This document shows, piece after piece, positions 1 to 64,000 of a stretch of DNA of 64,000 nt. Under the pieces are notes generated by a model. The model had not been told where the DNA came from, ran no database searches, and saw only the letters and a program-made list of their open reading frames with translations. The DNA is from Pedobacter sp. AJM. Lineage in GTDB: Bacteria; Bacteroidota; Bacteroidia; Sphingobacteriales; Sphingobacteriaceae. The first letter of the stretch is position 1. Each line of letters starts with the position of its first letter. Both the position numbers and the translations under genes were made by a program. The DNA lies in assembly GCF_002197755.1 (NCBI RefSeq), contig NZ_NHOT01000001.1:806001-870000 (forward strand), given 5' to 3'.

Positions 1-1296
1 GACCGAATTCATCGGAGAAAAAAAAGAGTTACCGTCGGGTTTCTCCTTGGCCGCACTCCTGATGTAATTCATACCTACACTTAAAGATGCCCAATCGGTG
101 ATCTTCTGATCTACGTTTGCCCGCAGGTTGTACCTTGAAAAATCGGTGTTTTTAATGATCCCCTGATTGGTGAAATAACTTGCTGAAGTATAAAACTTAG
201 TATTATCTGTTCCTCCGCTGATAGAAACGGTATTGTCGGTACCGTATCCGGTCTGGAAAATATAATCCTGATAATTATATCGGGTAACCGGGGTCGTATT
301 TGTTAATAAGGCTGCCGTAGTAGCCGGAGGCGTTACCACCGTTTGAATGACATCCTGTGTGAATGAATTTACTGAACCACCAAATTTAACCGGCGACTGG
401 TTCACGTCAATCTGTTTCCGCAATTCGCTCATGGTTAGGCTGGTATTAAAAGTAACCTGCGCTTTCCCGCTTGCACCCCTTTTGGTGAAAATCTGAATTA
501 CGCCTGAGTTGGCTCTTGAACCATAAATTGCCGCAGCGGCAGCACCGTTTAAAACTTCAATCCGGTCAATATCCGCTGGATTAATATCGACCATTCTGTT
601 TTGGCCTATACTTCCCACTACGTTTCCGCCATCATAATTTGAAGAAGTATTGGTCACTCTGGTAGTGGAGTTGTTCACGATTACACCATCAATAATGTAT
701 AGCGGTTCTGAAGATGAGTTTACAGAACTAATTCCCCTTAACCTCACTGACATTCCACCAGCAGGGTCTCCTGAATTCTGACTGATTTGTGCACCTGCGG
801 TCTTCCCTTGTAAAGAAGACAGTACATTACCGCTCGGCGCTTTATTTAAGTCATCACCTTTTACTGTACTGACATAACTGCCCAATTCCTTTCTGGTTGT
901 TCCGGCAGAGGTACCGGTAACAATAACTTCATCCAAACCAACGGCATCTCCGCTTAATACGCCATTTAACTGGATGGTATTATTTTCACCAAATGTGAGG
1001 GATTGTACAGCAGATTTATAACCCACAAAAGAGAAAGATAGCTGATAACTCCCTGGTGCCAGGTCTACGGAAAAAGTATAGGCTCCGCTCCCGTTTGTAC
1101 TTGTGGCCAGGTTAGTATTTTGTATTTTAACCACCGCCCCGGGAATGGGGGTGTTATTGGCACCATCAGTTACTTTTCCACTAATGGTATACCGTTTGTT
1201 TTGCGCCCGTACCGGATCGGTACAATAGAGCAGGAGAAATGGAATCATCAAAATCATAAATAACTTCGATAACCATTGAAGGTAAATTTTTTCCAT
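1..1296 (-). CDS. SusC/RagA-family TonB-linked outer membrane protein (5' part, runs off window)
   Basis: The reading frame starts with ATG at 1296 and stays open through 432 codons to the window edge, so the C-terminal beta-barrel lies outside. After a hydrophobic signal segment (ending around VRAQ, residues 29-32) comes a carboxypeptidase-regulatory-like domain (about residues 35-110, ISGKVTD and VGYKS), then a TonB box/plug region with DEVIVTGTSAG and LQGKTAGAQISQNSGDP, LRGISS and PLYIIDGV, all typical of SusC/RagA receptors. The family imports oligosaccharides or peptides across the outer membrane, normally with a SusD lipoprotein encoded downstream, which here would be beyond base 1. There is no extra STN domain after the signal peptide, so it is not the sigma/anti-sigma-signalling type. 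Substrate cannot be told. No copy of the LacI operator found in the neighbouring xylan locus lies in its upstream gap. Confidence 0.93.
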   Translation of the reverse strand, partial: MEKIYLQWLSKLFMILMIPFLLLYCTDPVRAQNKRYTISGKVTDGANNTPIPGAVVKIQNTNLATSTNGSGAYTFSVDLAPGSYQLSFSFVGYKSAVQSLTFGENNTIQLNGVLSGDAVGLDEVIVTGTSAGTTRKELGSYVSTVKGDDLNKAPSGNVLSSLQGKTAGAQISQNSGDPAGGMSVRLRGISSVNSSSEPLYIIDGVIVNNSTTRVTNTSSNYDGGNVVGSIGQNRMVDINPADIDRIEVLNGAAAAAIYGSRANSGVIQIFTKRGASGKAQVTFNTSLTMSELRKQIDVNQSPVKFGGSVNSFTQDVIQTVVTPPATTAALLTNTTPVTRYNYQDYIFQTGYGTDNTVSISGGTDNTKFYTSASYFTNQGIIKNTDFSRYNLRANVDQKITDWASLSVGMNYIRSAAKEKPDGNSFFSPMNSV

Positions 1297-1402
1297 AAAA
1301 TTAGGTTAGGGTCAGGATTTTAAACAAATTTAGTAAAATCACTTACAAAGCCAATTTTTATTCCTTGTAATCAGTCTTCCTGGAGAAATCAATTAAATCC
1401 AG

Positions 1403-2599
1403 CTATTGGGGTAAACTGATTTTACCCATGCACACGGAAGGAACTCCTTTTCTGTGGCCAAAATTAATAGGTTTGCCACTAAGCGTTTCATTTGCCAGAA
1501 CGGCAAACAATACGGCTTCCTTTGCATCTGGATTTATATTTAAATCGGCAGTGGTTCCAAAACTGAAATCAGGCAATTTATCACGCAATAAATTAACCAG
1601 CAATGGGTTATGCATCCCGCCACCGCTCATTAAAACCTTTGCCTTTACCTCCCTGACAAAACACTTTTGAATCGCATGAGCAATGGTTTCGGCAGAAAAG
1701 TGACAGAGTGTAGCCATTACATCTTCTTTTTTAAGGTTTGCTGTTCCGGAGGCTTTTTGTGCATTCAGCAGATAATCCAGGTTAAACAACTCTGGTCCGG
1801 TGGTTTTAGGGAAAGTGGCCTCAAAAAATTCATTGTTCAGCAAGGCGGAAAGCAAATCCTGGTTTAAATTCCCCGATAAACTTATTGCAGCATGTTGATC
1901 ATAAAACCGATTAAAATGCTGTTGCATAAACTGATCCATCAGGGTATTACCCGGCCCCACATCGGTAGAAAAAACTTCATCTGCCTGCAAACTTCCCGGG
2001 AGGTAGGTGAAATTAGCAATGCCCCCGATATTCAGCATGATTCGGTCTTCTGCCTTTTTAGAAAAGATTAAATAATCGCCATATACCGCCAATGGAGCTC
2101 CCTCACCACCTGCCGCCAGGTGTTTCTGCCTGAAATCAGATAAGGTAATAATCCCGGTTTTTACGGCAATATGATCACCATCACCAATCTGTAAGGTACC
2201 GTTTGGATAATCATTCATCTGATGCAATGATTTTGGTGCATGAAAAATGGTTTGTCCGTGACTGGCGATGAAATCGATCTCTTCATTTTGATAACCCCAT
2301 TCCTTCAACGCATCATTAATCAACCCGGCATGGGTATCGGCAATCAACTCATTCATCAGGCAAACCAACTGCAGATCCACTTCCTTTTTAGAAAATACCG
2401 CCTTAACCTTTGCCCGGAAATCAGGTGTAAAATCTCCAGTTTTAAATTCCAGCACCTCAATATCCGTATCCGCACCGCTTCCACTTACTTTACAAAGTGC
2501 AATATCCAAACCATCCATAGAGGTACCGCTCATTAAACCAATAATCAGTCTTTCAGCTTTATTTGCTTTCAGATAGAGGTTTTGAATTTGATTATTCAT
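1403..2599 (-). CDS. anmK: Anhydro-N-acetylmuramic acid kinase
   Basis: A 398-residue cytoplasmic kinase of the sugar-kinase/Hsp70 fold. It phosphorylates and opens 1,6-anhydro-MurNAc, giving MurNAc-6-phosphate, in cell-wall recycling. Diagnostic segments are the N-terminal phosphate loop (GLMSGTSMDGLD, residues 21-32), SHGQTIFH, GDGDHIAV, the FRQKHLAAGGEGAPL motif, NIGGIANFTYL, DVGPGNTLMD and the C-terminal SGGGMHNPLL. Length is normal, with about 15 extra N-terminal residues. It is divergent from the glucosamine-6-phosphate deaminase gene, sharing a 142-bp intergenic region, which suits a joint role in amino-sugar metabolism. MurQ, the next enzyme of the recycling route, is not in the window. 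Confidence 0.96.
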   Translation of the reverse strand: MNNQIQNLYLKANKAERLIIGLMSGTSMDGLDIALCKVSGSGADTDIEVLEFKTGDFTPDFRAKVKAVFSKKEVDLQLVCLMNELIADTHAGLINDALKEWGYQNEEIDFIASHGQTIFHAPKSLHQMNDYPNGTLQIGDGDHIAVKTGIITLSDFRQKHLAAGGEGAPLAVYGDYLIFSKKAEDRIMLNIGGIANFTYLPGSLQADEVFSTDVGPGNTLMDQFMQQHFNRFYDQHAAISLSGNLNQDLLSALLNNEFFEATFPKTTGPELFNLDYLLNAQKASGTANLKKEDVMATLCHFSAETIAHAIQKCFVREVKAKVLMSGGGMHNPLLVNLLRDKLPDFSFGTTADLNINPDAKEAVLFAVLANETLSGKPINFGHRKGVPSVCMGKISLPQ

Positions 2600-2741
2600 A
2601 TTCAGGCTTGATTGTTAAAATTGATAGCGCTTAGTTTTTGTACATCGGGCATTTAATCAATAAAAGTAAATAACCTTTATTAAAAACTGCACATAACTCG
2701 CTATCTTTACTGCTCCGTACATTAAAAACCATATAAAAAAA

Positions 2742-4667
2742 ATGGCTAGATTAAATCTACTGGAGGAGACACGTTTCGAGAAACTACCCGTAAGCGTGTT
2801 CGAAAATCCAAAAATTGCTTCAGTTAATGTGGCGCACCGAATCGCCAACCTCATTAAATCCAAACAAGCAAGCAACACACCTGCAGTACTGGGCTTAGCA
2901 ACAGGTGTTACCCCAATTGCAGTTTATGCCGAACTGGTCAGACTGCATCAAGAAGAGGGTTTAAGTTTTAAAAATGTGATTACTTTTAACCTGGATGAGT
3001 ACTATCCAATGGCGCCAACTGCAGCGCAGAGTTATGTTACGTTTATGAATGAGAATCTTTTCGATCACATCGATATCGACAAGAACAATGTTCATATTCC
3101 TGACGGTACCCTGGCACTGGAAGATATTCCGGCCTTTTGCCTGGATTATGAAAAGAAAATTGGTGATTTAGGCGGTTTGGATATCCAGATACTTGGAATT
3201 GGCCGTACTGGCCACATCGGGTTTAACGAACCCGGATCGGCACCAAATTCAGGTACCCGATTGGTGACTTTGGATGATCTGACACGCAGAGATGCTGCAC
3301 GTGATTTCGGTGGAAAAACCTTTGTACCCACCAAAGCCATTACCATGGGTATCGGCACTATTTTTAAAGCAAGGGAAATTATCCTGATGGCATGGAGCCG
3401 TAAAAAAGCATCCATCATTAAAAAAGCTGTAGAAGGAGAAATCTCTGGCGAGGTTCCGGCAACCTATCTGCAATTGTCGGATCATGTTGAGTTTATCCTG
3501 GATACCCCTGCGGCCTCAGAGTTGACTCGTTTTGATACGCCATGGCTGGTTAAAGATTGCATCTGGACTGACGCATTGATCCGTAAAGCTGTAATCTGGT
3601 TGGCCAATACCTTAGGTAAACCGGTATTAAAGTTAACAGAAGATGATTACAACAATAATGGTATGGCGCAACTGGCTACTGAAAAGGGTCCGGTTTACAA
3701 CATCAACATTCATATTTTCAATAAATTACAACATACCATTACCGGCTGGCCAGGCGGAAAGCCTAATGCTGATGATTCTCAACGTCCGGAAAGAGCTGAA
3801 CCAGCGAAAAAACGGGTGATTATATTTTCTCCGCATCCTGATGATGATGTAATTTCGATGGGTGGTACCTTCATCCGGTTAGTTGATCAGCAACATGATG
3901 TGCATGTAGCTTATCAAACTTCTGGAAATACCGCCGTTTGGGATGATGATGCCTTGCGTTTTGTCGAATTTAATGTAGATTTTACAGAGAAAATGGGCAT
4001 GGATAACACTCACCTGAAAGATCTTTACCATAAAATGAGGACTTTCATTGAGGCTAAACAACCCAACCAGGTAGATACTCCTGAAATTCAAACCGTTAAA
4101 GGATTAATTAGAAAAGGTGAAGCCATTGCTGGTGCGCGTTATTGTGGTTTGGAAGATGATCACATTCATTTCCAGGCACTTCCTTTTTATGAAAGCGGAA
4201 AGAACCAGAAAAATCCGGTTACCGATGCAGATATTGATCTAACCATTCAACTTTTACAAAAGGTAAAACCACAGCAGGTTTTTGCTGCCGGTGATTTTGA
4301 AGATCCGCATGGAACGCACATTGTTTGCTTCAATATTATTCTTGCGGCTTTAACCCGCCTCCGTGAAACGGAAGAATGGGCTAAAGATTGCTGGTTATGG
4401 ATGTATCGTGGTGCATGGCATGAATTTGAAACCCATGAAATTGAAATGGCCGTACCCATTTCTCCTCAGGAATTGGAGCGCAAAAGGAATGCGATCTTTA
4501 AGCACCAGAGTCAGAAAGACCGGGCTGTTTTTCCGGGCGACGATTCAAGGGAATTCTGGCAACGTGCAGAAGACCGCAACCGTGAAACGGCTAAAGCCTA
4601 TGATGAACTCGGCCTGGCTGAATATGAAGCCATGGAAGCTTTCGTCAGGTGGAAGTTTCAGGACTAA
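2742..4667 (+). CDS. nagB: Glucosamine-6-phosphate deaminase fused to a PIG-L/LmbE-like domain
   Basis: A 641-residue two-domain protein. Residues about 15-280 are a NagB deaminase domain, with the active-site region LDEYYP (84-89) and GIGRTGHIGFNEPGS (152-166); NagB converts glucosamine-6-phosphate to fructose-6-phosphate and ammonia. Residues about 355-600 are a PIG-L/LmbE-type domain, with HPDDD (365-369) and HGTH further on, the zinc-binding signature of GlcNAc-deacetylase-like enzymes. Classical NagB has about 260 residues, so this is the long Bacteroidetes form. What the second domain does is not established; N-deacetylation of an amino sugar feeding the deaminase is a reasonable inference. 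ATG at 2742 is preceded by a poly-A leader. The divergent neighbour anmK also handles amino sugars. Confidence 0.94.
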   Translation: MARLNLLEETRFEKLPVSVFENPKIASVNVAHRIANLIKSKQASNTPAVLGLATGVTPIAVYAELVRLHQEEGLSFKNVITFNLDEYYPMAPTAAQSYVTFMNENLFDHIDIDKNNVHIPDGTLALEDIPAFCLDYEKKIGDLGGLDIQILGIGRTGHIGFNEPGSAPNSGTRLVTLDDLTRRDAARDFGGKTFVPTKAITMGIGTIFKAREIILMAWSRKKASIIKKAVEGEISGEVPATYLQLSDHVEFILDTPAASELTRFDTPWLVKDCIWTDALIRKAVIWLANTLGKPVLKLTEDDYNNNGMAQLATEKGPVYNINIHIFNKLQHTITGWPGGKPNADDSQRPERAEPAKKRVIIFSPHPDDDVISMGGTFIRLVDQQHDVHVAYQTSGNTAVWDDDALRFVEFNVDFTEKMGMDNTHLKDLYHKMRTFIEAKQPNQVDTPEIQTVKGLIRKGEAIAGARYCGLEDDHIHFQALPFYESGKNQKNPVTDADIDLTIQLLQKVKPQQVFAAGDFEDPHGTHIVCFNIILAALTRLRETEEWAKDCWLWMYRGAWHEFETHEIEMAVPISPQELERKRNAIFKHQSQKDRAVFPGDDSREFWQRAEDRNRETAKAYDELGLAEYEAMEAFVRWKFQD

Positions 4668-4683
4668 ATAAATTAAGATTTAA

Positions 4684-4812
4684 GAGGCTGTTTCATAAAT
4701 ACAAAATGTCTTCCTGAGCCTGTCGAAGGACTTGTAAAAAAGCCGTTCAGTGCGTTTCTACAAGTTCAACGTGACAAGATTCAAAGATAAATCGATTTAT
4801 GACACAGCCCCT
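4684..4812. repeat. Palindromic repeat element with imperfect terminal inverted repeats
   Basis: The gap after nagB contains a 129-bp element. Its left end (4684-4700, GAGGCTGTTTCATAAAT) matches the reverse complement of its right end (4795-4812, AGGGGCTGTGTCATAAAT read inward). Inside are a segment CTTCCTGAGCCTGTCGAAGG (4711-4730) and a nested inverted pair ACTTGTA/TACAAGT. No open reading frame is present. The arrangement resembles a MITE or REP-type dispersed element; transcribed, it could fold into a long hairpin and stop nagB transcription. Family membership needs a genome-wide copy search. Confidence 0.6.
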
Positions 4813-4884
4813 TTTTGTTTATTAAACTAAATTGAAAAGAAGTTCTTCCAAACCCACATCCTGCCCATACTTCGCAAGTTGGCA

Positions 4885-6540
4885 CTAACGGTAAATTTCA
4901 TCATTACCCGCATAGTCCAGCCATTTAAAACCTGCAACATTTTGCGAAGCTTCGCCGGAAGAAGTAGCATAGAGGGCAAATAGAGATCCTACAAATCCGC
5001 CTGCCGCTTTAGTACTCAGATACTTCCCGTCAACATCACCCAATAGCAGTTTCCATTTATCAGGTTGTGTAGCATATTGAAAATTACATTTATCGCCATT
5101 TGTTTCAATCTGCAGGTATACTTTATTATTTCCACTGATTTCAACCTGTTTAATTAGCGTCGCCTTTTTTTGATCCTGGTCGCCTTTTAAAACCTGCAAT
5201 ACTGATTTGCCATCTACAACTGATCGGCATAAATAGTAAAAATGATATTCATTCTGAAAAATCATTATCCCGGCTTTTTCGTTAGCTGTTTTGGCTTTAA
5301 ATACCAGCTCCGTACTGGCTTTGGCTTTTATGTGTTGCAATCGTTTACCAATAAAGGCAGGATTAGCTTTTCCCATACAGGTTTCGGGCAGTAGATTCAT
5401 CGTTAAACCATCAGTTTTACTAAGCTTAAACCAGCTTGTATCTAAAGTTCTTAGAAAAAGTAAGGCAGGATCAAGCTTGTCTTTAAATTCTATTCTGTAA
5501 GAGAAATTGCCACTTTGAGGTCTTGCGTCTTTTTGCTTGACTTCTTTGAAGCCAGCCGAATAACTATATTTTATTTCCTTGCTATCCGGATTAATGACAG
5601 GCCATCCGTTTTCCCATTTTACAGGTGCAATAAAAGTTTCCCGCCCGGTATTGTAATAATCGCCCTCATATGGCCGGACCGCTAAGAAAACAGCATAGGT
5701 ATTTCCATCCGGACCTTCTACAAGTTCTGCATGACCAGCCGAAGTAACAGGATTTTTCCTGTTGGGATCTAAGTTCCGCTGTGTTAAAATCGGATTATTT
5801 TCATAAGGCAGATATGGCCCCGATACGGATTTACTTCTTAATACCACCTGTGAATGATTTACTGATGTTCCTCCCTCCGCAGCACAGAGGTAATACCATT
5901 CTCCTCTTTTAAAAATATGTGGTCCCTCAATCCAAACCGGTTTTTTACTGATATCAACACCGCCATTAACCAGTGGTATTTCTTCACCCCGAACGCTTAA
6001 GGTTTCAGGATCAAATTCGTACATCCTGATTGTTCTGTGGCCACTGTACAAGGGTTTATTATCCGGCGCATCACTGTTGTAAATAATATAAGCTTTATCA
6101 CGATCGAAAAATAAAGACGGATCGATTCCCTTCACCTGAGGCAGCCAAACAGGATCGCTCCATGGCCCCGCAGGGTTTTTAGCCGTGACCACAAAATTAC
6201 CCTTTCCATCTATCAAAGTGCAGGTAACGTAAAATAATCCATTATGATAATGAATTGCTGGCGCGAATAATCCCCTGGAAACGCGATTGTCCATAAAATT
6301 CATCTGACCAGGGCGATCGATTACATTTCCAATCTGCTTCCAGTTTTTTAAATCCTGACTATGAAACACAGGAATACCTGGAAAATACGAGAAAGTTGAG
6401 TTGACCAGATAGTAATCTGATCCAACTTTAGTTACACTGGGGTCGGGATAAAAACCTGATAATATGGGGTTGTTAAACTTAATTTGTGCAACGCCCCGGA
6501 ACGTTATGCCTATTAAAAAAATGAAAATCAGCTTTCTCAT
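4885..6540 (-). CDS. Glycoside hydrolase family 43 (beta-xylosidase/arabinofuranosidase type), secreted
   Basis: A 551-residue exported enzyme with a signal peptide ending at about VAQ (residues 17-19). The five-bladed propeller of GH43 follows: FYPDPSV carries the catalytic base Asp, KGIDPSLFF the pKa-tuning Asp, and WIEGPHIFKRG the acid Glu. The opening NPILSGFYPDPSV and the STFSYFPGIPVFHSQDL stretch are typical of the beta-xylosidase group with a C-terminal concanavalin-like domain (about residues 340-545). It probably trims xylo-oligosaccharides or arabinoxylan side chains in the periplasm. The start codon at 6540 follows a leader carrying the palindrome 6592-6605, shared with the xylanase operon and lacI, so it is likely under the LacI regulator. 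The exact substrate (xylose or arabinose) is not resolvable. Confidence 0.92.
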   Translation of the reverse strand: MRKLIFIFLIGITFRGVAQIKFNNPILSGFYPDPSVTKVGSDYYLVNSTFSYFPGIPVFHSQDLKNWKQIGNVIDRPGQMNFMDNRVSRGLFAPAIHYHNGLFYVTCTLIDGKGNFVVTAKNPAGPWSDPVWLPQVKGIDPSLFFDRDKAYIIYNSDAPDNKPLYSGHRTIRMYEFDPETLSVRGEEIPLVNGGVDISKKPVWIEGPHIFKRGEWYYLCAAEGGTSVNHSQVVLRSKSVSGPYLPYENNPILTQRNLDPNRKNPVTSAGHAELVEGPDGNTYAVFLAVRPYEGDYYNTGRETFIAPVKWENGWPVINPDSKEIKYSYSAGFKEVKQKDARPQSGNFSYRIEFKDKLDPALLFLRTLDTSWFKLSKTDGLTMNLLPETCMGKANPAFIGKRLQHIKAKASTELVFKAKTANEKAGIMIFQNEYHFYYLCRSVVDGKSVLQVLKGDQDQKKATLIKQVEISGNNKVYLQIETNGDKCNFQYATQPDKWKLLLGDVDGKYLSTKAAGGFVGSLFALYATSSGEASQNVAGFKWLDYAGNDEIYR

Positions 6541-6547
6541 ATTTATT

Positions 6548-6558
6548 TATACCTGGTT
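6548..6558 (-). promoter_or_regulatory. Shared 11-bp leader motif AACCAGGTATA (copy 1)
   Basis: On the minus strand AACCAGGTATA lies 8 nt before the GH43 ATG at 6540. The identical 11-mer sits 3 nt before the GH10 start (15610-15620). Both genes also share the upstream palindrome. It may be a common leader or ribosome-access element; function is inferred only from the repetition. Confidence 0.35.
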
Positions 6559-6591
6559 AAATTGTTGAAGATATACATAATGACATGAAAA

Positions 6592-6605
6592 TGCAACCGA
6601 TTGCA
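6592..6605. promoter_or_regulatory. Probable LacI-family operator (site 1)
   Basis: TGCAACCGATTGCA, a near-perfect palindrome with a central CG, the typical form of LacI/GalR-family operators. It lies 52 nt upstream of the GH43 start at 6540 and 187 nt upstream of uxuA. Matching sites occur at 9030-9043 and 15666-15679. Assignment to the LacI-type regulator encoded at 7965-8987 is inference from proximity and from the site in front of that gene. Confidence 0.72.
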
Positions 6606-6791
6606 ATATGATTTTTTTTCTTATTTTGCCTCTACAATTTATGGCATTTTAAAAGTACGGTATAAGGTGCTTTTTACATAAATTCACAGTTGTAACCAAT
6701 ATTTTAATTTTACCTGTTAAATAAAGCACGAAAATTTTTACTGAACAAGCAGCAATACCAATTATATTAAACCAAAATCAAAACGATAGAA

Positions 6792-7961
6792 ATGAAAATG
6801 ATTGAAACCATGCGTTGGTATGGACCAGATGACATTGTAAGTTTAACAGACATTAAACAGGCGGGCTGCAGTGGTGTGGTTACGGCATTACACCACATTC
6901 CGGTAGGTGAAATCTGGACTGTTGAAGAAATTCAGAAAAGAAAGGCTGAAATTGAAGAGACCGGCATGACCTGGAGTGTTGTGGAGAGCTTACCGGTACA
7001 TGAAGACATTAAAAAAAGAGCCGGGAAGTACCAAACCTGGATCAACAATTATAAAATAAGCCTGGAGAACCTTTCCTCCTGCGGCATCAGGGTGATTACC
7101 TATAATTTTATGCCGGTATTGGACTGGATGCGCACCAACCTCAGGTACGAAACTGAAACCGGGGCCCTGGCTTTACGATTTGAAAAATCAGCATTCATCG
7201 CTTTCGATTTATTTTTACTGAAAAGGCCAAATGCAACTGCAGATTATACTGAAGATGAAATAAAAAAGGCTACTCATTATTTCGACAAATTAACCGATAC
7301 ACAAAAAAATGAACTCACTGCAAATTGTTTGCAGGGCTTACCAGGCAGCAAGGATCATTTCACACCTGAACAAGTTTTAGCATTATTAGATGGCTTTAAA
7401 GGAATTACCTCCGATATCTTAAAACAAAACCTGGTTCAGTTTCTGAAGGAGATTACGCCGGTTGCAGACGAACACGGTATGCAAATGGCCATCCACCCGG
7501 ATGATCCTCCTTATCCCATTTTAGGTTTACCCAGAATTATGAGTACAGAAAAAGATGCACAATACCTGATCGACCAGGTACCGGCTAAATCAAATGGGCT
7601 TTGTTTCTGCAGTGGTTCATTTGGTGCAAGACCAGATAATGATCTCCCGGGAATGATCAAAAGATTAGGTTCAAGAATCCATTTTCTCCATTTAAGAAGT
7701 ACAAAAAGGGATGAAGACGGTAATTTTTATGAAGCCAATCACCTGGAGGGCGATGCTGATATGTTTACAGTCGTTCGTGAAGCAGTAAAACTGATGCATG
7801 CTGAAAACAGAACAATACCAATGCGTCCGGATCATGGACACCAGATGCTTGATGACCTTAGCAAACAACCTTATCCAGGATATTCTGCCATAGGTAGGCT
7901 CAAAGGCCTGGCCGAAATCAGAGGCCTTGAAATGGGCATCAGCAAAAGCTTATTCAATTAA
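6792..7961 (+). CDS. uxuA: Mannonate dehydratase
   Basis: A 389-residue cytoplasmic enzyme that dehydrates D-mannonate to 2-keto-3-deoxygluconate, a step in D-glucuronate breakdown. Supporting sequence: the opening [35 protein letters not shown], the metal-site region [37 protein letters not shown] and the C-terminal MRPDHGHQM. Length is standard for UxuA (about 390). The neighbouring GH115 enzyme releases glucuronic acid from xylan, so the gene supplies a downstream catabolic step. Uronate isomerase, mannonate oxidoreductase and KDG kinase are not nearby. It is convergent with lacI, with only 3 bp between them. Confidence 0.97.
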
Positions 7962-7964
7962 GCA

Positions 7965-8987
7965 TCAGGAAGGCAATTTAGTACTAGATTGCCTTTCTAC
8001 TACTGTTGGATTTAACACAATATGCGCTGTATTTTCATAAGGATTTTCCTGATGAATCATCTTTAGAAACATTTTTGCACATTCCTGTCCCATTTGCGAG
8101 GCATGCTGATCAATGGTAGATAAGTTTGGCGTGATATAGGCCGAAAATGCTTCATTCGCAAAACCAATCACCCCGATTTCAGGCGGTGTCTGATCAATCT
8201 CCTTCAGTTTTTTAATTACACCCAATGCCGTAAAATCATCTCCGGCAACAATGGCATCTGGTCTATTTTCAAACCGCATTAATTTTCCGGCACCAAACCT
8301 GCCGTCTTTAATGGATAATCCGCCAAAATGAATATACTCTTCCAAAACAGGCAGATGATTGTCCTGTAATGCCGCTTTATACCCTTTCAGCCTGTCGTTA
8401 AAAATTTTAATCTGATGAATAGTGGTTATGAAAGCAATGTTCCGGTATCCCTGATCAATTAAATGCTGGGTGGCCATATAACCCGCCCTAAAATCATCAA
8501 GGGTAATGGTAGGCACATTCAAATCTTCGTTTACACGATCAAAAAGAATCAGGGGCTTGTTTTGCTTTACAATTTCCTTAAAATGAGATACATCACTCGT
8601 TTCCAGAGACAATGAAGCCATAATGCCATCTACCTGAGCCTCAAGCAATGTTTTTACGCCATTAATTTCATTTTCAACCGATTCATTTGATTGATAAATG
8701 ATTACCCGGTAACCACTGTCTTTTAAGCCGTCTTCAATACAGTGGATAATGGAGGCAAAAAAATGAGCCTGCACACTGGGCACAATGACACCAATAATAT
8801 GTGTTTTGCCTGATTTTAGTGCCGAAGCCAGCTTATTAGGACTATAATTCAGCTTTTCTGCCGTTTCAATTACGGCCTTACGGGTGGCTTCACTTATTGC
8901 CGGAAAACCACTTAAAGCCCTCGAAACCGTAGAAACAGTAATGTTTAAAGCTTTGGCAATATCGTATATAGTTGTTTTCTTACTCAA
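7965..8987 (-). CDS. LacI-family transcriptional regulator, probable xylan/uronate-locus repressor
   Basis: A 340-residue regulator. Residues 1-50 form the LacI helix-turn-helix and hinge (TTIYDIAKALNITVSTVSRAL, then NYSPNKLASALKSGKT). The rest is a periplasmic-binding-protein-like effector domain (IIGVIVPSVQAHFFASII, DGIMASLSLE, DDFRAGYMATQHLI, GVIGFANEAFSAYITPNLSTI). It sits amid xylan and glucuronate genes, and a 14-bp palindrome 43-56 nt upstream of its own start recurs before the GH43 gene and the GH10 operon, suggesting an autoregulated local repressor. The effector is not visible; a uronate or xylo-oligosaccharide is plausible. The stop codon region contains a hairpin (7970-7995) that may serve the convergent uxuA. 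Confidence 0.94.
   Translation of the reverse strand: MSKKTTIYDIAKALNITVSTVSRALSGFPAISEATRKAVIETAEKLNYSPNKLASALKSGKTHIIGVIVPSVQAHFFASIIHCIEDGLKDSGYRVIIYQSNESVENEINGVKTLLEAQVDGIMASLSLETSDVSHFKEIVKQNKPLILFDRVNEDLNVPTITLDDFRAGYMATQHLIDQGYRNIAFITTIHQIKIFNDRLKGYKAALQDNHLPVLEEYIHFGGLSIKDGRFGAGKLMRFENRPDAIVAGDDFTALGVIKKLKEIDQTPPEIGVIGFANEAFSAYITPNLSTIDQHASQMGQECAKMFLKMIHQENPYENTAHIVLNPTVVERQSSTKLPS
7970..7995 (+). terminator. Hairpin at the uxuA/lacI convergent junction
   Basis: An 8-bp stem AAGGCAAT/ATTGCCTT with a 10-nt loop lies just after the uxuA stop and inside the last codons of lacI. It lacks a strong T-run, so it is a weak terminator candidate for uxuA. Confidence 0.4.
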
Positions 8988-9029
8988 TTTTTAATGTAAT
9001 GAGGGCTACCAATTTATCATATTCTATTT

Positions 9030-9043
9030 TTCAACCGATTGTT
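9030..9043. promoter_or_regulatory. Probable LacI-family operator (site 2, autoregulatory)
   Basis: TTCAACCGATTGTT shares the core CAACCGATTG with site 1 (6592-6605). It lies 43 nt upstream of the lacI start at 8987, between lacI and the DUF5009 gene, at about the distance where a -33 element would be. This suggests the regulator controls its own gene. Confidence 0.65.
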
Positions 9044-9058
9044 CCGCCAATTTAACAA

Positions 9059-10219
9059 TTAAACCTTAACGATGATATTCTTTTTATACATGAAATACAG
9101 GAGTACATAGAAACCAAGCACATAACTTATGGCCCAGGCCAATGATGCATTAACAGGCGAAAAGAAAGGCGTATAAAACGTAGCATACATCTTTTCAAGT
9201 AATGGTGATTGAGTACCGTCAGCATTTGGCAGTTTAATAAAATTTAACATACGTGGCATCAGGCCTGCCAGAAAAAAGACAGTAATGGCATTTACGCCGT
9301 AAACAACAAAAGGCTGTGTAATTCTTTTATAACCCTGAACATCAATCAGCCAGTAACAAAGTGCAAATCCGATAGATGCCAAACCACCGGCATACAATAC
9401 ATATGAACTGGTCCACAAGGCTTTGTTAATGGGAAACTGTAAATCCCAAAGTAACCCTAAAATAACCGCAGCTATACCTGCAGTGAATAACCAGGCTACC
9501 TTTGTAGGTTGATCCGTATCTTTTCCACGCATCCATACCCCTGCCAGAATGCCAAACAAACAGGTACCTATAGCCGGTAATGTACTTAATATACCTTCAG
9601 GATCCCAGGTTTTTGATGATGACCAGGTATGTGCTTCGGTTAAAACCCCTCTATCAATCCATGCAGCTAGGTTGGTTTCTTTCTCAAGATTTGCATAGCC
9701 TATGCCAGGTACGGGCACAAAAGTCATGAGTGCCCAGTAAATGGCTAAAATGGAAATTAATAATTTGAATATGCCCCGGGTGGAAACTTTTAGAAAAATG
9801 ATGCTACTTACGACAAATACAATCCCAATGCGCTGTAAAACACCCAGCAGCCTGACGGTTTGAAAAGCTTCTAAAAGACTTTTACCATCAGTCATAACGG
9901 CCATCATTTTGCCGAATATGGCCAGGAAAAATCCAAGCAGATACAGAATAACACCTCTTTTGATCGCCTTATTGATGGTTTTGTAGTGTGTGCTTGGATC
10001 TGCCTTACTACTGCTCATCGCAAATGCAATGGAAACACCAACAATCCAGAGAAAAAAAGGAAAAATTAAATCTGTTGGTGTACAACCATTCCATTCTGCA
10101 TGTTCTAAAGGCGCATAAATGTGGCCCCAGCTACCCGGATTATTCACTAAAATCATCGCGGCAACAGTTAATCCCCTGAAGAAATCAAGTGATAGCAGGC
10201 GTTGTTTAGGCTCGGTCAT
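9059..10219 (-). CDS. DUF5009 / heparan-alpha-glucosaminide N-acetyltransferase-like membrane protein
   Basis: A 386-residue polytopic inner-membrane protein with about ten hydrophobic helices. The N-terminus (RLLSLDFFRGLTVAAMILV, then CTPTDLIFPFFLWIVGVSIAF) matches the DUF5009/DUF1624 family, related to lysosomal HGSNAT, which moves acetyl groups across a membrane onto glucosamine residues. Bacterial members often sit in polysaccharide-use loci. Here it lies between the xylanase operon and lacI on the same strand, 263 bp after the second GH43 gene, so it may have its own promoter. A role in acetylating sugars is inference; substrate unknown. Confidence 0.85.
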   Translation of the reverse strand: MTEPKQRLLSLDFFRGLTVAAMILVNNPGSWGHIYAPLEHAEWNGCTPTDLIFPFFLWIVGVSIAFAMSSSKADPSTHYKTINKAIKRGVILYLLGFFLAIFGKMMAVMTDGKSLLEAFQTVRLLGVLQRIGIVFVVSSIIFLKVSTRGIFKLLISILAIYWALMTFVPVPGIGYANLEKETNLAAWIDRGVLTEAHTWSSSKTWDPEGILSTLPAIGTCLFGILAGVWMRGKDTDQPTKVAWLFTAGIAAVILGLLWDLQFPINKALWTSSYVLYAGGLASIGFALCYWLIDVQGYKRITQPFVVYGVNAITVFFLAGLMPRMLNFIKLPNADGTQSPLLEKMYATFYTPFFSPVNASLAWAISYVLGFYVLLYFMYKKNIIVKV

Positions 10220-10374
10220 GAATTAGAATTAGGTTTAGCAAACTAATTTAATACTTTGCTTTTACATCGCGAAATAAATGATCACGTTCTATGCGGCTTA
10301 TGTAATGGCAAATTACGTGGTTTAAAAAAAATAACCAACCACTTTCTAAACTGATAAAACCTATTGGGTAAACC

Positions 10375-10415
10375 TTAAGACTTCGCAAGCCGAAAATTCA
10401 ACTTACGAAGCTTAA
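10375..10415. repeat. Imperfect inverted repeat downstream of the xylanase operon
   Basis: TTAAGACTTCG (10375-10385) pairs with CGAAGCTTAA (10406-10415) around a 20-nt loop. It sits in the 263-bp gap after the GH10-GH115-GH43 operon and could end that transcript, but no T-run follows on the minus strand. The rest of the gap shows nothing recognisable. Confidence 0.35.
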
Positions 10416-10482
10416 AGTGATAGCGCACAATTTTGAAAATCATCAGCCTTTTTGTGCTAAAACCAATCAGGTTAATGCTGAA

Positions 10483-11583
10483 TTATTTTTTCATCGGCTC
10501 TATTAAGGCTATGGTTCCATCCGGGTTATGCGTAAGTGCTGTCACCTTTATATTTCTGAGATGCGTTTTATTTGAAAGCTGGGTGTCATGGTAAAAGATA
10601 TACCATTTGCCTTTCACTTCAACAATAGAATGATGTGTTGTCCATCCCTGAACCGGATTCATAAAAGTACCCTGATACTTAAATGGCCCGAAAGGACTAT
10701 CGCCAATGGCCGAAGCTAAAAAGTGTGTATCACCGGTAGAATATGTAAAATAATATTTTCCATTATACTTGTGCATCCATGCGCCCTCAAAGAAACGCCT
10801 GTCATGGTCTTTGGTGAGCAATGGTTTACCATTTTGATCGAGTATGACTACATCTTTCACCGCACCATCAAAAGTTAACATATCTTTATTTAGCTTTGCT
10901 ATTTTCGCCGTTAATGCAGGCTCGTTTTCCTTTTGAGAATCAGTTTTTGAACCATTTGCATCGTATTTGCCATTGTTCCAGCGTTGTAGCTGACCACCCC
11001 AGATACCTCCGAAATACATATAACTTGAACCATCTGTATCAGTAAATACGGCAGGATCAATACTGAAACTTCCTTCTATTGGTTTTGGTTCTGCCTTAAA
11101 CGGACCTGCCGGATCTTTAGCCGTGGCCACCCCGATACGGAACACATCCTGTTTATCTTTTACCGGAAAATACAGGTAGTAAGTACCGTCTTTAAAGGCT
11201 GCATCAGGTGCCCAGAGCTGGCGGCCTGCCCATGGAATATCCTTTATACTTAAACCTACGCCATGATCTGTTACCTTTCCATTTATGCTGTCCATACTCA
11301 GGATGTGGTAATCATTCATGGCAAAATGATCGCCATTATCATTTTCAGGTACCCCGGCATCGATATCATGCGATGGATAAATGTATATTTTCCCATTAAA
11401 AACATGTGCCGAAGGATCTGCCGTGTAAATTTCACTGATTAAAGGCTGCGAAAGATACTTGGATTTTTTACTGGTATCAGCTGTTTCTGAAGTGTTTTTC
11501 TTTGCATTTTGCTGGCAGGAACTGGTTACTGCAAGTGCCATAACTAAGGCCAGTCCAGATAATTTTTTAATGTTTCTCATCAT
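10483..11583 (-). CDS. Glycoside hydrolase family 43 lipoprotein
   Basis: A 366-residue GH43 enzyme with a lipoprotein signal (LALVMALAVTSSC, Cys at about residue 23). Propeller landmarks: EIYTADPSAHVFNGKIYIYPS with the base Asp, FSIDPAVFTD with the second Asp, and RRFFEGAWMHKYNGKYYFTYS with the acid Glu. It lacks the extra C-terminal beta-sandwich of the GH43 at 4885, so it belongs to a different subfamily, resembling single-domain xylosidase/arabinofuranosidase enzymes. It is the third gene of an operon with GH10 and GH115 (24 bp after the GH115 stop side) and thus probably works on debranched xylo-oligosaccharides at the cell envelope. The exact specificity is open. Confidence 0.92.
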   Translation of the reverse strand: MMRNIKKLSGLALVMALAVTSSCQQNAKKNTSETADTSKKSKYLSQPLISEIYTADPSAHVFNGKIYIYPSHDIDAGVPENDNGDHFAMNDYHILSMDSINGKVTDHGVGLSIKDIPWAGRQLWAPDAAFKDGTYYLYFPVKDKQDVFRIGVATAKDPAGPFKAEPKPIEGSFSIDPAVFTDTDGSSYMYFGGIWGGQLQRWNNGKYDANGSKTDSQKENEPALTAKIAKLNKDMLTFDGAVKDVVILDQNGKPLLTKDHDRRFFEGAWMHKYNGKYYFTYSTGDTHFLASAIGDSPFGPFKYQGTFMNPVQGWTTHHSIVEVKGKWYIFYHDTQLSNKTHLRNIKVTALTHNPDGTIALIEPMKK

Positions 11584-11607
11584 TTTAAGATTTATAAATG
11601 GTTAAGT

Positions 11608-14475
11608 TTATTTTGATTTACTTATAAAAGTTTCCGGTGGACCAAGAAAACTTGGCTTCAGGCCACCCAGGTCGAGTACCAGTTTCTGTAATACCACTCC
11701 CGGGTTTATCATCCAGTATTTAAGGGTATGCCTGCCGCTTTTTTTAAAATTCACGGCTGTTTTGAAGATCTTGATATTATCGGCTACTGATCGTCGCCAG
11801 GCGGGATCTGTTTGATATCCGGCACTGATATTGACAATCACTGGTGGCTCATCATCAATGGAAACGGCAAATTTTAATCCATCACTATTGGTGAAATCAA
11901 TGGTAGGTGAAATATAAGTATGAAGGTTAAATGTACCTGCGCGGTTAAGATAAAGATCATACTCCAGATGCGGGGTATTGGCATCCAGGTTTTGAGCAGG
12001 TGATGTAACCGGAACCGGAAGCACTCCTCCTGTGGTTTTTCCGTAGTTCGGGATGGTTTTCCAAAATATCGGGCGGTTGCTCATTGCCCTGCTGTAATTT
12101 GGTGCTTCCATAGAAATATAACCGTCGCGTTCTGCAAAAGCATTTACAATTTGGTTCGTATATGTTGCATGATTTAAAGATAAAGGAACACTTAATTTTG
12201 TTCCATCACTTCCGGTTATCAGAAGGTTTGCCTGTGTTTTCCCTTTTGGTGCCCTGCCCCAGTCAATACTGATCCGGATTCTCTTCTCCTCATTTAAGAT
12301 TCCTTTTGCCGTGCTCAATTTAACATGCGACGGAGCCTTTATCTGATAGTTTACAGAACCATTACCCCTGTTAAATAATTCAATATAATGTGATGAATTG
12401 ATATCATGATCAAAAGTTGGAACAGCAACATTTACTTTTTCATTGCTTACCCAGGAAGAATCACTCCCTTCAATGGCCAGCCCCATTTGTGGCTTAGTTT
12501 GCGCCGAGCCGGAAGTCTGCCTTATCGTTTTTGGAATAGCATTCTTTTCAGGTTGCTGCCAGGAGGTATAGCCAATATGGGTTTGATCCATCATGTGGTT
12601 CCATTTTCCATTGGCCATGGTTTTATTATAATATTGGGTGATGTCTTCATCACGTTTATACCATGCTGCAACCTGATCAGCCATTGCATTTGTGGCGAAA
12701 CGACCTTGTTTGGCATAAAGCTTATTCTTGGCCACATGATAATAAAGGTTGTAAAGGTTCGCGCTGGCCTCTACCGGATGCATGACCAGCTGATAATAAG
12801 CATCCTTTTGCTCGGCCGGGATCTGATCAAAAATGAATCTGGCCTTTTGCTCCAGTTTCTGGTAATCTGCAACTACATTCTCAAATTCATTATAATTAAT
12901 CAAGCTGTAGGTACGGTCATTCAGCAATTCTGGCTTTACCCGACCGTTATATTTGGAGTAAAAGTCAAGTATTTCAGCAATTTCCATAGCATAGGTTTTA
13001 TCAAATTGCTGTGCAGACCAATCGATGGTATATTGCTTCAGTTTTTCTGCGGGGATGGCATCTGGTGCCCAGGCATAATCCAGGAAGAATGAAATGGGGA
13101 ATTCCATTGGTTTCAAATCACCTACATTTACAATCCAGATCTGACTCGCATTATACTCGTAAGCGAGATTCATCTGCTCCCAGATTTTTTGGATGGGATT
13201 GGTATTGATCCACTTATAATTTCGTGGATCACCCACATAATCAAAGTGATAATAAATGCCATAACCACCTTTTCTGGGTGCCTCATTAAGCTTGGGCAGT
13301 TTCCTGATATTGCCCCAGTTATCATCACAAAGCAGTAAGGTAACATCATCAGGTAGCCGCATGCCCTTATCATAATAGGCCTGTACTTCTTTATAGAGTG
13401 CCCATAATTGAGGTGTTTCAGAAGCGGGTTTTTTCGTTACTTTTTCAATGATTTCTCGCTGGTCTTTCACGATTTTTTCCAGTAATGCGGTAGCCGTTCC
13501 GGCTGTCATCGGTTCATCTCCGTCACCACGCATACCAACTGTTATGATCTGCTCCTTATCAGCCACACGCTTCAAACCACTTTCCCAAAAGGCCCGCAGC
13601 TGTTCGGGATTCTGATCATAATTCCATTTGCCACCTTTATATCTTTTCCATTCATCATGTGCCCTGGCCAAAGGTTCATGGTGCGAAGTCCCGATTACTA
13701 CACCATATTCATCAGCCAAAACCGGATTCATGGGATCATCATCGTTAAAAGCGCTGCCCCACATGGCTGGCCAAAGGTAATTGCCTTTTAAACGCAGAAT
13801 CAATTCAAATACTTTACTATAAAATTTGCTGTTGAAGCCCCCAAATTCCTTTTTGCTCCAGCCCGAAAGTGCCGGAGCTTCATCATTAAGAAATATGCCA
13901 CGGTACTTTACAGCAGGCGAAGCAATAATATGCCTGCCTGAAATGGCAAAAAGCGCTTCACTTTTTTTAACCGGAACATCTGCCCAGTAGTACCATGGTG
14001 AAACACCCATCTGCCCGGATAATTCATATATCCCATAAATGGTTCCACGTTTATCACTGCCAGCAATCACCAGTGCTGAATCTATTCCCGGCGCAGGATT
14101 CATCACCACTTCAATCAAGGTGCTTTCCCACTTACCTGCCACACCGGCTACATTAATTTTACCATCCTGAATTAACTGATCAATAATATTGCTCTTTCCT
14201 ATGGTACCTATAATAATGGCGGTATTGGCTGTTTTATCGCTTAGAAAAGCTGGCTTTAAGCCGGTAACTTTTTCAACATCCACCTGAAGATTAGTAGCGG
14301 CCCGGATAACGCCAGGCCATTCATTTCCACTTACCAGAATAGAAGATACCATGCCTTTGCCTGCCAGTGCAAAACTTCCCTTAACATAGCTTTTTGAAAT
14401 GAATGGATCAACACCTGCAGCCTGACTGATGGCTTTGCAACCCAGGAATATCATAATAAGAACTAGTTTCTTCAT
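11608..14475 (-). CDS. GH115 xylan alpha-1,2-glucuronidase
   Basis: A 955-residue secreted enzyme. The chosen start (ATG 14475, MKKLVLIMIFLGCKAISQA) gives a proper signal peptide; a longer frame to 14538 would overlap the xylanase gene by 59 bp without adding recognisable sequence. GH115 features are AVKYRGIFLNDEAPALSGW, FNSKFYSKVFELILRLKGNYLWPAMW, GTSHHEPLARAHDEW, TVGMRGDGDEPM and the DDNWGNIRKLP stretch, followed by a C-terminal beta-rich module (about residues 800-940). GH115 enzymes remove (4-O-methyl)glucuronic acid from internal or terminal xylose of glucuronoxylan. Only 4 bp separate it from the upstream GH10 gene, so they are co-transcribed. The released uronate would enter the UxuA route. 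Confidence 0.95.
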   Translation of the reverse strand: MKKLVLIMIFLGCKAISQAAGVDPFISKSYVKGSFALAGKGMVSSILVSGNEWPGVIRAATNLQVDVEKVTGLKPAFLSDKTANTAIIIGTIGKSNIIDQLIQDGKINVAGVAGKWESTLIEVVMNPAPGIDSALVIAGSDKRGTIYGIYELSGQMGVSPWYYWADVPVKKSEALFAISGRHIIASPAVKYRGIFLNDEAPALSGWSKKEFGGFNSKFYSKVFELILRLKGNYLWPAMWGSAFNDDDPMNPVLADEYGVVIGTSHHEPLARAHDEWKRYKGGKWNYDQNPEQLRAFWESGLKRVADKEQIITVGMRGDGDEPMTAGTATALLEKIVKDQREIIEKVTKKPASETPQLWALYKEVQAYYDKGMRLPDDVTLLLCDDNWGNIRKLPKLNEAPRKGGYGIYYHFDYVGDPRNYKWINTNPIQKIWEQMNLAYEYNASQIWIVNVGDLKPMEFPISFFLDYAWAPDAIPAEKLKQYTIDWSAQQFDKTYAMEIAEILDFYSKYNGRVKPELLNDRTYSLINYNEFENVVADYQKLEQKARFIFDQIPAEQKDAYYQLVMHPVEASANLYNLYYHVAKNKLYAKQGRFATNAMADQVAAWYKRDEDITQYYNKTMANGKWNHMMDQTHIGYTSWQQPEKNAIPKTIRQTSGSAQTKPQMGLAIEGSDSSWVSNEKVNVAVPTFDHDINSSHYIELFNRGNGSVNYQIKAPSHVKLSTAKGILNEEKRIRISIDWGRAPKGKTQANLLITGSDGTKLSVPLSLNHATYTNQIVNAFAERDGYISMEAPNYSRAMSNRPIFWKTIPNYGKTTGGVLPVPVTSPAQNLDANTPHLEYDLYLNRAGTFNLHTYISPTIDFTNSDGLKFAVSIDDEPPVIVNISAGYQTDPAWRRSVADNIKIFKTAVNFKKSGRHTLKYWMINPGVVLQKLVLDLGGLKPSFLGPPETFISKSK

Positions 14476-14479
14476 CTGG

Positions 14480-15607
14480 TTAATCTTTAAAGTTAATGAC
14501 TTCCTGATAGGCTTTTTTAGGCTGGAAATGCCCATCAAAAAGCAACGGATAATTTTTTCTTCCAGCTACCGGATAATTATCCAGCCATGAATAACGGTCG
14601 GAGATATTCCAGAATGTGACATTTGTAATGACATTTTTATATTGGCGGAAAATTTTAAAAACCATCGCATATTTATCCCGTTGTGCTTTTTCCAGTTCGG
14701 GCGTAAACACGTCCGATTCACCTGGTCTGCGGGCACGTTTATTTTTTTCCCATGGATAAATGGAAATATCGAGTTCCGTAAACTGGATGTTAAGTCCGAG
14801 TGATGAATAGCTTTCTATGGCTGTCCTAAGTTCGTCTTCGCCAGGCTCCTGCACAGACCAGTGTGCCTGTAAACCTATGCCATCAATTGGTACACCTTTA
14901 TCTTTTAAACTTTTAAGTAGTTTATAAATCCTTTCCCGTTTTTCAGGCCTTTCGGTATTATAATCATTGTAAAAAAGTTTAGCGTCAGGATCGGCCTCGT
15001 GTGCATATTCAAATGCCTTTACAATAAATTCTTCACCACAGATCTGGAACCATTTAGATTTTCTTAAATATTCTTTTGGATCATCATCTATGGCTTCATT
15101 AACAACATCCCAAGCATAAATTTTTCCCTTATATCGACTTACGACCGCAGTAATGTGTGTTTTTAATCTTTGCAGCAATACTGTTTTGGTTACTTCTTTA
15201 CCTTCATGATCTTTAAAAAGCCAATCTGGAGCTTGCTCATGCCAGCATAAATTATGGCCGCGAACTTTAATGCCGTTTCTTTGTGCAAAACTGATGATAG
15301 AATCAGCTTCTTTCCAGTAAAAAACACCCTCTCTGGGCTGCAGAGAAACCATTTTCATTGCATTTTCTGCAGTAATGCTATTGAACTGTTTTTTGATCAG
15401 CGGCACCGCGTTTCCGGCAAGGTCTTTCATGCCTAACGCCACACCAATTGAAAAATAAGATTGATAGAAGTCTTTTAAGCCACGCTGATCTGAGGAATAA
15501 TTAACCATGTTTTGCGGCGATTTGCAGGAGTTCAGCACCATTATTAACGGAAAATAAATCCATAATACTGATCCCATAAATCTTAAGAATTTACACTTCC
15601 TGCTCAT
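14480..15607 (-). CDS. GH10 endo-1,4-beta-xylanase, lipoprotein
   Basis: A 375-residue GH10 (beta/alpha)8 xylanase. A lipobox-like VLNSC puts the lipidated Cys at residue 28, so it is likely membrane-anchored. Catalytic residues are visible: acid/base Glu171 in AWDVVNEAIDD and nucleophile Glu278 in IQFTELDIS; other GH10 signatures are ITAENAMKMVSLQPREG, VRGHNLCWHEQAPDWL, LFYNDYN and GIGLQAHW. It hydrolyses internal beta-1,4 bonds of xylan. It is the first gene of the GH10-GH115-GH43 operon, with the palindrome at 15666-15679 in its promoter region and the AACCAGGTATA leader just before its ATG. Confidence 0.97.
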   Translation of the reverse strand: MSRKCKFLRFMGSVLWIYFPLIMVLNSCKSPQNMVNYSSDQRGLKDFYQSYFSIGVALGMKDLAGNAVPLIKKQFNSITAENAMKMVSLQPREGVFYWKEADSIISFAQRNGIKVRGHNLCWHEQAPDWLFKDHEGKEVTKTVLLQRLKTHITAVVSRYKGKIYAWDVVNEAIDDDPKEYLRKSKWFQICGEEFIVKAFEYAHEADPDAKLFYNDYNTERPEKRERIYKLLKSLKDKGVPIDGIGLQAHWSVQEPGEDELRTAIESYSSLGLNIQFTELDISIYPWEKNKRARRPGESDVFTPELEKAQRDKYAMVFKIFRQYKNVITNVTFWNISDRYSWLDNYPVAGRKNYPLLFDGHFQPKKAYQEVINFKD

Positions 15608-15609
15608 GC

Positions 15610-15620
15610 TATACCTGGTT
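15610..15620 (-). promoter_or_regulatory. Shared 11-bp leader motif AACCAGGTATA (copy 2)
   Basis: Identical to 6548-6558 and only 3 nt from the GH10 start codon. A shortened form, AACCAG, directly abuts the ATG of the GH115 gene. Confidence 0.35.
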
Positions 15621-15665
15621 TGATAAAATTATACCCGTACTAAAGTATAACTATTTACCCCAAAC

Positions 15666-15679
15666 AGCAATCGGTTGCA
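15666..15679. promoter_or_regulatory. Probable LacI-family operator (site 3)
   Basis: AGCAATCGGTTGCA, the reverse complement of TGCAACCGATTGCT, differs from site 1 at a single end base. It lies 59 nt upstream of the GH10 start, the promoter region of the xylanase operon. The 12-bp core GCAACCGATTGC is exactly shared with site 1. Confidence 0.72.
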
Positions 15680-15788
15680 CATATTTACTGTTTTCTTGAT
15701 CAAATGAGCAACTCCCCCATCCAGCCAGAACCATTTCAACTTCCCAACTCATCAGCTAAGCCGCTATCCGCACACCTTACCAACTCCG

Positions 15789-17333
15789 CTATTCCTTTGC
15801 CAAAGGAACCTCCACACCTACGGGTCCGCTGGGCTCACTTTCGTTCTTGAGGCGGTCTAAGGCCGTTACCAGATAGCTATAACGCTTTCCATTTTCTATA
15901 CCGGTATCTATAAACGAGACATAATCTTCAAAACTGATTCTGATGATGTTTTTCGGATCAAGAACAGAGATCTTTTCTCCTTCTGCAAAGCGATAAATCA
16001 CATAACCTGATGCCGTTTCCCCGTCTTTAGCCTTTAATGGTTTCTCCCATTTTAAATGAACACCATCTTTAAGTGCATCGGCTGATAATTGCTGTGGCTG
16101 ATTAGGCGGTACTTCATCCAGCCAGGGCATTTGCGGCGGTAAAGCCTGGTATTTATAATAATTATTTTTTAGTGAGTCGGCCAAAGATCTTGCCACTGTA
16201 CTTAATGATTTGGAACTAAAATACACACTGCCCTGAATGCGGCTGTTCTCTCTTAAATACCGGATCTGATTGGGTATTTCAGCAGGGTTACTCCAGGCTT
16301 TCTCCGCACGTGAATTTACCAGATAGGCAGCCTGCCCGATGTATACATGCCTGCCATAGCTATTGTTGCTCCACCAATCAACCAGTGTACCGAAAGGTGC
16401 AACCCTCCTGGTAAAAGAGAAATAAATCTGCGGATTGATATAATCTACCCAGCCTTCTTTTACCCATTTCCGGCTATCGGCAAAAAGTTCCGCATAATTG
16501 GATAAGCCACTGGTAGCAGAACCTTCCGGATCTTCGTTTTTATTCCGCCAGATTCCAAAAGGGCTGACGCCGAATTTTACCCATTTTTTATAATGATGAA
16601 CACTGTCATCTATTTCTTTAATCAAGAGGTTAACATTATTCCTTCTCCAGTCTCTGATATCAGTAAAGTCTTCTTTGTATTTATTGAATGTTTCCGAATC
16701 ATTAATGGTTTGTCCTTCAAGTTTATAGGGATAAAAATAATCATCAAAATGGATCCCATCCACATCATACTCCTTTACTACATCTAAAATAACCTGAACA
16801 ATATATGCCCTGACATCAGGTATTCCCGGATCAAAATGCTTTTTACCACCATAAGTAAAAAACCAATCGGGGTGTTTTCTGATGGCATGATTTTCACTGA
16901 ACACAGTGCTGCTACTCATGCTGGCTCGGTAAGGATTAAACCATGCATGCAGTTCCATCCCCCTGATATGAGATTCTTTAATGGCGAAAGCTAAAGGATC
17001 ATATCCAGGTGCCGGAGCCAAACCTTGCCTTCCCATTAACCACTGGCTCCAGGGCTCCCTTGATTTGGCATAAAAAGCATCGCCGGCAGGCCGTACCTGT
17101 AAAATAATGGCATTCATGCCCTGTGATTTATGGCGTTCAAGAATACCGATCAACTCCTGCTTTTGCTGGTCAACGCTTAATCCTGGCCTTGAGGGCCAGT
17201 CGATATTGGTCACTGTGGCAACCCAAACGCCCCTGAACTCTCTTTTTGGTGCAATTTTTGATGGTGGTTGAGCATTTAATATATATGGTAGTGTAGTTAC
17301 AATTAAAAGTGCGTATAGAAAGTTTTTAAGCAT
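15789..17333 (-). CDS. GHL10-family (DUF187-like) glycosidase-like protein with fibronectin III domain
   Basis: A 514-residue secreted protein with a signal peptide ending at NAQ (residues 20-22). Residues about 30-350 match the GHL10/YngK-type TIM-barrel family: REFRGVWVATVTNIDWPSR, MNAIILQVRPAGDAFY, LHAWFNPYRAS, YDVDGIHFDDYFYPY and YINPQIYFSF. Residues about 415-510 look like a fibronectin type III module (LSADALKDGVHLKWEKP to GRYSYLVTALD-like strands). Family members are poorly characterised; some act on peptidoglycan-like or other glycans. It lies upstream of the xylanase operon on the same strand but 181 bp away and lacks the shared operator, so membership in the xylan system is uncertain. 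Confidence 0.85.
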   Translation of the reverse strand: MLKNFLYALLIVTTLPYILNAQPPSKIAPKREFRGVWVATVTNIDWPSRPGLSVDQQKQELIGILERHKSQGMNAIILQVRPAGDAFYAKSREPWSQWLMGRQGLAPAPGYDPLAFAIKESHIRGMELHAWFNPYRASMSSSTVFSENHAIRKHPDWFFTYGGKKHFDPGIPDVRAYIVQVILDVVKEYDVDGIHFDDYFYPYKLEGQTINDSETFNKYKEDFTDIRDWRRNNVNLLIKEIDDSVHHYKKWVKFGVSPFGIWRNKNEDPEGSATSGLSNYAELFADSRKWVKEGWVDYINPQIYFSFTRRVAPFGTLVDWWSNNSYGRHVYIGQAAYLVNSRAEKAWSNPAEIPNQIRYLRENSRIQGSVYFSSKSLSTVARSLADSLKNNYYKYQALPPQMPWLDEVPPNQPQQLSADALKDGVHLKWEKPLKAKDGETASGYVIYRFAEGEKISVLDPKNIIRISFEDYVSFIDTGIENGKRYSYLVTALDRLKNESEPSGPVGVEVPLAKE

Positions 17334-17533
17334 TATTCTGTCTTATTTTTTATTCAGGATGTTTTATTTGTGTGTGTAATACAAATGAATCTTAGCAATT
17401 AAACGATTTTTTTTAAAAACTCTTATAAATTTTATTAATAATTCTATTTTGCGCCCTGCTAAATTAATTGTACCCCTTATACCTATGGGAGAACAAAAGT
17501 ATATTAATTTAAGAAGATACAGCATTATTAAGA

Positions 17534-18436
17534 ATGGAACCACAAAAGATTAATAAGGGAGATAGGAATAAAATCTACTTTCTGATCATTGTTATTGCGG
17601 CACTTGTCGGAACAAACGCTTATTTATTTTTTAAAGACAGACAACAGAGCAAAAAGTTTGTAACAGTAAGTACAGAAAAAGATAAACTTCGTTTAGAAGT
17701 GGAGAAAATTGAAGTAGAGCTTGACAAAGTAAATGCACTGAATCTTGATTTAAATGAAAAACTCGTAGAAGAGCAGCAACTAGCCAGAAAGAAAATTGAA
17801 GAACTTAAACTTGCTTTAGAAAAAGGAGAGATTACCCAGGGCGAACTGGATAAAGCCAATACCCAGATTAGTGAGCTGAAGGTTTTTGTGAAGAATTATA
17901 ATGATCAGATTATCCAGCTTCAGAAAGACAATATTTTCCTGAAAAACAGCCGAGACAGCCTGGAGAATACCTTAAGAAACATCAGCAATAGAGCTTCAGG
18001 CTTAGAAGATGAAAATGCCAGTCTTAGTGCCAAGGTTAAAACTGCAGCGGCATTAAAGCTGCAGAATGCAGAAATCTTTGCTTTTAGGACAAAATCGAGC
18101 GGAAAAAAAGTTCAGGTTAGCAAATCTTCAGCTGCAGAAAAGTTAAGCGTTCGCTTTACTATTATCCCAAATGAGCTTGCAGAAAAGGGCCACCACAACA
18201 TCTACCTGCGGGTATTTGACCCTGCAGGGAATTTACTGGCTGATGACGGAGATCGTTTTGAGGCCGATGGCCAGGAGATGCAGTTTAGTCATTCCATCTA
18301 TATAGACTACAATAATGACAACAGCTCTTACGTGATCGATTGGAAGAATCCAAAATCATTCATGAAAGGAATTTATACAGTTATTTTATATACTAATGGC
18401 AATACAATGGGGAAAGCCCAGGTAGAATTAAGATAA
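17534..18436 (+). CDS. Membrane-anchored coiled-coil protein, unknown function
   Basis: A 300-residue protein. A short N-terminal cytosolic stretch precedes one transmembrane helix (about 12-32, IYFLIIVIAALVGTNAYLFF). Then comes a long charged coiled coil (about 42-180, rich in Glu, Lys, Leu) and a C-terminal, probably beta-rich domain (about 185-300, VSKSSAAEKLSVRFTIIPN, NIYLRVFDPAGNLLADDG). Known Bacteroidetes proteins of this build are annotated only as hypothetical. It converges tail to tail with the giant sensor kinase, leaving 5 bp, so no shared operon. The role is unknown; an envelope-spanning scaffold or sensor is conceivable. Confidence 0.75.
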   Translation: MEPQKINKGDRNKIYFLIIVIAALVGTNAYLFFKDRQQSKKFVTVSTEKDKLRLEVEKIEVELDKVNALNLDLNEKLVEEQQLARKKIEELKLALEKGEITQGELDKANTQISELKVFVKNYNDQIIQLQKDNIFLKNSRDSLENTLRNISNRASGLEDENASLSAKVKTAAALKLQNAEIFAFRTKSSGKKVQVSKSSAAEKLSVRFTIIPNELAEKGHHNIYLRVFDPAGNLLADDGDRFEADGQEMQFSHSIYIDYNNDNSSYVIDWKNPKSFMKGIYTVILYTNGNTMGKAQVELR

Positions 18437-18441
18437 GGCCT

Positions 18442-21400
18442 TTATGCCAGTGGATATGTAAGATAAAACGTAGTACCCACATCAGGCACTGAAGTAAAAC
18501 TTATCTCGCCACCCGCATTTTCTACAGCCTGCTTGACAAAAGCAAGCCCCAAACCAGTTCCGGAAGTTTTAGTGGTAAAATTTGGTACAAAAATTTTATC
18601 GTGTAATACCAGTGGAATTCCTTTTCCGTTGTCTTTGATTTCTACAAAAGCGTGCGATTTATCGTTGTATAAAACCACCGTTACGCAACAGTGTTCATTG
18701 CCTTCAATCGCCTCAATGGCATTTTTAAACAAGTTATTAAAACTCCTCAATAACTGGTCATGATCTGCCAGGATATAAATCTGCTGACTGGATTTATTCA
18801 GCAGGTTTATTTCTGCATTACCGGTATTTTTGTACACTTCTCTGGCCTGCTCCAGTACCGGCAGAATCTCTATTTTCTCCAGATTGGTATCAGGCATTTT
18901 GGCAAAATTTGAGAATTCAGAGGCTATTTTAGAAAGGCTGTCTATCTGTTCAATGAATGATTTACTAAACTTTTTAAACTTAACCTCAAAATTGGGATCA
19001 TTTTCCCGCCAGGATTTCTCCAGCAGCTGAACACCCAGTTTTAGCGGAGTGAGCGGGTTTTTAATTTCATGTGCCACCTGCTTGGCCATCTCCCGCCAGG
19101 CACTTTCCCTTTCAGAGCGGGCAAGCTTCACCGCACTGGCCTCAAGCGCCGCAATCATGCTGTTATACTCTTTAATCAGCGATCCGATTTCATCATGTCT
19201 CCGCCATACGATAGGCTCGTTACGTTGCCCGATCCTGGTTCGGCTAATGCTTTCCTGGATAAAAGTTAACGGACTCGTAATCTGATTGGCCAGGAATACG
19301 GCTAAAACGCCCACCGCAACAAACACGAGTGCATAAATATTGATCAGGTTACTGACGAAAAGTGCAATCTTATCAGAATATTCCTCTTCATTGGAATAAT
19401 TAGGTAAACCAATGTAAGCGATGGTTTCATTCTGTGCATTGCGAATAGGCGCATATGCAGCTGCGTAAGTCAGGTTGCCCACCTTTTCTTCCGGGTTAAT
19501 ATATTCTGACCGTTTGAGCTGGGTAAGATAGGTATATGCCAGCGGTCCCATCTTTTTACCAATCACCTTATAATTATATAACTTGGGATAGGTTGTCATG
19601 ATCAGGTTGCCTTTTGTATCATAAAGATTCAGGTCGGCATTATTGATATCTGCAAAGTTGTTAAAATCAGCAACGGCATTTTCGTCATCATTAATCCCCC
19701 CGCTAAATACCTGTTTCTCAAAATTTTGCTGTACTTTTCTGATCTTATCTTTAATGGCGGCATTTTGCTGTCCCCTGTATTCATTGTCCATGTAATAATA
19801 AGTTACCCAGCCTACAATGAGTAAGGTAGCTACAACAGAGAGCACAATGGATACCTGAATACGGGTTTTGTACAATATTTTGTTGGCATTAATCATGAGT
19901 GAGCGGTTAATGCTAAACCAGCCTACCCGTTCATCATCCAGGTTTTTAATGAGCCACACCAACCCGTAAAGTAATAAGGAGAAAATGATAAAAACGAGAA
20001 AGAAGAAAGACAAAGCCGCCAAACGCTCCACATAACCCACCTTTTCCTTGCTGATGACCACCATTTTATTATCCGAAGGCTTGTAAATCAGGTGACTGTA
20101 TGGAAGTGCGCTATCACTACTGCTTACAAAATCATCCTTTTTGCCCTTAAAATTATGCCCGTCTAATGGATAGGTATAGTTTCCAGATTGATTTAAAAGA
20201 CGGTTATTGTTATAGAAGGCGATGGAATAACCCCTGAAGTCTTCATCTCTGATCAATTTCTGATCGCCAAGTAAGTCAGGTAATTTATTATTATAATTAT
20301 ACGGTTTCGAACGGAGTTCAACAACCAGCGTACCCAATAATGACCCATGGTCTATCACAGATATAATACCGAAATAGTCCTGATAACCAAAGGTATTGTT
20401 CACCTGGTAAAAATAATTACCTCCGTTAATTTTAACGGAACCTGATTCAACCAGTTCTTTATATTTTGAAAAAGGCTGGCTTCTCACATTATCAATGCTC
20501 TGTCCGTTTCTGTTATAAGGATAAATCTGATAATCATAACGGGACAAGTATCCGTCCATGTAATTTTTAATGTGGTTTTTTAATACGGTATAATTGGTAA
20601 CGGCGCCTTGTTTAAAATAACGCACCAAAAACTCATCATTAAGCAATTGTGATTCGAATACACCTAGCGAGATAATGGCATTAGGATCTTCAGACGATTG
20701 AATTTTGCGGGCCAGCGGTTCACGGAGGCTGCGTTCTTTTATATCCTTATATTTAATGTATTTAATGGATGTATTGAAAGCCAGGCAGAAAAAAACAATG
20801 GCAAATAAACCAACCGAGAACCTGATTCCCTGTACATAGATTCCTCTTGCGATGATAAACAGAATAAGTGCAAAAACAATAAAAAAGGCAGTAAAATCTG
20901 TTAAGGCTTTGTATACAAAAAGTGCGGCAAAGGCGGTCAAAAAGATAATCAGCCTTTCTTTGTTGGTAACCTTCAAAGATAACGTTATTGTAGCAGTGAT
21001 TACCGTAATCAGATAGATCTGAAACCATACCAAACACAGGATCACAATACTGACCCAGCTTGAGCCGCTTAACTTTAAAATATTAATAATCTCGAAATTG
21101 ATTTTGGAATTATAAATAAGCCCGAAAAAGACCTCATCACTATAATAAGCTATAATGCCGATGAAAACCAGTAAAATCGCATGGATGAGGATACCCAGTA
21201 CTTTACTCCTTTTGATCCATCCGGCAAACTGGTATTCCTCTTTGTGGTTGTATACAAACAGTAAAAACCAGGTTAAAGAAAATACATTCAGCATGAAATC
21301 ACCAAGAGAAGGCATGAGAAAACTATCTCCATAAATTCGCGGATCAAACAGTGATAGTGAAAAATGGTGGTTAAACCAACCGTAATATAAATCTGAAAAC

Positions 21401-22170
21401 CGGAACAAAGCAAAGAACGCCAGTAACAGAAAAGTACCTGAAACAAGATAGCCTTTTTTGGCAATCAGTGCGCTTAATGAATTAAAAAACATGCAGATAC
21501 ACAGCATGCCGCCAATAAATAGCCAGAGCTGTGTAACCGAATAATAATCGTTGCTATATCCTGGTTTTATTTTTAGCCCGAACAAAAATTTGTTATCCAG
21601 GCTTTTGATGACATAAACATCCTTATCGGTAAAAGAAGCCAGCGTTAGTATTTTCGAATTCGTCAGAGACGGATCAATGTCATTTTTAAAATATGGTGTT
21701 TCCCTAAACGGGTATTGAGATTGGATGCTAATCAGAAAAACAAAACAAAAGCTGCCTTCTGAATGCTTAATTACTTCATACCATCCATTATAAAAGAACA
21801 ATACGGATTTTCCTTCTTTTACCCTGGAAAGATCGAAATCTGTTACTTTATAGGAACTCCAGAATTTAAGTTGGTTATGTTGAAAAGTTAAAAGGTTGAT
21901 TCCTTTATTTTTCCTGTAAGTGTTTAAAAAATCAATGGCACCTTTCGGGTTATGATGCAGTTGCTTCGCTTTCTGTACTTCTTTTTTATTGGAAAGAAAA
22001 TCTTCTACATTCTTTTCCTTAATCAGCAGGTTAGTTTGAACTTCCCTTGCATATCTTTCCAGCAGCTCAGATTTGGTGGTAAATTTGCTTAATGTGATAG
22101 AGGTTGTAATCAGGCAACAGGCCAATACAAACAGCAGAAATCTAATTTTTACACCAAAGCTCAATGTCAT
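18442..22170 (-). CDS. Very large NtrY-like sensor histidine kinase
   Basis: About 1242 residues, taking the ATG at 22170 (MTLSFGVKIRFLLFVLACCLI); the frame extends 14 codons further to 22212. The N-terminal half alternates extracytoplasmic segments with many hydrophobic helices, including a cluster between about residues 215 and 480. A later helix pair brackets a second sensory region (about 730-950). HAMP follows, then HisKA with VAHEIKNPLTPLKLGVQLLEK and a HATPase domain (NLFKNAIEAI, VEIKDNGKGIPL, TSGTGLGLAFVKQAV). HEIKNPLTPL is typical of NtrY-type kinases, which are normally 650-750 residues, so this one has an unusually large sensory half. No response regulator is adjacent. The signal is unknown. 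Confidence 0.9.
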   Translation of the reverse strand: MTLSFGVKIRFLLFVLACCLITTSITLSKFTTKSELLERYAREVQTNLLIKEKNVEDFLSNKKEVQKAKQLHHNPKGAIDFLNTYRKNKGINLLTFQHNQLKFWSSYKVTDFDLSRVKEGKSVLFFYNGWYEVIKHSEGSFCFVFLISIQSQYPFRETPYFKNDIDPSLTNSKILTLASFTDKDVYVIKSLDNKFLFGLKIKPGYSNDYYSVTQLWLFIGGMLCICMFFNSLSALIAKKGYLVSGTFLLLAFFALFRFSDLYYGWFNHHFSLSLFDPRIYGDSFLMPSLGDFMLNVFSLTWFLLFVYNHKEEYQFAGWIKRSKVLGILIHAILLVFIGIIAYYSDEVFFGLIYNSKINFEIINILKLSGSSWVSIVILCLVWFQIYLITVITATITLSLKVTNKERLIIFLTAFAALFVYKALTDFTAFFIVFALILFIIARGIYVQGIRFSVGLFAIVFFCLAFNTSIKYIKYKDIKERSLREPLARKIQSSEDPNAIISLGVFESQLLNDEFLVRYFKQGAVTNYTVLKNHIKNYMDGYLSRYDYQIYPYNRNGQSIDNVRSQPFSKYKELVESGSVKINGGNYFYQVNNTFGYQDYFGIISVIDHGSLLGTLVVELRSKPYNYNNKLPDLLGDQKLIRDEDFRGYSIAFYNNNRLLNQSGNYTYPLDGHNFKGKKDDFVSSSDSALPYSHLIYKPSDNKMVVISKEKVGYVERLAALSFFFLVFIIFSLLLYGLVWLIKNLDDERVGWFSINRSLMINANKILYKTRIQVSIVLSVVATLLIVGWVTYYYMDNEYRGQQNAAIKDKIRKVQQNFEKQVFSGGINDDENAVADFNNFADINNADLNLYDTKGNLIMTTYPKLYNYKVIGKKMGPLAYTYLTQLKRSEYINPEEKVGNLTYAAAYAPIRNAQNETIAYIGLPNYSNEEEYSDKIALFVSNLINIYALVFVAVGVLAVFLANQITSPLTFIQESISRTRIGQRNEPIVWRRHDEIGSLIKEYNSMIAALEASAVKLARSERESAWREMAKQVAHEIKNPLTPLKLGVQLLEKSWRENDPNFEVKFKKFSKSFIEQIDSLSKIASEFSNFAKMPDTNLEKIEILPVLEQAREVYKNTGNAEINLLNKSSQQIYILADHDQLLRSFNNLFKNAIEAIEGNEHCCVTVVLYNDKSHAFVEIKDNGKGIPLVLHDKIFVPNFTTKTSGTGLGLAFVKQAVENAGGEISFTSVPDVGTTFYLTYPLA

Positions 22171-22242
22171 TAATTTTGATAAAGGTAAATATAGATAAAA
22201 ACAGCACCACAAATATTTTGTTTATGGTGCTGTTTAGAAATA

Positions 22243-23124
22243 TCAGGCAATAGTTGCGCTACTGGTTTGCACTTCCCGGCTTACCTTTTTTACCAATCCT
22301 TGTAAAACATTACCCGGGCCTACTTCTACAAATTCTGTAGTCTGGTCTGCCAGCATATGTTCAACAGTTTGCGTCCACCGTACAGCACCTGTTAACTGCT
22401 TAATCAAATTTTCCTTAATCTTTACCGGATCAGTATAGGGCTTAGCATCAACATTCTGATAAACCGGACAAACCGGAGCAGAAATATTGGTGGCTTCAAT
22501 GGCGGCCTGCAGTTCAATTTTAGCAGGCTCCATTAAAGGAGAGTGGAATGCTCCGCCAACATTAAGTTTGAGAGCTCTTTTTGCACCGGCTTCCGTTAAT
22601 TTAGCACAAGCCAGGTCAATTCCTTCAATGCTGCCCGAAATAACCAGCTGGCCCGGGCAGTTATAATTTGCCGGAACAACAACTGCATCGATTTCAGCAC
22701 AGATTTTTTCAACTACATCATCGGCCAAACCTAAAATTGCAGCCATAGTAGAGGGTTGGGCCTCGCAGGCCTTCTGCATAGCATTTGCACGGGCTATAAC
22801 CAATTTAAAGCCATCTTCAAAAGACAGTGCATCTGCAGCAACCAATGCAGAAAATTCACCTAAGGAGTGGCCGGCCACCATATCTGGTTTAAAATCATCA
22901 CCTAAAACCTTTGCTAAAATAACAGAATGCAAGAAGATTGCAGGTTGTGTTACATTGGTTTGTTTAAGTTCTTCATCCGTTCCGCCGAACATGATATCGC
23001 TGATGCGGAAACCGATAATTTCATTTGCTTTCTCAAATAATTCAGCAGCTTTCGGGTGATTATAAAGGTCTTTACCCATGCCTACGAATTGTGCCCCTTG
23101 TCCGGGAAAAATATATGCTTTCAT
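22243..23124 (-). CDS. fabD: Malonyl-CoA:ACP transacylase
   Basis: A 293-residue cytoplasmic enzyme that loads malonyl groups onto acyl carrier protein for fatty-acid synthesis. Motifs: the N-terminal FPGQGAQFVGMG, the nucleophile elbow GHSLGEFSAL with Ser87, GGAFHSPLM with the catalytic His, and the C-terminal VEVGPGNVL. Length is normal. It is downstream of folE on the same strand with a 99-bp gap that contains a directly repeated ACTTGATACC, so it may have its own promoter. Other fab genes are not nearby. Confidence 0.96.
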   Translation of the reverse strand: MKAYIFPGQGAQFVGMGKDLYNHPKAAELFEKANEIIGFRISDIMFGGTDEELKQTNVTQPAIFLHSVILAKVLGDDFKPDMVAGHSLGEFSALVAADALSFEDGFKLVIARANAMQKACEAQPSTMAAILGLADDVVEKICAEIDAVVVPANYNCPGQLVISGSIEGIDLACAKLTEAGAKRALKLNVGGAFHSPLMEPAKIELQAAIEATNISAPVCPVYQNVDAKPYTDPVKIKENLIKQLTGAVRWTQTVEHMLADQTTEFVEVGPGNVLQGLVKKVSREVQTSSATIA

Positions 23125-23223
23125 TATAATTTAGGTTTGGCGGCTCGCGTTTCAGCGTGGAGCGCTCACTTCAACGCCTTACTTGATACCAACTACTTAA
23201 TACTTTTAACTTGATACCTCTTA

Positions 23224-23859
23224 TTAATCTAAACTCGCCGTAATCAGCCTTAAAAATTCAGACCTTGTTTTATCGTTACTTAAAAATGTACCGGTAAAAG
23301 CAGAAGTGGTGGTAACGGAGTTTTGTTTTTGAACACCACGCATAGACATGCATAAATGCTTACATTCCATTACTACTGCAACCCCCATAGGGTTTAATGT
23401 ATTTTGAATACAGTCCCTGATTTCGTTGGTTAAACGTTCCTGAACCTGTAAACGGCGGGCAAAAGCATCCACAATTCGCGGAATTTTACTTAAACCCACA
23501 ATATGCCCGTTGGGAATGTAAGCAATATGGGCTTTTCCAAAAAATGGCAGCATGTGGTGCTCGCACATGGAATATACCTCAATATCTTTTACCACAACCA
23601 TCTGGCTGTATTCCTCTTTAAACATTGCAGATTTTAAAATCTCATCCGGCTTTAAATCATAACCATGGGTTAAGTATTGTAAAGCTTTGGCCACGCGTTC
23701 TGGCGTTTTCACCAAACCTTCACGCTCAGGATCTTCACCCAGCTGACTTAAAATATCTTTATAATGGGAGGCTACAGCTTCAATTTTATCATCGTTATAG
23801 CGATCTATTTTTACATAGCCATCTATCGATTCTCCTTTTAATACATCTTTAGTGCTCAT
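23224..23859 (-). CDS. folE: GTP cyclohydrolase I
   Basis: A 211-residue FolE: GTP to 7,8-dihydroneopterin triphosphate, the first step of folate and pterin synthesis. Visible signatures are [19 protein letters not shown], the zinc/active-site [21 protein letters not shown] and [14 protein letters not shown] with the second zinc Cys and His. Length fits bacterial type IA enzymes. The 6-pyruvoyltetrahydropterin-synthase-like gene starts immediately upstream on the same strand with only 12 bp between, so the two form an operon that produces the substrate for, and performs, the next pterin step. Confidence 0.97.
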
Positions 23860-23871
23860 TAATATGGGGTT

Positions 23872-24282
23872 TTAACCAAAGTATTCAACAAAGTTATTTT
23901 CGGTTTCGTAGATTTTAACGCAATGTAAAATCGCACCGCTTTCAGCAATCGGAGCCAGTAGCTGATTCCAGATTTCTATGGCCAAATTTTCTGTTGAAGC
24001 CAGCTTGCCTTTCATAAAGTCTACATCCAGGTTAAGGTTTTTATGGTCAACCTTATCTACAACATAATTGTTCATCACATCTTTCAGCCACTTTAAATCC
24101 ACCAGAAAACCCGTTTCCGGATTAACTTCACCTTTCACTGTAACATATAACCAATAATTATGACCATGCCAGTTCGGGTTTGCACACTTGCCATAAACTT
24201 CATTATTTTTGTCATCATCCCAATCGGTTCTTGCCAATTTATGGGCCGCATTGAATGATGCTTTTCTCGTTATATAAATCAT
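23872..24282 (-). CDS. 6-pyruvoyltetrahydropterin synthase / QueD-family protein
   Basis: A 136-residue member of the PTPS/QueD fold. Zinc ligands are His14 (in SFNAAHKL) and His39/His41 (in NWHGHNYW); the candidate catalytic Cys33 lies in GKCANPNWHGH. The CxxxxxHGH spacing and the downstream DHKNLNLDV stretch resemble animal-type PTPS, whereas QueD of the queuosine pathway typically has CxxxHGH. It is co-transcribed with folE, which makes its substrate dihydroneopterin triphosphate. Tetrahydropterin cofactor synthesis is thus at least as likely as queuosine synthesis; no queC, queE or queF is nearby. A TAnnTTTG-type -7 element lies 18 nt upstream. Confidence 0.88.
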   Translation of the reverse strand: MIYITRKASFNAAHKLARTDWDDDKNNEVYGKCANPNWHGHNYWLYVTVKGEVNPETGFLVDLKWLKDVMNNYVVDKVDHKNLNLDVDFMKGKLASTENLAIEIWNQLLAPIAESGAILHCVKIYETENNFVEYFG

Positions 24283-24299
24283 TACTATTGAATAAACCG

Positions 24300-24307
24300 C
24301 AAATATA
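24300..24307 (-). promoter_or_regulatory. Bacteroidetes -7 element before the pterin operon
   Basis: The minus strand reads TATATTTG, an exact TAnnTTTG, 18 nt before the start at 24282. A TTTG on that strand lies 25 nt further upstream, somewhat longer spacing than usual. Confidence 0.45.
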
Positions 24308-24383
24308 ATGATAATGCCTTAAGCCTAAACATCAAAGCTTAAAGAAACCGGTGTTTAATCAAACTATCTGCTAAATTTACCTT

Positions 24384-25010
24384 ATGAAAACTTTAATTGT
24401 TGCCGCGACCAGAGCCGAACTTGCTTTTTTTTACGAGCACTATCATCTGCCCGAAAAAGATTTTGTAGAAAGCAGGCATTTTGATGTACTCATCACCGGT
24501 GTGGGGATGGTGGCAACAGCCTTTGCACTTGGCCAGCATTTAACCAAAACGTATCAACTTGTACTTAATTTCGGAATTGCCGGTTGCTTTGACCGGAATA
24601 TAGAATTAGGCACCCTGTTAAATATTACCGAAGATTACTTTGCCGAGCTTGGGGCAGAAAACGGAGATGAATTTCTCTCTATAACTGATTTAGGCTTTGG
24701 AGAAAGCCATTTTATAGCCAGAAACAAAGAAAATATTGATTTGCGTTCAGCAACAGGAATAACGGTAAACTGTGTAACAGGAAGTGAAAAAAGCATTAAA
24801 AATTTAACGGAAAGATTAAATCCCACTACGGAGAGCATGGAAGGTGCAGCGGTTTTCTACGCCTGTAAGCAGGCTGATATGGATTGTATTCAAATCCGAA
24901 GTGTATCAAATTATGTTGAACCACGTAATAAAGAAAACTGGAAAATGGGTTTGGCCATTAAAAATTTAAATAGCTGGGCCATCTCCTTTACTGAGGAAAT
25001 GAACTCATGA
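24384..25010 (+). CDS. mqnB: Futalosine hydrolase
   Basis: A 208-residue nucleosidase of the MTAN/phosphorylase fold (LITGVGMVATAFALGQHL, LVLNFGIAGCFDRNIELGTL, ESMEGAAVFYACKQ, QIRSVSNYVEPRN). In the futalosine route to menaquinone it cleaves futalosine to dehypoxanthinyl futalosine and hypoxanthine. The call over a general MTA/SAH nucleosidase rests on its size and on the next gene being mqnD, 38 bp downstream. The reaction is cytoplasmic. Confidence 0.92.
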   Translation: MKTLIVAATRAELAFFYEHYHLPEKDFVESRHFDVLITGVGMVATAFALGQHLTKTYQLVLNFGIAGCFDRNIELGTLLNITEDYFAELGAENGDEFLSITDLGFGESHFIARNKENIDLRSATGITVNCVTGSEKSIKNLTERLNPTTESMEGAAVFYACKQADMDCIQIRSVSNYVEPRNKENWKMGLAIKNLNSWAISFTEEMNS

Positions 25011-25035
25011 TGACGTTTTAGTATTTTACAATCTT

Positions 25036-25043
25036 TATTTTTG
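25036..25043 (+). promoter_or_regulatory. Bacteroidetes -7 element before mqnD
   Basis: TATTTTTG (TAnnTTTG) ends 5 nt before the mqnD ATG. The -33 counterpart is weak (GTTT near 25014). mqnD may therefore have its own, nearly leaderless transcript in addition to read-through from mqnB. Confidence 0.4.
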
Positions 25044-25048
25044 AATTT

Positions 25049-25897
25049 ATGAAACTTACACTCGGATTTTCTCCCTGCCCTAACGATACATTTATATTTG
25101 ATGCACTTATACACCACAAAATAGATACAGAAGGATTAACATTTGAAGTAAGTTATGATGATGTGGAAACCTTAAATCAGAAAGCTATGAAAGGCCAGCT
25201 GGACATCACCAAACTAAGCTTTCATGCCTTTGCTTATGCAGCCCGTCAATATGCATTGCTTGATGCAGGCAGCGCTTTGGGGTTTGGCGTTGGTCCTTTG
25301 TTAATTAGCCGTAAGTTTGATCAGCAAACACTAGCCGAAAGATTGAAAACTAATCCCGGGTCTCTTCGCATCGGAATTCCGGGAAAATACACTACAGCTA
25401 ACTTTTTACTCGGCATCGCCTATCCTGAACTTCAGAATAAGCAGGAAATGGTTTTCTCCGAAATTGAAACCGCTTTGCTCGAAGATGAGATTGACTTAGG
25501 CCTGATTATCCACGAAAACAGATTCACTTACCAAAATAAAGGCTTAACCAAAATAGTAGACCTGGGCGATTACTGGGAGAAATTAACAGGTTGCGCCATT
25601 CCGTTAGGCGGAATTGTAATTAACAGAACCTTAGACCGTGAGGTGCAATTAAAAGTAAACCGACTGATTCGCCAGTCTGTAGAATATGCTTTCGCCCATC
25701 CAAAATCTGGAATTGATTTTATCCGTGAACATGCACAGGCCATGGATGAGGCGGTGATGTATAAACACATTGAACTTTACGTAAATAAGTACAGTATTAA
25801 CCTGGGAGAAGAAGGACGAAAAGCGGTGGACACCTTATTTAAGCTTGCTCAGGAAAGGAATATTATTCCAGCGATACAGGAAAATTTATATTTATAA
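25049..25897 (+). CDS. mqnD: 1,4-dihydroxy-6-naphthoate synthase
   Basis: A 282-residue enzyme of the periplasmic-binding-protein-like MqnD family, without signal peptide, hence cytoplasmic. It converts cyclic dehypoxanthinyl futalosine to 1,4-dihydroxy-6-naphthoate in menaquinone synthesis. Typical segments are LGFSPCPNDTFIFDALIH, DVETLNQKAMKGQLDITKLSFHA, GFGVGPLLISRK, IGIPGKYTTANFLLG and LGLIIHENRFTY. Together with mqnB it shows that this organism makes menaquinone by the futalosine pathway; mqnA and mqnC must lie elsewhere. Confidence 0.96.
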   Translation: MKLTLGFSPCPNDTFIFDALIHHKIDTEGLTFEVSYDDVETLNQKAMKGQLDITKLSFHAFAYAARQYALLDAGSALGFGVGPLLISRKFDQQTLAERLKTNPGSLRIGIPGKYTTANFLLGIAYPELQNKQEMVFSEIETALLEDEIDLGLIIHENRFTYQNKGLTKIVDLGDYWEKLTGCAIPLGGIVINRTLDREVQLKVNRLIRQSVEYAFAHPKSGIDFIREHAQAMDEAVMYKHIELYVNKYSINLGEEGRKAVDTLFKLAQERNIIPAIQENLYL

Positions 25898-25903
25898 AAC
25901 AGT

Positions 25904-25936
25904 GAAAGGCTCCATCTATCGAACATGCAGCCTTTC
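25904..25936 (+). terminator. Hairpin downstream of mqnD
   Basis: GAAAGGCT (25904-25911) pairs with AGCCTTTC (25929-25936), starting 7 bp after the mqnD stop. There is only a short T-rich tail, so it is a moderate terminator candidate. Confidence 0.45.
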
Positions 25937-25958
25937 TGTAATACATTCCTTTAAGAGA

Positions 25959-25977
25959 TCCTGAAACAAGTTCAGGA
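25959..25977. repeat. Short palindromic repeat TCCTGAA/TTCAGGA
   Basis: A perfect 7-bp stem with loop ACAAG, in the 101-bp gap between mqnD and the response regulator. Extended, its reverse complement begins GTCTTCCTGA, as does the core of the element at 4684-4812, so it may be a member of the same dispersed family. Confidence 0.5.
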
Positions 25978-25998
25978 AGACGATTTAAATTATCATTT

Positions 25999-26694
25999 TT
26001 AGCTCACCAGCAACTTATAACCTTTACCGTGAACATTAATAATCTCTACGTTTGAATCTCCTCTGAGGTATTTCCGCAATTTGCTTAAAAACACATCCAT
26101 ACTCCGCCCGTTAAAATAATTATCATCATGCCAGATACTTAAAAGGGCTTCTTCTCTGGTTAAAACGGTATTTTTCTTTAAGCACAGCAAGCGCAACAAT
26201 TCTGCTTCTTTAGTTGAAAGCTTTTGTTGTTGTTCGTGATGGGTGATAATTTGTGTGGTATAATCAAAATGATATTCGCCAATGGTAAATTCCGTTTCCG
26301 GTACTTCTTCAGTTTGGCCACCCTTGCTCGCCACCCTTTTAAACATGGCATTAATCCGGAGTAGCAGTTCTTCAATACGGAATGGCTTGGTAATATAATC
26401 ATCACCACCTAAATCATAGGCAGCCGACTTATCTTCGAGCATGGTTTTAGCGGTAGCAAAGATAATGGGAACATGTGCATTCACCTTCCTGACATCTTTA
26501 CCCAAGGTAAATCCGTCTTTTTTTGGCATCATCACATCGAAAATACAAAGGTCAAAGTTTTGCTTGTTAAAAGCCTTTAAACCTTCCTCGCCATCATTGC
26601 ATAACACCACATCAAACTTGCCTTTTAACTGCAAATAATCTTGTAATAATAAACCTAAGTTTGGATCGTCCTCTACCAGAAGTATTTTTTTCAT
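25999..26694 (-). CDS. OmpR/PhoB-family response regulator
   Basis: About 231 residues from the ATG at 26694 (MKKILLVEDDPNLG); a GTG 18 bp upstream is possible. The receiver domain (1-120) has the acidic pair in VEDD, the phosphoacceptor Asp in CIFDVMMPKKDGF, the Thr/Ser position in FATAK and Lys in DDYITKPF. The C-terminal winged helix (about 135-230: LSTKEAELLRLL, VLTREEALLSIW, RSMDVFLSKLRKYL, VHGKGYKL) binds DNA. It lies downstream of a sensor kinase on the same strand, about 170 bp away, forming a two-component pair. Target genes are not visible. Confidence 0.96.
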   Translation of the reverse strand: MKKILLVEDDPNLGLLLQDYLQLKGKFDVVLCNDGEEGLKAFNKQNFDLCIFDVMMPKKDGFTLGKDVRKVNAHVPIIFATAKTMLEDKSAAYDLGGDDYITKPFRIEELLLRINAMFKRVASKGGQTEEVPETEFTIGEYHFDYTTQIITHHEQQQKLSTKEAELLRLLCLKKNTVLTREEALLSIWHDDNYFNGRSMDVFLSKLRKYLRGDSNVEIINVHGKGYKLLVS

Positions 26695-26861
26695 TTTCTT
26701 GATTTTATTCACGTATGCAGCTTGGCTACACTAAATGTTTGATTCTGAATATGTATGGTGGTTTAATGCTTACAGCGATTAACACCACAATTTTAGATAA
26801 ATTTTGTAAGCAAAAGCAATTTGTATTCCTCAACTACACTTATCTGCCAATATATTTTGAT

Positions 26862-28694
26862 TTATAAAGGTAAAGATATTTCAAATGTTGTTCCTTTATC
26901 CTTCTCGCTGCTCACTTTTATGGTACCATTTAACTTTTTAATAATATCCTGAACATAATTCAGTCCCAGGCCAAAACCTTTTACATCATGCAAATTACCA
27001 GTAGGCACACGGTAAAACTGGTCGAAAATTCTTTTAGATTGTTCCTTGGTCATCCCTATCCCCCGGTCAGAGATTTCGATAATCAAATGTTTATTGGTAT
27101 TTCTGGTCGAAATAGTAATCTCAGGTACCTCTGCACTATATTTATTGGCATTATCAATCAGATTATAAAGCACGTTGGAGAGGTGCAGTTCATCACCATA
27201 AATAACAGCATTTGCAGCTTCGGTATGAAGGTTGATGATGGCGTTACGCTTTTGAAGCTGCAGTTCCATACTGTCTAAAACAATAATAATCAGGTCATTC
27301 ATATCCACCTCAGTGTTTTCCATTTTAAGCTCTCCTTTTTCCAATCTGGCAATACTTAAAACCCGTTCGATATGACTACCCAAACGCACATTTTCATCAT
27401 ATATAATATTGGCTAGCCTGCTCAACCTGCTTTTATCTTCAGTAACCTCCGGGTCTTTGAGTGCCTCACTGGCAATCATGATGGTGGCTACAGGCGTTTT
27501 AAACTCATGCGTCATATTGTTGATGAAATCAGTCTTCATCTCCGATATTTTTTTCTGTTTCAGAATGGCATAAAGCGTATAAGAAAATATAAATACCAGC
27601 ACCAAAAGCAAACCCACTGATGAAGCCAGGGTTGCACTTAAGTTCGATACAATGGTAGAATTTTTATTGGGGAAGCTTACAATCAAAGTTCCGGGATCAC
27701 GGAATAAATCATTACCAAAAAGCGGAATTTTATAGGTATTCTCCGGTAAAAACTCTTTTTTAACATTAGCCGCTTCGATAAATAAAACAGAATCTTTTTT
27801 CGCGAGTGATATCTTATAAGAGGGTTTCTGGTTAATGTTATGTGTGAGCAGTTCTTCTTTCAGTAAGGTACCGAGTACCTCAAAATTAATGCGTTTGTAT
27901 AAGGGCACATTTATTTCCTGTAACTCTTTGGAAACATCTTCTACCATGCTTAAGCGTGTGTAGGAGAAAGTATCCTTTCCAAGTGACGCAATTTTAAGCT
28001 CCAGCCGTTTTTTGGCAATTTCATCCTCCCGTTTGAATTTTTTCTCCAGATCATCCGAAATTTTTGGCAATCCAACCAGCAGTGGGTTTCCGGTCATTGG
28101 GTCGGCCACCAAATACCTGATCGTATCCGGAAGGTTTTGAGGGGTTCTGAAATTAAACGTTTTTGAACCAGGTGAAATGAGCTTGGTCCGCATGCTGTAA
28201 CCCTTCAGGTTTAAGCTGTTCAGGTCCACCAGCGCATCTACTTCCACATCCAGGCGCGTACCGGTTAGAGATGCCTTTGGTGCGGAAAGCGATTTAAATT
28301 CATTTTCAGAAATCAGCTTTGGCCCGCGGTATGAAACTCTGATAATGCTGTCCTGCTGGTTCAGGTAGTTTTCAATCTGGCTTTCCCTTTCGGCCTGCCG
28401 CAGTTCAGATTCCTGCGCATACTGTTGCCTTAAATCTTTAATGTCAAGCGCCCTTTGCCTGGAATCCTGTAATTGCCTCAGTTTATTTTCAGCATCCTTT
28501 TTATTCAGATGATCGGCTACATTTAAACGTTCTACTTTTTTAACCACATTGGCTAAAGTCTGGTTTACCTGTTCATCAAAAAGCTGAGATTTCAGTTGAT
28601 AAGCTTCCCTGATGTAATATAACTGCATCACGAAAACACCCAGTAGTGCCACGGTCATTAAAACAGTTATAAACCAAAAGCTTCTTTTTTTCAT
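26862..28694 (-). CDS. Two-component sensor histidine kinase
   Basis: About 610 residues from the ATG at 28694 (MKKRSFWFITVLMTVALLG); the frame continues 12 codons upstream but those precede a normal membrane anchor. The first transmembrane helix (about 5-27) is followed by a long extracytoplasmic region (about 30-360) with a coiled-coil-like, Gln/Arg-rich part. A second helix (about 362-385, LATSVGLLLVLVFIFSYTLYAI-like) leads to HisKA (NNMTHEFKTPVATIMIASEAL) and HATPase (NLIDNANKYS, ISDRGIGMTKEQ, GFGLGLNYVQDI). There is no HAMP domain. Its partner is the response regulator just downstream. The sensory domain matches no family I recognise. Confidence 0.94.
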   Translation of the reverse strand: MKKRSFWFITVLMTVALLGVFVMQLYYIREAYQLKSQLFDEQVNQTLANVVKKVERLNVADHLNKKDAENKLRQLQDSRQRALDIKDLRQQYAQESELRQAERESQIENYLNQQDSIIRVSYRGPKLISENEFKSLSAPKASLTGTRLDVEVDALVDLNSLNLKGYSMRTKLISPGSKTFNFRTPQNLPDTIRYLVADPMTGNPLLVGLPKISDDLEKKFKREDEIAKKRLELKIASLGKDTFSYTRLSMVEDVSKELQEINVPLYKRINFEVLGTLLKEELLTHNINQKPSYKISLAKKDSVLFIEAANVKKEFLPENTYKIPLFGNDLFRDPGTLIVSFPNKNSTIVSNLSATLASSVGLLLVLVFIFSYTLYAILKQKKISEMKTDFINNMTHEFKTPVATIMIASEALKDPEVTEDKSRLSRLANIIYDENVRLGSHIERVLSIARLEKGELKMENTEVDMNDLIIIVLDSMELQLQKRNAIINLHTEAANAVIYGDELHLSNVLYNLIDNANKYSAEVPEITISTRNTNKHLIIEISDRGIGMTKEQSKRIFDQFYRVPTGNLHDVKGFGLGLNYVQDIIKKLNGTIKVSSEKDKGTTFEISLPL

Positions 28695-28856
28695 GAATCG
28701 GTATTGCCTAACCTTTAAAAGAGATAACAAAAAGGGATTTTAAATTAATCAGATATCAAAAATAGTGATTAGGGAAATGAGAAGATTGTTTTTAACATAT
28801 TTTAACAAGGGTTATGACACTGAAAATGAAGATTTAAGAAAGTAATCTCAAAAAAA

Positions 28857-28880
28857 ATGCCGGGGCAAAAGCCCCGGCAT
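28857..28880 (-). terminator. Strong intrinsic terminator after the DUF3127 gene
   Basis: A perfect 10-bp GC-rich stem (ATGCCGGGGC / GCCCCGGCAT) with a tetraloop. On the minus strand it is followed by a run of seven T. It lies 36 bp past the stop of the gene at 28916. Confidence 0.9.
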
Positions 28881-28915
28881 GGTTCAAAATTGTTTGCTTA
28901 AAAAAGATTCTTTAT

Positions 28916-29284
28916 TTAGAAAGGCAAATCATCATCTTCACCTGGCGCATTGCTCACATCAACCGGAGCTGCATATGCCGGAGCAGCAGCTGGCTGTGCA
29001 CCAGCAGCAACCGCATTGATTCTCCAGATCACAAGGCTGTTAAAATAAGATGTTTTACCTGTTTTGTCTGTCCATGGGCGGCCACGTAAATTAAAGAAAA
29101 CCTCAACCTCATCGCCCGCTTTAAATGTATCTAATAATGCAGTTTTATCTTGTAAAGCCTCAAAACGGATATATTCTGGGTATGTTGGATTTTCTGCGTA
29201 TTCTACTATTAAATCACGTTTTTTAAACGTTTCACTCACTTGCTGCGTTGCACCTACTTCGTGTACTTTTCCTTTAATTTCCAT
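28916..29284 (-). CDS. DUF3127 domain protein
   Basis: A 122-residue protein, taking ATG 29284 (MEIKGKVHEVGATQQVS); the frame continues upstream to 29317 but MEIKGK is the normal family start. The fold appears OB-like: ERDLIVEYAENPTYPEYIRFEALQ-type strands, a phenylalanine-rich VEVFFNLRGRPWTDKTGK segment and a final NSLVIWRINAV, followed by an Ala/Pro-rich linker and an acidic tail ending DDDLPF. The acidic tail with terminal Phe resembles single-stranded-DNA-binding-protein tails, an observation only. The gene is isolated, with its own terminator. Function is unknown. Confidence 0.85.
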   Translation of the reverse strand: MEIKGKVHEVGATQQVSETFKKRDLIVEYAENPTYPEYIRFEALQDKTALLDTFKAGDEVEVFFNLRGRPWTDKTGKTSYFNSLVIWRINAVAAGAQPAAAPAYAAPVDVSNAPGEDDDLPF

Positions 29285-29352
29285 AACTAATACTAATAAT
29301 GTACGTATAAAAGCCAAATCTCTATAATTTTATTGATAACTTCGCATATATT

Positions 29353-30546
29353 ATGATGCAAGTTTTCCACAATAAAAGCAGGGTAATTATCACCTGCAAT
29401 AAACGCCTTTCTCCTTATTTACAAGATGAAGTTACGGCCTTAGGTTACACGATAGAAAGGGCTTTCCAAACCGGCGTTGAGCTAAATATTACGCTTACAG
29501 AATGTATTAAACTCAATTTGAACCTGCGTTGCGCCAGTCAGATTTTATATTCAATTAAAAGTTTTAAGGCCATTACTCCTGACGATTTATACAAAGAAAT
29601 TTCGGCTATAGCGTGGGAAGAATTAATAGATTTTACCGGTTACTTTTCCGTAACTTCCAACGTAGATAATCCGAACATTACCACACCACTATTCGCCAAC
29701 TTAAAAGTAAAGGATGCGATTGTAGATCGCATGAAAGAGAAAAAGGGGATCCGCCCTGATTCTGGTTCGGATGCGAATAAAGCAGTAGTACATTTATATT
29801 GGAAAGATGCAGATGCAGATGTATTTATGGATACTTCAGGTGAAACACTGGCCAAACATGGTTATCGTAAAATCCCGGGAAAAGCACCTATGCTGGAGGC
29901 TTTGGCATCAGGCGTAATCTATGCCACCAAATGGGATCGAAAATCGCCTTTTATTAACCCGATGTGTGGTTCTGGAACGCTGGCCATTGAGGCTGCGCTG
30001 ATTGCTACTAATCGTGCGCCGGGCTTATACCGGATGAATTATGGCTTTATGCATATTTTAGGCTATGAAGAAGAAGCTTTTTTCGCAGAACGGAGAATCC
30101 TGAAAGAACAGGTGATTAAAAATACCGACCTTAAAATTATCGCTTCCGATCTCTCTGAAGATGCTGTGGAAGTAACCCGCAGAAATGCAAAAACGGCCGG
30201 GGTTGATACCTTGATTGAGTTTGAAGTTTGTGATTTTGAGCTTACGCCCGTTCCTGAAGACGGCAAAGGCACCGTGGTTTTTAACCCGGAGTATGGCGAA
30301 CGTTTAGGTGTGCACAGCAAACTGGAACTCACCTATAAACGCATGGGCGATTTTATGAAAACCAAATGCAAGGGATATTCCGGATATATTTTTACCGGCA
30401 ATCCTGACCTTGCCAAAAAAATAGGTTTAAAAGCTTCACAGAAGCTAGAGTTTTATAACGGAAAGCTGGATTGCCGTCTGCTTGAATATGAATTATATGA
30501 TGGTTCACGCCGGGCACCTCAAATTGAGCCAGAAGCCATTTCTTAA
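29353..30546 (+). CDS. THUMP-domain class I SAM-dependent rRNA methyltransferase (RlmL N-domain-like)
   Basis: A 397-residue methyltransferase. Residues about 40-160 form a THUMP-type RNA-binding region; residues about 165-385 are the Rossmann methyltransferase, with NPMCGSGTLAIEAALIA as the SAM-binding motif and VVFNPEYGERLG as the catalytic motif. This matches the E. coli RlmL N-terminal half (23S rRNA guanine-N2 methylation) and related RlmK/L proteins. The usual NPPY is NPEY here. ATG 29353 or 29356 could start it. Divergent from the DUF3127 gene. Confidence 0.88.
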   Translation: MMQVFHNKSRVIITCNKRLSPYLQDEVTALGYTIERAFQTGVELNITLTECIKLNLNLRCASQILYSIKSFKAITPDDLYKEISAIAWEELIDFTGYFSVTSNVDNPNITTPLFANLKVKDAIVDRMKEKKGIRPDSGSDANKAVVHLYWKDADADVFMDTSGETLAKHGYRKIPGKAPMLEALASGVIYATKWDRKSPFINPMCGSGTLAIEAALIATNRAPGLYRMNYGFMHILGYEEEAFFAERRILKEQVIKNTDLKIIASDLSEDAVEVTRRNAKTAGVDTLIEFEVCDFELTPVPEDGKGTVVFNPEYGERLGVHSKLELTYKRMGDFMKTKCKGYSGYIFTGNPDLAKKIGLKASQKLEFYNGKLDCRLLEYELYDGSRRAPQIEPEAIS

Positions 30547-30575
30547 ACCTTAATCTAAGTTTTACAGGATCAACA

Positions 30576-30614
30576 AGCCGGCATGAACATTATGAAAAAT
30601 GTTCGTGCCTGGCT
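30576..30614 (+). terminator. Imperfect hairpin after the methyltransferase gene
   Basis: AGCCGGCATGAACATT and its near complement AATGTTCGTGCCTGGCT form a long stem with a short A-rich loop, 30 bp after the stop codon. It probably ends the transcript. The remainder of the 341-bp gap up to 30888 is AT-rich, with no gene or clear promoter beyond TATA-like stretches. Confidence 0.55.
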
Positions 30615-30887
30615 CTTATTCGCCGGTTATTTTATAATGCTTAAGGCCCCCCGAATAACGCTTTTATTTTCTTCACAAGCGCTTATGCAGCTGATAAGTC
30701 CAAAAATTTAATTTTAAAATCATCTGACTTCAAGAAATAAATTCAATATATTAAACCTTTGTTTAACGCATTTGTTTCTTATATACCGTTAACGTAATTC
30801 CTTATAGTGCTAAAAATTAACAAATCTAAAAACTGTAAGGATACTAGGCTCGTATATATTGAAAAAATTAAAAAATAATCCTTTTTT

Positions 30888-31169
30888 ATGGAAGATGTAT
30901 TAGCTTTAAAAACAAAAAACGTTGCCGGAAATATTAGAAAAATCAGGGAATACAGAGATTATACCCAGGATTATCTGGCGGCAAAATTAAAAATTTCACA
31001 AAATGCCTACAGTAAGATTGAACTGGGATATAGTAAATTAACGATCGATCGTTTGTTTCAGGTTTCAGAAATTTTAGAGGTTGAGGTTACGCACCTTTTA
31101 ACCTTAAACCCAAATGATTTAATTAAGATTATTGCTGATGATGAGCATAGAGCAGCAACGGTAAGTTAA
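30888..31169 (+). CDS. Small XRE-family helix-turn-helix regulator
   Basis: A 93-residue protein made almost entirely of a HTH_3 (Cro/CI-type) domain: NIRKIREYRDYTQDYLAAKL as helices 1-2 and ISQNAYSKIELGYSKLTIDRL as the recognition region. The C-terminal 25 residues are too short for a sensory domain. Such stand-alone regulators are common in Bacteroidetes and not necessarily linked to toxin-antitoxin or phage functions; no toxin-like partner is adjacent. It precedes the HD hydrolase gene, which has its own promoter-like element. Target unknown. Confidence 0.88.
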   Translation: MEDVLALKTKNVAGNIRKIREYRDYTQDYLAAKLKISQNAYSKIELGYSKLTIDRLFQVSEILEVEVTHLLTLNPNDLIKIIADDEHRAATVS

Positions 31170-31222
31170 GTGATAACTTACCGTTGTTAATATCATTTCT
31201 TTCTCCGTGCATCTATTTCCAA

Positions 31223-31230
31223 TATCTTTG
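31223..31230 (+). promoter_or_regulatory. Bacteroidetes -7 element before the HD-domain gene
   Basis: TATCTTTG matches TAnnTTTG exactly, 12 nt before the start at 31243. A TTTC at about 31196 could be the -33 element. Confidence 0.5.
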
Positions 31231-31242
31231 TGGTAAATTTTA

Positions 31243-31890
31243 ATGATGCAGGACCCCATTCAAAAAACAATAACATTTGTTAAGCAAACCTTAAAAAATG
31301 CAGAGGCTGGCCACGATTGGTTTCACATTGAGCGTGTGTTTAAAACAGCTTTAAATATCAATCAGGAAGAAAAAAGAAATGAGCTGGTTATTGCTCTGGC
31401 TGCGCTTTTACATGACATTGCTGATCCAAAATTTAACAATGGCGATGAAAATTTAGGTCCAAACCTGGCGCAATCCTTTTTACAATCCATAGCTGTTGAA
31501 GAAGAGGTGGTGCAGCACGTAAAAATGATTATTCAGCACATGTCTTTTAAAAACAGTTTCGACGACAACAGTTTTACTTCCAAAGAAATGCAAATTGTGC
31601 AGGATGCAGATCGTCTGGACGCCATTGGTGCTATCGGTATTGCCAGGGCATTTACCTATGGCGGCTTCAAAAACCGTGTGTTGTATGATCCTTCCATTAA
31701 ACCGGAAGAACATCTTTCAAAAGAAAGCTATAAAAATACCACCGCGCCAACCATCAATCATTTCTATGAAAAGCTTTTGCTTTTGAAAGAGAGGATGAAT
31801 ACAGCGGCAGGTAAAAAAATCGCAGCGAAAAGACATCAGTTTATGTTGGATTACCTCGATCAATTTTACAGCGAATGGGAAGGCAATTAA
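31243..31890 (+). CDS. HD-domain phosphohydrolase
   Basis: A 215-residue soluble HD-superfamily protein. Metal ligands are visible: His in AGHDWFHIERV, the HD pair in ALLHDIADPKF, a further His in IIQHMSF, and Asp in IVQDADRLDAIGAIGIARAF. This resembles the YpgQ/YedJ-type group, some of which hydrolyse nucleoside triphosphates. The next gene, 108 bp downstream, is the radical SAM protein. The true start could be the second Met (31246). Confidence 0.92.
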   Translation: MMQDPIQKTITFVKQTLKNAEAGHDWFHIERVFKTALNINQEEKRNELVIALAALLHDIADPKFNNGDENLGPNLAQSFLQSIAVEEEVVQHVKMIIQHMSFKNSFDDNSFTSKEMQIVQDADRLDAIGAIGIARAFTYGGFKNRVLYDPSIKPEEHLSKESYKNTTAPTINHFYEKLLLLKERMNTAAGKKIAAKRHQFMLDYLDQFYSEWEGN

Positions 31891-31973
31891 TTCACAACTT
31901 CAATTTCTTTTCTTTTATTCCACAACAGAGTAAGCTTAGTTATTCAAATTACTAATAAAATTAGCTTTATCAC

Positions 31974-31981
31974 TATATTTG
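31974..31981 (+). promoter_or_regulatory. Bacteroidetes -7 element before the radical SAM/DUF4130 operon
   Basis: TATATTTG (TAnnTTTG) lies 17 nt before the ATG at 31999. No clear TTTG stands at -33. Confidence 0.45.
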
Positions 31982-31998
31982 TTAGTAAATAAAAAGCT

Positions 31999-33255
31999 AT
32001 GTCTGACCGAATTCGTGAAAAGTTAAATATCCTGGCCGATGCGGCAAAGTATGATGTTTCGTGTTCATCAAGCGGAGGCACCCGTAAAAATGACAATAAA
32101 GGTATTGGTAACAGTCATACTTCAGGTATTTGTCATACCTATACAGAAGATGGGCGTTGCGTTTCCCTTTTAAAAATCCTGTTAACCAATCACTGTATCT
32201 ATGACTGTTTATTTTGTGTTTCGAGAAAGAGCAATGACATTAAGCGAGCTGCCTTTACTGTAGATGAAGTGGTGGATTTAACCATGAACTTTTACCGCAG
32301 AAATTATATCGAAGGTTTATTTCTGAGTTCAGGTATTTTTAAAAATGCAGATTTTACCATGGAACGGTTACTGTTGGTTTGCAAAAAACTTCGTTTAGAG
32401 CAAAGTTATAATGGTTATATTCATTTAAAGACCATTCCAGGGGCCAGTGATGAATTGATAAAGGAAGCCGGCCTATATGCCGATCGCATGAGTATCAATT
32501 TGGAAATGCCTACCGAAGCAGGGCTGAAGCTCTTAGCGCCCGAAAAGAGCCATGCGGATGTGATCAAACCTTTGGGATTTGTACAGCAAAATATTGTTCA
32601 GTTTGCTGAAGATAAAAAATTAATTAAGCATGTACCTAAATTTGTTCCCGCAGGCCAGAGTACGCAAATGGTGATTGGTGCCACGCCTGAAAGTGATAAA
32701 GATATTATGTATACGGCTAATGCTTTTTACAAAAACTTCTCTTTAAAAAGGGTTTATTATTCTGGCTATGTGCCCATTAGCAATGATAGCAGGATGCCCG
32801 TTTTAGGAACCCAGCCACCCTTGCTCAGGGAAAACAGGTTATACCAAACCGATTGGCTGATGCGGTTTTATGGCTTTAAAGTTCAGGAAATTCTAAATGA
32901 TGCCAACCCAAATCTGGACGTAGACATCGACCCGAAACTCAGCTGGGCCATCAGAAATATGCAGCATTTCCCGGTAGATATCAATAAGGCAGATTACAGG
33001 ATGATCCTCCGAATTCCGGGTATTGGTGTCATGTCTGCGAAAAAAATTGTACAGGCCAGAAAGTTTGGGAAATTAAGAATTGATCAGCTGAAGAAAATAG
33101 GCGTGGCGTATAACAGGGCTAAGCATTTTATAACTTGTGCAGATAGTCCTTATCAATTAAAAGATTATCAGGGCACGCAGATCAAGGCCTTTATCATGGC
33201 CGATAGTCAAAGCAAATACCTCAAAACAGATAACAATCAGCTCATTTTATTTTAG
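31999..33255 (+). CDS. Putative DNA modification/repair radical SAM protein (TIGR03916-like)
   Basis: A 418-residue radical SAM enzyme. The cluster motif is CIYDCLFC with Cys66, Cys70 and Cys73; three more cysteines upstream (22, 45, 54; KYDVSCSSSGG and GICHTYTEDGRC) are typical of this family and might bind a second metal. Residues about 80-310 form the TIM-barrel core. The C-terminal 100 residues contain a helix-hairpin-helix element (DINKADYRMILRIPGIGVMS), a common DNA-binding module. The family travels with a DUF4130 partner gene, present here 15 bp downstream. The reaction is unknown; DNA-base repair or modification is inferred from HhH and partner. Confidence 0.9.
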   Translation: MSDRIREKLNILADAAKYDVSCSSSGGTRKNDNKGIGNSHTSGICHTYTEDGRCVSLLKILLTNHCIYDCLFCVSRKSNDIKRAAFTVDEVVDLTMNFYRRNYIEGLFLSSGIFKNADFTMERLLLVCKKLRLEQSYNGYIHLKTIPGASDELIKEAGLYADRMSINLEMPTEAGLKLLAPEKSHADVIKPLGFVQQNIVQFAEDKKLIKHVPKFVPAGQSTQMVIGATPESDKDIMYTANAFYKNFSLKRVYYSGYVPISNDSRMPVLGTQPPLLRENRLYQTDWLMRFYGFKVQEILNDANPNLDVDIDPKLSWAIRNMQHFPVDINKADYRMILRIPGIGVMSAKKIVQARKFGKLRIDQLKKIGVAYNRAKHFITCADSPYQLKDYQGTQIKAFIMADSQSKYLKTDNNQLILF

Positions 33256-33270
33256 TGAATTAAAAAGACT

Positions 33271-34035
33271 ATGATTTACACCTTCGATGGCTCTCTTTCT
33301 GGTTTGCTAACCGCAGTGTTCGAATGGTTTGAACGGAAACCCGGGCATATCAAGTTACAATTGAGCGATATTTTTCAGCCCGATGCTTTTACGGAATCGT
33401 TTGAGGTGATCACCAATGAAGAGAAAGCAGATCGCGTATGGAAAGGCCTTCAAAAAAAGCTGAAGAAAGACTGGCAGAGAACTTTTTATTGTAGCTATTT
33501 ATCTGAAATTCCCGAAGCTTACAACCATCTTTTTCAGTTTGCCCTGTACATTTTTGAAAGCGCAGATGGTGCATCAGCCAATTTCGGGAATGATCATGTA
33601 ATTGCTTTATCCAAATACGCTAAAAGCGTGGAAAGGGAAAAGCACCGGATGGAAGCCTTTATCAGGTTTCAAAAAACGGCCGACGGCAGGTTTTACACAT
33701 CAATTGATCCTGATTTTAATGTTTTGCCCCTGATTTCGAATCATTTTAAAAATCGCTATGCCGATCAGCAGTGGATTATTTACGATTTGAAACGAAAATA
33801 TGGCCTTCATTACGATTTAAATGCAGTTGAAGAAGTAACCATCAATTTTTCTGATGGTGCAAAAACCCCAAACCCTTCCCCTGCATTAATGGATGAAAAA
33901 GAAGAACTTTACGCTATTTTATGGAAAGACTATTTTAAAAGTGCCAATATTGTCGCACGGAAAAACACCAAATTACACCTGCAACATGTACCCAAAAGAT
34001 ATTGGAAGTATTTAACCGAAAAGCAGCTGGCTTAA
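33271..34035 (+). CDS. DUF4130 putative DNA metabolism protein (TIGR03915-like)
   Basis: A 254-residue protein of the family that accompanies the preceding radical SAM enzyme. It opens with YTFDGSLSGLLTAVFEWF and has the RMEAFIRFQKTADGRFYTSIDPDF stretch and C-terminal HLQHVPKRYWKYLTEKQ, all DUF4130 hallmarks. In some actinobacterial proteins DUF4130 is fused to a UdgX-type uracil-DNA-binding domain, which supports a DNA-repair link. It is co-transcribed with the radical SAM gene (15-bp gap). Its biochemical activity is not known. The next gene, a sensor kinase, begins 33 bp later and may be in the same transcript. Confidence 0.9.
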   Translation: MIYTFDGSLSGLLTAVFEWFERKPGHIKLQLSDIFQPDAFTESFEVITNEEKADRVWKGLQKKLKKDWQRTFYCSYLSEIPEAYNHLFQFALYIFESADGASANFGNDHVIALSKYAKSVEREKHRMEAFIRFQKTADGRFYTSIDPDFNVLPLISNHFKNRYADQQWIIYDLKRKYGLHYDLNAVEEVTINFSDGAKTPNPSPALMDEKEELYAILWKDYFKSANIVARKNTKLHLQHVPKRYWKYLTEKQLA

Positions 34036-34068
34036 CACCCGTTTAACATAAAACCACTAAATTGCACC

Positions 34069-35094
34069 ATGAAATTAAGTGTACTGGTTCTAATTACAGC
34101 ACTTGCTGTTGCGCTTTCCATTGGCATGGTCAATTTTTATTTTGAACGCAGCTGGTACTACTTTGGAATTTCCTTTGGCGTTTCTTTTCTAAGCAGCTTT
34201 CTTGTTTTTTATTACCTGTTAGAAAAATACATTTATAACAAAATAAAGCTCATTTATAAGCTAATCCACAACCTAAAACTTGGAAAAGACCTAAAAGATG
34301 CATTGGGTGAATATGTTAGTTCAGACCCGATTAATGATGTGGAACACGAAGTGAAGGAATGGGCTGGCGCAAAGAAAAAAGAAATTGATTTACTAAAAAA
34401 ACAGGAGCAGTTTCGCCGCGAATTCCTGTCGAACGTTTCGCACGAATTTAAAACACCGCTTTTTGCCATTCAGGGCTATATTGAAACCTTACAGGATTGC
34501 ATTACTGACGACCCTGAAATGGCCATGAAATTCCTCAAAAAAGCAGAAAATAACGTAGAGCGGTTAAGTTACCTGATCAATGACCTGGATGCCATTGCCA
34601 AACTTGAAACCGGCGAATCTCCAATTAATTATCAGAAATTTGATTTTGTGTTGCTGGCCAAAGAAGTGATGGAAAATCTGGATGACCGTGCAAAATCCAA
34701 AAACATCAAACTATTTTTCAAGGATAAATATACTGCCGTTACCTTCGTTCATGCAGACCGTGAAAAAATCCGCCAGGTGTTGATAAACCTGATTGTAAAC
34801 AGCATTAAATATGGTGTTGAAAACGGAGAAACGGCTATTAAAATATTTGAACTTCACGATCAGTTTCTTATTGAAGTGACCGACAATGGAATCGGGATTG
34901 AAGAAAAGCACCTGGCCAGACTTTTTGAGCGTTTCTATCGCATTGATACACATCGGGCCAGAGAAGTAGGCGGAACCGGTTTAGGTTTAGCCATTGTAAA
35001 ACATATTTTAGAGGCTCACCAGCAAACCATATCCGTAAGAAGCACGCCTGGAATTGGAACTACCTTTGCATTTACCTTACACAAAGGCAGTTAA
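34069..35094 (+). CDS. PhoR-like sensor histidine kinase (orphan)
   Basis: A 341-residue kinase with two N-terminal transmembrane helices (about 4-24 and 32-54) separated by a very short loop, so there is almost no periplasmic sensor domain. Then come a short linker, HisKA with [23 protein letters not shown], and HATPase ([44 protein letters not shown]). This architecture resembles PhoR-type kinases of Bacteroidetes, which usually adjoin a PhoB-like regulator; none is adjacent here. It follows the radical SAM/DUF4130 pair with a 33-bp gap. Confidence 0.93.
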
Positions 35095-35180
35095 ATAATT
35101 TTCAGTATAAAAGTCTCTTCCTGACGAAGCAAATTTTACAGTTATAATCAAACTGTAAACATTTAAACTAAATGTGCCAA

Positions 35181-35213
35181 TTTGTCACTTTTAATTTAAT
35201 TTGTGTATTTTTG
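35181..35213 (+). promoter_or_regulatory. Bacteroidetes housekeeping promoter of miaB
   Basis: Exact -33 TTTG (35181-35184) and exact -7 TATTTTTG (35206-35213) with a 21-nt spacer, 23 nt before the miaB ATG. One of the best full matches to the Bacteroidetes promoter consensus in the window. Confidence 0.72.
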
Positions 35214-35236
35214 CAATCCCAAAATCTTTTTAAAGA

Positions 35237-36652
35237 ATGATTGATTTACAAGTACAGGATAAAACGCATGATGAGGCCAGACAAGGTGAAGCACTAATTT
35301 TAGATACACCCGTTAAAGCCGACGCACGTAAATTATACATTGAAAGTTATGGTTGCGCCATGAATTTTGCCGATAGTGAAATTGTAGCTTCTATTCTTTC
35401 AGAAACAGGATTTGAAACGACCGGTGATTATCATCAGGCAGATGTGATTTTTATCAATACCTGTTCCATCCGTGAAAATGCAGAAACCAGGGTGCGCAAT
35501 CGTTTATCACAGTTCGGTGTCGAAAAACGCCGTAATCCTAAACTGATTGTTGGTGTTTTGGGCTGTATGGCAGAACGACTGAAATCTAAATTCCTCGAAG
35601 AAGAAAAACTGGTAGATGTGGTGGTTGGCCCGGATGCCTACAGGGATTTACCGAATTTAATTGAACAGGTAGAAAGCGGCCATAAGGCAGTAAATGTATT
35701 GTTATCCCGTGAAGAAACTTATGCGGATATTAGTCCGGTTCGTTTAAACAGCAACGGAATTACTGCGTTTATTTCCATTACACGTGGTTGTAACAACATG
35801 TGTTCTTTCTGTGTAGTGCCTTTTACACGTGGCCGTGAGCGCAGCCGTGATGCACATTCCATTATTGAAGAGGCAAAATCGCTGTTTGAAGCCGGTTATC
35901 GTGAGGTAACACTTTTGGGGCAAAACGTAGATTCATATACCTGGACTTCGGCAGACGGTACTGAAACCGTAAACTTTGCAAATTTACTGGAGCAAACAGC
36001 TTTAGTTCACCCGGATTTGAGGGTTCGTTTTTCTACTTCTCACCCGAAGGATATCACCGATGAAGTATTGGAAACCATCGCTAAATACGATAATATTTGT
36101 AACTACATTCATTTACCGGTTCAATCCGGCAATAGCCGCATTTTAGAATTGATGAACCGTACTTATACGCGTGAATGGTATATCAACCGCATAGATGCCA
36201 TCAGAAGAATTATTCCAGGCTGTGCAATCTCAACTGATATCATTGCAGGTTTCTGTACGGAAACCGAAGCCGAACATGAGGAAACGTTAAGCATCATGGA
36301 TTATGTTCAATACGATTTTGCCTATAACTTTACTTATTCGGAAAGACCGGGAACACTGGCAGCCCGTAAGCTGGAGGATGACATTCCTGAGGAGGTTAAA
36401 AAACGTCGTCTGGCCGAAATATTAGCCAAGCAACAGGCACATTCATTAATGCGTTTACAGGAATGGGTAGGCAAAACTGTTCGTGTATTAATAGAAGGTA
36501 CTTCAAAAAAATCAGATCAGGATTATTGTGGTCGTGGCGACAGTGGCGCAATGGCCATTTTCCCGGCTATTGATAGCGTAAAACCAGGACAATACGCTAA
36601 CGTGTATATCGAAAGATGCACTTCAGCTACACTGATTGGAAAAATAGTTTAA
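35237..36652 (+). CDS. miaB: tRNA-2-methylthio-N6-dimethylallyladenosine synthase
   Basis: A 471-residue methylthiotransferase that adds a methylthio group to i6A37 of tRNAs. The N-terminal UPF0004 domain carries the auxiliary-cluster cysteines in [23 protein letters not shown] and [11 protein letters not shown]. The radical SAM domain has the [22 protein letters not shown] cluster, followed by [11 protein letters not shown] and HLPVQSGNS. The C-terminal TRAM domain ends the protein ([19 protein letters not shown]). The ATG is 23 nt after a clear promoter. Confidence 0.97.
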
Positions 36653-36743
36653 AGAGAGATTAAAGGTTACGGTTAAATATTACAGGACAAGCTGTATCAT
36701 ACATGACTTTTAACCTTTAACATTCAACTTTTAACAATAAAGA

Positions 36744-37985
36744 ATGGATACACAAAATATTAAACAACGATTCGGGATTATTGGCAATTCGCCCCTACTT
36801 AATCGTGCCATAGATATAGCCAGCCAGGTTGCACCAACAGATATGTCGGTTTTAATTACAGGTGAAAGCGGAAGTGGTAAAGAAGTTTTTTCACAGATTA
36901 TCCATCAGATGAGTGCACGGAAGCACGGCTCATTTATTGCCGTAAACTGCGGTGCCATCCCTGAAGGAACCATTGATTCTGAACTTTTCGGACATGAGAA
37001 AGGGTCGTTCACCGGTGCCCATGAGGCCAGAAAAGGATATTTTGAAGTGGCCAATGGCGGAACCATCTTTTTAGATGAGGTGGCCGAGTTACCCTTGGGA
37101 ACCCAGGCGCGTTTGCTCAGGATACTCGAAAGTGGTGAATATTTAAGGGTTGGTTCATCTAAAGTTCAGAAAACAGATGTCCGCATTATCGCGGCAACCA
37201 ATGTTGATGTATACAACCGCGTAAAAAACGGGAAGTTCAGGGAAGATTTATATTACAGGTTAAATACCGTTCCACTACGGATTCCGGCTTTACAGGAGCG
37301 AAAAGAAGATATTTATTTACTTTTTAGAAAATTCTCGGCAGATTTTAGTGATAAATACCGCAGTCCTTCGCTGCACCTGGAGCCCGATGCCATACAGATT
37401 CTGACCAATTACAGCTGGCCGGGCAATGTTCGTCAGCTTAAAAATATTGCCGAACAAGTTTGTGTGCTCGAAAAAGACAGAAATGTTACCGGTGCCGCCA
37501 TCCTGAACTACATTCCGAATGAGTCTGGCAGTAACCTGCCCATGGCGATTAATTCACAATCAAAAGAAGACTTTACGGAAAGAGATATCCTGTATAAAGT
37601 TTTATTTGACATGAAAAAGGACATGGTTGAACTGAAGAAGCTCGTTGCCGAAATTATCCAGCACGGCGGGAATACAGCCAGCGTTTTGGCCGATAATCCT
37701 CAATACATTAATCAATTATACCGCGATGTTGAATTGCCGGGTGGACAGGAACATACCTTTACCATTCAGCAACCTACACCAAACAATGGGAATAATCCAA
37801 ATAATGGAGATTACTATGCCCATGATGCTGAAGAAATTGAAGAATCCTTATCTTTAATTGATAAAGAATCCGATCTGATTAAAAAGGCATTGAAAAAACA
37901 CAAAGGCAAACGGAAATTTGCCGCCCAGGAACTTGGTATTTCAGAGCGAACACTGTACCGGAAAATTAAGGAGTTAAATTTATAA
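36744..37985 (+). CDS. Sigma-54-interacting transcriptional activator without receiver domain
   Basis: A 413-residue NtrC-type activator beginning directly with the AAA+ domain (about 10-240): Walker A GESGSGKEVF, the sigma-54 contact loop GSFTGA, Walker B TIFLDEVAELP, and the arginine-finger region RLNTVPLRIPALQERKEDI. There is no receiver, GAF or PAS domain before it. An approximately 100-residue Asn-rich linker leads to a Fis-type HTH (KFAAQELGISERTLYRKIKEL). The same gene order miaB - activator - lptE - secG is known from Bacteroidetes. How its activity is controlled without an N-terminal domain is unclear. Confidence 0.94.
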   Translation: MDTQNIKQRFGIIGNSPLLNRAIDIASQVAPTDMSVLITGESGSGKEVFSQIIHQMSARKHGSFIAVNCGAIPEGTIDSELFGHEKGSFTGAHEARKGYFEVANGGTIFLDEVAELPLGTQARLLRILESGEYLRVGSSKVQKTDVRIIAATNVDVYNRVKNGKFREDLYYRLNTVPLRIPALQERKEDIYLLFRKFSADFSDKYRSPSLHLEPDAIQILTNYSWPGNVRQLKNIAEQVCVLEKDRNVTGAAILNYIPNESGSNLPMAINSQSKEDFTERDILYKVLFDMKKDMVELKKLVAEIIQHGGNTASVLADNPQYINQLYRDVELPGGQEHTFTIQQPTPNNGNNPNNGDYYAHDAEEIEESLSLIDKESDLIKKALKKHKGKRKFAAQELGISERTLYRKIKELNL

Positions 37986-38047
37986 TCCTTCGAAAAAAAC
38001 TTAATCTAGCCGACATTAAACGGTAAGCATCACCTCATCCAACTTAA

Positions 38048-38554
38048 ATGAAAATTAAAATATCTGCACTTCTTTTAATCGCCGTACTTACGGCATGTGC
38101 TTACAAGTTCAATGGCGCTTCTACAGTGGGTTTAAAAACCGTTGTGGTGAAGGTTTTTGAAAACAATGCACCTTTGGTTGTACCTACCTTGAGTAATCAG
38201 TTTACAGAAGCCTTAAAAACGAGGATCAGGAACCAAACCAACTTAAGTATATCTACAACAGAGGGAGATGCCGTATTTGAGGGCAGAATTACGGGTTACG
38301 ATATTAAGCCAGTGGCTTTACAGTCGAGCTCAACACCTACGGCTGGCGCAAACAGACTAACCATTACCGTGGCCGTAAAATACACCAACAATACGGCCGG
38401 AAAAGAAAAAGAAAGCTTTGAAGAGAGCTTCACAAAATATTTCGACTTTCCACTTAATGGCGCTTCCATACAGGCTGCCTTACCCGGAGCCATAGAGAAC
38501 ATCAATAAACAGCTGACAGAAGATATTTTTAACCGCGCTTTTGCACAATGGTAA
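38048..38554 (+). CDS. lptE: LptE-like LPS-assembly lipoprotein
   Basis: A 168-residue lipoprotein: MKIKISALLLIAVLTAC gives a lipobox LTAC with Cys17. The mature part (YKFNGASTVGLKTVVVKVFENN, LSNQFTEALKTRIRNQTNL, ARFEGRITGYD-like strands) matches the LptE/LPS-assembly family (DUF4136-like beta-alpha fold) of Bacteroidetes. LptE plugs the LptD barrel that inserts lipopolysaccharide in the outer membrane. It follows the sigma-54 activator by 62 bp and precedes a conserved hypothetical gene and secG, a probable operon. Confidence 0.9.
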   Translation: MKIKISALLLIAVLTACAYKFNGASTVGLKTVVVKVFENNAPLVVPTLSNQFTEALKTRIRNQTNLSISTTEGDAVFEGRITGYDIKPVALQSSSTPTAGANRLTITVAVKYTNNTAGKEKESFEESFTKYFDFPLNGASIQAALPGAIENINKQLTEDIFNRAFAQW

Positions 38555-38630
38555 TTTCATTTGAACCTGTTCACACACAAAACTTTCTAAAAACCGCTTA
38601 CATTTTTTAACTTAGCGACAAACCTCAAGA

Positions 38631-39647
38631 ATGGATCATCAACAGCTATTGGTAAATTTACTTGCCCAACCTGGAAAGGTTGGCCCGGAGCATGTGCCCA
38701 TGCTTCAGGAGCTGGCAGTACAATTTCCATACGCACAACCCATTCACCTGCTACTGGCAAAAGCTGATGCATCCTTCATTCCAAAGGCTGCTTTATATAG
38801 CCATGGGAATGCTTTATTTCATATTTTAAATATGGTTTCTGTCCAGGATGAAGACCTGAATGAGGAAATACAGCCAGAAAATGAGATAACGGAAGTTGTT
38901 GCTCAGGCTGAAAATGATGTACCTGAAGAAATTTTAAACAACCACAAAGATGCTACTGAAACAGCCGGGGATGTAGCGGAGGCAAACCAGAATCTTGCTG
39001 AAGAGGATCTGTTTATTGAAAGCATAGCGACTACTGACTTCTTTGCCTTTGAGCAAAGTATGAGTACTGATGTGGTCAGCACAGCTCCTGATATAGAAAC
39101 CGTTGTTCCGGATCATCATGAAATTAATTTTGTTTCCAGATATGACGATGATCAACTGCCCTATACTTTTTTATGGTGGTTATCCAAAACCCGTAAGGAA
39201 CATGAGCAGATTTTTCAGCCTTATGTTCAGCCAAAACCAGCTGTTGTTAAACAACAACCTGCTCAGCAAAAAGATGCTGCCGAGTTTCAGCAACAATATG
39301 TGGAGCACATTTTTCATATTCAAACACCATTTGAAGTTGCAGATCATCTGGCAGAATATCCATCAGCTGATGTAAAGGATGCAAAAGGAGCAGAAATTAT
39401 AGAAAAATTCTTAAAAGAAGACCCAACGATAAAGCCTCCGAAACCTGAACAAATTGACAATGAAAATAAGGCGAAGAAGAGTGCAGAAGATCATTACGAC
39501 CTGGTTTCTGAAACTTTAGCTAAAATTTATATCGAACAAATGCTTTATCACAAAGCCATAGATACTTATAAAAAATTAAGTTTGAAATATCCAGAAAAAA
39601 GTGGTTACTTTGCCGACCTTATCCAATCTATAGAAAAGAAATTTTAA
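38631..39647 (+). CDS. Conserved hypothetical protein of the lptE-secG cluster
   Basis: A 338-residue soluble protein without signal peptide or membrane helix. The N-terminal 70 residues are helical (QLLVNLLAQPGKVGPEHVPML, FPYAQPIHLLLAK), the centre (about 80-200) is acidic, Glu/Asp/Val-rich and probably disordered, followed by a Gln/Pro-rich piece (about 200-220). The C-terminus (about 285-335: SETLAKIYIEQMLYHKAIDTYKKLSLKYPEKSGYF in part) looks like a single TPR-type helix pair. The gene occupies a conserved position between lptE and secG in Bacteroidetes. No function is known to me. Confidence 0.8.
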   Translation: MDHQQLLVNLLAQPGKVGPEHVPMLQELAVQFPYAQPIHLLLAKADASFIPKAALYSHGNALFHILNMVSVQDEDLNEEIQPENEITEVVAQAENDVPEEILNNHKDATETAGDVAEANQNLAEEDLFIESIATTDFFAFEQSMSTDVVSTAPDIETVVPDHHEINFVSRYDDDQLPYTFLWWLSKTRKEHEQIFQPYVQPKPAVVKQQPAQQKDAAEFQQQYVEHIFHIQTPFEVADHLAEYPSADVKDAKGAEIIEKFLKEDPTIKPPKPEQIDNENKAKKSAEDHYDLVSETLAKIYIEQMLYHKAIDTYKKLSLKYPEKSGYFADLIQSIEKKF

Positions 39648-39661
39648 AATATAATATTACC

Positions 39662-40012
39662 ATGATAACCTTTTTAATTATTTTATTAATTGTTGTATGT
39701 ATAGCTTTAGGCTTATTTGTATTGATACAAAACCCTAAAGGCGGGGGTTTAGCCAGCGGCGGAGGTACCAGCAACATGTTTGGCGTGCAACGTACAGGTG
39801 ATGTTCTCGAAAAAGGATCATGGGTTTTGCTTGCCGCAATCGTAATTTTAACATTAGCCATTACCACTGTTTCTAAAAGTGGCGGCGGTGCTACCGCAGT
39901 AGGAAATTCAGCAATACAGGATCGTTTAGACAAAACACCATCTCCATCTCCGATTGGTAGTAACCTGAACAATACAGCACCAGCAAAACCTGCTGATACC
40001 ACTAAAAAATAA
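39662..40012 (+). CDS. secG: Preprotein translocase subunit SecG
   Basis: A 116-residue inner-membrane protein with two helices (about 2-22 and 53-74) joined by the SecG signature loop LIQNPKGGGLASGGGTSNMFG. The C-terminal tail is Pro/Ala-rich and extended, as is common in Bacteroidetes. SecG assists SecYE in protein export. It starts 14 bp after the preceding gene and is followed by a clear terminator at 40035-40064. Confidence 0.95.
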   Translation: MITFLIILLIVVCIALGLFVLIQNPKGGGLASGGGTSNMFGVQRTGDVLEKGSWVLLAAIVILTLAITTVSKSGGGATAVGNSAIQDRLDKTPSPSPIGSNLNNTAPAKPADTTKK

Positions 40013-40034
40013 ACCAGACTAATTTATTTGGCCA

Positions 40035-40064
40035 AAGCTTTCCCCTTAAAGGAAGGCTTTTTTG
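40035..40064 (+). terminator. Intrinsic terminator after secG
   Basis: Stem AAGCTTTCC/GGAAGGCTT (one G-U pair), 7-nt loop, followed by a run of T. Located 23 bp after the secG stop. Confidence 0.8.
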
Positions 40065-40160
40065 TTTTCAGCCGTTTTTGACCTTATCCCTTATAAAAAA
40101 CTGAATAAATTTAAAGTATTCCGGAGCTCCATCCGTTTACCGGTTTATAATGCAAAATTA

Positions 40161-40715
40161 GTGGTGCCGAAAAACGAATCTCAAAATATCATTTCTACTG
40201 TTGCCTATTATGGCAAGCGCCTGTTCAGCTTTATCCGCGGGCGGGTAAATACAGATGAAGATGCGGAAGATATTTTGCAGGATGTATGGTATCAGCTCAG
40301 CAATCAGCCTGAACTTGGTGCCATTGAACAAATTAGTGGCTGGCTGTATCGTGTTGCCCGGAATAAGATTACCGATCGGTACCGCAAGCAAAAAGAAGCC
40401 TCTCTTGACGATTTTATAGGTGAGGATGAAGACGGCGGATTTAATTTCAGGGAGATTTTGCTGGCAGAACCTTATGCCCCCGAACAAGAAGGATTAAAAA
40501 AGTTATTCTGGGAACAGTTATTTATGGCACTCGAAGAGCTACCTGCTAACAAGCAATATGTATTTATTCAAAATGAACTGGAAGAACGTAGTTTCCGGGA
40601 ACTGGCAGATGAAACAGGCGAAAATATCAAAACGCTTATATCCCGGAAAGGATATGCAGTGAAACATTTACGTAACCGTTTGCAAAATTTATATCAGGAA
40701 TTTATAAACTATTAA
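40161..40715 (+). CDS. ECF-type RNA polymerase sigma factor (first copy)
   Basis: Region 2 (YYGKRLFSFIRGRVNTDEDAEDILQDVWYQL, ISGWLYRVARNKITDRYRK in pieces) and region 4 (LEELPANKQYVFIQNELEERSFRELADETGENIKTLISRKGYAVKHLR) identify a sigma-70 family ECF factor. The frame is open from a TTG at 40062, but that codon lies in the secG terminator, so initiation is probably later; GTG codons at 40161/40164 give a 183-185-residue protein, the usual ECF size. No ATG occurs before region 2. A small membrane protein gene starts 1 bp after its stop, suggesting translational coupling. It has no typical FecR-like anti-sigma neighbour. Confidence 0.85.
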   Translation: MVPKNESQNIISTVAYYGKRLFSFIRGRVNTDEDAEDILQDVWYQLSNQPELGAIEQISGWLYRVARNKITDRYRKQKEASLDDFIGEDEDGGFNFREILLAEPYAPEQEGLKKLFWEQLFMALEELPANKQYVFIQNELEERSFRELADETGENIKTLISRKGYAVKHLRNRLQNLYQEFINY

Positions 40716-40716
40716 T

Positions 40717-41049
40717 ATGAGACACAGAAAATATAGTAAAGTCAAAAAATTCATTTTCTTTTTACCTGTTGTAGCCCTTATCGGAACAGCGATAGGTTAT
40801 ACTGTAATGTCTTTGTGGAACTGGATTTTACCTGAAGTTGCCCATGCCGGCCGGTTGAATTTCTGGCAGGCTTTAGGTCTTCTGGTATTATGCAGGTTGC
40901 TTTTCGGTAATTTTAATAAAGGAGGCAGGAACCGTTTCCGCGAAAATGCCTCTAAATTGCGTTCAAAATGGCAAAACATGAATGAGGAAGAACGTGCGAA
41001 GTTTAAAGAAGAATATAAAAACAGGTGCAGCTCCTGGAGAAAAGGTTAA
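40717..41049 (+). CDS. Small membrane protein coupled to the ECF sigma factor
   Basis: A 110-residue protein with two hydrophobic helices (about 10-35, IFFLPVVALIGTAIGYTVMSLW, in pieces, and 48-64, FWQALGLLVLCRLLFG) and a basic, charged C-terminal tail rich in Arg, Lys and Glu. It begins 1 bp after the sigma-factor stop, so the two are made together. It might control the sigma factor at the membrane, but it carries no known anti-sigma motif such as a zinc-binding HxxxCxxC. Function unknown. Confidence 0.8.
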   Translation: MRHRKYSKVKKFIFFLPVVALIGTAIGYTVMSLWNWILPEVAHAGRLNFWQALGLLVLCRLLFGNFNKGGRNRFRENASKLRSKWQNMNEEERAKFKEEYKNRCSSWRKG

Positions 41050-41185
41050 TCATAATTTTTGATTCAGTTTTATTTTAAAGAGGATTTTTTTATCTTCCAA
41101 AAAAGCGCCATTCACAATTTAACACATCTTTACATAACCTGAATACAGGTTTCAAATTCCAAATCTGATCTGATGTTAAATGCAG

Positions 41186-41217
41186 TTTGCTATTCGCCTT
41201 AATTTGAGGTACTTTTG
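41186..41217 (+). promoter_or_regulatory. Bacteroidetes promoter of the DEAD-box helicase gene
   Basis: Exact -33 TTTG (41186-41189), 20-nt spacer, exact -7 TACTTTTG (41210-41217). It sits 23 nt before the TTG start at 41241 and supports that start. Confidence 0.72.
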
Positions 41218-41240
41218 CTAAAAGAAATAAATACAACAGA

Positions 41241-42479
41241 TTGAATTTTAACGATTTTAACTTTGGCCCTGATTTATACGAGGGCCTGATGGCGATGGGG
41301 TATAAAAGTGCCACACCAATACAGGAGCAAGCCATTCCGGTAATTTTAGACAATCATGATCTGATTGCCTGTGCACAAACCGGAACTGGAAAAACGGCCA
41401 GTTACTTATTGCCGGTGATGGATAAAATTAGTCGTGCTGCTGACAGACATAACAATACCCTGATTTTAGCCCCTACCCGAGAACTTGCACAACAGATTGA
41501 TTTACAGGTTGAAGCCTTGGCTTATTTTACCAATATCAGTTCGCTTGCTGTATACGGTGGCGGTGATGGCATTGCATACGAGCAGCAAAAACGTTCGATG
41601 CGGGATGGTGTAGATATCATTATCGCAACTCCTGGTCGTTTAATGGCTCATTTGTCTTCAGGCGTTTTAAAGCTTGAACATTTGCAGCATTTGATATTGG
41701 ACGAAGCAGATCGAATGTTAGACATGGGGTTTTATGATGATATTATGCGCATTGTAAGCTACCTGCCAAAGAAAAGACAAACCCTTTTATTTTCGGCCAC
41801 CATGGCACCGAAGATCAGAAAAATGGCCGGAAGTATTCTGAATGAACCGCAGCAAATTACCATTTCTATTGCAAAGCCGGCAGAGGGGATTGATCAACAG
41901 GCCTATAATATTCATGATCAGCAAAAGCAGGCGCTATTAACTGACCTCTTCAAAGACGGGAAATACAAAAGCGCTATTATTTTTGCATCCACCAAAGAGA
42001 AGGTTAAAGCCTTGTATAAAACATTTAAAAGCTTAAGTATTAAAGCAGATGCATTCCACTCTGATTTAGGTCAGAAAGAGCGTGAAGATATTTTATTAGC
42101 TTTTAAAAACAGAAGGCTTCCCATCATTATCGGAACAGATGTTTTATCTCGTGGAATTGATGTGGAAGGTGTTGATCTGGTGATTAATTATGATGTACCT
42201 GGTGATCCGGCAGATTATGTACACAGAATCGGTAGAACAGCAAGGGCTGCGACTAAAGGAACTGCAATTACACTGGTAAACGGACGGGATAAACGGAAGT
42301 TCGAAAACATTGAAAAACTGATTGAAAAAGCAGTTCCCAGAATGCCCCTGCCGGAACATATTGCTTCCATGGAAATTACGCACGTGGAAGAGAAGAAACC
42401 GCAACATGCCAGAAATAACAATGCGAAGAAAAAGGTATGGCATAAAAAGAAACCTAAGCCGAGTAATCCTGCTTCATAA
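41241..42479 (+). CDS. DEAD-box ATP-dependent RNA helicase
   Basis: A 412-residue helicase with the full motif set: Q motif (YKSATPIQEQAIP), I (AQTGTGKT), Ia (APTRELAQQ), II (LDEADRMLDMGF), III (SAT), and the C-terminal RecA domain with HSDLGQKERE, GTDVLSRGIDVEGV and HRIGRTARA. The C-terminal tail is Lys-rich. It unwinds RNA, likely in ribosome assembly or RNA decay; RhlE is the closest type. The start is TTG (MNFNDFNFGPDL), since no ATG precedes the conserved N-terminus and a promoter ends 23 nt upstream. Confidence 0.95.
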   Translation: MNFNDFNFGPDLYEGLMAMGYKSATPIQEQAIPVILDNHDLIACAQTGTGKTASYLLPVMDKISRAADRHNNTLILAPTRELAQQIDLQVEALAYFTNISSLAVYGGGDGIAYEQQKRSMRDGVDIIIATPGRLMAHLSSGVLKLEHLQHLILDEADRMLDMGFYDDIMRIVSYLPKKRQTLLFSATMAPKIRKMAGSILNEPQQITISIAKPAEGIDQQAYNIHDQQKQALLTDLFKDGKYKSAIIFASTKEKVKALYKTFKSLSIKADAFHSDLGQKEREDILLAFKNRRLPIIIGTDVLSRGIDVEGVDLVINYDVPGDPADYVHRIGRTARAATKGTAITLVNGRDKRKFENIEKLIEKAVPRMPLPEHIASMEITHVEEKKPQHARNNNAKKKVWHKKKPKPSNPAS

Positions 42480-42482
42480 ATT

Positions 42483-42514
42483 AAAACACCAGTAAGATTC
42501 TTATTGGTGTTTTT
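42483..42514 (+). terminator. Intrinsic terminator after the helicase gene
   Basis: AAAACACCAGTAAGA pairs with TCTTATTGGTGTTTT (one mismatch), ending in a T-run, directly after the stop codon. Confidence 0.8.
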
Positions 42515-42525
42515 CATTTTACGCC

Positions 42526-42533
42526 TATCTTTG
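42526..42533 (+). promoter_or_regulatory. -7 element of the AEC transporter gene
   Basis: TATCTTTG (TAnnTTTG) lies only 9 nt before the ATG at 42543. The transcript would be nearly leaderless. The -33 match is weak. Confidence 0.45.
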
Positions 42534-42542
42534 TTTTCTTAA

Positions 42543-43454
42543 ATGGCAAACTTTATCCTTATCGGCATCTGCATTTTAGCCGGAATCTTTTTTAGAAAAA
42601 GCAAAACTTTACCTAAAGATGCACATAAAGGCATTAATGCCTGGATAATTTACGTTGCACTACCTGCGGTATCTTTCAAATATTTACCACATATTACCTG
42701 GACTAAAGATTTACTTTTCCCCGCTCTCGCCCCTGTTGTGGTATGGATGTTTGGCTGGCTTTTTATTACACTTTACAGCCAGTTTAGAAATATCAGTAAA
42801 GCCACATCTGGCGGTTTGAAGCTAATTAGTTCATTAAGCAATACATCATTTGTTGGTTTTCCCTTGATTATTGCCTATTTCAGTGAAAAGGAGCTGGCTG
42901 TAGCCATCATTTGCGACCAGGTAACCTTTACGCTTTTATCAACCATCGGTATAATTGTAGCCATCCGTTCTTCGCAACAGCAAAAGCTAAATGTAAAATT
43001 AGTTTTGAAAAAGGTATTAACCTTTCCGCCGTTAATTGGCTGTATACTGGCGCTGACTGTTCCACGATATATTGATTTATCTGCCCTGGACGTATTATTT
43101 GATAAACTGGCAGGAACAGTTGGTCCTTTGGCTTTATTCTCTATCGGTTTACAGTTGAAATTTGGCGGATGGTTTGGAGAGATTAAACACATCAGCTTTG
43201 CTTTGTTGTTTAAATTAATTTTAGCACCACTTGCCATTTTAATGATCGCATTGCTCTTGGGTATGAATGGAATAATTACTAAAATAACTATTTTCGAAAT
43301 GGCCATGCCAACTTTATTAACCGCTGGCGTTGTAGCCGATCAGTATAATTTAAATCCGAAGCTTTCTAATTTAGTTGTGGGCTTGGGCATTTTACTGTCG
43401 TTTATTACAACCGCTATCTGGTGGTTTGTGTTAACGCAATTTGGCTTTTTTTAA
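42543..43454 (+). CDS. AEC (auxin efflux carrier) family transporter
   Basis: A 303-residue inner-membrane protein with about ten transmembrane helices in the two-bundle AEC layout (GINAWIIYVALPAVSFKYL, LSNTSFVGFPLIIAYF, FEMAMPTLLTAGVVADQYN). Bacterial relatives export or exchange malate and other organic anions. No neighbouring metabolic gene hints at the substrate: the helicase lies upstream and a convergent C1 peptidase downstream. Confidence 0.9.
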   Translation: MANFILIGICILAGIFFRKSKTLPKDAHKGINAWIIYVALPAVSFKYLPHITWTKDLLFPALAPVVVWMFGWLFITLYSQFRNISKATSGGLKLISSLSNTSFVGFPLIIAYFSEKELAVAIICDQVTFTLLSTIGIIVAIRSSQQQKLNVKLVLKKVLTFPPLIGCILALTVPRYIDLSALDVLFDKLAGTVGPLALFSIGLQLKFGGWFGEIKHISFALLFKLILAPLAILMIALLLGMNGIITKITIFEMAMPTLLTAGVVADQYNLNPKLSNLVVGLGILLSFITTAIWWFVLTQFGFF

Positions 43455-43624
43455 GCGTCATAACATGAGACTGGCTCTATTTTCAACCTTATGGAAATTG
43501 ATTAGACTGATTAAAAGTAGAACAAAGAGATAATGCTTGGCTTTTCAAAAGGTAAATCTGAACAGGTCATAAAAGCTCTGTTGACAAAATTTTAAATAAA
43601 ATTGCTTATAAGTAAAGCAAAAAA

Positions 43625-43648
43625 AGCCGCAAAATTTCTTCAGCGGCT
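43625..43648 (-). terminator. Intrinsic terminator after the C1 peptidase
   Basis: Stem AGCCGC/GCGGCT with a 12-nt loop, followed on the minus strand by seven T. It lies about 20 bp after the peptidase stop. The rest of the 213-bp gap after the AEC gene holds nothing recognisable. Confidence 0.75.
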
Positions 43649-43667
43649 CTCAAATATTTTGAACGAA

Positions 43668-44861
43668 TTACAATCCTAATTTCTTAGATATTGCTGAAGG
43701 AATACCAGCTTTATTTAATAAAAACGCAGTTGTTTTATATTTTACATAGTTCTTTGTTACGTATAAATAACCTTTATAATCGTTGGTAACGCCCCAAGAA
43801 TTTTTAACAATATAATATTCTTTACCATTTTGATCTTTAGCCAAACCAACAATGTGCATGCCATGATCATCAGTGGTCTGATAATTATCAAATGCAGCCT
43901 GACGGTTTTCCTGCGTGATTTCCATTTCTGGCTGAGGGCCATTAAACATATCTGCTTTTTGTTTCAATGACATATCGTTAAATGGAATTTCAGGAACGAA
44001 AGCTACACCATTTTTATAACTGAAAGATTTCTCGCTTACATCTGTAGCCCAGGCAACTGTAAATCCATTTTTCAAAGCGTTATCAATAATCTCAGTGATT
44101 TCATTCACTTTAATATTATAAACCTGATCGAATGACCAGTTATCTGGAACCAGCAAAGTAAACTTGCTGTAGAAAGGATGATCATTAAAAGAAGATAATT
44201 CTACATAATGATCGGGATTAATTCCTACAACCTCATTAGCAAAAGTTTTAGGCGTATATTTCTTTCCTTTAAATGTGAAGTTTTCGGGTACAGCTCCTAA
44301 ATAAGCATCAATAACGCCAGAATATGCCTTTAACCAGTTTGGGGTCAGTTCGCCATTGGCATTTTTAACCACAGCCTCTAAAACGCCTTTCTCGATATCG
44401 CCAAGCTCTGCAGTTTTATTGGTTTTAGTACCATAGTTTAAGCCCGTGTAAACATCTTGCGGAACCGCACCATATTTTCTGTACATATTAATTACATCGT
44501 GTAATGCACCACCATCACCTAAGTTAACAGCACCGTGCATGCGTACATAATTAATCCCTTTTTCTACATAAGCATTTCGGGCAGTAAAAATTTGTGATAA
44601 CTGAACAGGTTGTTTGCCTGCCTTAATCATTTCTGATTCAATAAATGAATTTGTAGAATAGCTCCAGCAGGTACCGGATGAACCTTGGTTTTGAACTGGC
44701 GTATTTGCTAAATTGATAACTTCGGTAAATTTAAAAGCATCCTTGCTGTTATCGCTTTGGTTATTTTTTAAAGAATTAACCAGATTGTCTTGGCCAAAAG
44801 TTACCAATGTTGATAACGATAATGCCAAACCAATCAAACATAGTTTGGTGTATTTGATCAT
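43668..44861 (-). CDS. Secreted papain-like cysteine peptidase (C1 family, PepC/bleomycin-hydrolase-like)
   Basis: A 397-residue protein with a signal peptide (IGLALSLSTLVTFGQ, cleaved about residue 24). The catalytic triad is visible: Gln/Cys in NQGSSGTCWSYSTNSF, His in DDHGMHIVGLAKD, Asn in YIVKNSWG. The large insertion between Cys and His and the overall layout resemble aminopeptidase C/bleomycin hydrolase, but export to the periplasm is a Bacteroidetes feature. No propeptide-like domain is evident. It stands alone, convergent with the AEC gene. Confidence 0.92.
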   Translation of the reverse strand: MIKYTKLCLIGLALSLSTLVTFGQDNLVNSLKNNQSDNSKDAFKFTEVINLANTPVQNQGSSGTCWSYSTNSFIESEMIKAGKQPVQLSQIFTARNAYVEKGINYVRMHGAVNLGDGGALHDVINMYRKYGAVPQDVYTGLNYGTKTNKTAELGDIEKGVLEAVVKNANGELTPNWLKAYSGVIDAYLGAVPENFTFKGKKYTPKTFANEVVGINPDHYVELSSFNDHPFYSKFTLLVPDNWSFDQVYNIKVNEITEIIDNALKNGFTVAWATDVSEKSFSYKNGVAFVPEIPFNDMSLKQKADMFNGPQPEMEITQENRQAAFDNYQTTDDHGMHIVGLAKDQNGKEYYIVKNSWGVTNDYKGYLYVTKNYVKYKTTAFLLNKAGIPSAISKKLGL

Positions 44862-44972
44862 TTTTATGAATAATTATTAAAATTTAGCGAATGTAAAAAT
44901 TGTTGCCGATTTACAATCAGAAAGTTTTTAATAAATCGATAAATAAAGTCATTCAAATGCAACAATGTTGAA

Positions 44973-46400
44973 TTAACATTCCGGCAAGCTGATTGGGATA
45001 TTTGTTGCCAAGCCTCCATCGGATGTTTCCTTGTATTTTGCATTCATATCCAGGGCTGTTTCCCACATCGTATTGACTACAGCATCCAGACTAACTTTTG
45101 CCTTATCAGGATTGCTTTGTAATGACAGCTGACTTGCGGTGATGGCTTTGATAGCCCCCATGGTGTTTCTTTCAATGCATGGAATTTGAACCAAACCGCC
45201 AATAGGATCGCAGGTTAAGCCTAAATGATGCTCCATAGCGATCTCTGCAGCCATTAAAACCTGTCGCTGAGAGCCACCTAAACACTCTGTTAATGCCGCA
45301 GCCGCCATAGCAGACGAAACTCCGATTTCGGCCTGACACCCACCCATTGCTGCTGAAATGGTAGCACCTTTTTTAAAAATACTGCCTATTTCTGATGCAC
45401 AGGCAATAAACTGAATAATCTTATCTTCTGCATAACCATCGCAAAAGGTAATAAAGTATTGAAGCACTGCAGGAATTACACCCGCAGCTCCATTTGTAGG
45501 TGCTGTTACCACACGCCCGAAAGAAGCATTTTCCTCATTTACAGCCAATGCAAAGCAGCTTACCCAATCCAAAATATAATTAAATCCATTCCCACCCTTT
45601 CTGATGGCTTCTACCCATGAGGTATAGTCCTGATAATCACTTTTACCGATCAATCGTTTATTTAGCGGGAACGCCCTGCGGGCAACATCCAAGCCTCCGG
45701 GTAAAAATCCGGTGGTATGGCAACCCCGGTAAATGCAATCCCTCATTACGGCAAAGTGCTGCAGCATCCGCATTTTAGTTTCGGCTTCAGGTCGCCAGGC
45801 CAGTTCATTTTCCAATACAATTTCACTCACCTTCAACCCTGTTGACAAACACCAGTGTAAAAGTTCTTTCGCTTTTTCTATTGGAAAGGGTAAATCAACC
45901 TGTGGCTTCTGACTGTTGTCTTCACCTTCCTTCACAACAAAACCTCCACCAATAGAATAATATGTCTCGGAAAAAGCTTTCCCAGTTGATAAAAAGGCCT
46001 GAAAAGTAACTGCATTCGGATGAAAGGGAAGACTTTCTGCAAAAAGAAAAAGCAGATCATTTTCATAGTCGAAATCAATTTCTAAATCTCCGGCAAGCTT
46101 AAGCTTTTTATCTTTTTGAATGGCTTCAAATGTTGGTGTAACTGCATCCACGTCAAAAGTAACCGGATCAGCACCTGATAATCCGAGTAAGATTGCCACA
46201 TCCGTTCCATGGCCTTTACCTGTTTTAGCCAGTGATCCATAAAGGAGTATTTTAATCGTTTCTACCCGATCGATAAGACCTTGTTGATTTAGCGATGCCG
46301 TAAATTGTTGTGCAGCACGCCATGGCCCAAGTGTGTGTGAACTTGACGGACCAATGCCTATTTTAAAAATATCAAAAACGGAGATTTGCTCTTTTATCAT
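44973..46400 (-). CDS. sdaA: L-serine ammonia-lyase (single-chain)
   Basis: A 475-residue iron-sulfur serine dehydratase, converting L-serine to pyruvate and ammonia. The N-terminal beta-domain ([20 protein letters not shown]) and C-terminal alpha-domain are fused, as in E. coli SdaA. Cluster cysteines appear in [36 protein letters not shown]. Length is standard. It is divergent from the TonB-C gene at 46515. Confidence 0.97.
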
Positions 46401-46417
46401 GAAAAAAGTTAGTTATA

Positions 46418-46425
46418 CAAAGCTA
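46418..46425 (-). promoter_or_regulatory. -7 element of sdaA
   Basis: On the minus strand TAGCTTTG (TAnnTTTG) lies 17 nt before the sdaA ATG at 46400. No exact -33 TTTG at normal spacing. Confidence 0.42.
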
Positions 46426-46502
46426 TGATTGTTTTATTGAAACTGTAAAGAAATAATAATCAAAACATAATATAACAGACATATTTAATTCTTAAATCTA
46501 AT

Positions 46503-46510
46503 TAACTTTG
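46503..46510 (+). promoter_or_regulatory. -7 element of the TonB-C gene
   Basis: TAACTTTG (TAnnTTTG) ends 4 nt before the ATG at 46515, giving a nearly leaderless transcript. Confidence 0.42.
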
Positions 46511-46514
46511 ATCT

Positions 46515-47516
46515 ATGAAATTACGCTTTTTAATATTGTTTAGCTTATTAATTGTTACTTCGGTACAGGCCCAGAAAGCTCAAAATATTTATTATTTAAA
46601 AAACAATGGCGAACAAGTTCAAACAAAGGATAAAGCTGATTTTGTCAGAATTATCGAGGAACCTGATTCTGCTGATACCCGCTTCAAGCTTTTCGAGTTT
46701 TATAATAATGGTAAAAGGAAAAAGCTCGGTTATTTATCAGCTTTTGAGCCAAACTTAATTTACGAAGGTCACGTAATTGGTTATGATTCTTTAGGAAGAA
46801 GATCGGAAATAGTTAACTATAAAAACGGAATGCCTTCTGGCAGTTCGCTATATTATCATAGTAATGGCAAACTCTACAGGGAAACGGAATACATTCCTAT
46901 TGAAGCGCGGCCAAATCAGATGTTGGGAATAAATTCTTCTTTGGCAGATCTCATTTTTGGTACCAGTTTCAAAATAATATTTGATGCTGACTCTTCAGGA
47001 AAAGTTAATATTGAAAACGGAAAAGGCCATTTAAAAGTAGTTGATAAGTATAAAGAATTTGAAAAGGGTGAGGAAGGTGATTATTTGAATGGCATGAAAA
47101 ATGGAGTATGGACAGGCTATGATACCCGAATGGGCTTAACATTTAAAGAAGTTTATGATGGGAACAAATTCATCTCCGGAGAAAGCTTAAAAGATGGAAA
47201 AACATATTCCTACACTTCGCCGCTGCAGGCTCCGGAATACAGAGGCGGAATAAAATCCTGGAATAACTTTATCGCAACAACAACAAAATATCCTCAGGAT
47301 GCATACCGAAATGGAATAAGAGGAACTGTTAAAACCAGTTTTGTTGTAGACGTTACAGGGAGAATTACTGATATTGTTATTGAGAAATCTGCAGATAGAT
47401 CATTAGACGAGGAAGCCATAAGGGTCTTAAAATACTCCTCAAAATGGGAACCTGGTAAAGAGCGTGGCGTACCAGTTAAGGTAAAATATAATCAAAGTTT
47501 TAATTTTGCCTTTTAG
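46515..47516 (+). CDS. TonB C-terminal-domain protein with antitoxin-YwqK-like repeats
   Basis: A 333-residue exported protein. A signal peptide (FLILFSLLIVTSVQA) is followed by repeats of the form FYNNGKRKKLGYL, NYKNGMPSGSSLYYHSNGKLYRETEY and GDYLNGMKNGVW, similar to MORN/YwqK-type repeats. The C-terminal 95 residues are a TonB-C-type domain (YPQDAYRNGIRGTVKTSFVVD, SLDEEAIRVLK). It lacks the N-terminal membrane anchor and proline-rich span of true TonB, so it is not a classic energy transducer. Such proteins are frequent in Bacteroidetes; role unknown. Confidence 0.88.
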   Translation: MKLRFLILFSLLIVTSVQAQKAQNIYYLKNNGEQVQTKDKADFVRIIEEPDSADTRFKLFEFYNNGKRKKLGYLSAFEPNLIYEGHVIGYDSLGRRSEIVNYKNGMPSGSSLYYHSNGKLYRETEYIPIEARPNQMLGINSSLADLIFGTSFKIIFDADSSGKVNIENGKGHLKVVDKYKEFEKGEEGDYLNGMKNGVWTGYDTRMGLTFKEVYDGNKFISGESLKDGKTYSYTSPLQAPEYRGGIKSWNNFIATTTKYPQDAYRNGIRGTVKTSFVVDVTGRITDIVIEKSADRSLDEEAIRVLKYSSKWEPGKERGVPVKVKYNQSFNFAF

Positions 47517-47538
47517 AAGGCTATTGATACTAATTAAC

Positions 47539-48198
47539 CTAATAATCAAACTCCAGAATTTCCTTATCCTTTAACATTTGTTCCACAAACCGTTGGTGGT
47601 TTTGTGGTGTTCCGGTTGCGGTCCAGTTTCCGGTGATGACATGATTGACCAATTGGTGTTTGCCTCGTTGAGGCTTTAACTTATTTTCCCGAAAAACCTC
47701 CTCATAACTTTCTAAATCACCATGCGTATGTTGTTTTTTGACAATGCGATAGACCCTCTTGGTAAAACGACGATCGCCTATTTCTTCAACAAAAGGAAAA
47801 ATAATCAAGGCCAGCAGCACCACACCGGTAACACCGATGGCCTGCTCGTAATATCCGGAACCAACAGCCATCCCAATGGCGGCAACGATCCAAATGATAC
47901 AGGCAGTTGTTAAACCTTTAACCCGGTTTTCTTCCTTAAAAATTACGCCAGCGCCCAGGAAACCAATACCCGTAACAATATTCGAAGCAATGCGATCCTG
48001 GCTTGCAGGTCCGATTTTAATAGATAAGATCGTAAATAACGTGGCACCCAAGCCAATCATCATCATGGTTTTTAATCCGGCAGATTTGCTTCTGTATTCA
48101 CGCTCGGCGCCTATTAAACCGCATAATAATGTAGCCAGCAGGAATTTATTGACTTCACTTTGTGTAATAAAATGGCTGTTATCTAAAATTTCATTCAT
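47539..48198 (-). CDS. MgtC/SapB-family membrane protein
   Basis: A 219-residue protein with about four or five N-terminal transmembrane helices and the family signature LICGLIGAEREYRSKSAGLKT-like region (LLCGLIGAEREYRSKSAGLK), GIGFLGAGVIFKEENRVKGLTTA. The C-terminal 75 residues are a soluble, basic cytoplasmic tail. MgtC proteins act in growth at low magnesium or under acid stress, partly through ATP-synthase control, but many homologues are uncharacterised. Convergent with the TonB-C gene. Confidence 0.92.
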   Translation of the reverse strand: MNEILDNSHFITQSEVNKFLLATLLCGLIGAEREYRSKSAGLKTMMMIGLGATLFTILSIKIGPASQDRIASNIVTGIGFLGAGVIFKEENRVKGLTTACIIWIVAAIGMAVGSGYYEQAIGVTGVVLLALIIFPFVEEIGDRRFTKRVYRIVKKQHTHGDLESYEEVFRENKLKPQRGKHQLVNHVITGNWTATGTPQNHQRFVEQMLKDKEILEFDY

Positions 48199-48221
48199 TG
48201 CCCTAAATTAATGGAAGCAAA

Positions 48222-49241
48222 TTAATAAAAATCGTAACATCTTAAGCCATTGGCACGGCCACCACTAGAACTATTTGGGAAATATTTTTCATACCCCACA
48301 CCTATTTCAGACGTTCCGCCGGTATTGGAATAATTGATTTTAGAAGTGGTTGCATCGTGACTGATTCCTAACCTAAACTTTTCGCCATTGGTTCTTCTGT
48401 TGAAAATATCAAAAATGACTGAAAAAACAATTGCATCGTTTCCATTTGAATTTCCATCATTCCGGTACCAGATCCCTGCGTTGACACCCGCATATTTGTA
48501 TTGTGTGCCGATACTGAAGGAGTTTACGTTTCCCTGTCTGTAAACCACCACTGAAGGGATCAGGTAGCTTCCATCCCGGTCATACTGATCTGGAATAAGG
48601 CTGAGTTTATAACTTAAGTTAGCGGAAATACGCATGGGCAATTTCGCCTGGAAGCCAGATAGAGACTCATCAGGCCGATTTAAATGATGCGCAGCTACAC
48701 CTACCATAAACTTACCATAAACCAAATTGGTACCCGCATTGGCATCCAGGTAAAAACGGCTATCAATAGCCGGCCTTTCTGCACCAGACACACTTCCGGG
48801 AATATAACCTGCATTGATATCAATCTGATCACCAAAAACCAGTTTATCCCAGTTTAATTTTTGGTTGGTTACACCAGCCTGCAAACCAAATGAAAGTGTA
48901 AAATCATCGCCACCAATAATATAAGAATAACTGGCGGCTACATTGTTTTTTACCAGATAAGCTGTTCCTTCACTGCTCCGGTTAAAAATTAATCCAATTC
49001 CACTGTTCATGCGGTGCAGATTTAAATCAGCCGATGCACTCATGTATGAAAAATCACTTGCCAAACCTGTCCATTGGTTTCTGTAAAGTGCATTAAACCT
49101 GATGTCACCTTCAAACTGACCGGTTAATGCCGGATTTAAATAAATCGGTGCATTATAAAACTGCGAGTAAATATGATCCTGCCCTACCGAAATCAGCGGC
49201 AGTAGTAAAGCCAGCAAACATAATTTCATCCTCCTCATCAT
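48222..49241 (-). CDS. PorP/SprF-family type IX secretion membrane protein
   Basis: A 339-residue outer-membrane protein with a signal peptide (LCLLALLLPLISVGQ). The HIYSQFYNAPIYLNPALTGQFEG opening region, in pieces, and NQWTGL are PorP/SprF hallmarks; the rest alternates like a beta-barrel. SprF-like proteins pair with giant adhesins and help deliver them through the type IX system. The ATG overlaps the stop of the 1975-residue gene upstream by one base (TAATG), a strong sign of coupled translation, so they form one functional unit. Confidence 0.94.
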   Translation of the reverse strand: MMRRMKLCLLALLLPLISVGQDHIYSQFYNAPIYLNPALTGQFEGDIRFNALYRNQWTGLASDFSYMSASADLNLHRMNSGIGLIFNRSSEGTAYLVKNNVAASYSYIIGGDDFTLSFGLQAGVTNQKLNWDKLVFGDQIDINAGYIPGSVSGAERPAIDSRFYLDANAGTNLVYGKFMVGVAAHHLNRPDESLSGFQAKLPMRISANLSYKLSLIPDQYDRDGSYLIPSVVVYRQGNVNSFSIGTQYKYAGVNAGIWYRNDGNSNGNDAIVFSVIFDIFNRRTNGEKFRLGISHDATTSKINYSNTGGTSEIGVGYEKYFPNSSSGGRANGLRCYDFY

Positions 49242-52200
49242 TATCTTATTAAATATATTACTCCTGTTTTCCTTGGGGATGATGAATCATATGTCATCCC
49301 TTTCCATTCGGTGCCATTAATGAACTTAACCTCTATTTTCCAGTAATAAACACCTTGTGGCTGCTCTTTTCCGTTATACGTTCCGTCCCACCCTTCCAAG
49401 GGTGCGCCATCGTCCAGCTTCGAGCTTTCCCATAGAAGCTGCCCCCATTTATTAAAGACAGACATGGTCCATTCCTTAATCCCACGGCCCTTTGCTTTGA
49501 AAACCCTGATTTCATTTTTCGCGCTTGCCGGCATAAATGAATTTGGAACATTTAAATACCCGGGCACACCAATAATCCTAACCGACTGCACCGTGGTAGA
49601 GCTGCAGCCTTCCTTATTAAGCACCTTTAACGTAACGGTATAGGTACCTTCATTGCCATAAGTATGATTTGGATTTTGCAGTGTTGAAACAGCACCATCT
49701 CCAAATGTCCATTCCCAGCTTACTGATCCGGTGCTCGTATCTTTAAAACCAAAGGAATAATTCGGGATTGATATTTCATTGCCAGGTGAAACGGCGAAGC
49801 CGGCAACCGGAGGTGCCACCACGCTAATCGGCGAAGCCAGGGTAATGGTATTGGTACAGCCCAAAATGTTGGTTGCGGTTAAGCTTACAATAAAATTTCT
49901 ACCTGCTCCGGTAAAAGTATGACTGGGTTCAAAAGCCGTTGAGGTTGTTCCATCTCCAAAATCCCAAAGGTAGCCTATGGCATTTTTACTGTTGTTCTTA
50001 AAATTCACGGTTAAGCCATCACAGCCACTGGTTTTATCAGCAGTAAAACTGAGCTCGGGCTGAGCCAACACTTCAATTTCTTCAACAGTTGAGGCACTTG
50101 AGCAATCATTGGAAGCATAAAGTGTAACCCTATATTTTCCGGCTGTTGTAAAGGTATGTGAAACGACTTCTGGAGCAACATTTCTCACTACCGTACTTCC
50201 ATCTCCAAAGTCATACACAAAGGTATTGGCACCTTTGGTATTATTAAAGAAATCAACTTTTAAAGGTGCGCAACCCCGCAACTGACTACTATTGACCACC
50301 ATTTCTGCCGTAATATCATTTGGTGCCACATTAATGTTGTAGGAAGATTCATTGGTTCCGCATTCGTTAGTAGCAGTCATTTTCACCACATAGTTTGTTA
50401 CAACGATGGTGTTGTAGGTGTGTGATACATTACTTTTATCCGTTTTTGTAAGTGTTGTTCCATCGCCAAAATCATAGGTATAGCTACTGTTATTTCCTAA
50501 TGAAGTGTTGCTGAAAGTAACCGTAAAGGGTGAACATCCCGCTGTTTTATCAGGAGAAAAAACTGATATCGGCGCTGCTTTCACTAAAACCGTAGAGGTT
50601 TGTCTGCTCACGCCACAAGGTGTAGTCGCTTCCATTGTTACCGTATAAGTGATATCTCTCCCATTTAAATCGGCAGGGTAAACTACATCTGCAGGTTGAA
50701 CCAGATTAGAAGTCGTTCCGTTACCGAAATCCCATCTAAAAGTTGCTGCAGTTAATGAATTTGAAGTATTCGTAAACCGCACATTAAGTGGGCCACACCC
50801 TTCTGTAACGCTTTGCGTATAAGCTGCTGTAACATCTTGCCGGGTTGAAAAAGTATGAGAAAACTCATCACTGTTACAGCCTAAACTGCTGGTGACGACC
50901 AACTTGATCACTACAGATTGATTTTCACCTGTAATGGTATAACCTGGAAAATTAATACCTGTACCAATTTGCCCATTGTTGGCAAACCAGGTATAAGTAG
51001 CATTCCGATCCGGATAAGCGATTGCAGTAATGTTGGCCGTACTCAATTCAAAAGGAACACAGCCTTTATCAATAGTATAAGTAAACGCTGCCTTTGCAGG
51101 TAGATTTACTGTAATTTTAACTTGATTACTGATGATTGCAGAACAAGAGCCACTAACCACAGCTCGCCTGTAATAGATTGTTGCTGTAGGTACAGGAGGG
51201 GTAAAATTGATGTCAGTTGCGCCAGACACATCCGTCCAGGTCGTTCCGTTTAAACTGGTTTGCCATTGGTAAGTATAAGTTCCGTTTCCGCCACCCGGCA
51301 CAGAACCAGTTAGCGGCGCTGCTGCAGCACCTATACAAATGGTCTGATCTGCAGTAATTGTATTATTGGTTAATGCAGGTAAAACAACCACCTCAACGCT
51401 ATTGCTTTCTGATGTACAGATATTGCTGTTAATTAATCTGCGGTAGAAAGTAGAAGCTGTTACAGTTAAAGTTAGGTCTTTACTGGTTGCAGCAGATATA
51501 TTTGACCATGTATTCCCGTCAATACTGCTTTGCCATTGATAGCTATATGTACCATTTCCTCCGGTCGGCGTACTTCCGGTGATCGTTGTACTCTGCCCAT
51601 AGCAAACAGGGATGGCAGACGTAGAAACACTATTGGTTACAGGTAGAAAATAGGTAACTGTTGTTTCTGATACTGATGGCGGACAACCTGTAAATCCCGA
51701 GATGGCCCAACTGAACCTGTAAGTTTGTCCGGGCACTAATCCTGTTACAGGGGTATTAAACAAGGTTGGATCAGCAATCACCACATCACTTTGCCCGGAA
51801 ACAAGGGTCCATAAACCAGTATTAGGTGATGGATCATTTCCGCTTAAAATAATGGTATTGCCACTACATAAGCTCTGGTTTGCACCCGCATTTGAAACTA
51901 CAGTTGCTGGATTAATGGTAATAGTAGTTACTGATGATTGCGCTTCTGAGCAAGGAAAACTCTGAACGATGGCCCTGAATTTGGTGGTTACCGTGAGGTT
52001 TGAAAAAACATATGGATTTGCCCTTGAGCTTAAGCCTGCCCATGTCACACCATTATCTATGGACATTTCCCATCTTAAGATATCGCCAACCTGACCTGTT
52101 AAAGCAATTGCACCATTATTTGCACCGGCGCACAATGTTAAGTCATTACCGGTTGTACCACCAACACTTGGGAGATTTACCCTGATCACTACATCATCAC

Positions 52201-55168
52201 TGCTATTGCTGCAATTCTGATCACTGATGGTCCAACGTAAAGTATAACTGTTGCCGCCAACTAAATCAGAAATTACTGCATTGTTCTTAGTATCATCATC
52301 AAAAGTAATGGTTGTCGGCGCAGAAACCACAGTCCACTTGCCCGTTCCCACCACCGGAACATTTCCTTTTAAGGTATAGGTTGAAGCATTACAAATGGAT
52401 TCGTCCGGCCCGGCACTGGCTAATGTGGGCGTTGGTAAAACTGTAACGGTAATAGATGTTGATGCTCCGGTACAACCGCCTGCAGAAACCGGAGTAATCG
52501 TATAGGTTACTGTTTCGCTAGTGGTTCCGGTATTGATTAAAATATCATTAATCTGAGTTGCCGCAGTGGCAACAGGACGGTTGCTGTTTCCAGTAATGGT
52601 ACCTGTTGCTGCGCTGGTATAAGTATAATTAACATTGGTCAATGCCGAAGTTAAGGTGATGGCAGAAGATGTACTGCTACAAATGGTTTGATTGGCAGCT
52701 GTAGCGACCACGTCAGGATTTGGAGTAACAGTAACCACAAAGTTAAATGGAGCGCCATCACAACCATCTTTTTGGGGTGTAATGATATACGTTACAGTTC
52801 CGTTAGAAACCGGATCATTATTCACCAGTACATCGTTGATCATACCTGTTCCAGATGCCGTAACTCCGGTTACATTAGCAGATCCGGTAGCCGTCCAGTT
52901 AAATGTGGTACCGCTAACTAATCCTGTTGGGGTATAATCAACATTTTTTCTTGTACAGATAGATTTTCTTGCTGCACTGTTTACGCTAATATCAGGTTTT
53001 ATCCTTAATACGATTTCATCCTCAATCTGGTTACAGGGTGGTGCCAGTGTAGTGGTTGCTCTTAAGATTAAGTTTACGGTGCCATTGGCTTTCTCTGCTG
53101 CCGTTGGAGTATACACTGCATTCAGGTCATTTCGGCTTGGTGTAAATACGCCTAAACCACCTATCCACGTCTGGGTACTTACGGTACCCGTAATGGTTCC
53201 AGCCAGATTAAAACTGGTGCCCGTAAAACATAAACTTTGATCTTCGCCTGCATTAATCACTGGTGCAGTACTGAAGGTTAATTTTTGTGTTTTGGATACT
53301 GTTCCGCAGTTATTTTTGTGGGTAACGGTAATATTGTACTCATCATAATTATCAAATTTTATGGAAGGGTATTTGGAATTTGCTGTTGTTCCATTGGTAA
53401 AGCTATATGTTCCAGATCCGGTAGGTGTAACTGTCCAGGTATAGGTATCTGCCAGGTCCTGATAAGTTCCCGAAATTAATGTACGCGTTGGTCCGGTGGT
53501 GGTATTATTAAAATCATAAGTTGTCAGATTACAAAGGGTAATATCAGGAGAAAGTGTGGCTGTTGGTAACTCATTAACAATAACCGTTTGCGGGGCAGAT
53601 GCCACTAAGCCACATGATGGAGTAGAAATATTTAAAGTGATGGTATAAATACCCGGATTTGTAAATATAAATGCAGGTTCTTTGCTTGATGCATTAGTTC
53701 CATTCGCATACGTTACAGCAGGAGAAACATTCCAAGAGTAGGTATTGGCCGCTTCACAAATATTATCCAGTACAGATAAATCGGTAGCGGTTAAGGTAGT
53801 CCCTGCGCAGATGGTGGTTTGCGGCAGTGAAAATGCTGGTTTCGGGGGATCCTGAATACAAATCTGCATCTCTACAGGATCAGCATTACAAGCGCCTGAA
53901 CTGTTTGATTCCAGGCGAATAGTATGCACGCCATGTGTTAAAAATCTGGTAATAAGATTGTATGAACGTGGCTTGTTAGCTTGTTCAATTGCCCCATCCA
54001 CAAACCAGTTATAGGTAACATTATTGGGTGCACAGGCCGGCGTATTGGTATCCGGATTTTCCCCTAAAATAGATGTATTGTAAAATGTGACATCCGTATT
54101 GGTACAGGATGGCGTTTGATACGTGAAGGCATTCATGGGTTTAACCACTACCTTCGCCGATGAAGAAACCGGTGTTCCTACGGTACCGCAAAAATCATTT
54201 GATACATTTATGGTCACAGGAAATGCATTGTAAATGGTACCTGCACTGGTTACTGAATTGCTACCGCATGATGACCTGGTATATGGATGTGTTACTTTTC
54301 CTGAATTATTAATAATATCGCATAAGGTATAAACCGTTTGGCTTCCGTCTCCCCAGCTAATGGTATAACGGTTACCTGGAAAGTTGTTCTGAATACCTGC
54401 CGGAGAAGTATAATCCACGTTGAATTCTAACGCGCCTAGGGGCAGGCATACAATGTTATTACCAGAAGTGCCAAATGCGGTAATGGTTCTGTTATTCACC
54501 AGCAAATAAGCTTTGGTCCCGATTGTACCATTGGGCATAGTCGCTGTGGCGATAATGGTATATTGGGTCTGATCAGCCGTAAAAGTTTGATTGGGATTAG
54601 TAAAAGTGAGGGTTGATGTACTTCCAGATGATTCATTTTTAATAGCCGCTGTAACTGCTGCTGTTGCCGTAGATTCATTACTGATGATAAATGAATTATT
54701 AGGTCTGCTTACACAAGTGCCAAAGGTTTCATTATTTGAGGAATTAAGATACGAGGTTACCAACCTGGCTTGTACCGAAGGTCCGGCTTTTATTTCAAAG
54801 GCCGAAGATGCATTGCTGACTGAAACGGGTTGTGTGGTTTTTACCCTTACCTTATACCCTATTCCCGGTACCACTCCTGTAGCTGGGATGATCCCATTTA
54901 CATAAGTACTATAAAATCCCGAGTAAGTGCCGATTAACTTTTCTGTACTAAAGTCTCCATTTTGGTCAGATAAGTAAAGTTGAAACGTATTGCCTTGTTG
55001 CGTACAACCATTGGCAATGCTGAATGGAACTGCTATAGTGCTTCCGGGGGTGAAAGGACCTGCATTTACGGCACCAATGTTGATCTGTGTATAACCGGCG
55101 AAGGAAATAAAAAACAGCACAACAAATAGCACAAAAACCGGCCATTTCCGTTTCAAACAGATCTTCAT
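49241..55168 (-). CDS. Giant PKD-repeat surface protein with type IX (type B) C-terminal sorting domain
   Basis: About 1975 residues from ATG 55168 (MKICLKRKWPVFVLFVVLFF); a GTG four codons upstream is less likely. After the signal peptide come many immunoglobulin/PKD-like repeats rich in Thr, Ser and Asn, with recurring forms such as YTITP, TICSSTS and VTVLPTP. PKD repeats proper cluster in the last third, with YDFGDGTT-, DFGNGTTSN- and FGDGAVSTLQNPNHTY-type motifs. The last 90 residues (LNVPNSFMPASAKNEIRVF, FNKWGQLLWESS, GWDGTYNGKEQPQGVYYWKI, in pieces) form the gliding-motility/CHU_C type B sorting domain. It is presumably secreted by the type IX system as an adhesin or structural filament. 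Confidence 0.95.
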   Translation of the reverse strand: MKICLKRKWPVFVLFVVLFFISFAGYTQINIGAVNAGPFTPGSTIAVPFSIANGCTQQGNTFQLYLSDQNGDFSTEKLIGTYSGFYSTYVNGIIPATGVVPGIGYKVRVKTTQPVSVSNASSAFEIKAGPSVQARLVTSYLNSSNNETFGTCVSRPNNSFIISNESTATAAVTAAIKNESSGSTSTLTFTNPNQTFTADQTQYTIIATATMPNGTIGTKAYLLVNNRTITAFGTSGNNIVCLPLGALEFNVDYTSPAGIQNNFPGNRYTISWGDGSQTVYTLCDIINNSGKVTHPYTRSSCGSNSVTSAGTIYNAFPVTINVSNDFCGTVGTPVSSSAKVVVKPMNAFTYQTPSCTNTDVTFYNTSILGENPDTNTPACAPNNVTYNWFVDGAIEQANKPRSYNLITRFLTHGVHTIRLESNSSGACNADPVEMQICIQDPPKPAFSLPQTTICAGTTLTATDLSVLDNICEAANTYSWNVSPAVTYANGTNASSKEPAFIFTNPGIYTITLNISTPSCGLVASAPQTVIVNELPTATLSPDITLCNLTTYDFNNTTTGPTRTLISGTYQDLADTYTWTVTPTGSGTYSFTNGTTANSKYPSIKFDNYDEYNITVTHKNNCGTVSKTQKLTFSTAPVINAGEDQSLCFTGTSFNLAGTITGTVSTQTWIGGLGVFTPSRNDLNAVYTPTAAEKANGTVNLILRATTTLAPPCNQIEDEIVLRIKPDISVNSAARKSICTRKNVDYTPTGLVSGTTFNWTATGSANVTGVTASGTGMINDVLVNNDPVSNGTVTYIITPQKDGCDGAPFNFVVTVTPNPDVVATAANQTICSSTSSAITLTSALTNVNYTYTSAATGTITGNSNRPVATAATQINDILINTGTTSETVTYTITPVSAGGCTGASTSITVTVLPTPTLASAGPDESICNASTYTLKGNVPVVGTGKWTVVSAPTTITFDDDTKNNAVISDLVGGNSYTLRWTISDQNCSNSSDDVVIRVNLPSVGGTTGNDLTLCAGANNGAIALTGQVGDILRWEMSIDNGVTWAGLSSRANPYVFSNLTVTTKFRAIVQSFPCSEAQSSVTTITINPATVVSNAGANQSLCSGNTIILSGNDPSPNTGLWTLVSGQSDVVIADPTLFNTPVTGLVPGQTYRFSWAISGFTGCPPSVSETTVTYFLPVTNSVSTSAIPVCYGQSTTITGSTPTGGNGTYSYQWQSSIDGNTWSNISAATSKDLTLTVTASTFYRRLINSNICTSESNSVEVVVLPALTNNTITADQTICIGAAAAPLTGSVPGGGNGTYTYQWQTSLNGTTWTDVSGATDINFTPPVPTATIYYRRAVVSGSCSAIISNQVKITVNLPAKAAFTYTIDKGCVPFELSTANITAIAYPDRNATYTWFANNGQIGTGINFPGYTITGENQSVVIKLVVTSSLGCNSDEFSHTFSTRQDVTAAYTQSVTEGCGPLNVRFTNTSNSLTAATFRWDFGNGTTSNLVQPADVVYPADLNGRDITYTVTMEATTPCGVSRQTSTVLVKAAPISVFSPDKTAGCSPFTVTFSNTSLGNNSSYTYDFGDGTTLTKTDKSNVSHTYNTIVVTNYVVKMTATNECGTNESSYNINVAPNDITAEMVVNSSQLRGCAPLKVDFFNNTKGANTFVYDFGDGSTVVRNVAPEVVSHTFTTAGKYRVTLYASNDCSSASTVEEIEVLAQPELSFTADKTSGCDGLTVNFKNNSKNAIGYLWDFGDGTTSTAFEPSHTFTGAGRNFIVSLTATNILGCTNTITLASPISVVAPPVAGFAVSPGNEISIPNYSFGFKDTSTGSVSWEWTFGDGAVSTLQNPNHTYGNEGTYTVTLKVLNKEGCSSTTVQSVRIIGVPGYLNVPNSFMPASAKNEIRVFKAKGRGIKEWTMSVFNKWGQLLWESSKLDDGAPLEGWDGTYNGKEQPQGVYYWKIEVKFINGTEWKGMTYDSSSPRKTGVIYLIR

Positions 55169-55396
55169 AGTCGCAAACACGTAGGGGGAATGATTAATTC
55201 TGTTTATTTAAGCGCGCAAACACCTTCTAATGTTGTATGATTTCATCCTCATCCTAACGTTTACACATTTCTTAAATATTAATGTAAAGTACGATATTTT
55301 TGTATAATAATTGCAATTTTTAGTATGAAGACGAACAAAATGAATGAATCAATATTAATCTAAATGTTGGGCAACTTTCTTTAAGACTCCATGGGC

Positions 55397-55437
55397 AAAA
55401 AAAAACCCGGAAACTTATAGCCTCCGGGAATTTTTTT
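55397..55437. terminator. Bidirectional intrinsic terminator after groEL
   Basis: CCCGGA (55406-55411) pairs with TCCGGG (55423-55428). The stem is flanked by nine A on the left and seven T on the right, so it can stop transcription in either direction; on the minus strand it ends groEL. The rest of the gap back to 55169 (upstream of the PKD gene) is AT-rich, with a lone plus-strand TATTTTTG near 55293 but no gene behind it. Confidence 0.8.
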
Positions 55438-55465
55438 ATACGAAATGATTTCGCCACAAGTGATA

Positions 55466-57100
55466 TTACATCATACCACCCATACCGCCGCCACCCATAG
55501 GAGGCATTGGTGCACCACCTTCTTCAGGCTCGTCTGCTAAAACAACTTCTGTAGTCAATAACATGGCTGCAATAGATGCCGCATTTTCTAAGGCTACACG
55601 ACTTACTTTAGTTGGATCGATTACACCGGCACCAATTAAATTTTCGTAAACATCAGTACGGGCATTATAACCGTAATCTGCAGTACCTTCTTTCACTTTC
55701 TGAACTACGATAGAACCTTCAATACCGGCATTTTCGCAAATCTGGCGTAAAGGCTCTTCAATCGCACGACGGATGATTTGGATACCTGTATTCTCATCTT
55801 CGTTAACACCTTTTAAATCGGCAAGAGCAGCTACCGCACGGATAAATGCTACACCACCACCAGCAACAATACCTTCTTCTACTGCTGCACGTGTAGCATG
55901 TAAGGCATCATCAACACGGTCTTTTTTCTCTTTCATTTCCACTTCACTTGCTGCACCTACATAAAGAACGGCAACACCGCCAGCCAATTTAGCTAAACGC
56001 TCTTGTAATTTTTCTTTATCATAATCAGAAGTAGTAGTTTCAATCTGTGCTTTAATCTGACTTACGCGAGATTTAATATCTTCTGAATTTCCGGCACCAT
56101 TAATAACAGTGGTATTGTCTTTATCAACTACCACTTTCTCCGCAGAACCTAAATAAGTTAAATCAGCATTTTCTAATTTATAACCTCTTTCTTCTGACAC
56201 TACGATACCGCCAGTTAAAATTGCGATATCTTCTAACATGGCTTTTCTTCTGTCTCCAAAACCTGGCGCTTTCACTGCAACCACTTTCAGAGAACCACGG
56301 ATTTTGTTCACTACTAATGTAGCTAAAGCTTCGCCGTCTAAATCTTCAGAAATGATCACCAATGGTTTACCAGTCTGAACAGTTTTTTCCAATACCGGCA
56401 ACAATTCTTTCATGTTGCTGATTTTTTTATCGTAGATTAAAATGTATGGGCTATCTAATTCAGCTTCCATTTTATCTGCGTTGGTTACAAAGTATGGAGA
56501 TAAATAACCTCTGTCAAACTGCATACCTTCTACCGTTTTTACTTCAGTTTCAGTACCTTTTGCTTCCTCAACAGTGATTACACCATCTTTACCCACTTTG
56601 CTCATGGCTTCAGCAATTAAAGCACCGATTACCTCATCATTGTTTGCAGAAATGGATGCAACTTGTTTGATTTTATTATTGTCTTCACCAACCGTTTGAG
56701 ATTGCTCTTTTAAGTTAGCTACAACAGCAGCAACAGCTTTATCAATACCGCGTTTTAAATCCATCGGATTTGCACCGGCAGCAACATTTTTAATACCAGT
56801 TGTAATGATGGCCTGAGCCAACACAGTTGCAGTAGTCGTTCCGTCACCAGCAATATCTGCTGTTTTAGAAGCCACTTCTTTAACCATTTGTGCACCCATG
56901 TTTTCAACCGCATCTTTCAATTCGATCTCTTTAGCAACGGTAACACCATCTTTGGTAATTGCCGGAGAACCGAATTTTTTATCGATAATTACATTACGAC
57001 CTTTAGGGCCTAAAGTTACTTTTACTGCATTCGCTAAGATATCAACACCACGTTTCAGGGCGTCACGTGCTTCCACGTTATATTTTACTTGTTTTGACAT
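55466..57100 (-). CDS. groL: Chaperonin GroEL (60 kDa)
   Basis: A 544-residue chaperonin with canonical sequence: [32 protein letters not shown] with the ATP-site Asp, [36 protein letters not shown] in pieces, and the C-terminal GGM-rich tail (GGGGMGGMM). It refolds proteins in the cytoplasm with GroES, which is encoded 119 bp upstream on the same strand. No second chaperonin copy is in the window. Confidence 0.99.
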
Positions 57101-57219
57101 TTCTTTTTAAATTTTTGAATGATTGTGTGATAGAATAGTTGAATACCCGATCTTATAATTAGTTACCTGATTAATGCTGAATTCACGCATTCGAAATTCA
57201 GTCATTCAATCATTATTTA

Positions 57220-57510
57220 TTATCCTACAACAGCGTAAATATCAGTTTCACGCATGATCAGGTAATCTTTGCCTTCATAAGGAAACTCGGTGCCACCGTA
57301 TTTACCATAAATTACAACATCTCCAACTTTTACACTCGCTTTCTTACCTTCAGCATCTTCTTCAGAAACAGAAACTACGGTTCCCTTAGATGGTTTTTCT
57401 TTAGCAGTATCAGGGATATACAAACCCGATGCAGTTTTTTCTTCCGCCGCAGCTGGTTCAACTATTACTCTGTTCGAACTGCCAGCAATTGGTTTTAGGT
57501 TTAACGCCAT
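57220..57510 (-). CDS. groS: Co-chaperonin GroES (10 kDa)
   Basis: A 96-residue co-chaperonin: KPIAGSSNRVIVEPAAAEEKTASGLYIPD in pieces, with the mobile-loop region and a C-terminal YLIMRETDIYAVV. It caps GroEL. It is the first gene of the groES-groEL operon. Upstream, no CIRCE element (TTAGCACTC-N9-GAGTGCTAA) is visible, so HrcA-type control by that site is not supported; a TAAATTTG on the minus strand (57591-57598) might be a -7 element. Confidence 0.98.
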   Translation of the reverse strand: MALNLKPIAGSSNRVIVEPAAAEEKTASGLYIPDTAKEKPSKGTVVSVSEEDAEGKKASVKVGDVVIYGKYGGTEFPYEGKDYLIMRETDIYAVVG

Positions 57511-57590
57511 AACTTTTATTATTTTTTATATTAATTTGAGTTTTTACTAAGCCTGCAAGTACACTTTTTATGCCAATAGGTTTTGAGGGA

Positions 57591-57598
57591 CAAATTTA
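57591..57598 (-). promoter_or_regulatory. Possible -7 element of groES-groEL
   Basis: Minus strand TAAATTTG fits TAnnTTTG, 81 nt before the groES start. The nearest TTTG upstream is only 12 nt away, too close for a normal -33, so this is tentative. Confidence 0.3.
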
Positions 57599-57724
57599 CA
57601 CCCGTACTGTCAAAATATAAATGATCAGGGGATAGAAGGTGTCAGCTTGGCAGGCCCGATAGCACACATTGCAGGTTATAAAGCTCCTTTAAAAAGAGCA
57701 AGGGTTAAGCAGGGTTTGAAAAAA

Positions 57725-58660
57725 TTATTTTAATGTCGCGGTTGGATAGGTACCTTTATCAACTACTGTTTTAATGTTACCTTTTAAATCGGAAACATAA
57801 ATCTTACTTTGACTAAATGGTTTTTCAGCTCCGCTGAAGAAAATCCGGTTATCGGCCGTTACAAAAACATCCAGCGCGTTCATTCCTTCAGGCGAAATGC
57901 GGCTTACTTTTTTCGAATCCGCTTCTAGGATAAAAACAGCTTCAGCCTGATGATGTAATTCTTCAACCGGCTTCCCGTATCTGGCATTAAAAATCAGTTT
58001 TCTCCCATCACTGGTATAAAAGAAACGGCTGCTGCTCAAAAATTGATAATCAGGGCCAAAACAGTCTGTTATTTTCTTTGTGTCTGTCAGCTTTCCAGTC
58101 TTATTAAACGTATACAGGTTTTTCAGATCGTGTGCAACCAATTCAGTTTCATTTTTCCAGCTGGGTGAAAACAGACTATCTGCCGGTTTACTATCCAGCA
58201 AGATAAAACCTGTATTATCCGCTTTTATGACCCCCACCTTCCAAATATGTTGCTTATCTAAAAAATTAAAGGCTATAGTTCTCCCGTCCGGCGACCACAT
58301 GGCATGATCATAGTCCTTGCTGTCAGCCTGTAATTGCAACTGACTTTTACTTTCCATATCCGCAATCCAGATGCTTTTATTGCCTGCGCTATCGGTTACG
58401 GTATAAGCCAGTTTATTTCCATCAGGAGAGATTGCTGGATGCGTAGCACCACCAAAGGAAATCTGTTTCATGGTATCAATACTGGTGGCCACAATTTTAC
58501 TTCCATCCTGATATGCAAGGGCAAAACTTTTACTGCTTAATGAAACCGTATCTAAAACTGCTGAAGTTTTTTGTTGACGATCGTTATTGGCATTACAGGC
58601 CAAAAATAAACCAAGGCCGGTAACCGCGATTACCACTAAATATAAATTCAATTTAATCAT
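57725..58660 (-). CDS. PD40/TolB-like beta-propeller lipoprotein
   Basis: About 311 residues from ATG 58660 (MIKLNLYLVVIAVTGLGLFLAC), giving a lipobox FLAC with Cys at residue 22; a TTG six bases upstream is less likely. The mature part contains WD40-like PD40 repeats (HPAISPDGNKLAYTVTDS, AMWSPDGRTIAFNF, YTSDGRKLIFNARYG), the propeller type seen in TolB. It probably binds a partner in the periplasm. It is not accompanied by tol/pal genes, so a TolB identity is not claimed. Confidence 0.85.
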   Translation of the reverse strand: MIKLNLYLVVIAVTGLGLFLACNANNDRQQKTSAVLDTVSLSSKSFALAYQDGSKIVATSIDTMKQISFGGATHPAISPDGNKLAYTVTDSAGNKSIWIADMESKSQLQLQADSKDYDHAMWSPDGRTIAFNFLDKQHIWKVGVIKADNTGFILLDSKPADSLFSPSWKNETELVAHDLKNLYTFNKTGKLTDTKKITDCFGPDYQFLSSSRFFYTSDGRKLIFNARYGKPVEELHHQAEAVFILEADSKKVSRISPEGMNALDVFVTADNRIFFSGAEKPFSQSKIYVSDLKGNIKTVVDKGTYPTATLK

Positions 58661-58773
58661 CCACAATTTTACGAATTGTTTAAAGCAAAAAAGATCCGGT
58701 TGCTATAGAAACACGGATCTTCTCTTATTTATGATTTTAACAAGACTTAACGCATATGACCTGCAAGATTCTT

Positions 58774-59529
58774 TTAACCTTTTTTCCTATTGGCGTAACC
58801 AAATACCTTTTGCAGCAATGTGGTACTTCGTGAATTAAGATTTCCCCTGATTTTGAGTTCCTCTTTTGCCACTTCTATAAACAAACCATCTATTGCCTTT
58901 TGCGTAACATAACCGGTTAAATCTGTGCTTACGGGCTTAACCAATGGCAAACGGTTATATTGGGTAGTCAGATCTGAATAGTATTTACCTGCATTTACCT
59001 TATTCAAACTATTCTTAACGACAGGGCTAAATTTCTCAAGCAATTGCGCGGTAGTTACACGTTTAAAATAAGAAGTTGCAGCATCATTATTGCCAAGTAA
59101 AATATTGCTGGCATCCGCTAAAGTCATTTGCTTAATTGCAGCAATAAAAATTGGCTTTGCTTCTTTGGCAGCATCTTCAGCAGCACGGTTCAAACTCAAA
59201 ATAACATTGTCGCAAAGACTGTTTAAGCCAATGCTGCGTAATGTTTTTTCTACCTTCTGCGCTTCAGGTGGCATTAAAATTTTAACCGCTAAATTACCCA
59301 GAAACCCATCTCTTGCCGATAATCGGTCAGCTCCGGCTGAAACACCAATTTGTAAGGCTTCCTTTATTCCCTGCCCAATCTCCAGTTGGCTCGGTGTTCC
59401 GGTGGAAGAAGTAGTGCGCTGTTTTTCGGTAACCTTTTTAAAAATATCGTTCAGTTTAATCTGAGCATCTGCCCGCAGGTTGGCCAATAAAATAAGTGCC
59501 AGGGATGCCGATAAAATAATTTTTTTCAT
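58774..59529 (-). CDS. DUF4197 domain protein, exported
   Basis: A 251-residue protein with a signal peptide (ILSASLALILLANLRADAQ). The mature part matches DUF4197: QLEIGQGIKEALQIGVSAGADRLS in pieces, KILMPPEAQKVEKTLRSIG, the repeated Asn/Asp pattern RAAEDAAKEAKPIFIAAIKQMTLADA in pieces, and GNNDAATSYFKRVTTAQL. The function of the family is unknown. A full-consensus promoter lies upstream on the minus strand (59593-59621). Confidence 0.88.
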   Translation of the reverse strand: MKKIILSASLALILLANLRADAQIKLNDIFKKVTEKQRTTSSTGTPSQLEIGQGIKEALQIGVSAGADRLSARDGFLGNLAVKILMPPEAQKVEKTLRSIGLNSLCDNVILSLNRAAEDAAKEAKPIFIAAIKQMTLADASNILLGNNDAATSYFKRVTTAQLLEKFSPVVKNSLNKVNAGKYYSDLTTQYNRLPLVKPVSTDLTGYVTQKAIDGLFIEVAKEELKIRGNLNSRSTTLLQKVFGYANRKKG

Positions 59530-59592
59530 TGTATGTGTTTATCCCTTCAGGAGCAAAAGATCTGCCATAAACTAAAGTGCGCATTTGTTTTT

Positions 59593-59621
59593 CAAATATA
59601 ACACTTTGACGGACTGACAAA
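59593..59621 (-). promoter_or_regulatory. Bacteroidetes promoter of the DUF4197 gene
   Basis: Read on the minus strand: -33 TTTG (59618-59621), 17-nt spacer, -7 TATATTTG (59593-59600), both exact. About 64 nt upstream of the ATG at 59529. It overlaps the first possible ATG of the divergent sigma-factor frame. Confidence 0.65.
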
Positions 59622-59746
59622 TGTTATATTTAATACCGGTAAGGTTTTTAAAAATTAAAGTCTATTCCTTAATTCATGAGTTTATTCCATATCACTCAGA
59701 AATATTTTTTATACTTGAAAGATTATTTGATATAGCTACCCATTTT

Positions 59747-60325
59747 TTGAAGTTTATAAAAAACACAGCTGGAAATCACCAGCAAGATGATGCCAAATTA
59801 ATTGCCGAGTATAAAAGTACCGGCAATTTAGATGCATTAGGTACGCTTTACAATAAATACATGCATTTGGTTTTTGGGGTTTGTTTAAATTATTTTAAAG
59901 ATGAAGAGCAAAGCAAAGATGCGGTGATGCAAATCTTTGAAGAATTAGTAACCAAGCTTAAAGTTCATGAAGTGCAGAACTTCAAAAGCTGGCTTCATGT
60001 TTTAACCCGAAACCATTGTTTAATGGCACTCAGGAAATCTGCGAAGCAAAATAACATTTCTATTGATGACACTTTTGTGGAAAACAGCGAGTTGGTGCAT
60101 CTAGATATGGACAACACAAAAGAAACGCAGCTTACCATTATGGAAAAGTGCATGGAAACCTTGCCTGAAGAACAGCGGAAAAGCGTAGATTTATTTTATC
60201 TACAAGAAAAGTGCTATAAAGAAGTGGCCGACATAACCGGCTATGATATGCTGAAGGTAAAAAGTTATATTCAGAATGGTAAGCGTAACCTGAAGATTTG
60301 TATAGAAAAAAACAGTGGTGAATAA
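59747..60325 (+). CDS. ECF-type RNA polymerase sigma factor (second copy)
   Basis: A sigma-70 family factor: region 2 (LGTLYNKYMHLVFGVCLNYFKDEEQSKDAVMQIFEEL, in pieces; SWLHVLTRNHCLMALRK) and region 4 (METLPEEQRKSVDLFYLQEKCYKEVADITGYDMLKVKSYIQNGKRNLK, in pieces). I chose the TTG at 59747 (MKFIKNTAGNHQQDDAKLIAEYK, in pieces), giving 192 residues. The frame is open up to an ATG at 59621, but those 42 codons look non-coding and overlap the DUF4197 promoter. Its stop overlaps the next gene by 8-11 bp, so it is translationally coupled to the predicted membrane regulator. Confidence 0.88.
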   Translation: MKFIKNTAGNHQQDDAKLIAEYKSTGNLDALGTLYNKYMHLVFGVCLNYFKDEEQSKDAVMQIFEELVTKLKVHEVQNFKSWLHVLTRNHCLMALRKSAKQNNISIDDTFVENSELVHLDMDNTKETQLTIMEKCMETLPEEQRKSVDLFYLQEKCYKEVADITGYDMLKVKSYIQNGKRNLKICIEKNSGE

Positions 60326-61622
60326 CGATTGGTTAGATATTGATGTACTGGAGGATTACCTGGATGGTAAGCTTGACGCTAAGGCTATGCACTTTGTAGA
60401 AAGGCAGGCTTTGGAGGATCCTTTCGTGGCTGATGCACTGGAAGGGCTGAAACAGTCACCGCAACGCAAACAGACGCTTTCTATCCTGCAAAAACAACTT
60501 CATGATCGCATTTCTCAAAAACCGGTTAAACGCAAACTCTGGGGAGTTACCACACAAAGGTTAAGTATTGCGGCCACAGCCACTGTTGCCTTTATTGCAG
60601 TAAGCATTCTTTTCTTTATGCGGGAAACTAACCGTAGAAATGCTGAAACCGCTGCACGGAGGGCAAATGGTGTTATCGTAAATTTAGACACCAACACTTC
60701 AATTGCTGCAACATCAAAACCAAAGGATACGGCATTAAAAGCTGCTGACCAGACTAAATCAACTTTAATTGATCAGGCGATTGCCAAAGCGAAAACAGAA
60801 GATTTAGCCAAAAATACAAAAGCTGCACCAATAGTTAAGGCTGCAGAAAAAACAGCTTCAACACCTAAGCCAGCCGATCAATATGAAAGGTTTAGTCAGG
60901 TTAAACAGGCACCACTTTCTACTGCACGCCAAATGGAAACCATGACTGAACAGCAAAATACGGTAATGGCTTCCGCTGCACCATCTGTTGCTGCCGATAA
61001 AATTATTTTTAGTGGCAATGTGGTTGATCAAAGAAATGGATTACCTGTTCAGGGTGCGGTAGTAAAAATTGCAGGTTCAGATAAAATTACAGCAACCAAT
61101 GCCAATGGTTATTTTGCTTTACCAGCAGACAGCAATGCTAAAAATAAAGACCTGGTGATTAATGCCATCGGTTACAGGGAAACGCCTGTTTCGGGCACTC
61201 AAGACCCTAATATGATTCGGGAAGCTTTAAGCGGCAACAAATCACTCAATGAAATGGCCTTGATTACCAGATCAAATGGCAGAAAAAAGGAAAATGTACC
61301 TGCTCCTAAAATCGTATTGCGGTCTGAACAAAATCTGGACGGGAAAGTAATCGGAGAAATCACTAAACCCATCCCCGTTTCTACTATTGATTATAAACAG
61401 TATTTAGAAAATAACAATAAGCTTTATAATCCTAAAGGACCATCACAGTTTGTTATTTTAGGTTTTAAAGTTAAAAAGAACGGAAGGCCAACCAACATTA
61501 AGGTTGTAAAATCATTGAATAAAAAGGCTGATGCAGAAGCCAAACGACTGATCGAAACTGGCCCGGATTGGGTATTGCCAAAACAAGGGACTGACCTGGT
61601 TGAAATGAGTGTGAAGTTTTAA
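60315..61622 (+). CDS. Anti-sigma-like membrane protein with carboxypeptidase-regulatory-like and TonB-C domains
   Basis: A 435-residue protein starting at GTG 60315 (or the next GTG, 60318), overlapping the sigma-factor stop. Residues 1-88 are cytosolic (WLDIDVLEDYLDGKLDAKAM, ERQALEDPFVADALEGLK), the place where anti-sigma factors bind. A transmembrane helix follows (about 91-111). An Ala/Lys/Thr-rich stretch leads to a carboxypeptidase-regulatory-like beta-sandwich (about 230-300: FSGNVVDQRNGLPVQGAVVKI in pieces, ATNANGYFALP) and a C-terminal TonB-C-like domain (about 350-435). The build suggests an envelope sensor controlling the sigma factor, but no zinc-type anti-sigma motif is present. 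Confidence 0.87.
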   Translation: MVNNDWLDIDVLEDYLDGKLDAKAMHFVERQALEDPFVADALEGLKQSPQRKQTLSILQKQLHDRISQKPVKRKLWGVTTQRLSIAATATVAFIAVSILFFMRETNRRNAETAARRANGVIVNLDTNTSIAATSKPKDTALKAADQTKSTLIDQAIAKAKTEDLAKNTKAAPIVKAAEKTASTPKPADQYERFSQVKQAPLSTARQMETMTEQQNTVMASAAPSVAADKIIFSGNVVDQRNGLPVQGAVVKIAGSDKITATNANGYFALPADSNAKNKDLVINAIGYRETPVSGTQDPNMIREALSGNKSLNEMALITRSNGRKKENVPAPKIVLRSEQNLDGKVIGEITKPIPVSTIDYKQYLENNNKLYNPKGPSQFVILGFKVKKNGRPTNIKVVKSLNKKADAEAKRLIETGPDWVLPKQGTDLVEMSVKF

Positions 61623-61740
61623 TCATATTGGCGTTGATGATTAATTTAAAGCCTTCAAAGAAAAACCTTAATTTCATCTTATCGAACCTTTAACATTCAG
61701 ATTGATGATCGTATGATTAATTCGTTTTGGTGAATAGTTT

Positions 61741-61807
61741 CCCGCTGATTTAAAAAGATAAACGCCGATTTTATAAAGCCTCTGCGAAAATTTGTGCAAT
61801 CAGCGGG
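61741..61807. repeat. Inverted repeat of the Bacteroidetes dispersed palindrome type
   Basis: CCCGCTGATT (61741-61750) pairs exactly with AATCAGCGGG (61798-61807), with CGCCGATT and CTGCGAAAATTTGTG inside. It resembles the dispersed CCCGCxGATT...AATCxGCGGG sequences common in this phylum. It lies in the 352-bp gap after the TonB-C-like gene. The next part (61865-61912) holds CTTTGCGAAAAACTTAGCAA followed by TCTTTGCGATTA, a likely decayed copy of another dispersed repeat. No gene is visible in the gap. Confidence 0.55.
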
Positions 61808-61919
61808 GAGAAATTTAGCGTGTATGATATTCCGACTCTATTTTTAATCCTATATACACTTTCCCCTCTTTGCGAAAAACTTAGCAATCTTTGCGATTAC
61901 AAACGACCACTTTGATCAT

Positions 61920-61950
61920 AAAAAAAGACCAGAGCTAAAGCTTTGGTCTT
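61920..61950 (-). terminator. Intrinsic terminator after the phosphate transporter operon
   Basis: AGACCAGAGCT (61926-61936) pairs with AGCTTTGGTCT (61939-61949), one mismatch. On the minus strand it is followed by a T-run. It lies about 25 bp past the pit stop. Confidence 0.82.
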
Positions 61951-61974
61951 TCTATATTTTTAAAATATGATCAA

Positions 61975-62985
61975 TTATTTGAAGTAATAAATACCAGCAT
62001 AAATGATCGCTGCCAATGTTGCTGATACCGGAATGGTTAATACCCAGGCCCAGATCAGGTTAATGGTTACCCCCCAACGTACTGCTGATACACTTTTTAC
62101 CAAGCCTACACCCACAATTGAACCTGTTATGGTATGTGTGGTAGAAACCGGAATAGCAAAATGTTCTGTAATCCCTAAGGTTACCGCACCTGCCGTTTCA
62201 GCAGCAACACCCTCAAGCGCTGTTACCTTCGTGATTTTAGAACCCATTGTTTTCACAATTTTCCAGCCACCGCTCATGGTACCTAAAGATATGGCTGAAT
62301 AACAGGCAATCGGAACCCAGGTTGGTAGTGCTTCAAAATCAGGAATTACCTTTGATGCGATTAAAGCCGTAGCAATAATACCCATTACCTTCTGTGCATC
62401 GTTACCACCGTGGAAGAAACTTAAAGCTGCTGAAGAGAGTAATTGTAACCGCTTAAACCATTTTTCTGCAGTTGAAGGCTTTGCATAACGACAAATGTTA
62501 ATGATGATCAGGGTAATGACTACCGAAATCACCATACCAATAATCGGTGCCAATACAATAAATGAAACAATTTTAACGACATAGCTCATATTAACCGCAT
62601 CCAGCGGACTAGCACCGGTAAGTAAAGCATGTGTCATCCCTGCGCCAGCAAAACCACCAATCAGTGTATGCGACGAACTCGATGGAATACCATACCACCA
62701 GGTTAAAAGGTTCCAGATAATTGCGGCAACAAGGCCCGCCAGAATAACTTCAAGCGTAATATAATTTTCGATCACCGTTTTAGCAACCGTATTGGCTACC
62801 TTATGGTCGGTAAAATAAAAGTAAGCGGCAAAATTGAAAAGTGCAGCCCACAAAACCGCCTGAAAAGGCGTAAGAACTTTTGTAGAAACAACCGTTGCAA
62901 TCGAATTAGCGGCATCGTGAAAGCCGTTAATGTAATCGAAAGCAATGGCCAGAATTACAACAACAACCAATAAGGTAGTTACCAT
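61975..62985 (-). CDS. Low-affinity inorganic phosphate transporter (Pit family)
   Basis: A 336-residue inner-membrane transporter with about ten helices. The duplicated Pit signature is present as GFHDAANSIATVVSTKVLTP and FFHGGNDAQKVMGIIA, and GIPSSSSHTLIGG and IPVSTTHTITGSIVG are the second pair. It takes up metal-phosphate with protons. Second gene of an operon, 12 bp after the DUF47 partner. Confidence 0.95.
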   Translation of the reverse strand: MVTTLLVVVVILAIAFDYINGFHDAANSIATVVSTKVLTPFQAVLWAALFNFAAYFYFTDHKVANTVAKTVIENYITLEVILAGLVAAIIWNLLTWWYGIPSSSSHTLIGGFAGAGMTHALLTGASPLDAVNMSYVVKIVSFIVLAPIIGMVISVVITLIIINICRYAKPSTAEKWFKRLQLLSSAALSFFHGGNDAQKVMGIIATALIASKVIPDFEALPTWVPIACYSAISLGTMSGGWKIVKTMGSKITKVTALEGVAAETAGAVTLGITEHFAIPVSTTHTITGSIVGVGLVKSVSAVRWGVTINLIWAWVLTIPVSATLAAIIYAGIYYFK

Positions 62986-62997
62986 GTTTGTTTTTTA

Positions 62998-63639
62998 TTA
63001 AGCGTTTTTAACCAGGATAGTTTCAAGCACATTCGCCACATCTTCGCACTTATCGGTCGCTTTTTCTATCGTTTGTAAAACCTCTTTTTGTTTAATTAAT
63101 TCAATTGCATTGGTTTCATATTCAAACAAACGCGCAACCGCCAGCGTAAACACGTAGTCGGCCTGGTTTTCACCACTGTTAATACGGATACAGGCATCGG
63201 CAATTACACGAATATTTTTAAAGCTGCGCAATTCTTTAATCGCCTTATCAATGTCGGTACACATTTCCACCAAAAGCTCTGCAATTTTAACAATTGGTTC
63301 ATTAATGGTGTTCATATTGTACATCTGCATACGATTTGCAGTGCCATAAATATAATCAGCAACATCATCAACAGCCGTTGCCAGCTGGTGGATATCTTCA
63401 CGATCAAACGGTGTAATAAAATTTCTGCTTAATTCCAGAAAGATGGAGTGCGTAATATCATCACCTACATGCTCCAGGCGTTCAATTTCTTTAAAAATAG
63501 TTTTTCTGCTTTCAGCATCTGCGGTGCTAACCATCTCTAAAAGAGATTCTGCAATCTTTAAAGCGTTACTGCCAGCTTGCTCAAAAAGAGGATGGAATTT
63601 TCTATCTTGAGGGGTAAAGAACTTAAAAATATTGTTCAT
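62998..63639 (-). CDS. DUF47 (PhoU-like) partner of the Pit transporter
   Basis: A 213-residue all-helical PhoU-like protein of the DUF47/TIGR00153 family (FFTPQDRKFHPLFEQAGSNA in part, ERLEHVGDDITHSIFLEL, DREDIHQLATAVDDVADYIYG, in pieces). Such proteins regulate or assist Pit transporters and nearly always sit beside them, as here. The first gene of the operon, with a TAnnTTTG element 20 nt before its ATG. Confidence 0.95.
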   Translation of the reverse strand: MNNIFKFFTPQDRKFHPLFEQAGSNALKIAESLLEMVSTADAESRKTIFKEIERLEHVGDDITHSIFLELSRNFITPFDREDIHQLATAVDDVADYIYGTANRMQMYNMNTINEPIVKIAELLVEMCTDIDKAIKELRSFKNIRVIADACIRINSGENQADYVFTLAVARLFEYETNAIELIKQKEVLQTIEKATDKCEDVANVLETILVKNA

Positions 63640-63658
63640 GTTAATTCTTAATATGGCA

Positions 63659-63666
63659 CAAATCTA
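63659..63666 (-). promoter_or_regulatory. -7 element of the phosphate transporter operon
   Basis: On the minus strand TAGATTTG (exact TAnnTTTG) lies 20 nt before the DUF47 start at 63639. No exact -33 at usual spacing. Confidence 0.45.
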
Positions 63667-63879
63667 CAAGCTCAATGTTAAGTTAATGTTAATTTACATA
63701 TTATTATTAAGGATTAAATGTAAATAAGCTAAGTTTCTGTTATTCTGAGCTTACCGTAACATTAATTTAAATAACTTTCATATAAACTGATACATACTCA
63801 GACAGCATTACCAATTGTAACCCAAACTGTTAAAAAACCTTTCCAACATAGAATTGTTTAACACCGATAAGCCATAATC

Positions 63880-64000
63880 ATGAAAGCTCAAAACAGTAAT
63901 AAACTTTGGATTTGGATTGGAAGTATTTTAGGCTTTTTAATTTTAGTCCTTTCATTTGGTGCCATGTTTCTAAGCGCAAGATGGAAACCCATGCTGAGCG
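63880..64000 (+). CDS. N-terminal fragment of a membrane-anchored protein (runs off window)
   Basis: ATG at 63880 opens a frame that stays open for 40 codons to the window end. The sequence has a short polar start (MKAQNSNK), a strong transmembrane segment (LWIWIGSILGFLILVLSFGAMF) and then SARWKPML. This could be a signal anchor of an AsmA-like or other envelope protein, but too little is visible to assign a family. It is divergent from the phosphate transporter operon across a 240-bp gap. Confidence 0.65.
   Translation, partial: MKAQNSNKLWIWIGSILGFLILVLSFGAMFLSARWKPMLS

Follow-up and report, generated by a model that had tools for sequence, protein, structure and literature searches.

A radical SAM/DUF4130 gene pair of Pedobacter sp. 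AJM with a predicted sliding-clamp-binding tail and an upstream LexA-type box as a candidate SOS-controlled enzyme for damaged DNA

We analysed a window of 64,000 nt from the genome of Pedobacter sp. AJM, in which a gene for a radical SAM protein (rSAM) is adjoined downstream by a gene for a DUF4130 protein, the same arrangement as in most relatives examined. No known RNA families or tRNAs were found in the window at default thresholds. The features of the locus, all on the forward strand, are the following:

31952 to 31964, + strand: CTAATAAAATTAG, an exact Bacteroidetes LexA (SOS) box, CTAA-N5-TTAG, found by motif search
31999 to 33255, + strand: ORF1, the rSAM protein, 418 aa, family TIGR03916 (rSAM_link_UDG), from profile matches, reading frame intact
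32062 to 32160, + strand: span of the extra cysteines C22, C45 and C54 (with H46), which may ligate a second metal centre, from their invariance
32194 to 32217, + strand: radical SAM [4Fe-4S] motif C66xxxC70xxC73, from the sequence and its presence in 143/143 relatives
32971 to 33096, + strand: helix-hairpin-helix HHH_3, residues 325-366, from a Pfam score of 27.9 bits (cut-off 27)
33238 to 33252, + strand: QLILF, predicted sliding-clamp-binding motif (CBM), residues 414-418, from conservation and the rule in the available text of PMC11139829
33271 to 34035, + strand: ORF2, the DUF4130 protein, 254 aa, family TIGR03915, from profile matches, reading frame intact
33901 to 34020, + strand: C-terminal arm of the DUF4130 protein, residues 211-250, proposed rSAM-docking element, from conservation, with docking as its presumed role

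The rSAM protein scored 678.3 bits against TIGR03916 (cut-off 343.5), its residues 5-416 spanning profile positions 1-413 of 415, and also matched Pfam Radical_SAM, while ORF2 scored 263.4 bits against TIGR03915 (SAM_7_link_chp, cut-off 112.25) and 169.7 bits against Pfam DUF4130 (cut-off 27). Both proteins are thus far over the NCBIfam cut-offs and the pair is otherwise an ordinary member of these families, in a version with neither a UdgX domain nor a UdgX match elsewhere in the genome. The original prediction, made from the DNA letters, had described two genes 15 bp apart, a CxxxCxxC cluster at Cys66/70/73, three further N-terminal cysteines, a C-terminal helix-hairpin-helix and a DUF4130 second protein, and all of these were borne out: the gap is 33256-33270, the cysteines are those listed above, and the helix-hairpin-helix passed its Pfam cut-off narrowly. 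It made no mention of the QLILF tail, of the LexA-type box ahead of the genes or of the names that NCBIfam gives the two families.

The six rSAM cysteines and His46 were invariant in all 143 distinct complete relatives (144 minus L022, whose rSAM gene is frameshifted; the relatives are not mutually independent), so that conservation of the cysteines is not due to chance, and C22, C45 and C54 are candidates for coordinating a second metal centre. By eye, these three were absent from an outgroup rSAM protein that has no DUF4130 partner (Gemmatirosa, L059); this outgroup argument consists of a single sequence, because a further plasmid search added no records to the 158 already known. A PDB sequence search of the pair gave HHH-level and weak matches only, among them a ComEA-related chain (2duy_A, E 0.0051) that supports the helix-hairpin-helix. 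The predicted rSAM model was a radical SAM partial TIM barrel with structural matches of Z up to 11.7, its best neighbours being HydE, lipoyl synthase, biotin synthase and viperin. In the joint model with DUF4130, its poorly modelled parts were the N-terminus (pLDDT 56-73, residues 1-40) and the cluster loop (49-53, residues 61-80).

The last five residues of rSAM form a short, consensus-type sliding-clamp-binding motif, which would bind DnaN. With a terminal QLxLF-type motif after a variable linker, rSAM resembles beta-clamp clients such as Pol IV, Pol V and Pol II and agrees with the rule in the available text of PMC11139829. Positions 1, 2, 4 and 5 are conserved and position 3 is free (column entropies 0.00, 0.44, 3.18, 0.49 and 0.56 bits; 2.92 in the preceding linker), which fits the pattern Q, aliphatic, x, L/M, F/L, and the Gln was kept in 143/143 relatives. 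A loose clamp motif was present at the C-terminus of 140 of the 143 intact relatives compared with 28 of 1223 other ORFs, and QLxLF in 93 compared with none (the control ORFs are six-frame, some of them spurious). No radical SAM client was found in the literature searched for clamp clients.

Partnership with DUF4130 was near-constant. Among 198 Bacteroidota genomes, 62 had rSAM, 62 had DUF4130 and 60 had both, and the corresponding numbers for 299 Pseudomonadota genomes were 53, 56 and 53; genomes with only short below-cut-off matches (47 Bacteroidota, 13 Pseudomonadota) were excluded from the rSAM counts, UDG matches below the TIGR03914 cut-off from the UdgX counts and a DUF4130 remnant (G272) from the DUF4130 counts. 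rSAM occurred without DUF4130 in 2/115 genomes, both times at a contig end. DUF4130 occurred without rSAM in 5 of 118 DUF4130-bearing genomes, and therefore can have another use; at these five loci no rSAM was found within 6-8 kb around DUF4130, one gene being 1.2 kb from a contig end (G401) and another truncated (G134). Six of the loci examined had genes between the two (three Hymenobacter, two Chryseobacterium and one Bacteroidetes MAG). The MAG locus has an unassigned 376-aa ORF in this position, and the intervening genes of the Hymenobacter and Chryseobacterium loci, alpha/beta hydrolase-like and toxin-antitoxin-like, were rejected as parts of the module since by eye they look unrelated.

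For the DUF4130 model (pLDDT 89.4), Foldseek found nothing at an E-value of 0.001 or below. VIA alignment at Z of at least 5 returned PAP phosphatase, RecJ, RecJ2, RecJ-Cdc45, a DHH domain, and CMG and related chains, which we take to be Cdc45 (the superfamily membership of some other rows is likewise assumed); PAP phosphatase reached Z 8.9 and RecJ 8.0, over 191-212 residues at 5.5-9.0 Å rmsd, and BFVD matches agreed with a DHH-like fold. The likeness to the DHH phosphoesterases RecJ, Cdc45 and NrnA lies in the predicted fold only: hhalign probability against the NrnA and RecJ profiles was about 0, a search with 55 members gave no DHH Pfam match among 25 listed out of 37 families, no DHH or DxD motif was seen by eye, and a motif-I-like Asp6 is, also by eye, not kept in UdgX-fused forms. 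DHH superfamily membership by sequence was thus rejected. Since the predicted fold is RecJ/Cdc45-like and the DHH catalytic motif is absent, DUF4130 more likely grips than cuts DNA. In its C-terminal arm, W218, R230, N232 and P241 were identical in 100% of 117 aligned rows (116 collected sequences and the window protein), which are mostly Bacteroidota because most UdgX-fused forms could not be aligned full-length. Arm pLDDT was 60-64 over residues 221-250 folded alone and 65-84 over matching blocks in the joint, read-through model with rSAM, which had a predicted TM score (pTM) of 0.78.

The first base of the LexA-type box lies 47 bp before the rSAM start codon, and the box follows the Bacteroidetes motif given in the available text of PMC8565304. 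Taken alone, this exact box is weak and not decisive evidence, as it is common in the genome by chance: the window holds 2 matches, a number equalled or exceeded in 37 of 100 shuffles, and the whole source genome has 67, below the 210 of the backwards control. Thirteen of 15 inspected box sites had an ORF of at least 60 aa starting nearby, and by eye none of the 14 sites other than that of rSAM lay before an apparent repair gene, so that the motif alone failed as a regulon finder in this genome. Among 144 rSAM relatives (still including the frameshifted L022), 22 had CTAA-N5-TTAG within 200 bp upstream, against a background of 59 in 7200 windows taken at random (0.8%). When three LexA-type motifs are counted, 64 relatives, from several groups, have one upstream and 80, among them the frameshifted copy, have none; the motif-less relatives include Flavobacterium, Chryseobacterium, Bacteroidales, Acinetobacter, Psychrobacter, Lachnospira and Fusobacterium loci, and the Bacteroidetes LexA types are absent in Bacteroidales according to the portion of PMC8565304 available. 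LexA control was predicted earlier in Bacteroidetes (same portion) and in Clostridium (available portion of PMC3828012). Up-regulation of an Acinetobacter relative on desiccation was also counted for the explanation that we prefer.

The module had been called undescribed, which stands in so far as the literature searched gave no established chemistry or substrate for the pair, and falls in so far as both families are named in NCBIfam (putative DNA modification/repair) and LexA control had been predicted; a SplB-like rSAM/UDG link of DUF4130 was also given in a 2013 figure legend (available part of PMC3765255). rSAM/DUF4130 is a widespread, already named family pair without a characterised function. 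What is new is the QLILF tail, the invariant cysteines and His46, the LexA box upstream of this gene, the near-constant DUF4130 partnership, the DHH-like DUF4130 model and the crosslinking His kept in fused UdgX. The original interpretation is partly supported: for a DNA-damage role, the LexA-type box, clamp-type motif, helix-hairpin-helix and invariant cysteines make a stronger case than the original prediction could.

The link to UdgX, a crosslinking uracil-DNA glycosylase, had also been part of that prediction. In many Pseudomonadota relatives UdgX and DUF4130 are indeed fused in one protein, encoded next to the same rSAM gene, and these fused forms kept motif A (GEQPG) and the crosslinking R-loop His in 34/34 rows (31 genomes or records), while the source genome had no TIGR03914 match at E 0.001; the argument from UdgX cannot be applied to this organism. 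Caulobacter vibrioides, used as a control, exceeds the cut-offs of all three families. The physiological role of UdgX is called largely unknown in the available text of PMC10359453, where RecA pathways or proteases are suggested to resolve its adduct. The rSAM enzyme might itself resolve or re-use protein-DNA or abasic adducts, namely the UdgX His-C1' bond in hosts that have UdgX and, in Bacteroidota, other abasic or crosslinked sugars, an unlikely explanation that gains from the retained crosslinking motifs, from this gap in the account of UdgX and from UdgX over cut-off in 39 of 53 rSAM-bearing Pseudomonadota genomes. It loses from UdgX over cut-off in 12 Pseudomonadota genomes without rSAM and in 0 of 198 Bacteroidota genomes, 62 of which have rSAM.

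The spore photoproduct lyase (SPL) analogy drawn in the original prediction is a poor fit, because the carriers include gut or oral anaerobes with little UV exposure (Bacteroides, Parabacteroides, Alistipes, Lachnospira eligens and Fusobacterium). SPL-like chemistry that directly reverses a UV thymine dimer would suit a radical SAM protein that has LexA-type boxes and a domain of DNA-binding type, and SplB-like radical SAM photolyases were tied to DUF4130 in the available part of PMC3765255; we nevertheless hold it to be improbable, since SplB (COG1533) is a separate SOS gene in the same regulons in the available text of PMC8565304 and none of the 12 NCBIfam matches was an SPL model (the library may not contain one). 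SPL was not found among the best 50 folds listed for the rSAM model. SplB resembles the enzyme proposed here in being a radical SAM enzyme with a DNA repair and SOS link, whereas the helix-hairpin-helix, clamp-type tail, three more invariant cysteines and DUF4130 partner were counted on the TIGR03916 side only. Insertion of sulfur or a methyl group into a DNA base, with a lipoyl-synthase-like second cluster, appears equally improbable: three invariant cysteines do lie upstream of the radical SAM cysteines and lipoyl synthases align to the model from its N-terminus (residues 1-4 to 289-290, Z 9.9 to 11.5), but that N-terminus is modelled at low confidence, a fourth cluster ligand was not identified, and LexA-type control and a clamp tether suit repair better than constitutive modification. 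The chemical diversity of the radical SAM superfamily and the structural neighbours named above would also allow an RNA, protein or metabolite substrate with incidental DNA features, which we regard as quite unlikely given that the clamp motif, helix-hairpin-helix, LexA-type boxes and UdgX fusions point to DNA.

Scarcely credible is a nucleotide-directed, viperin-like antiviral factor or mobile defence gene. Foldseek ranked viperin first for the rSAM barrel, and among 72,556 plasmid and 50,697 phage records rSAM was found in 158 and 10, respectively; against this, PADLOC had no match for either protein, 142 of the 158 plasmids were classed as non-mobilizable, the seven flanking genes scanned had Pfam matches, none to defence genes, and a pattern-based scan of 2.9 million IMG/VR contigs gave relatives in only 2. 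The phage records with rSAM were 2 of 'Acinetobacter phage MD-2021a' and 8 unannotated faecal 'Bacteriophage sp.' contigs, DUF4130 being present in 11 records through an additional occurrence in Bacteroides phage BKO1-TP1. One Acinetobacter phage record has glyQS, aroE and other chromosomal neighbours and is therefore read as mislabelled bacterial DNA. A viral origin of the pair was rejected on the basis of this record and the IMG/VR result; some phages, e.g. the faecal contigs, may carry the genes.

The explanation that we prefer, and rate as just on the probable side, is that the pair is an SOS-induced, clamp-tethered, two-subunit radical SAM enzyme acting on damaged DNA. Damage would lift repression of the LexA type from the box that precedes rSAM, the C-terminal tail would bring rSAM to replication or repair sites, and the helix-hairpin-helix would hold it on DNA. 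DUF4130, its near-obligate partner by co-occurrence, would grip the DNA or lesion, and its conserved C-terminal arm would close the rSAM active site. Radical SAM [4Fe-4S] clusters generate a 5'-deoxyadenosyl radical from SAM, and the rSAM cluster would be expected to do likewise, the radical then acting on the damaged nucleotide in place, while C22, C45 and C54 may bind a second cluster or act as a hydrogen-atom source. In many Proteobacteria UdgX would be an add-on that tethers the complex covalently at deaminated cytosine.

A more far-reaching and still doubtful proposal is a hitherto unrecognised, replication-coupled repair branch in which a clamp-client radical SAM enzyme and a Cdc45/RecJ-like pseudo-nuclease (DUF4130) reverse or resolve base or sugar lesions in place, under SOS control and, in Proteobacteria, targeted by UdgX. 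The clamp-type tail, extra cysteines and DHH-like partner make the family name of putative DNA modification/repair specifically testable, and the UdgX-fused forms give a means of approaching the function of UdgX. If the proposal is true, DNA would be repaired in a new manner, by a radical SAM enzyme held at the sliding clamp, and UdgX would be a covalent targeting device in Proteobacteria, thereby gaining its missing physiological role.

The two genes that the original prediction had joined into a DNA-repair module, 15 bp apart, are indeed intact ORFs carrying the Pfam domains, and a LexA-type box lies upstream of them:

31952-31964: CTAATAAAATTAG, fits the Bacteroidetes LexA motif CTAA-N5-TTAG exactly and begins 47 bp upstream of the rSAM start codon
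31999-33255, + strand: radical SAM gene (rSAM, TIGR03916), intact ORF, Pfam Radical_SAM and HHH_3
33271-34035, + strand: DUF4130 gene (TIGR03915), intact ORF, Pfam DUF4130, 15 bp after the rSAM gene

The host is a Pedobacter relative, P. psychrotolerans giving the best match to the rSAM protein in named genomes (98%). Its chemistry had been put forward as a candidate undescribed one; the families are uncharacterised, but they are already named, and the pair is an ordinary member of them. The NCBIfam comment on TIGR03916 presumably already mentions pairing with the DUF4130 family and UDG fusions.

Among 198 Bacteroidota genomes, rSAM was found in 62 (60 of them above the cut-off, the others being G052, where it is split in two, and G060, where it is partial; 47 further genomes with only short sub-cut-off matches were uncounted), DUF4130 in 62 and both in 60. 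The corresponding figures for 299 Pseudomonadota genomes were 53, 56 and 53; 13 rSAM matches below the cut-off and a DUF4130 remnant do not enter these figures. Taken together, DUF4130 was present in 113/115 rSAM genomes; in the rSAM-only Bacteroidota genomes G024 and G121 the contig stops at the gene, so that a partner would lie beyond its end. Conversely, rSAM was absent from 5/118 DUF4130 genomes (G033, G134, G401, G418 and G488), and a search around their DUF4130 genes found none. Because of these counts, which come from related genomes and are not independent events, DUF4130 appears to be a near-obligate companion to the rSAM protein. In G178 the pair is split between two contigs, and in three Hymenobacter loci (L117, L118, L123) an alpha/beta-hydrolase-like gene, recognized by eye, sits between rSAM and DUF4130.

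Five loci from Acinetobacter, Psychrobacter and Brachymonas (L056, L079, L081, L120, L121) carry rSAM copies 60-69% identical to that of the window, compared with 47-54% in most other Proteobacterial loci read, and may therefore reflect transfer from Bacteroidota. The rSAM gene was also present in 158 plasmid records (58 from Phaeobacter), 142 of them typed non-mobilizable. Two 240-kb records labelled 'Acinetobacter phage MD-2021a' hold the pair (L060, CAKLQF020000004.1; H73, CAKLQH020000003.1); since in L060 it is surrounded by glyQS, aroE and other chromosomal genes, this record appears to be bacterial DNA under a phage label. A partial DUF4130 match (H66) lies at the extreme end of the 46,246-base record of Bacteroides phage BKO1-TP1 (PQ571268.1, 45690-46232).

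The fusion of DUF4130 to UdgX in other bacteria, also part of the original prediction, was borne out by 34 UdgX rows sharing an ORF with DUF4130 (31 genomes or records), all 34 of which retain motif A GEQPG and the DNA-crosslinking R-loop His. Its extension to the window's organism did not hold: the profile search returned no TIGR03914 match at all in this genome at E 0.001, and no UdgX-type domain over the cut-off in any of the 198 Bacteroidota genomes, 146 of which had a weaker UDG match. Unlike UdgX, the family-4-type UDGs of Bacteroidota miss the R-loop with the crosslinking His (12/12). In Pseudomonadota, UdgX exceeded the cut-off in 51/299 genomes, 39 of them also with rSAM. UdgX is thus an add-on to the pair, and since no rSAM-bearing Bacteroidota genome has it over the cut-off, the core rSAM chemistry should be independent of it. 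Full-length DUF4130-UdgX fusions occur in two genomes without an rSAM match (L254 in G418, L256 in G401), and UdgX genes in three hosts without rSAM (L187, L189 and L193 in G256, G252 and G272); L193 is one of the 34 rows although the DUF4130 of G272 is a remnant, which has an internal TGA and lies directly 5' of the UdgX domain, suggestive of a lost partner. The DNA-crosslinking reaction of UdgX has been described, and its physiological role called largely unknown, in the literature (PMC10776899, PMC10359453).

The C-terminus of the rSAM protein, QLILF, was compared across 143 relatives that were distinct and complete (a frameshifted copy was left out) and with 1223 further complete ORFs from those loci. 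Q[LMFI]x[LMIF] occurred within the last 25 residues in 140/143 versus 28/1223, QLxL within the last 20 in 124/143 versus 6/1223, and QLxLF in 93/143 versus 0/1223. The three exceptions to the loose motif end in QGDLF, QGSLF and QYSIDW, the first two resembling accepted clamp-motif variants. Column entropy was 2.92 bits in the linker (381-413) and 0.00, 0.44, 3.18, 0.49 and 0.56 at positions 414-418, a pattern matching the bacterial sliding-clamp-binding rule as stated in PMC11139829 (Gln, aliphatic, free, Leu/Met, Phe/Leu). The tail is therefore a putative sliding-clamp-binding motif; no clamp-type motif was found at the ends of 116 DUF4130 ORFs. Elsewhere in the window, a DUF3127 protein (28919-29317, - strand) ends in GEDDDLPF, which we take to resemble the acidic tip of single-stranded-DNA-binding protein.

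The predicted CxxxCxxC cluster (C66, C70, C73) and three further N-terminal cysteines (C22, C45, C54), together with H46, were identical in 143/143 relatives. The sole DUF4130-less relative read, on a Gemmatirosa plasmid with no DUF4130 among neighbouring ORFs, retains CxxxCxxC, has QLSLW near its end and misses the three extra cysteines (by eye), which suggests, as an anecdote from one sequence, that these go with the DUF4130 partner; they could possibly form a second metal centre or hydrogen donor.

The DUF4130 model (55-sequence alignment; pLDDT 89.4, pTM 0.82) had among its first Foldseek PDB matches PAP phosphatase (E 0.003, probability 1.00), a PF0399 DHH domain and a pGpG phosphodiesterase, but no match reached E 0.001; BFVD, a separate library, likewise returned many DHH phosphohydrolases, with none at that level. 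VIA-align Z-scores were 8.9 for PAP phosphatase, 8.0 for RecJ and 7.0 for RecJ-Cdc45, values below 8 possibly reflecting a merely common arrangement; the rows shown with Z of at least 5 were of these kinds or CMG-helicase and related chains, which we take to be Cdc45. Profile comparison with RecJ and NrnA showed no sequence similarity, and the DHH motif is not present. Asp6, the sole motif-I-like residue, is not retained in UdgX-fused forms (N-termini read by eye). R132, F133, P147, R162, W218, R230, N232 and P241, among the most strongly conserved positions and all in the second half, are invariant in 117 rows. We read DUF4130 as a probable DHH-like fold with catalysis lost or never held, as in Cdc45, rather than a DHH member.

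The pair, whose frames are in register, was also modelled as one read-through chain with an artificial short linker (53 other rows; 678 residues, pLDDT 80.0, pTM 0.78). Its rSAM part matched HydE, lipoyl synthase, biotin synthase and viperin (Z up to 11.7); the model is weak at the cysteine region (pLDDT 56-73 at residues 1-40, 49-53 at 61-80). Lipoyl synthase and some other alignments end at 289-290. Because many barrel alignments run from residues 39-56 to 647-678, into the DUF4130 C-terminal arm, and arm pLDDT rises from 60-64 alone (residues 221-250) to 71-84 jointly (641-670; 65 at 671-678), the model suggests packing of the arm against the barrel of the rSAM protein.

The exact LexA motif is weak evidence on its own because it occurs at 67 sites in the window's genome, and none of 14 other fetched sites pointed to repair genes. 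It lay within 200 bp upstream of 22/144 relatives versus 59/7200 random windows. GGA-N5-TCC was found upstream of 12/144, always in three or four copies (at least one copy in 313/7200 random windows), and the GTTC/GAAC-N7 direct repeat upstream of 30/144 versus 109/7200 controls; 26 of these 30 fall among 32 Pseudomonadota-search loci and plasmids L055 and L058, and 19 of the 26 sit 20-22 bp before the start. None of the three motifs preceded 80/144 relatives. PMC8565304 gives the direct repeat for Alphaproteobacteria and predicts that LexA controls a 'COG1573-COG4277' repair operon of Bacteroidetes through the other two motifs, and PMC3828012 predicts the Clostridium acetobutylicum CAC3343-CAC3344 pair as a LexA target. 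From these motifs and predictions, the same operon would seem to have been taken up by different LexA dialects. An Acinetobacter homologue is up on desiccation, according to PMC13130816.

The families and, as a prediction, LexA control were thus already in print, to which we add the window's own box. In the literature searched, with subscription papers and preprints largely outside it, no mention was found of a clamp-type tail, of a DHH-like partner or of the UdgX-independent state in Bacteroidota, and nothing relevant linking radical SAM proteins to the sliding clamp or its binding motif. The carriers include gut and oral anaerobes, which makes UV dimers less likely as the principal lesion. 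With the families, partnership, motifs, invariant residues and fold resemblances observed here, the pair most likely forms a radical SAM enzyme of two subunits that is induced by SOS and recruited by the clamp: in the Pedobacter host it would be induced in the SOS response, the rSAM protein would be recruited through clamp binding and would bind DNA, DUF4130 would dock on it as second subunit, and the radical SAM chemistry would act on a damaged nucleotide.
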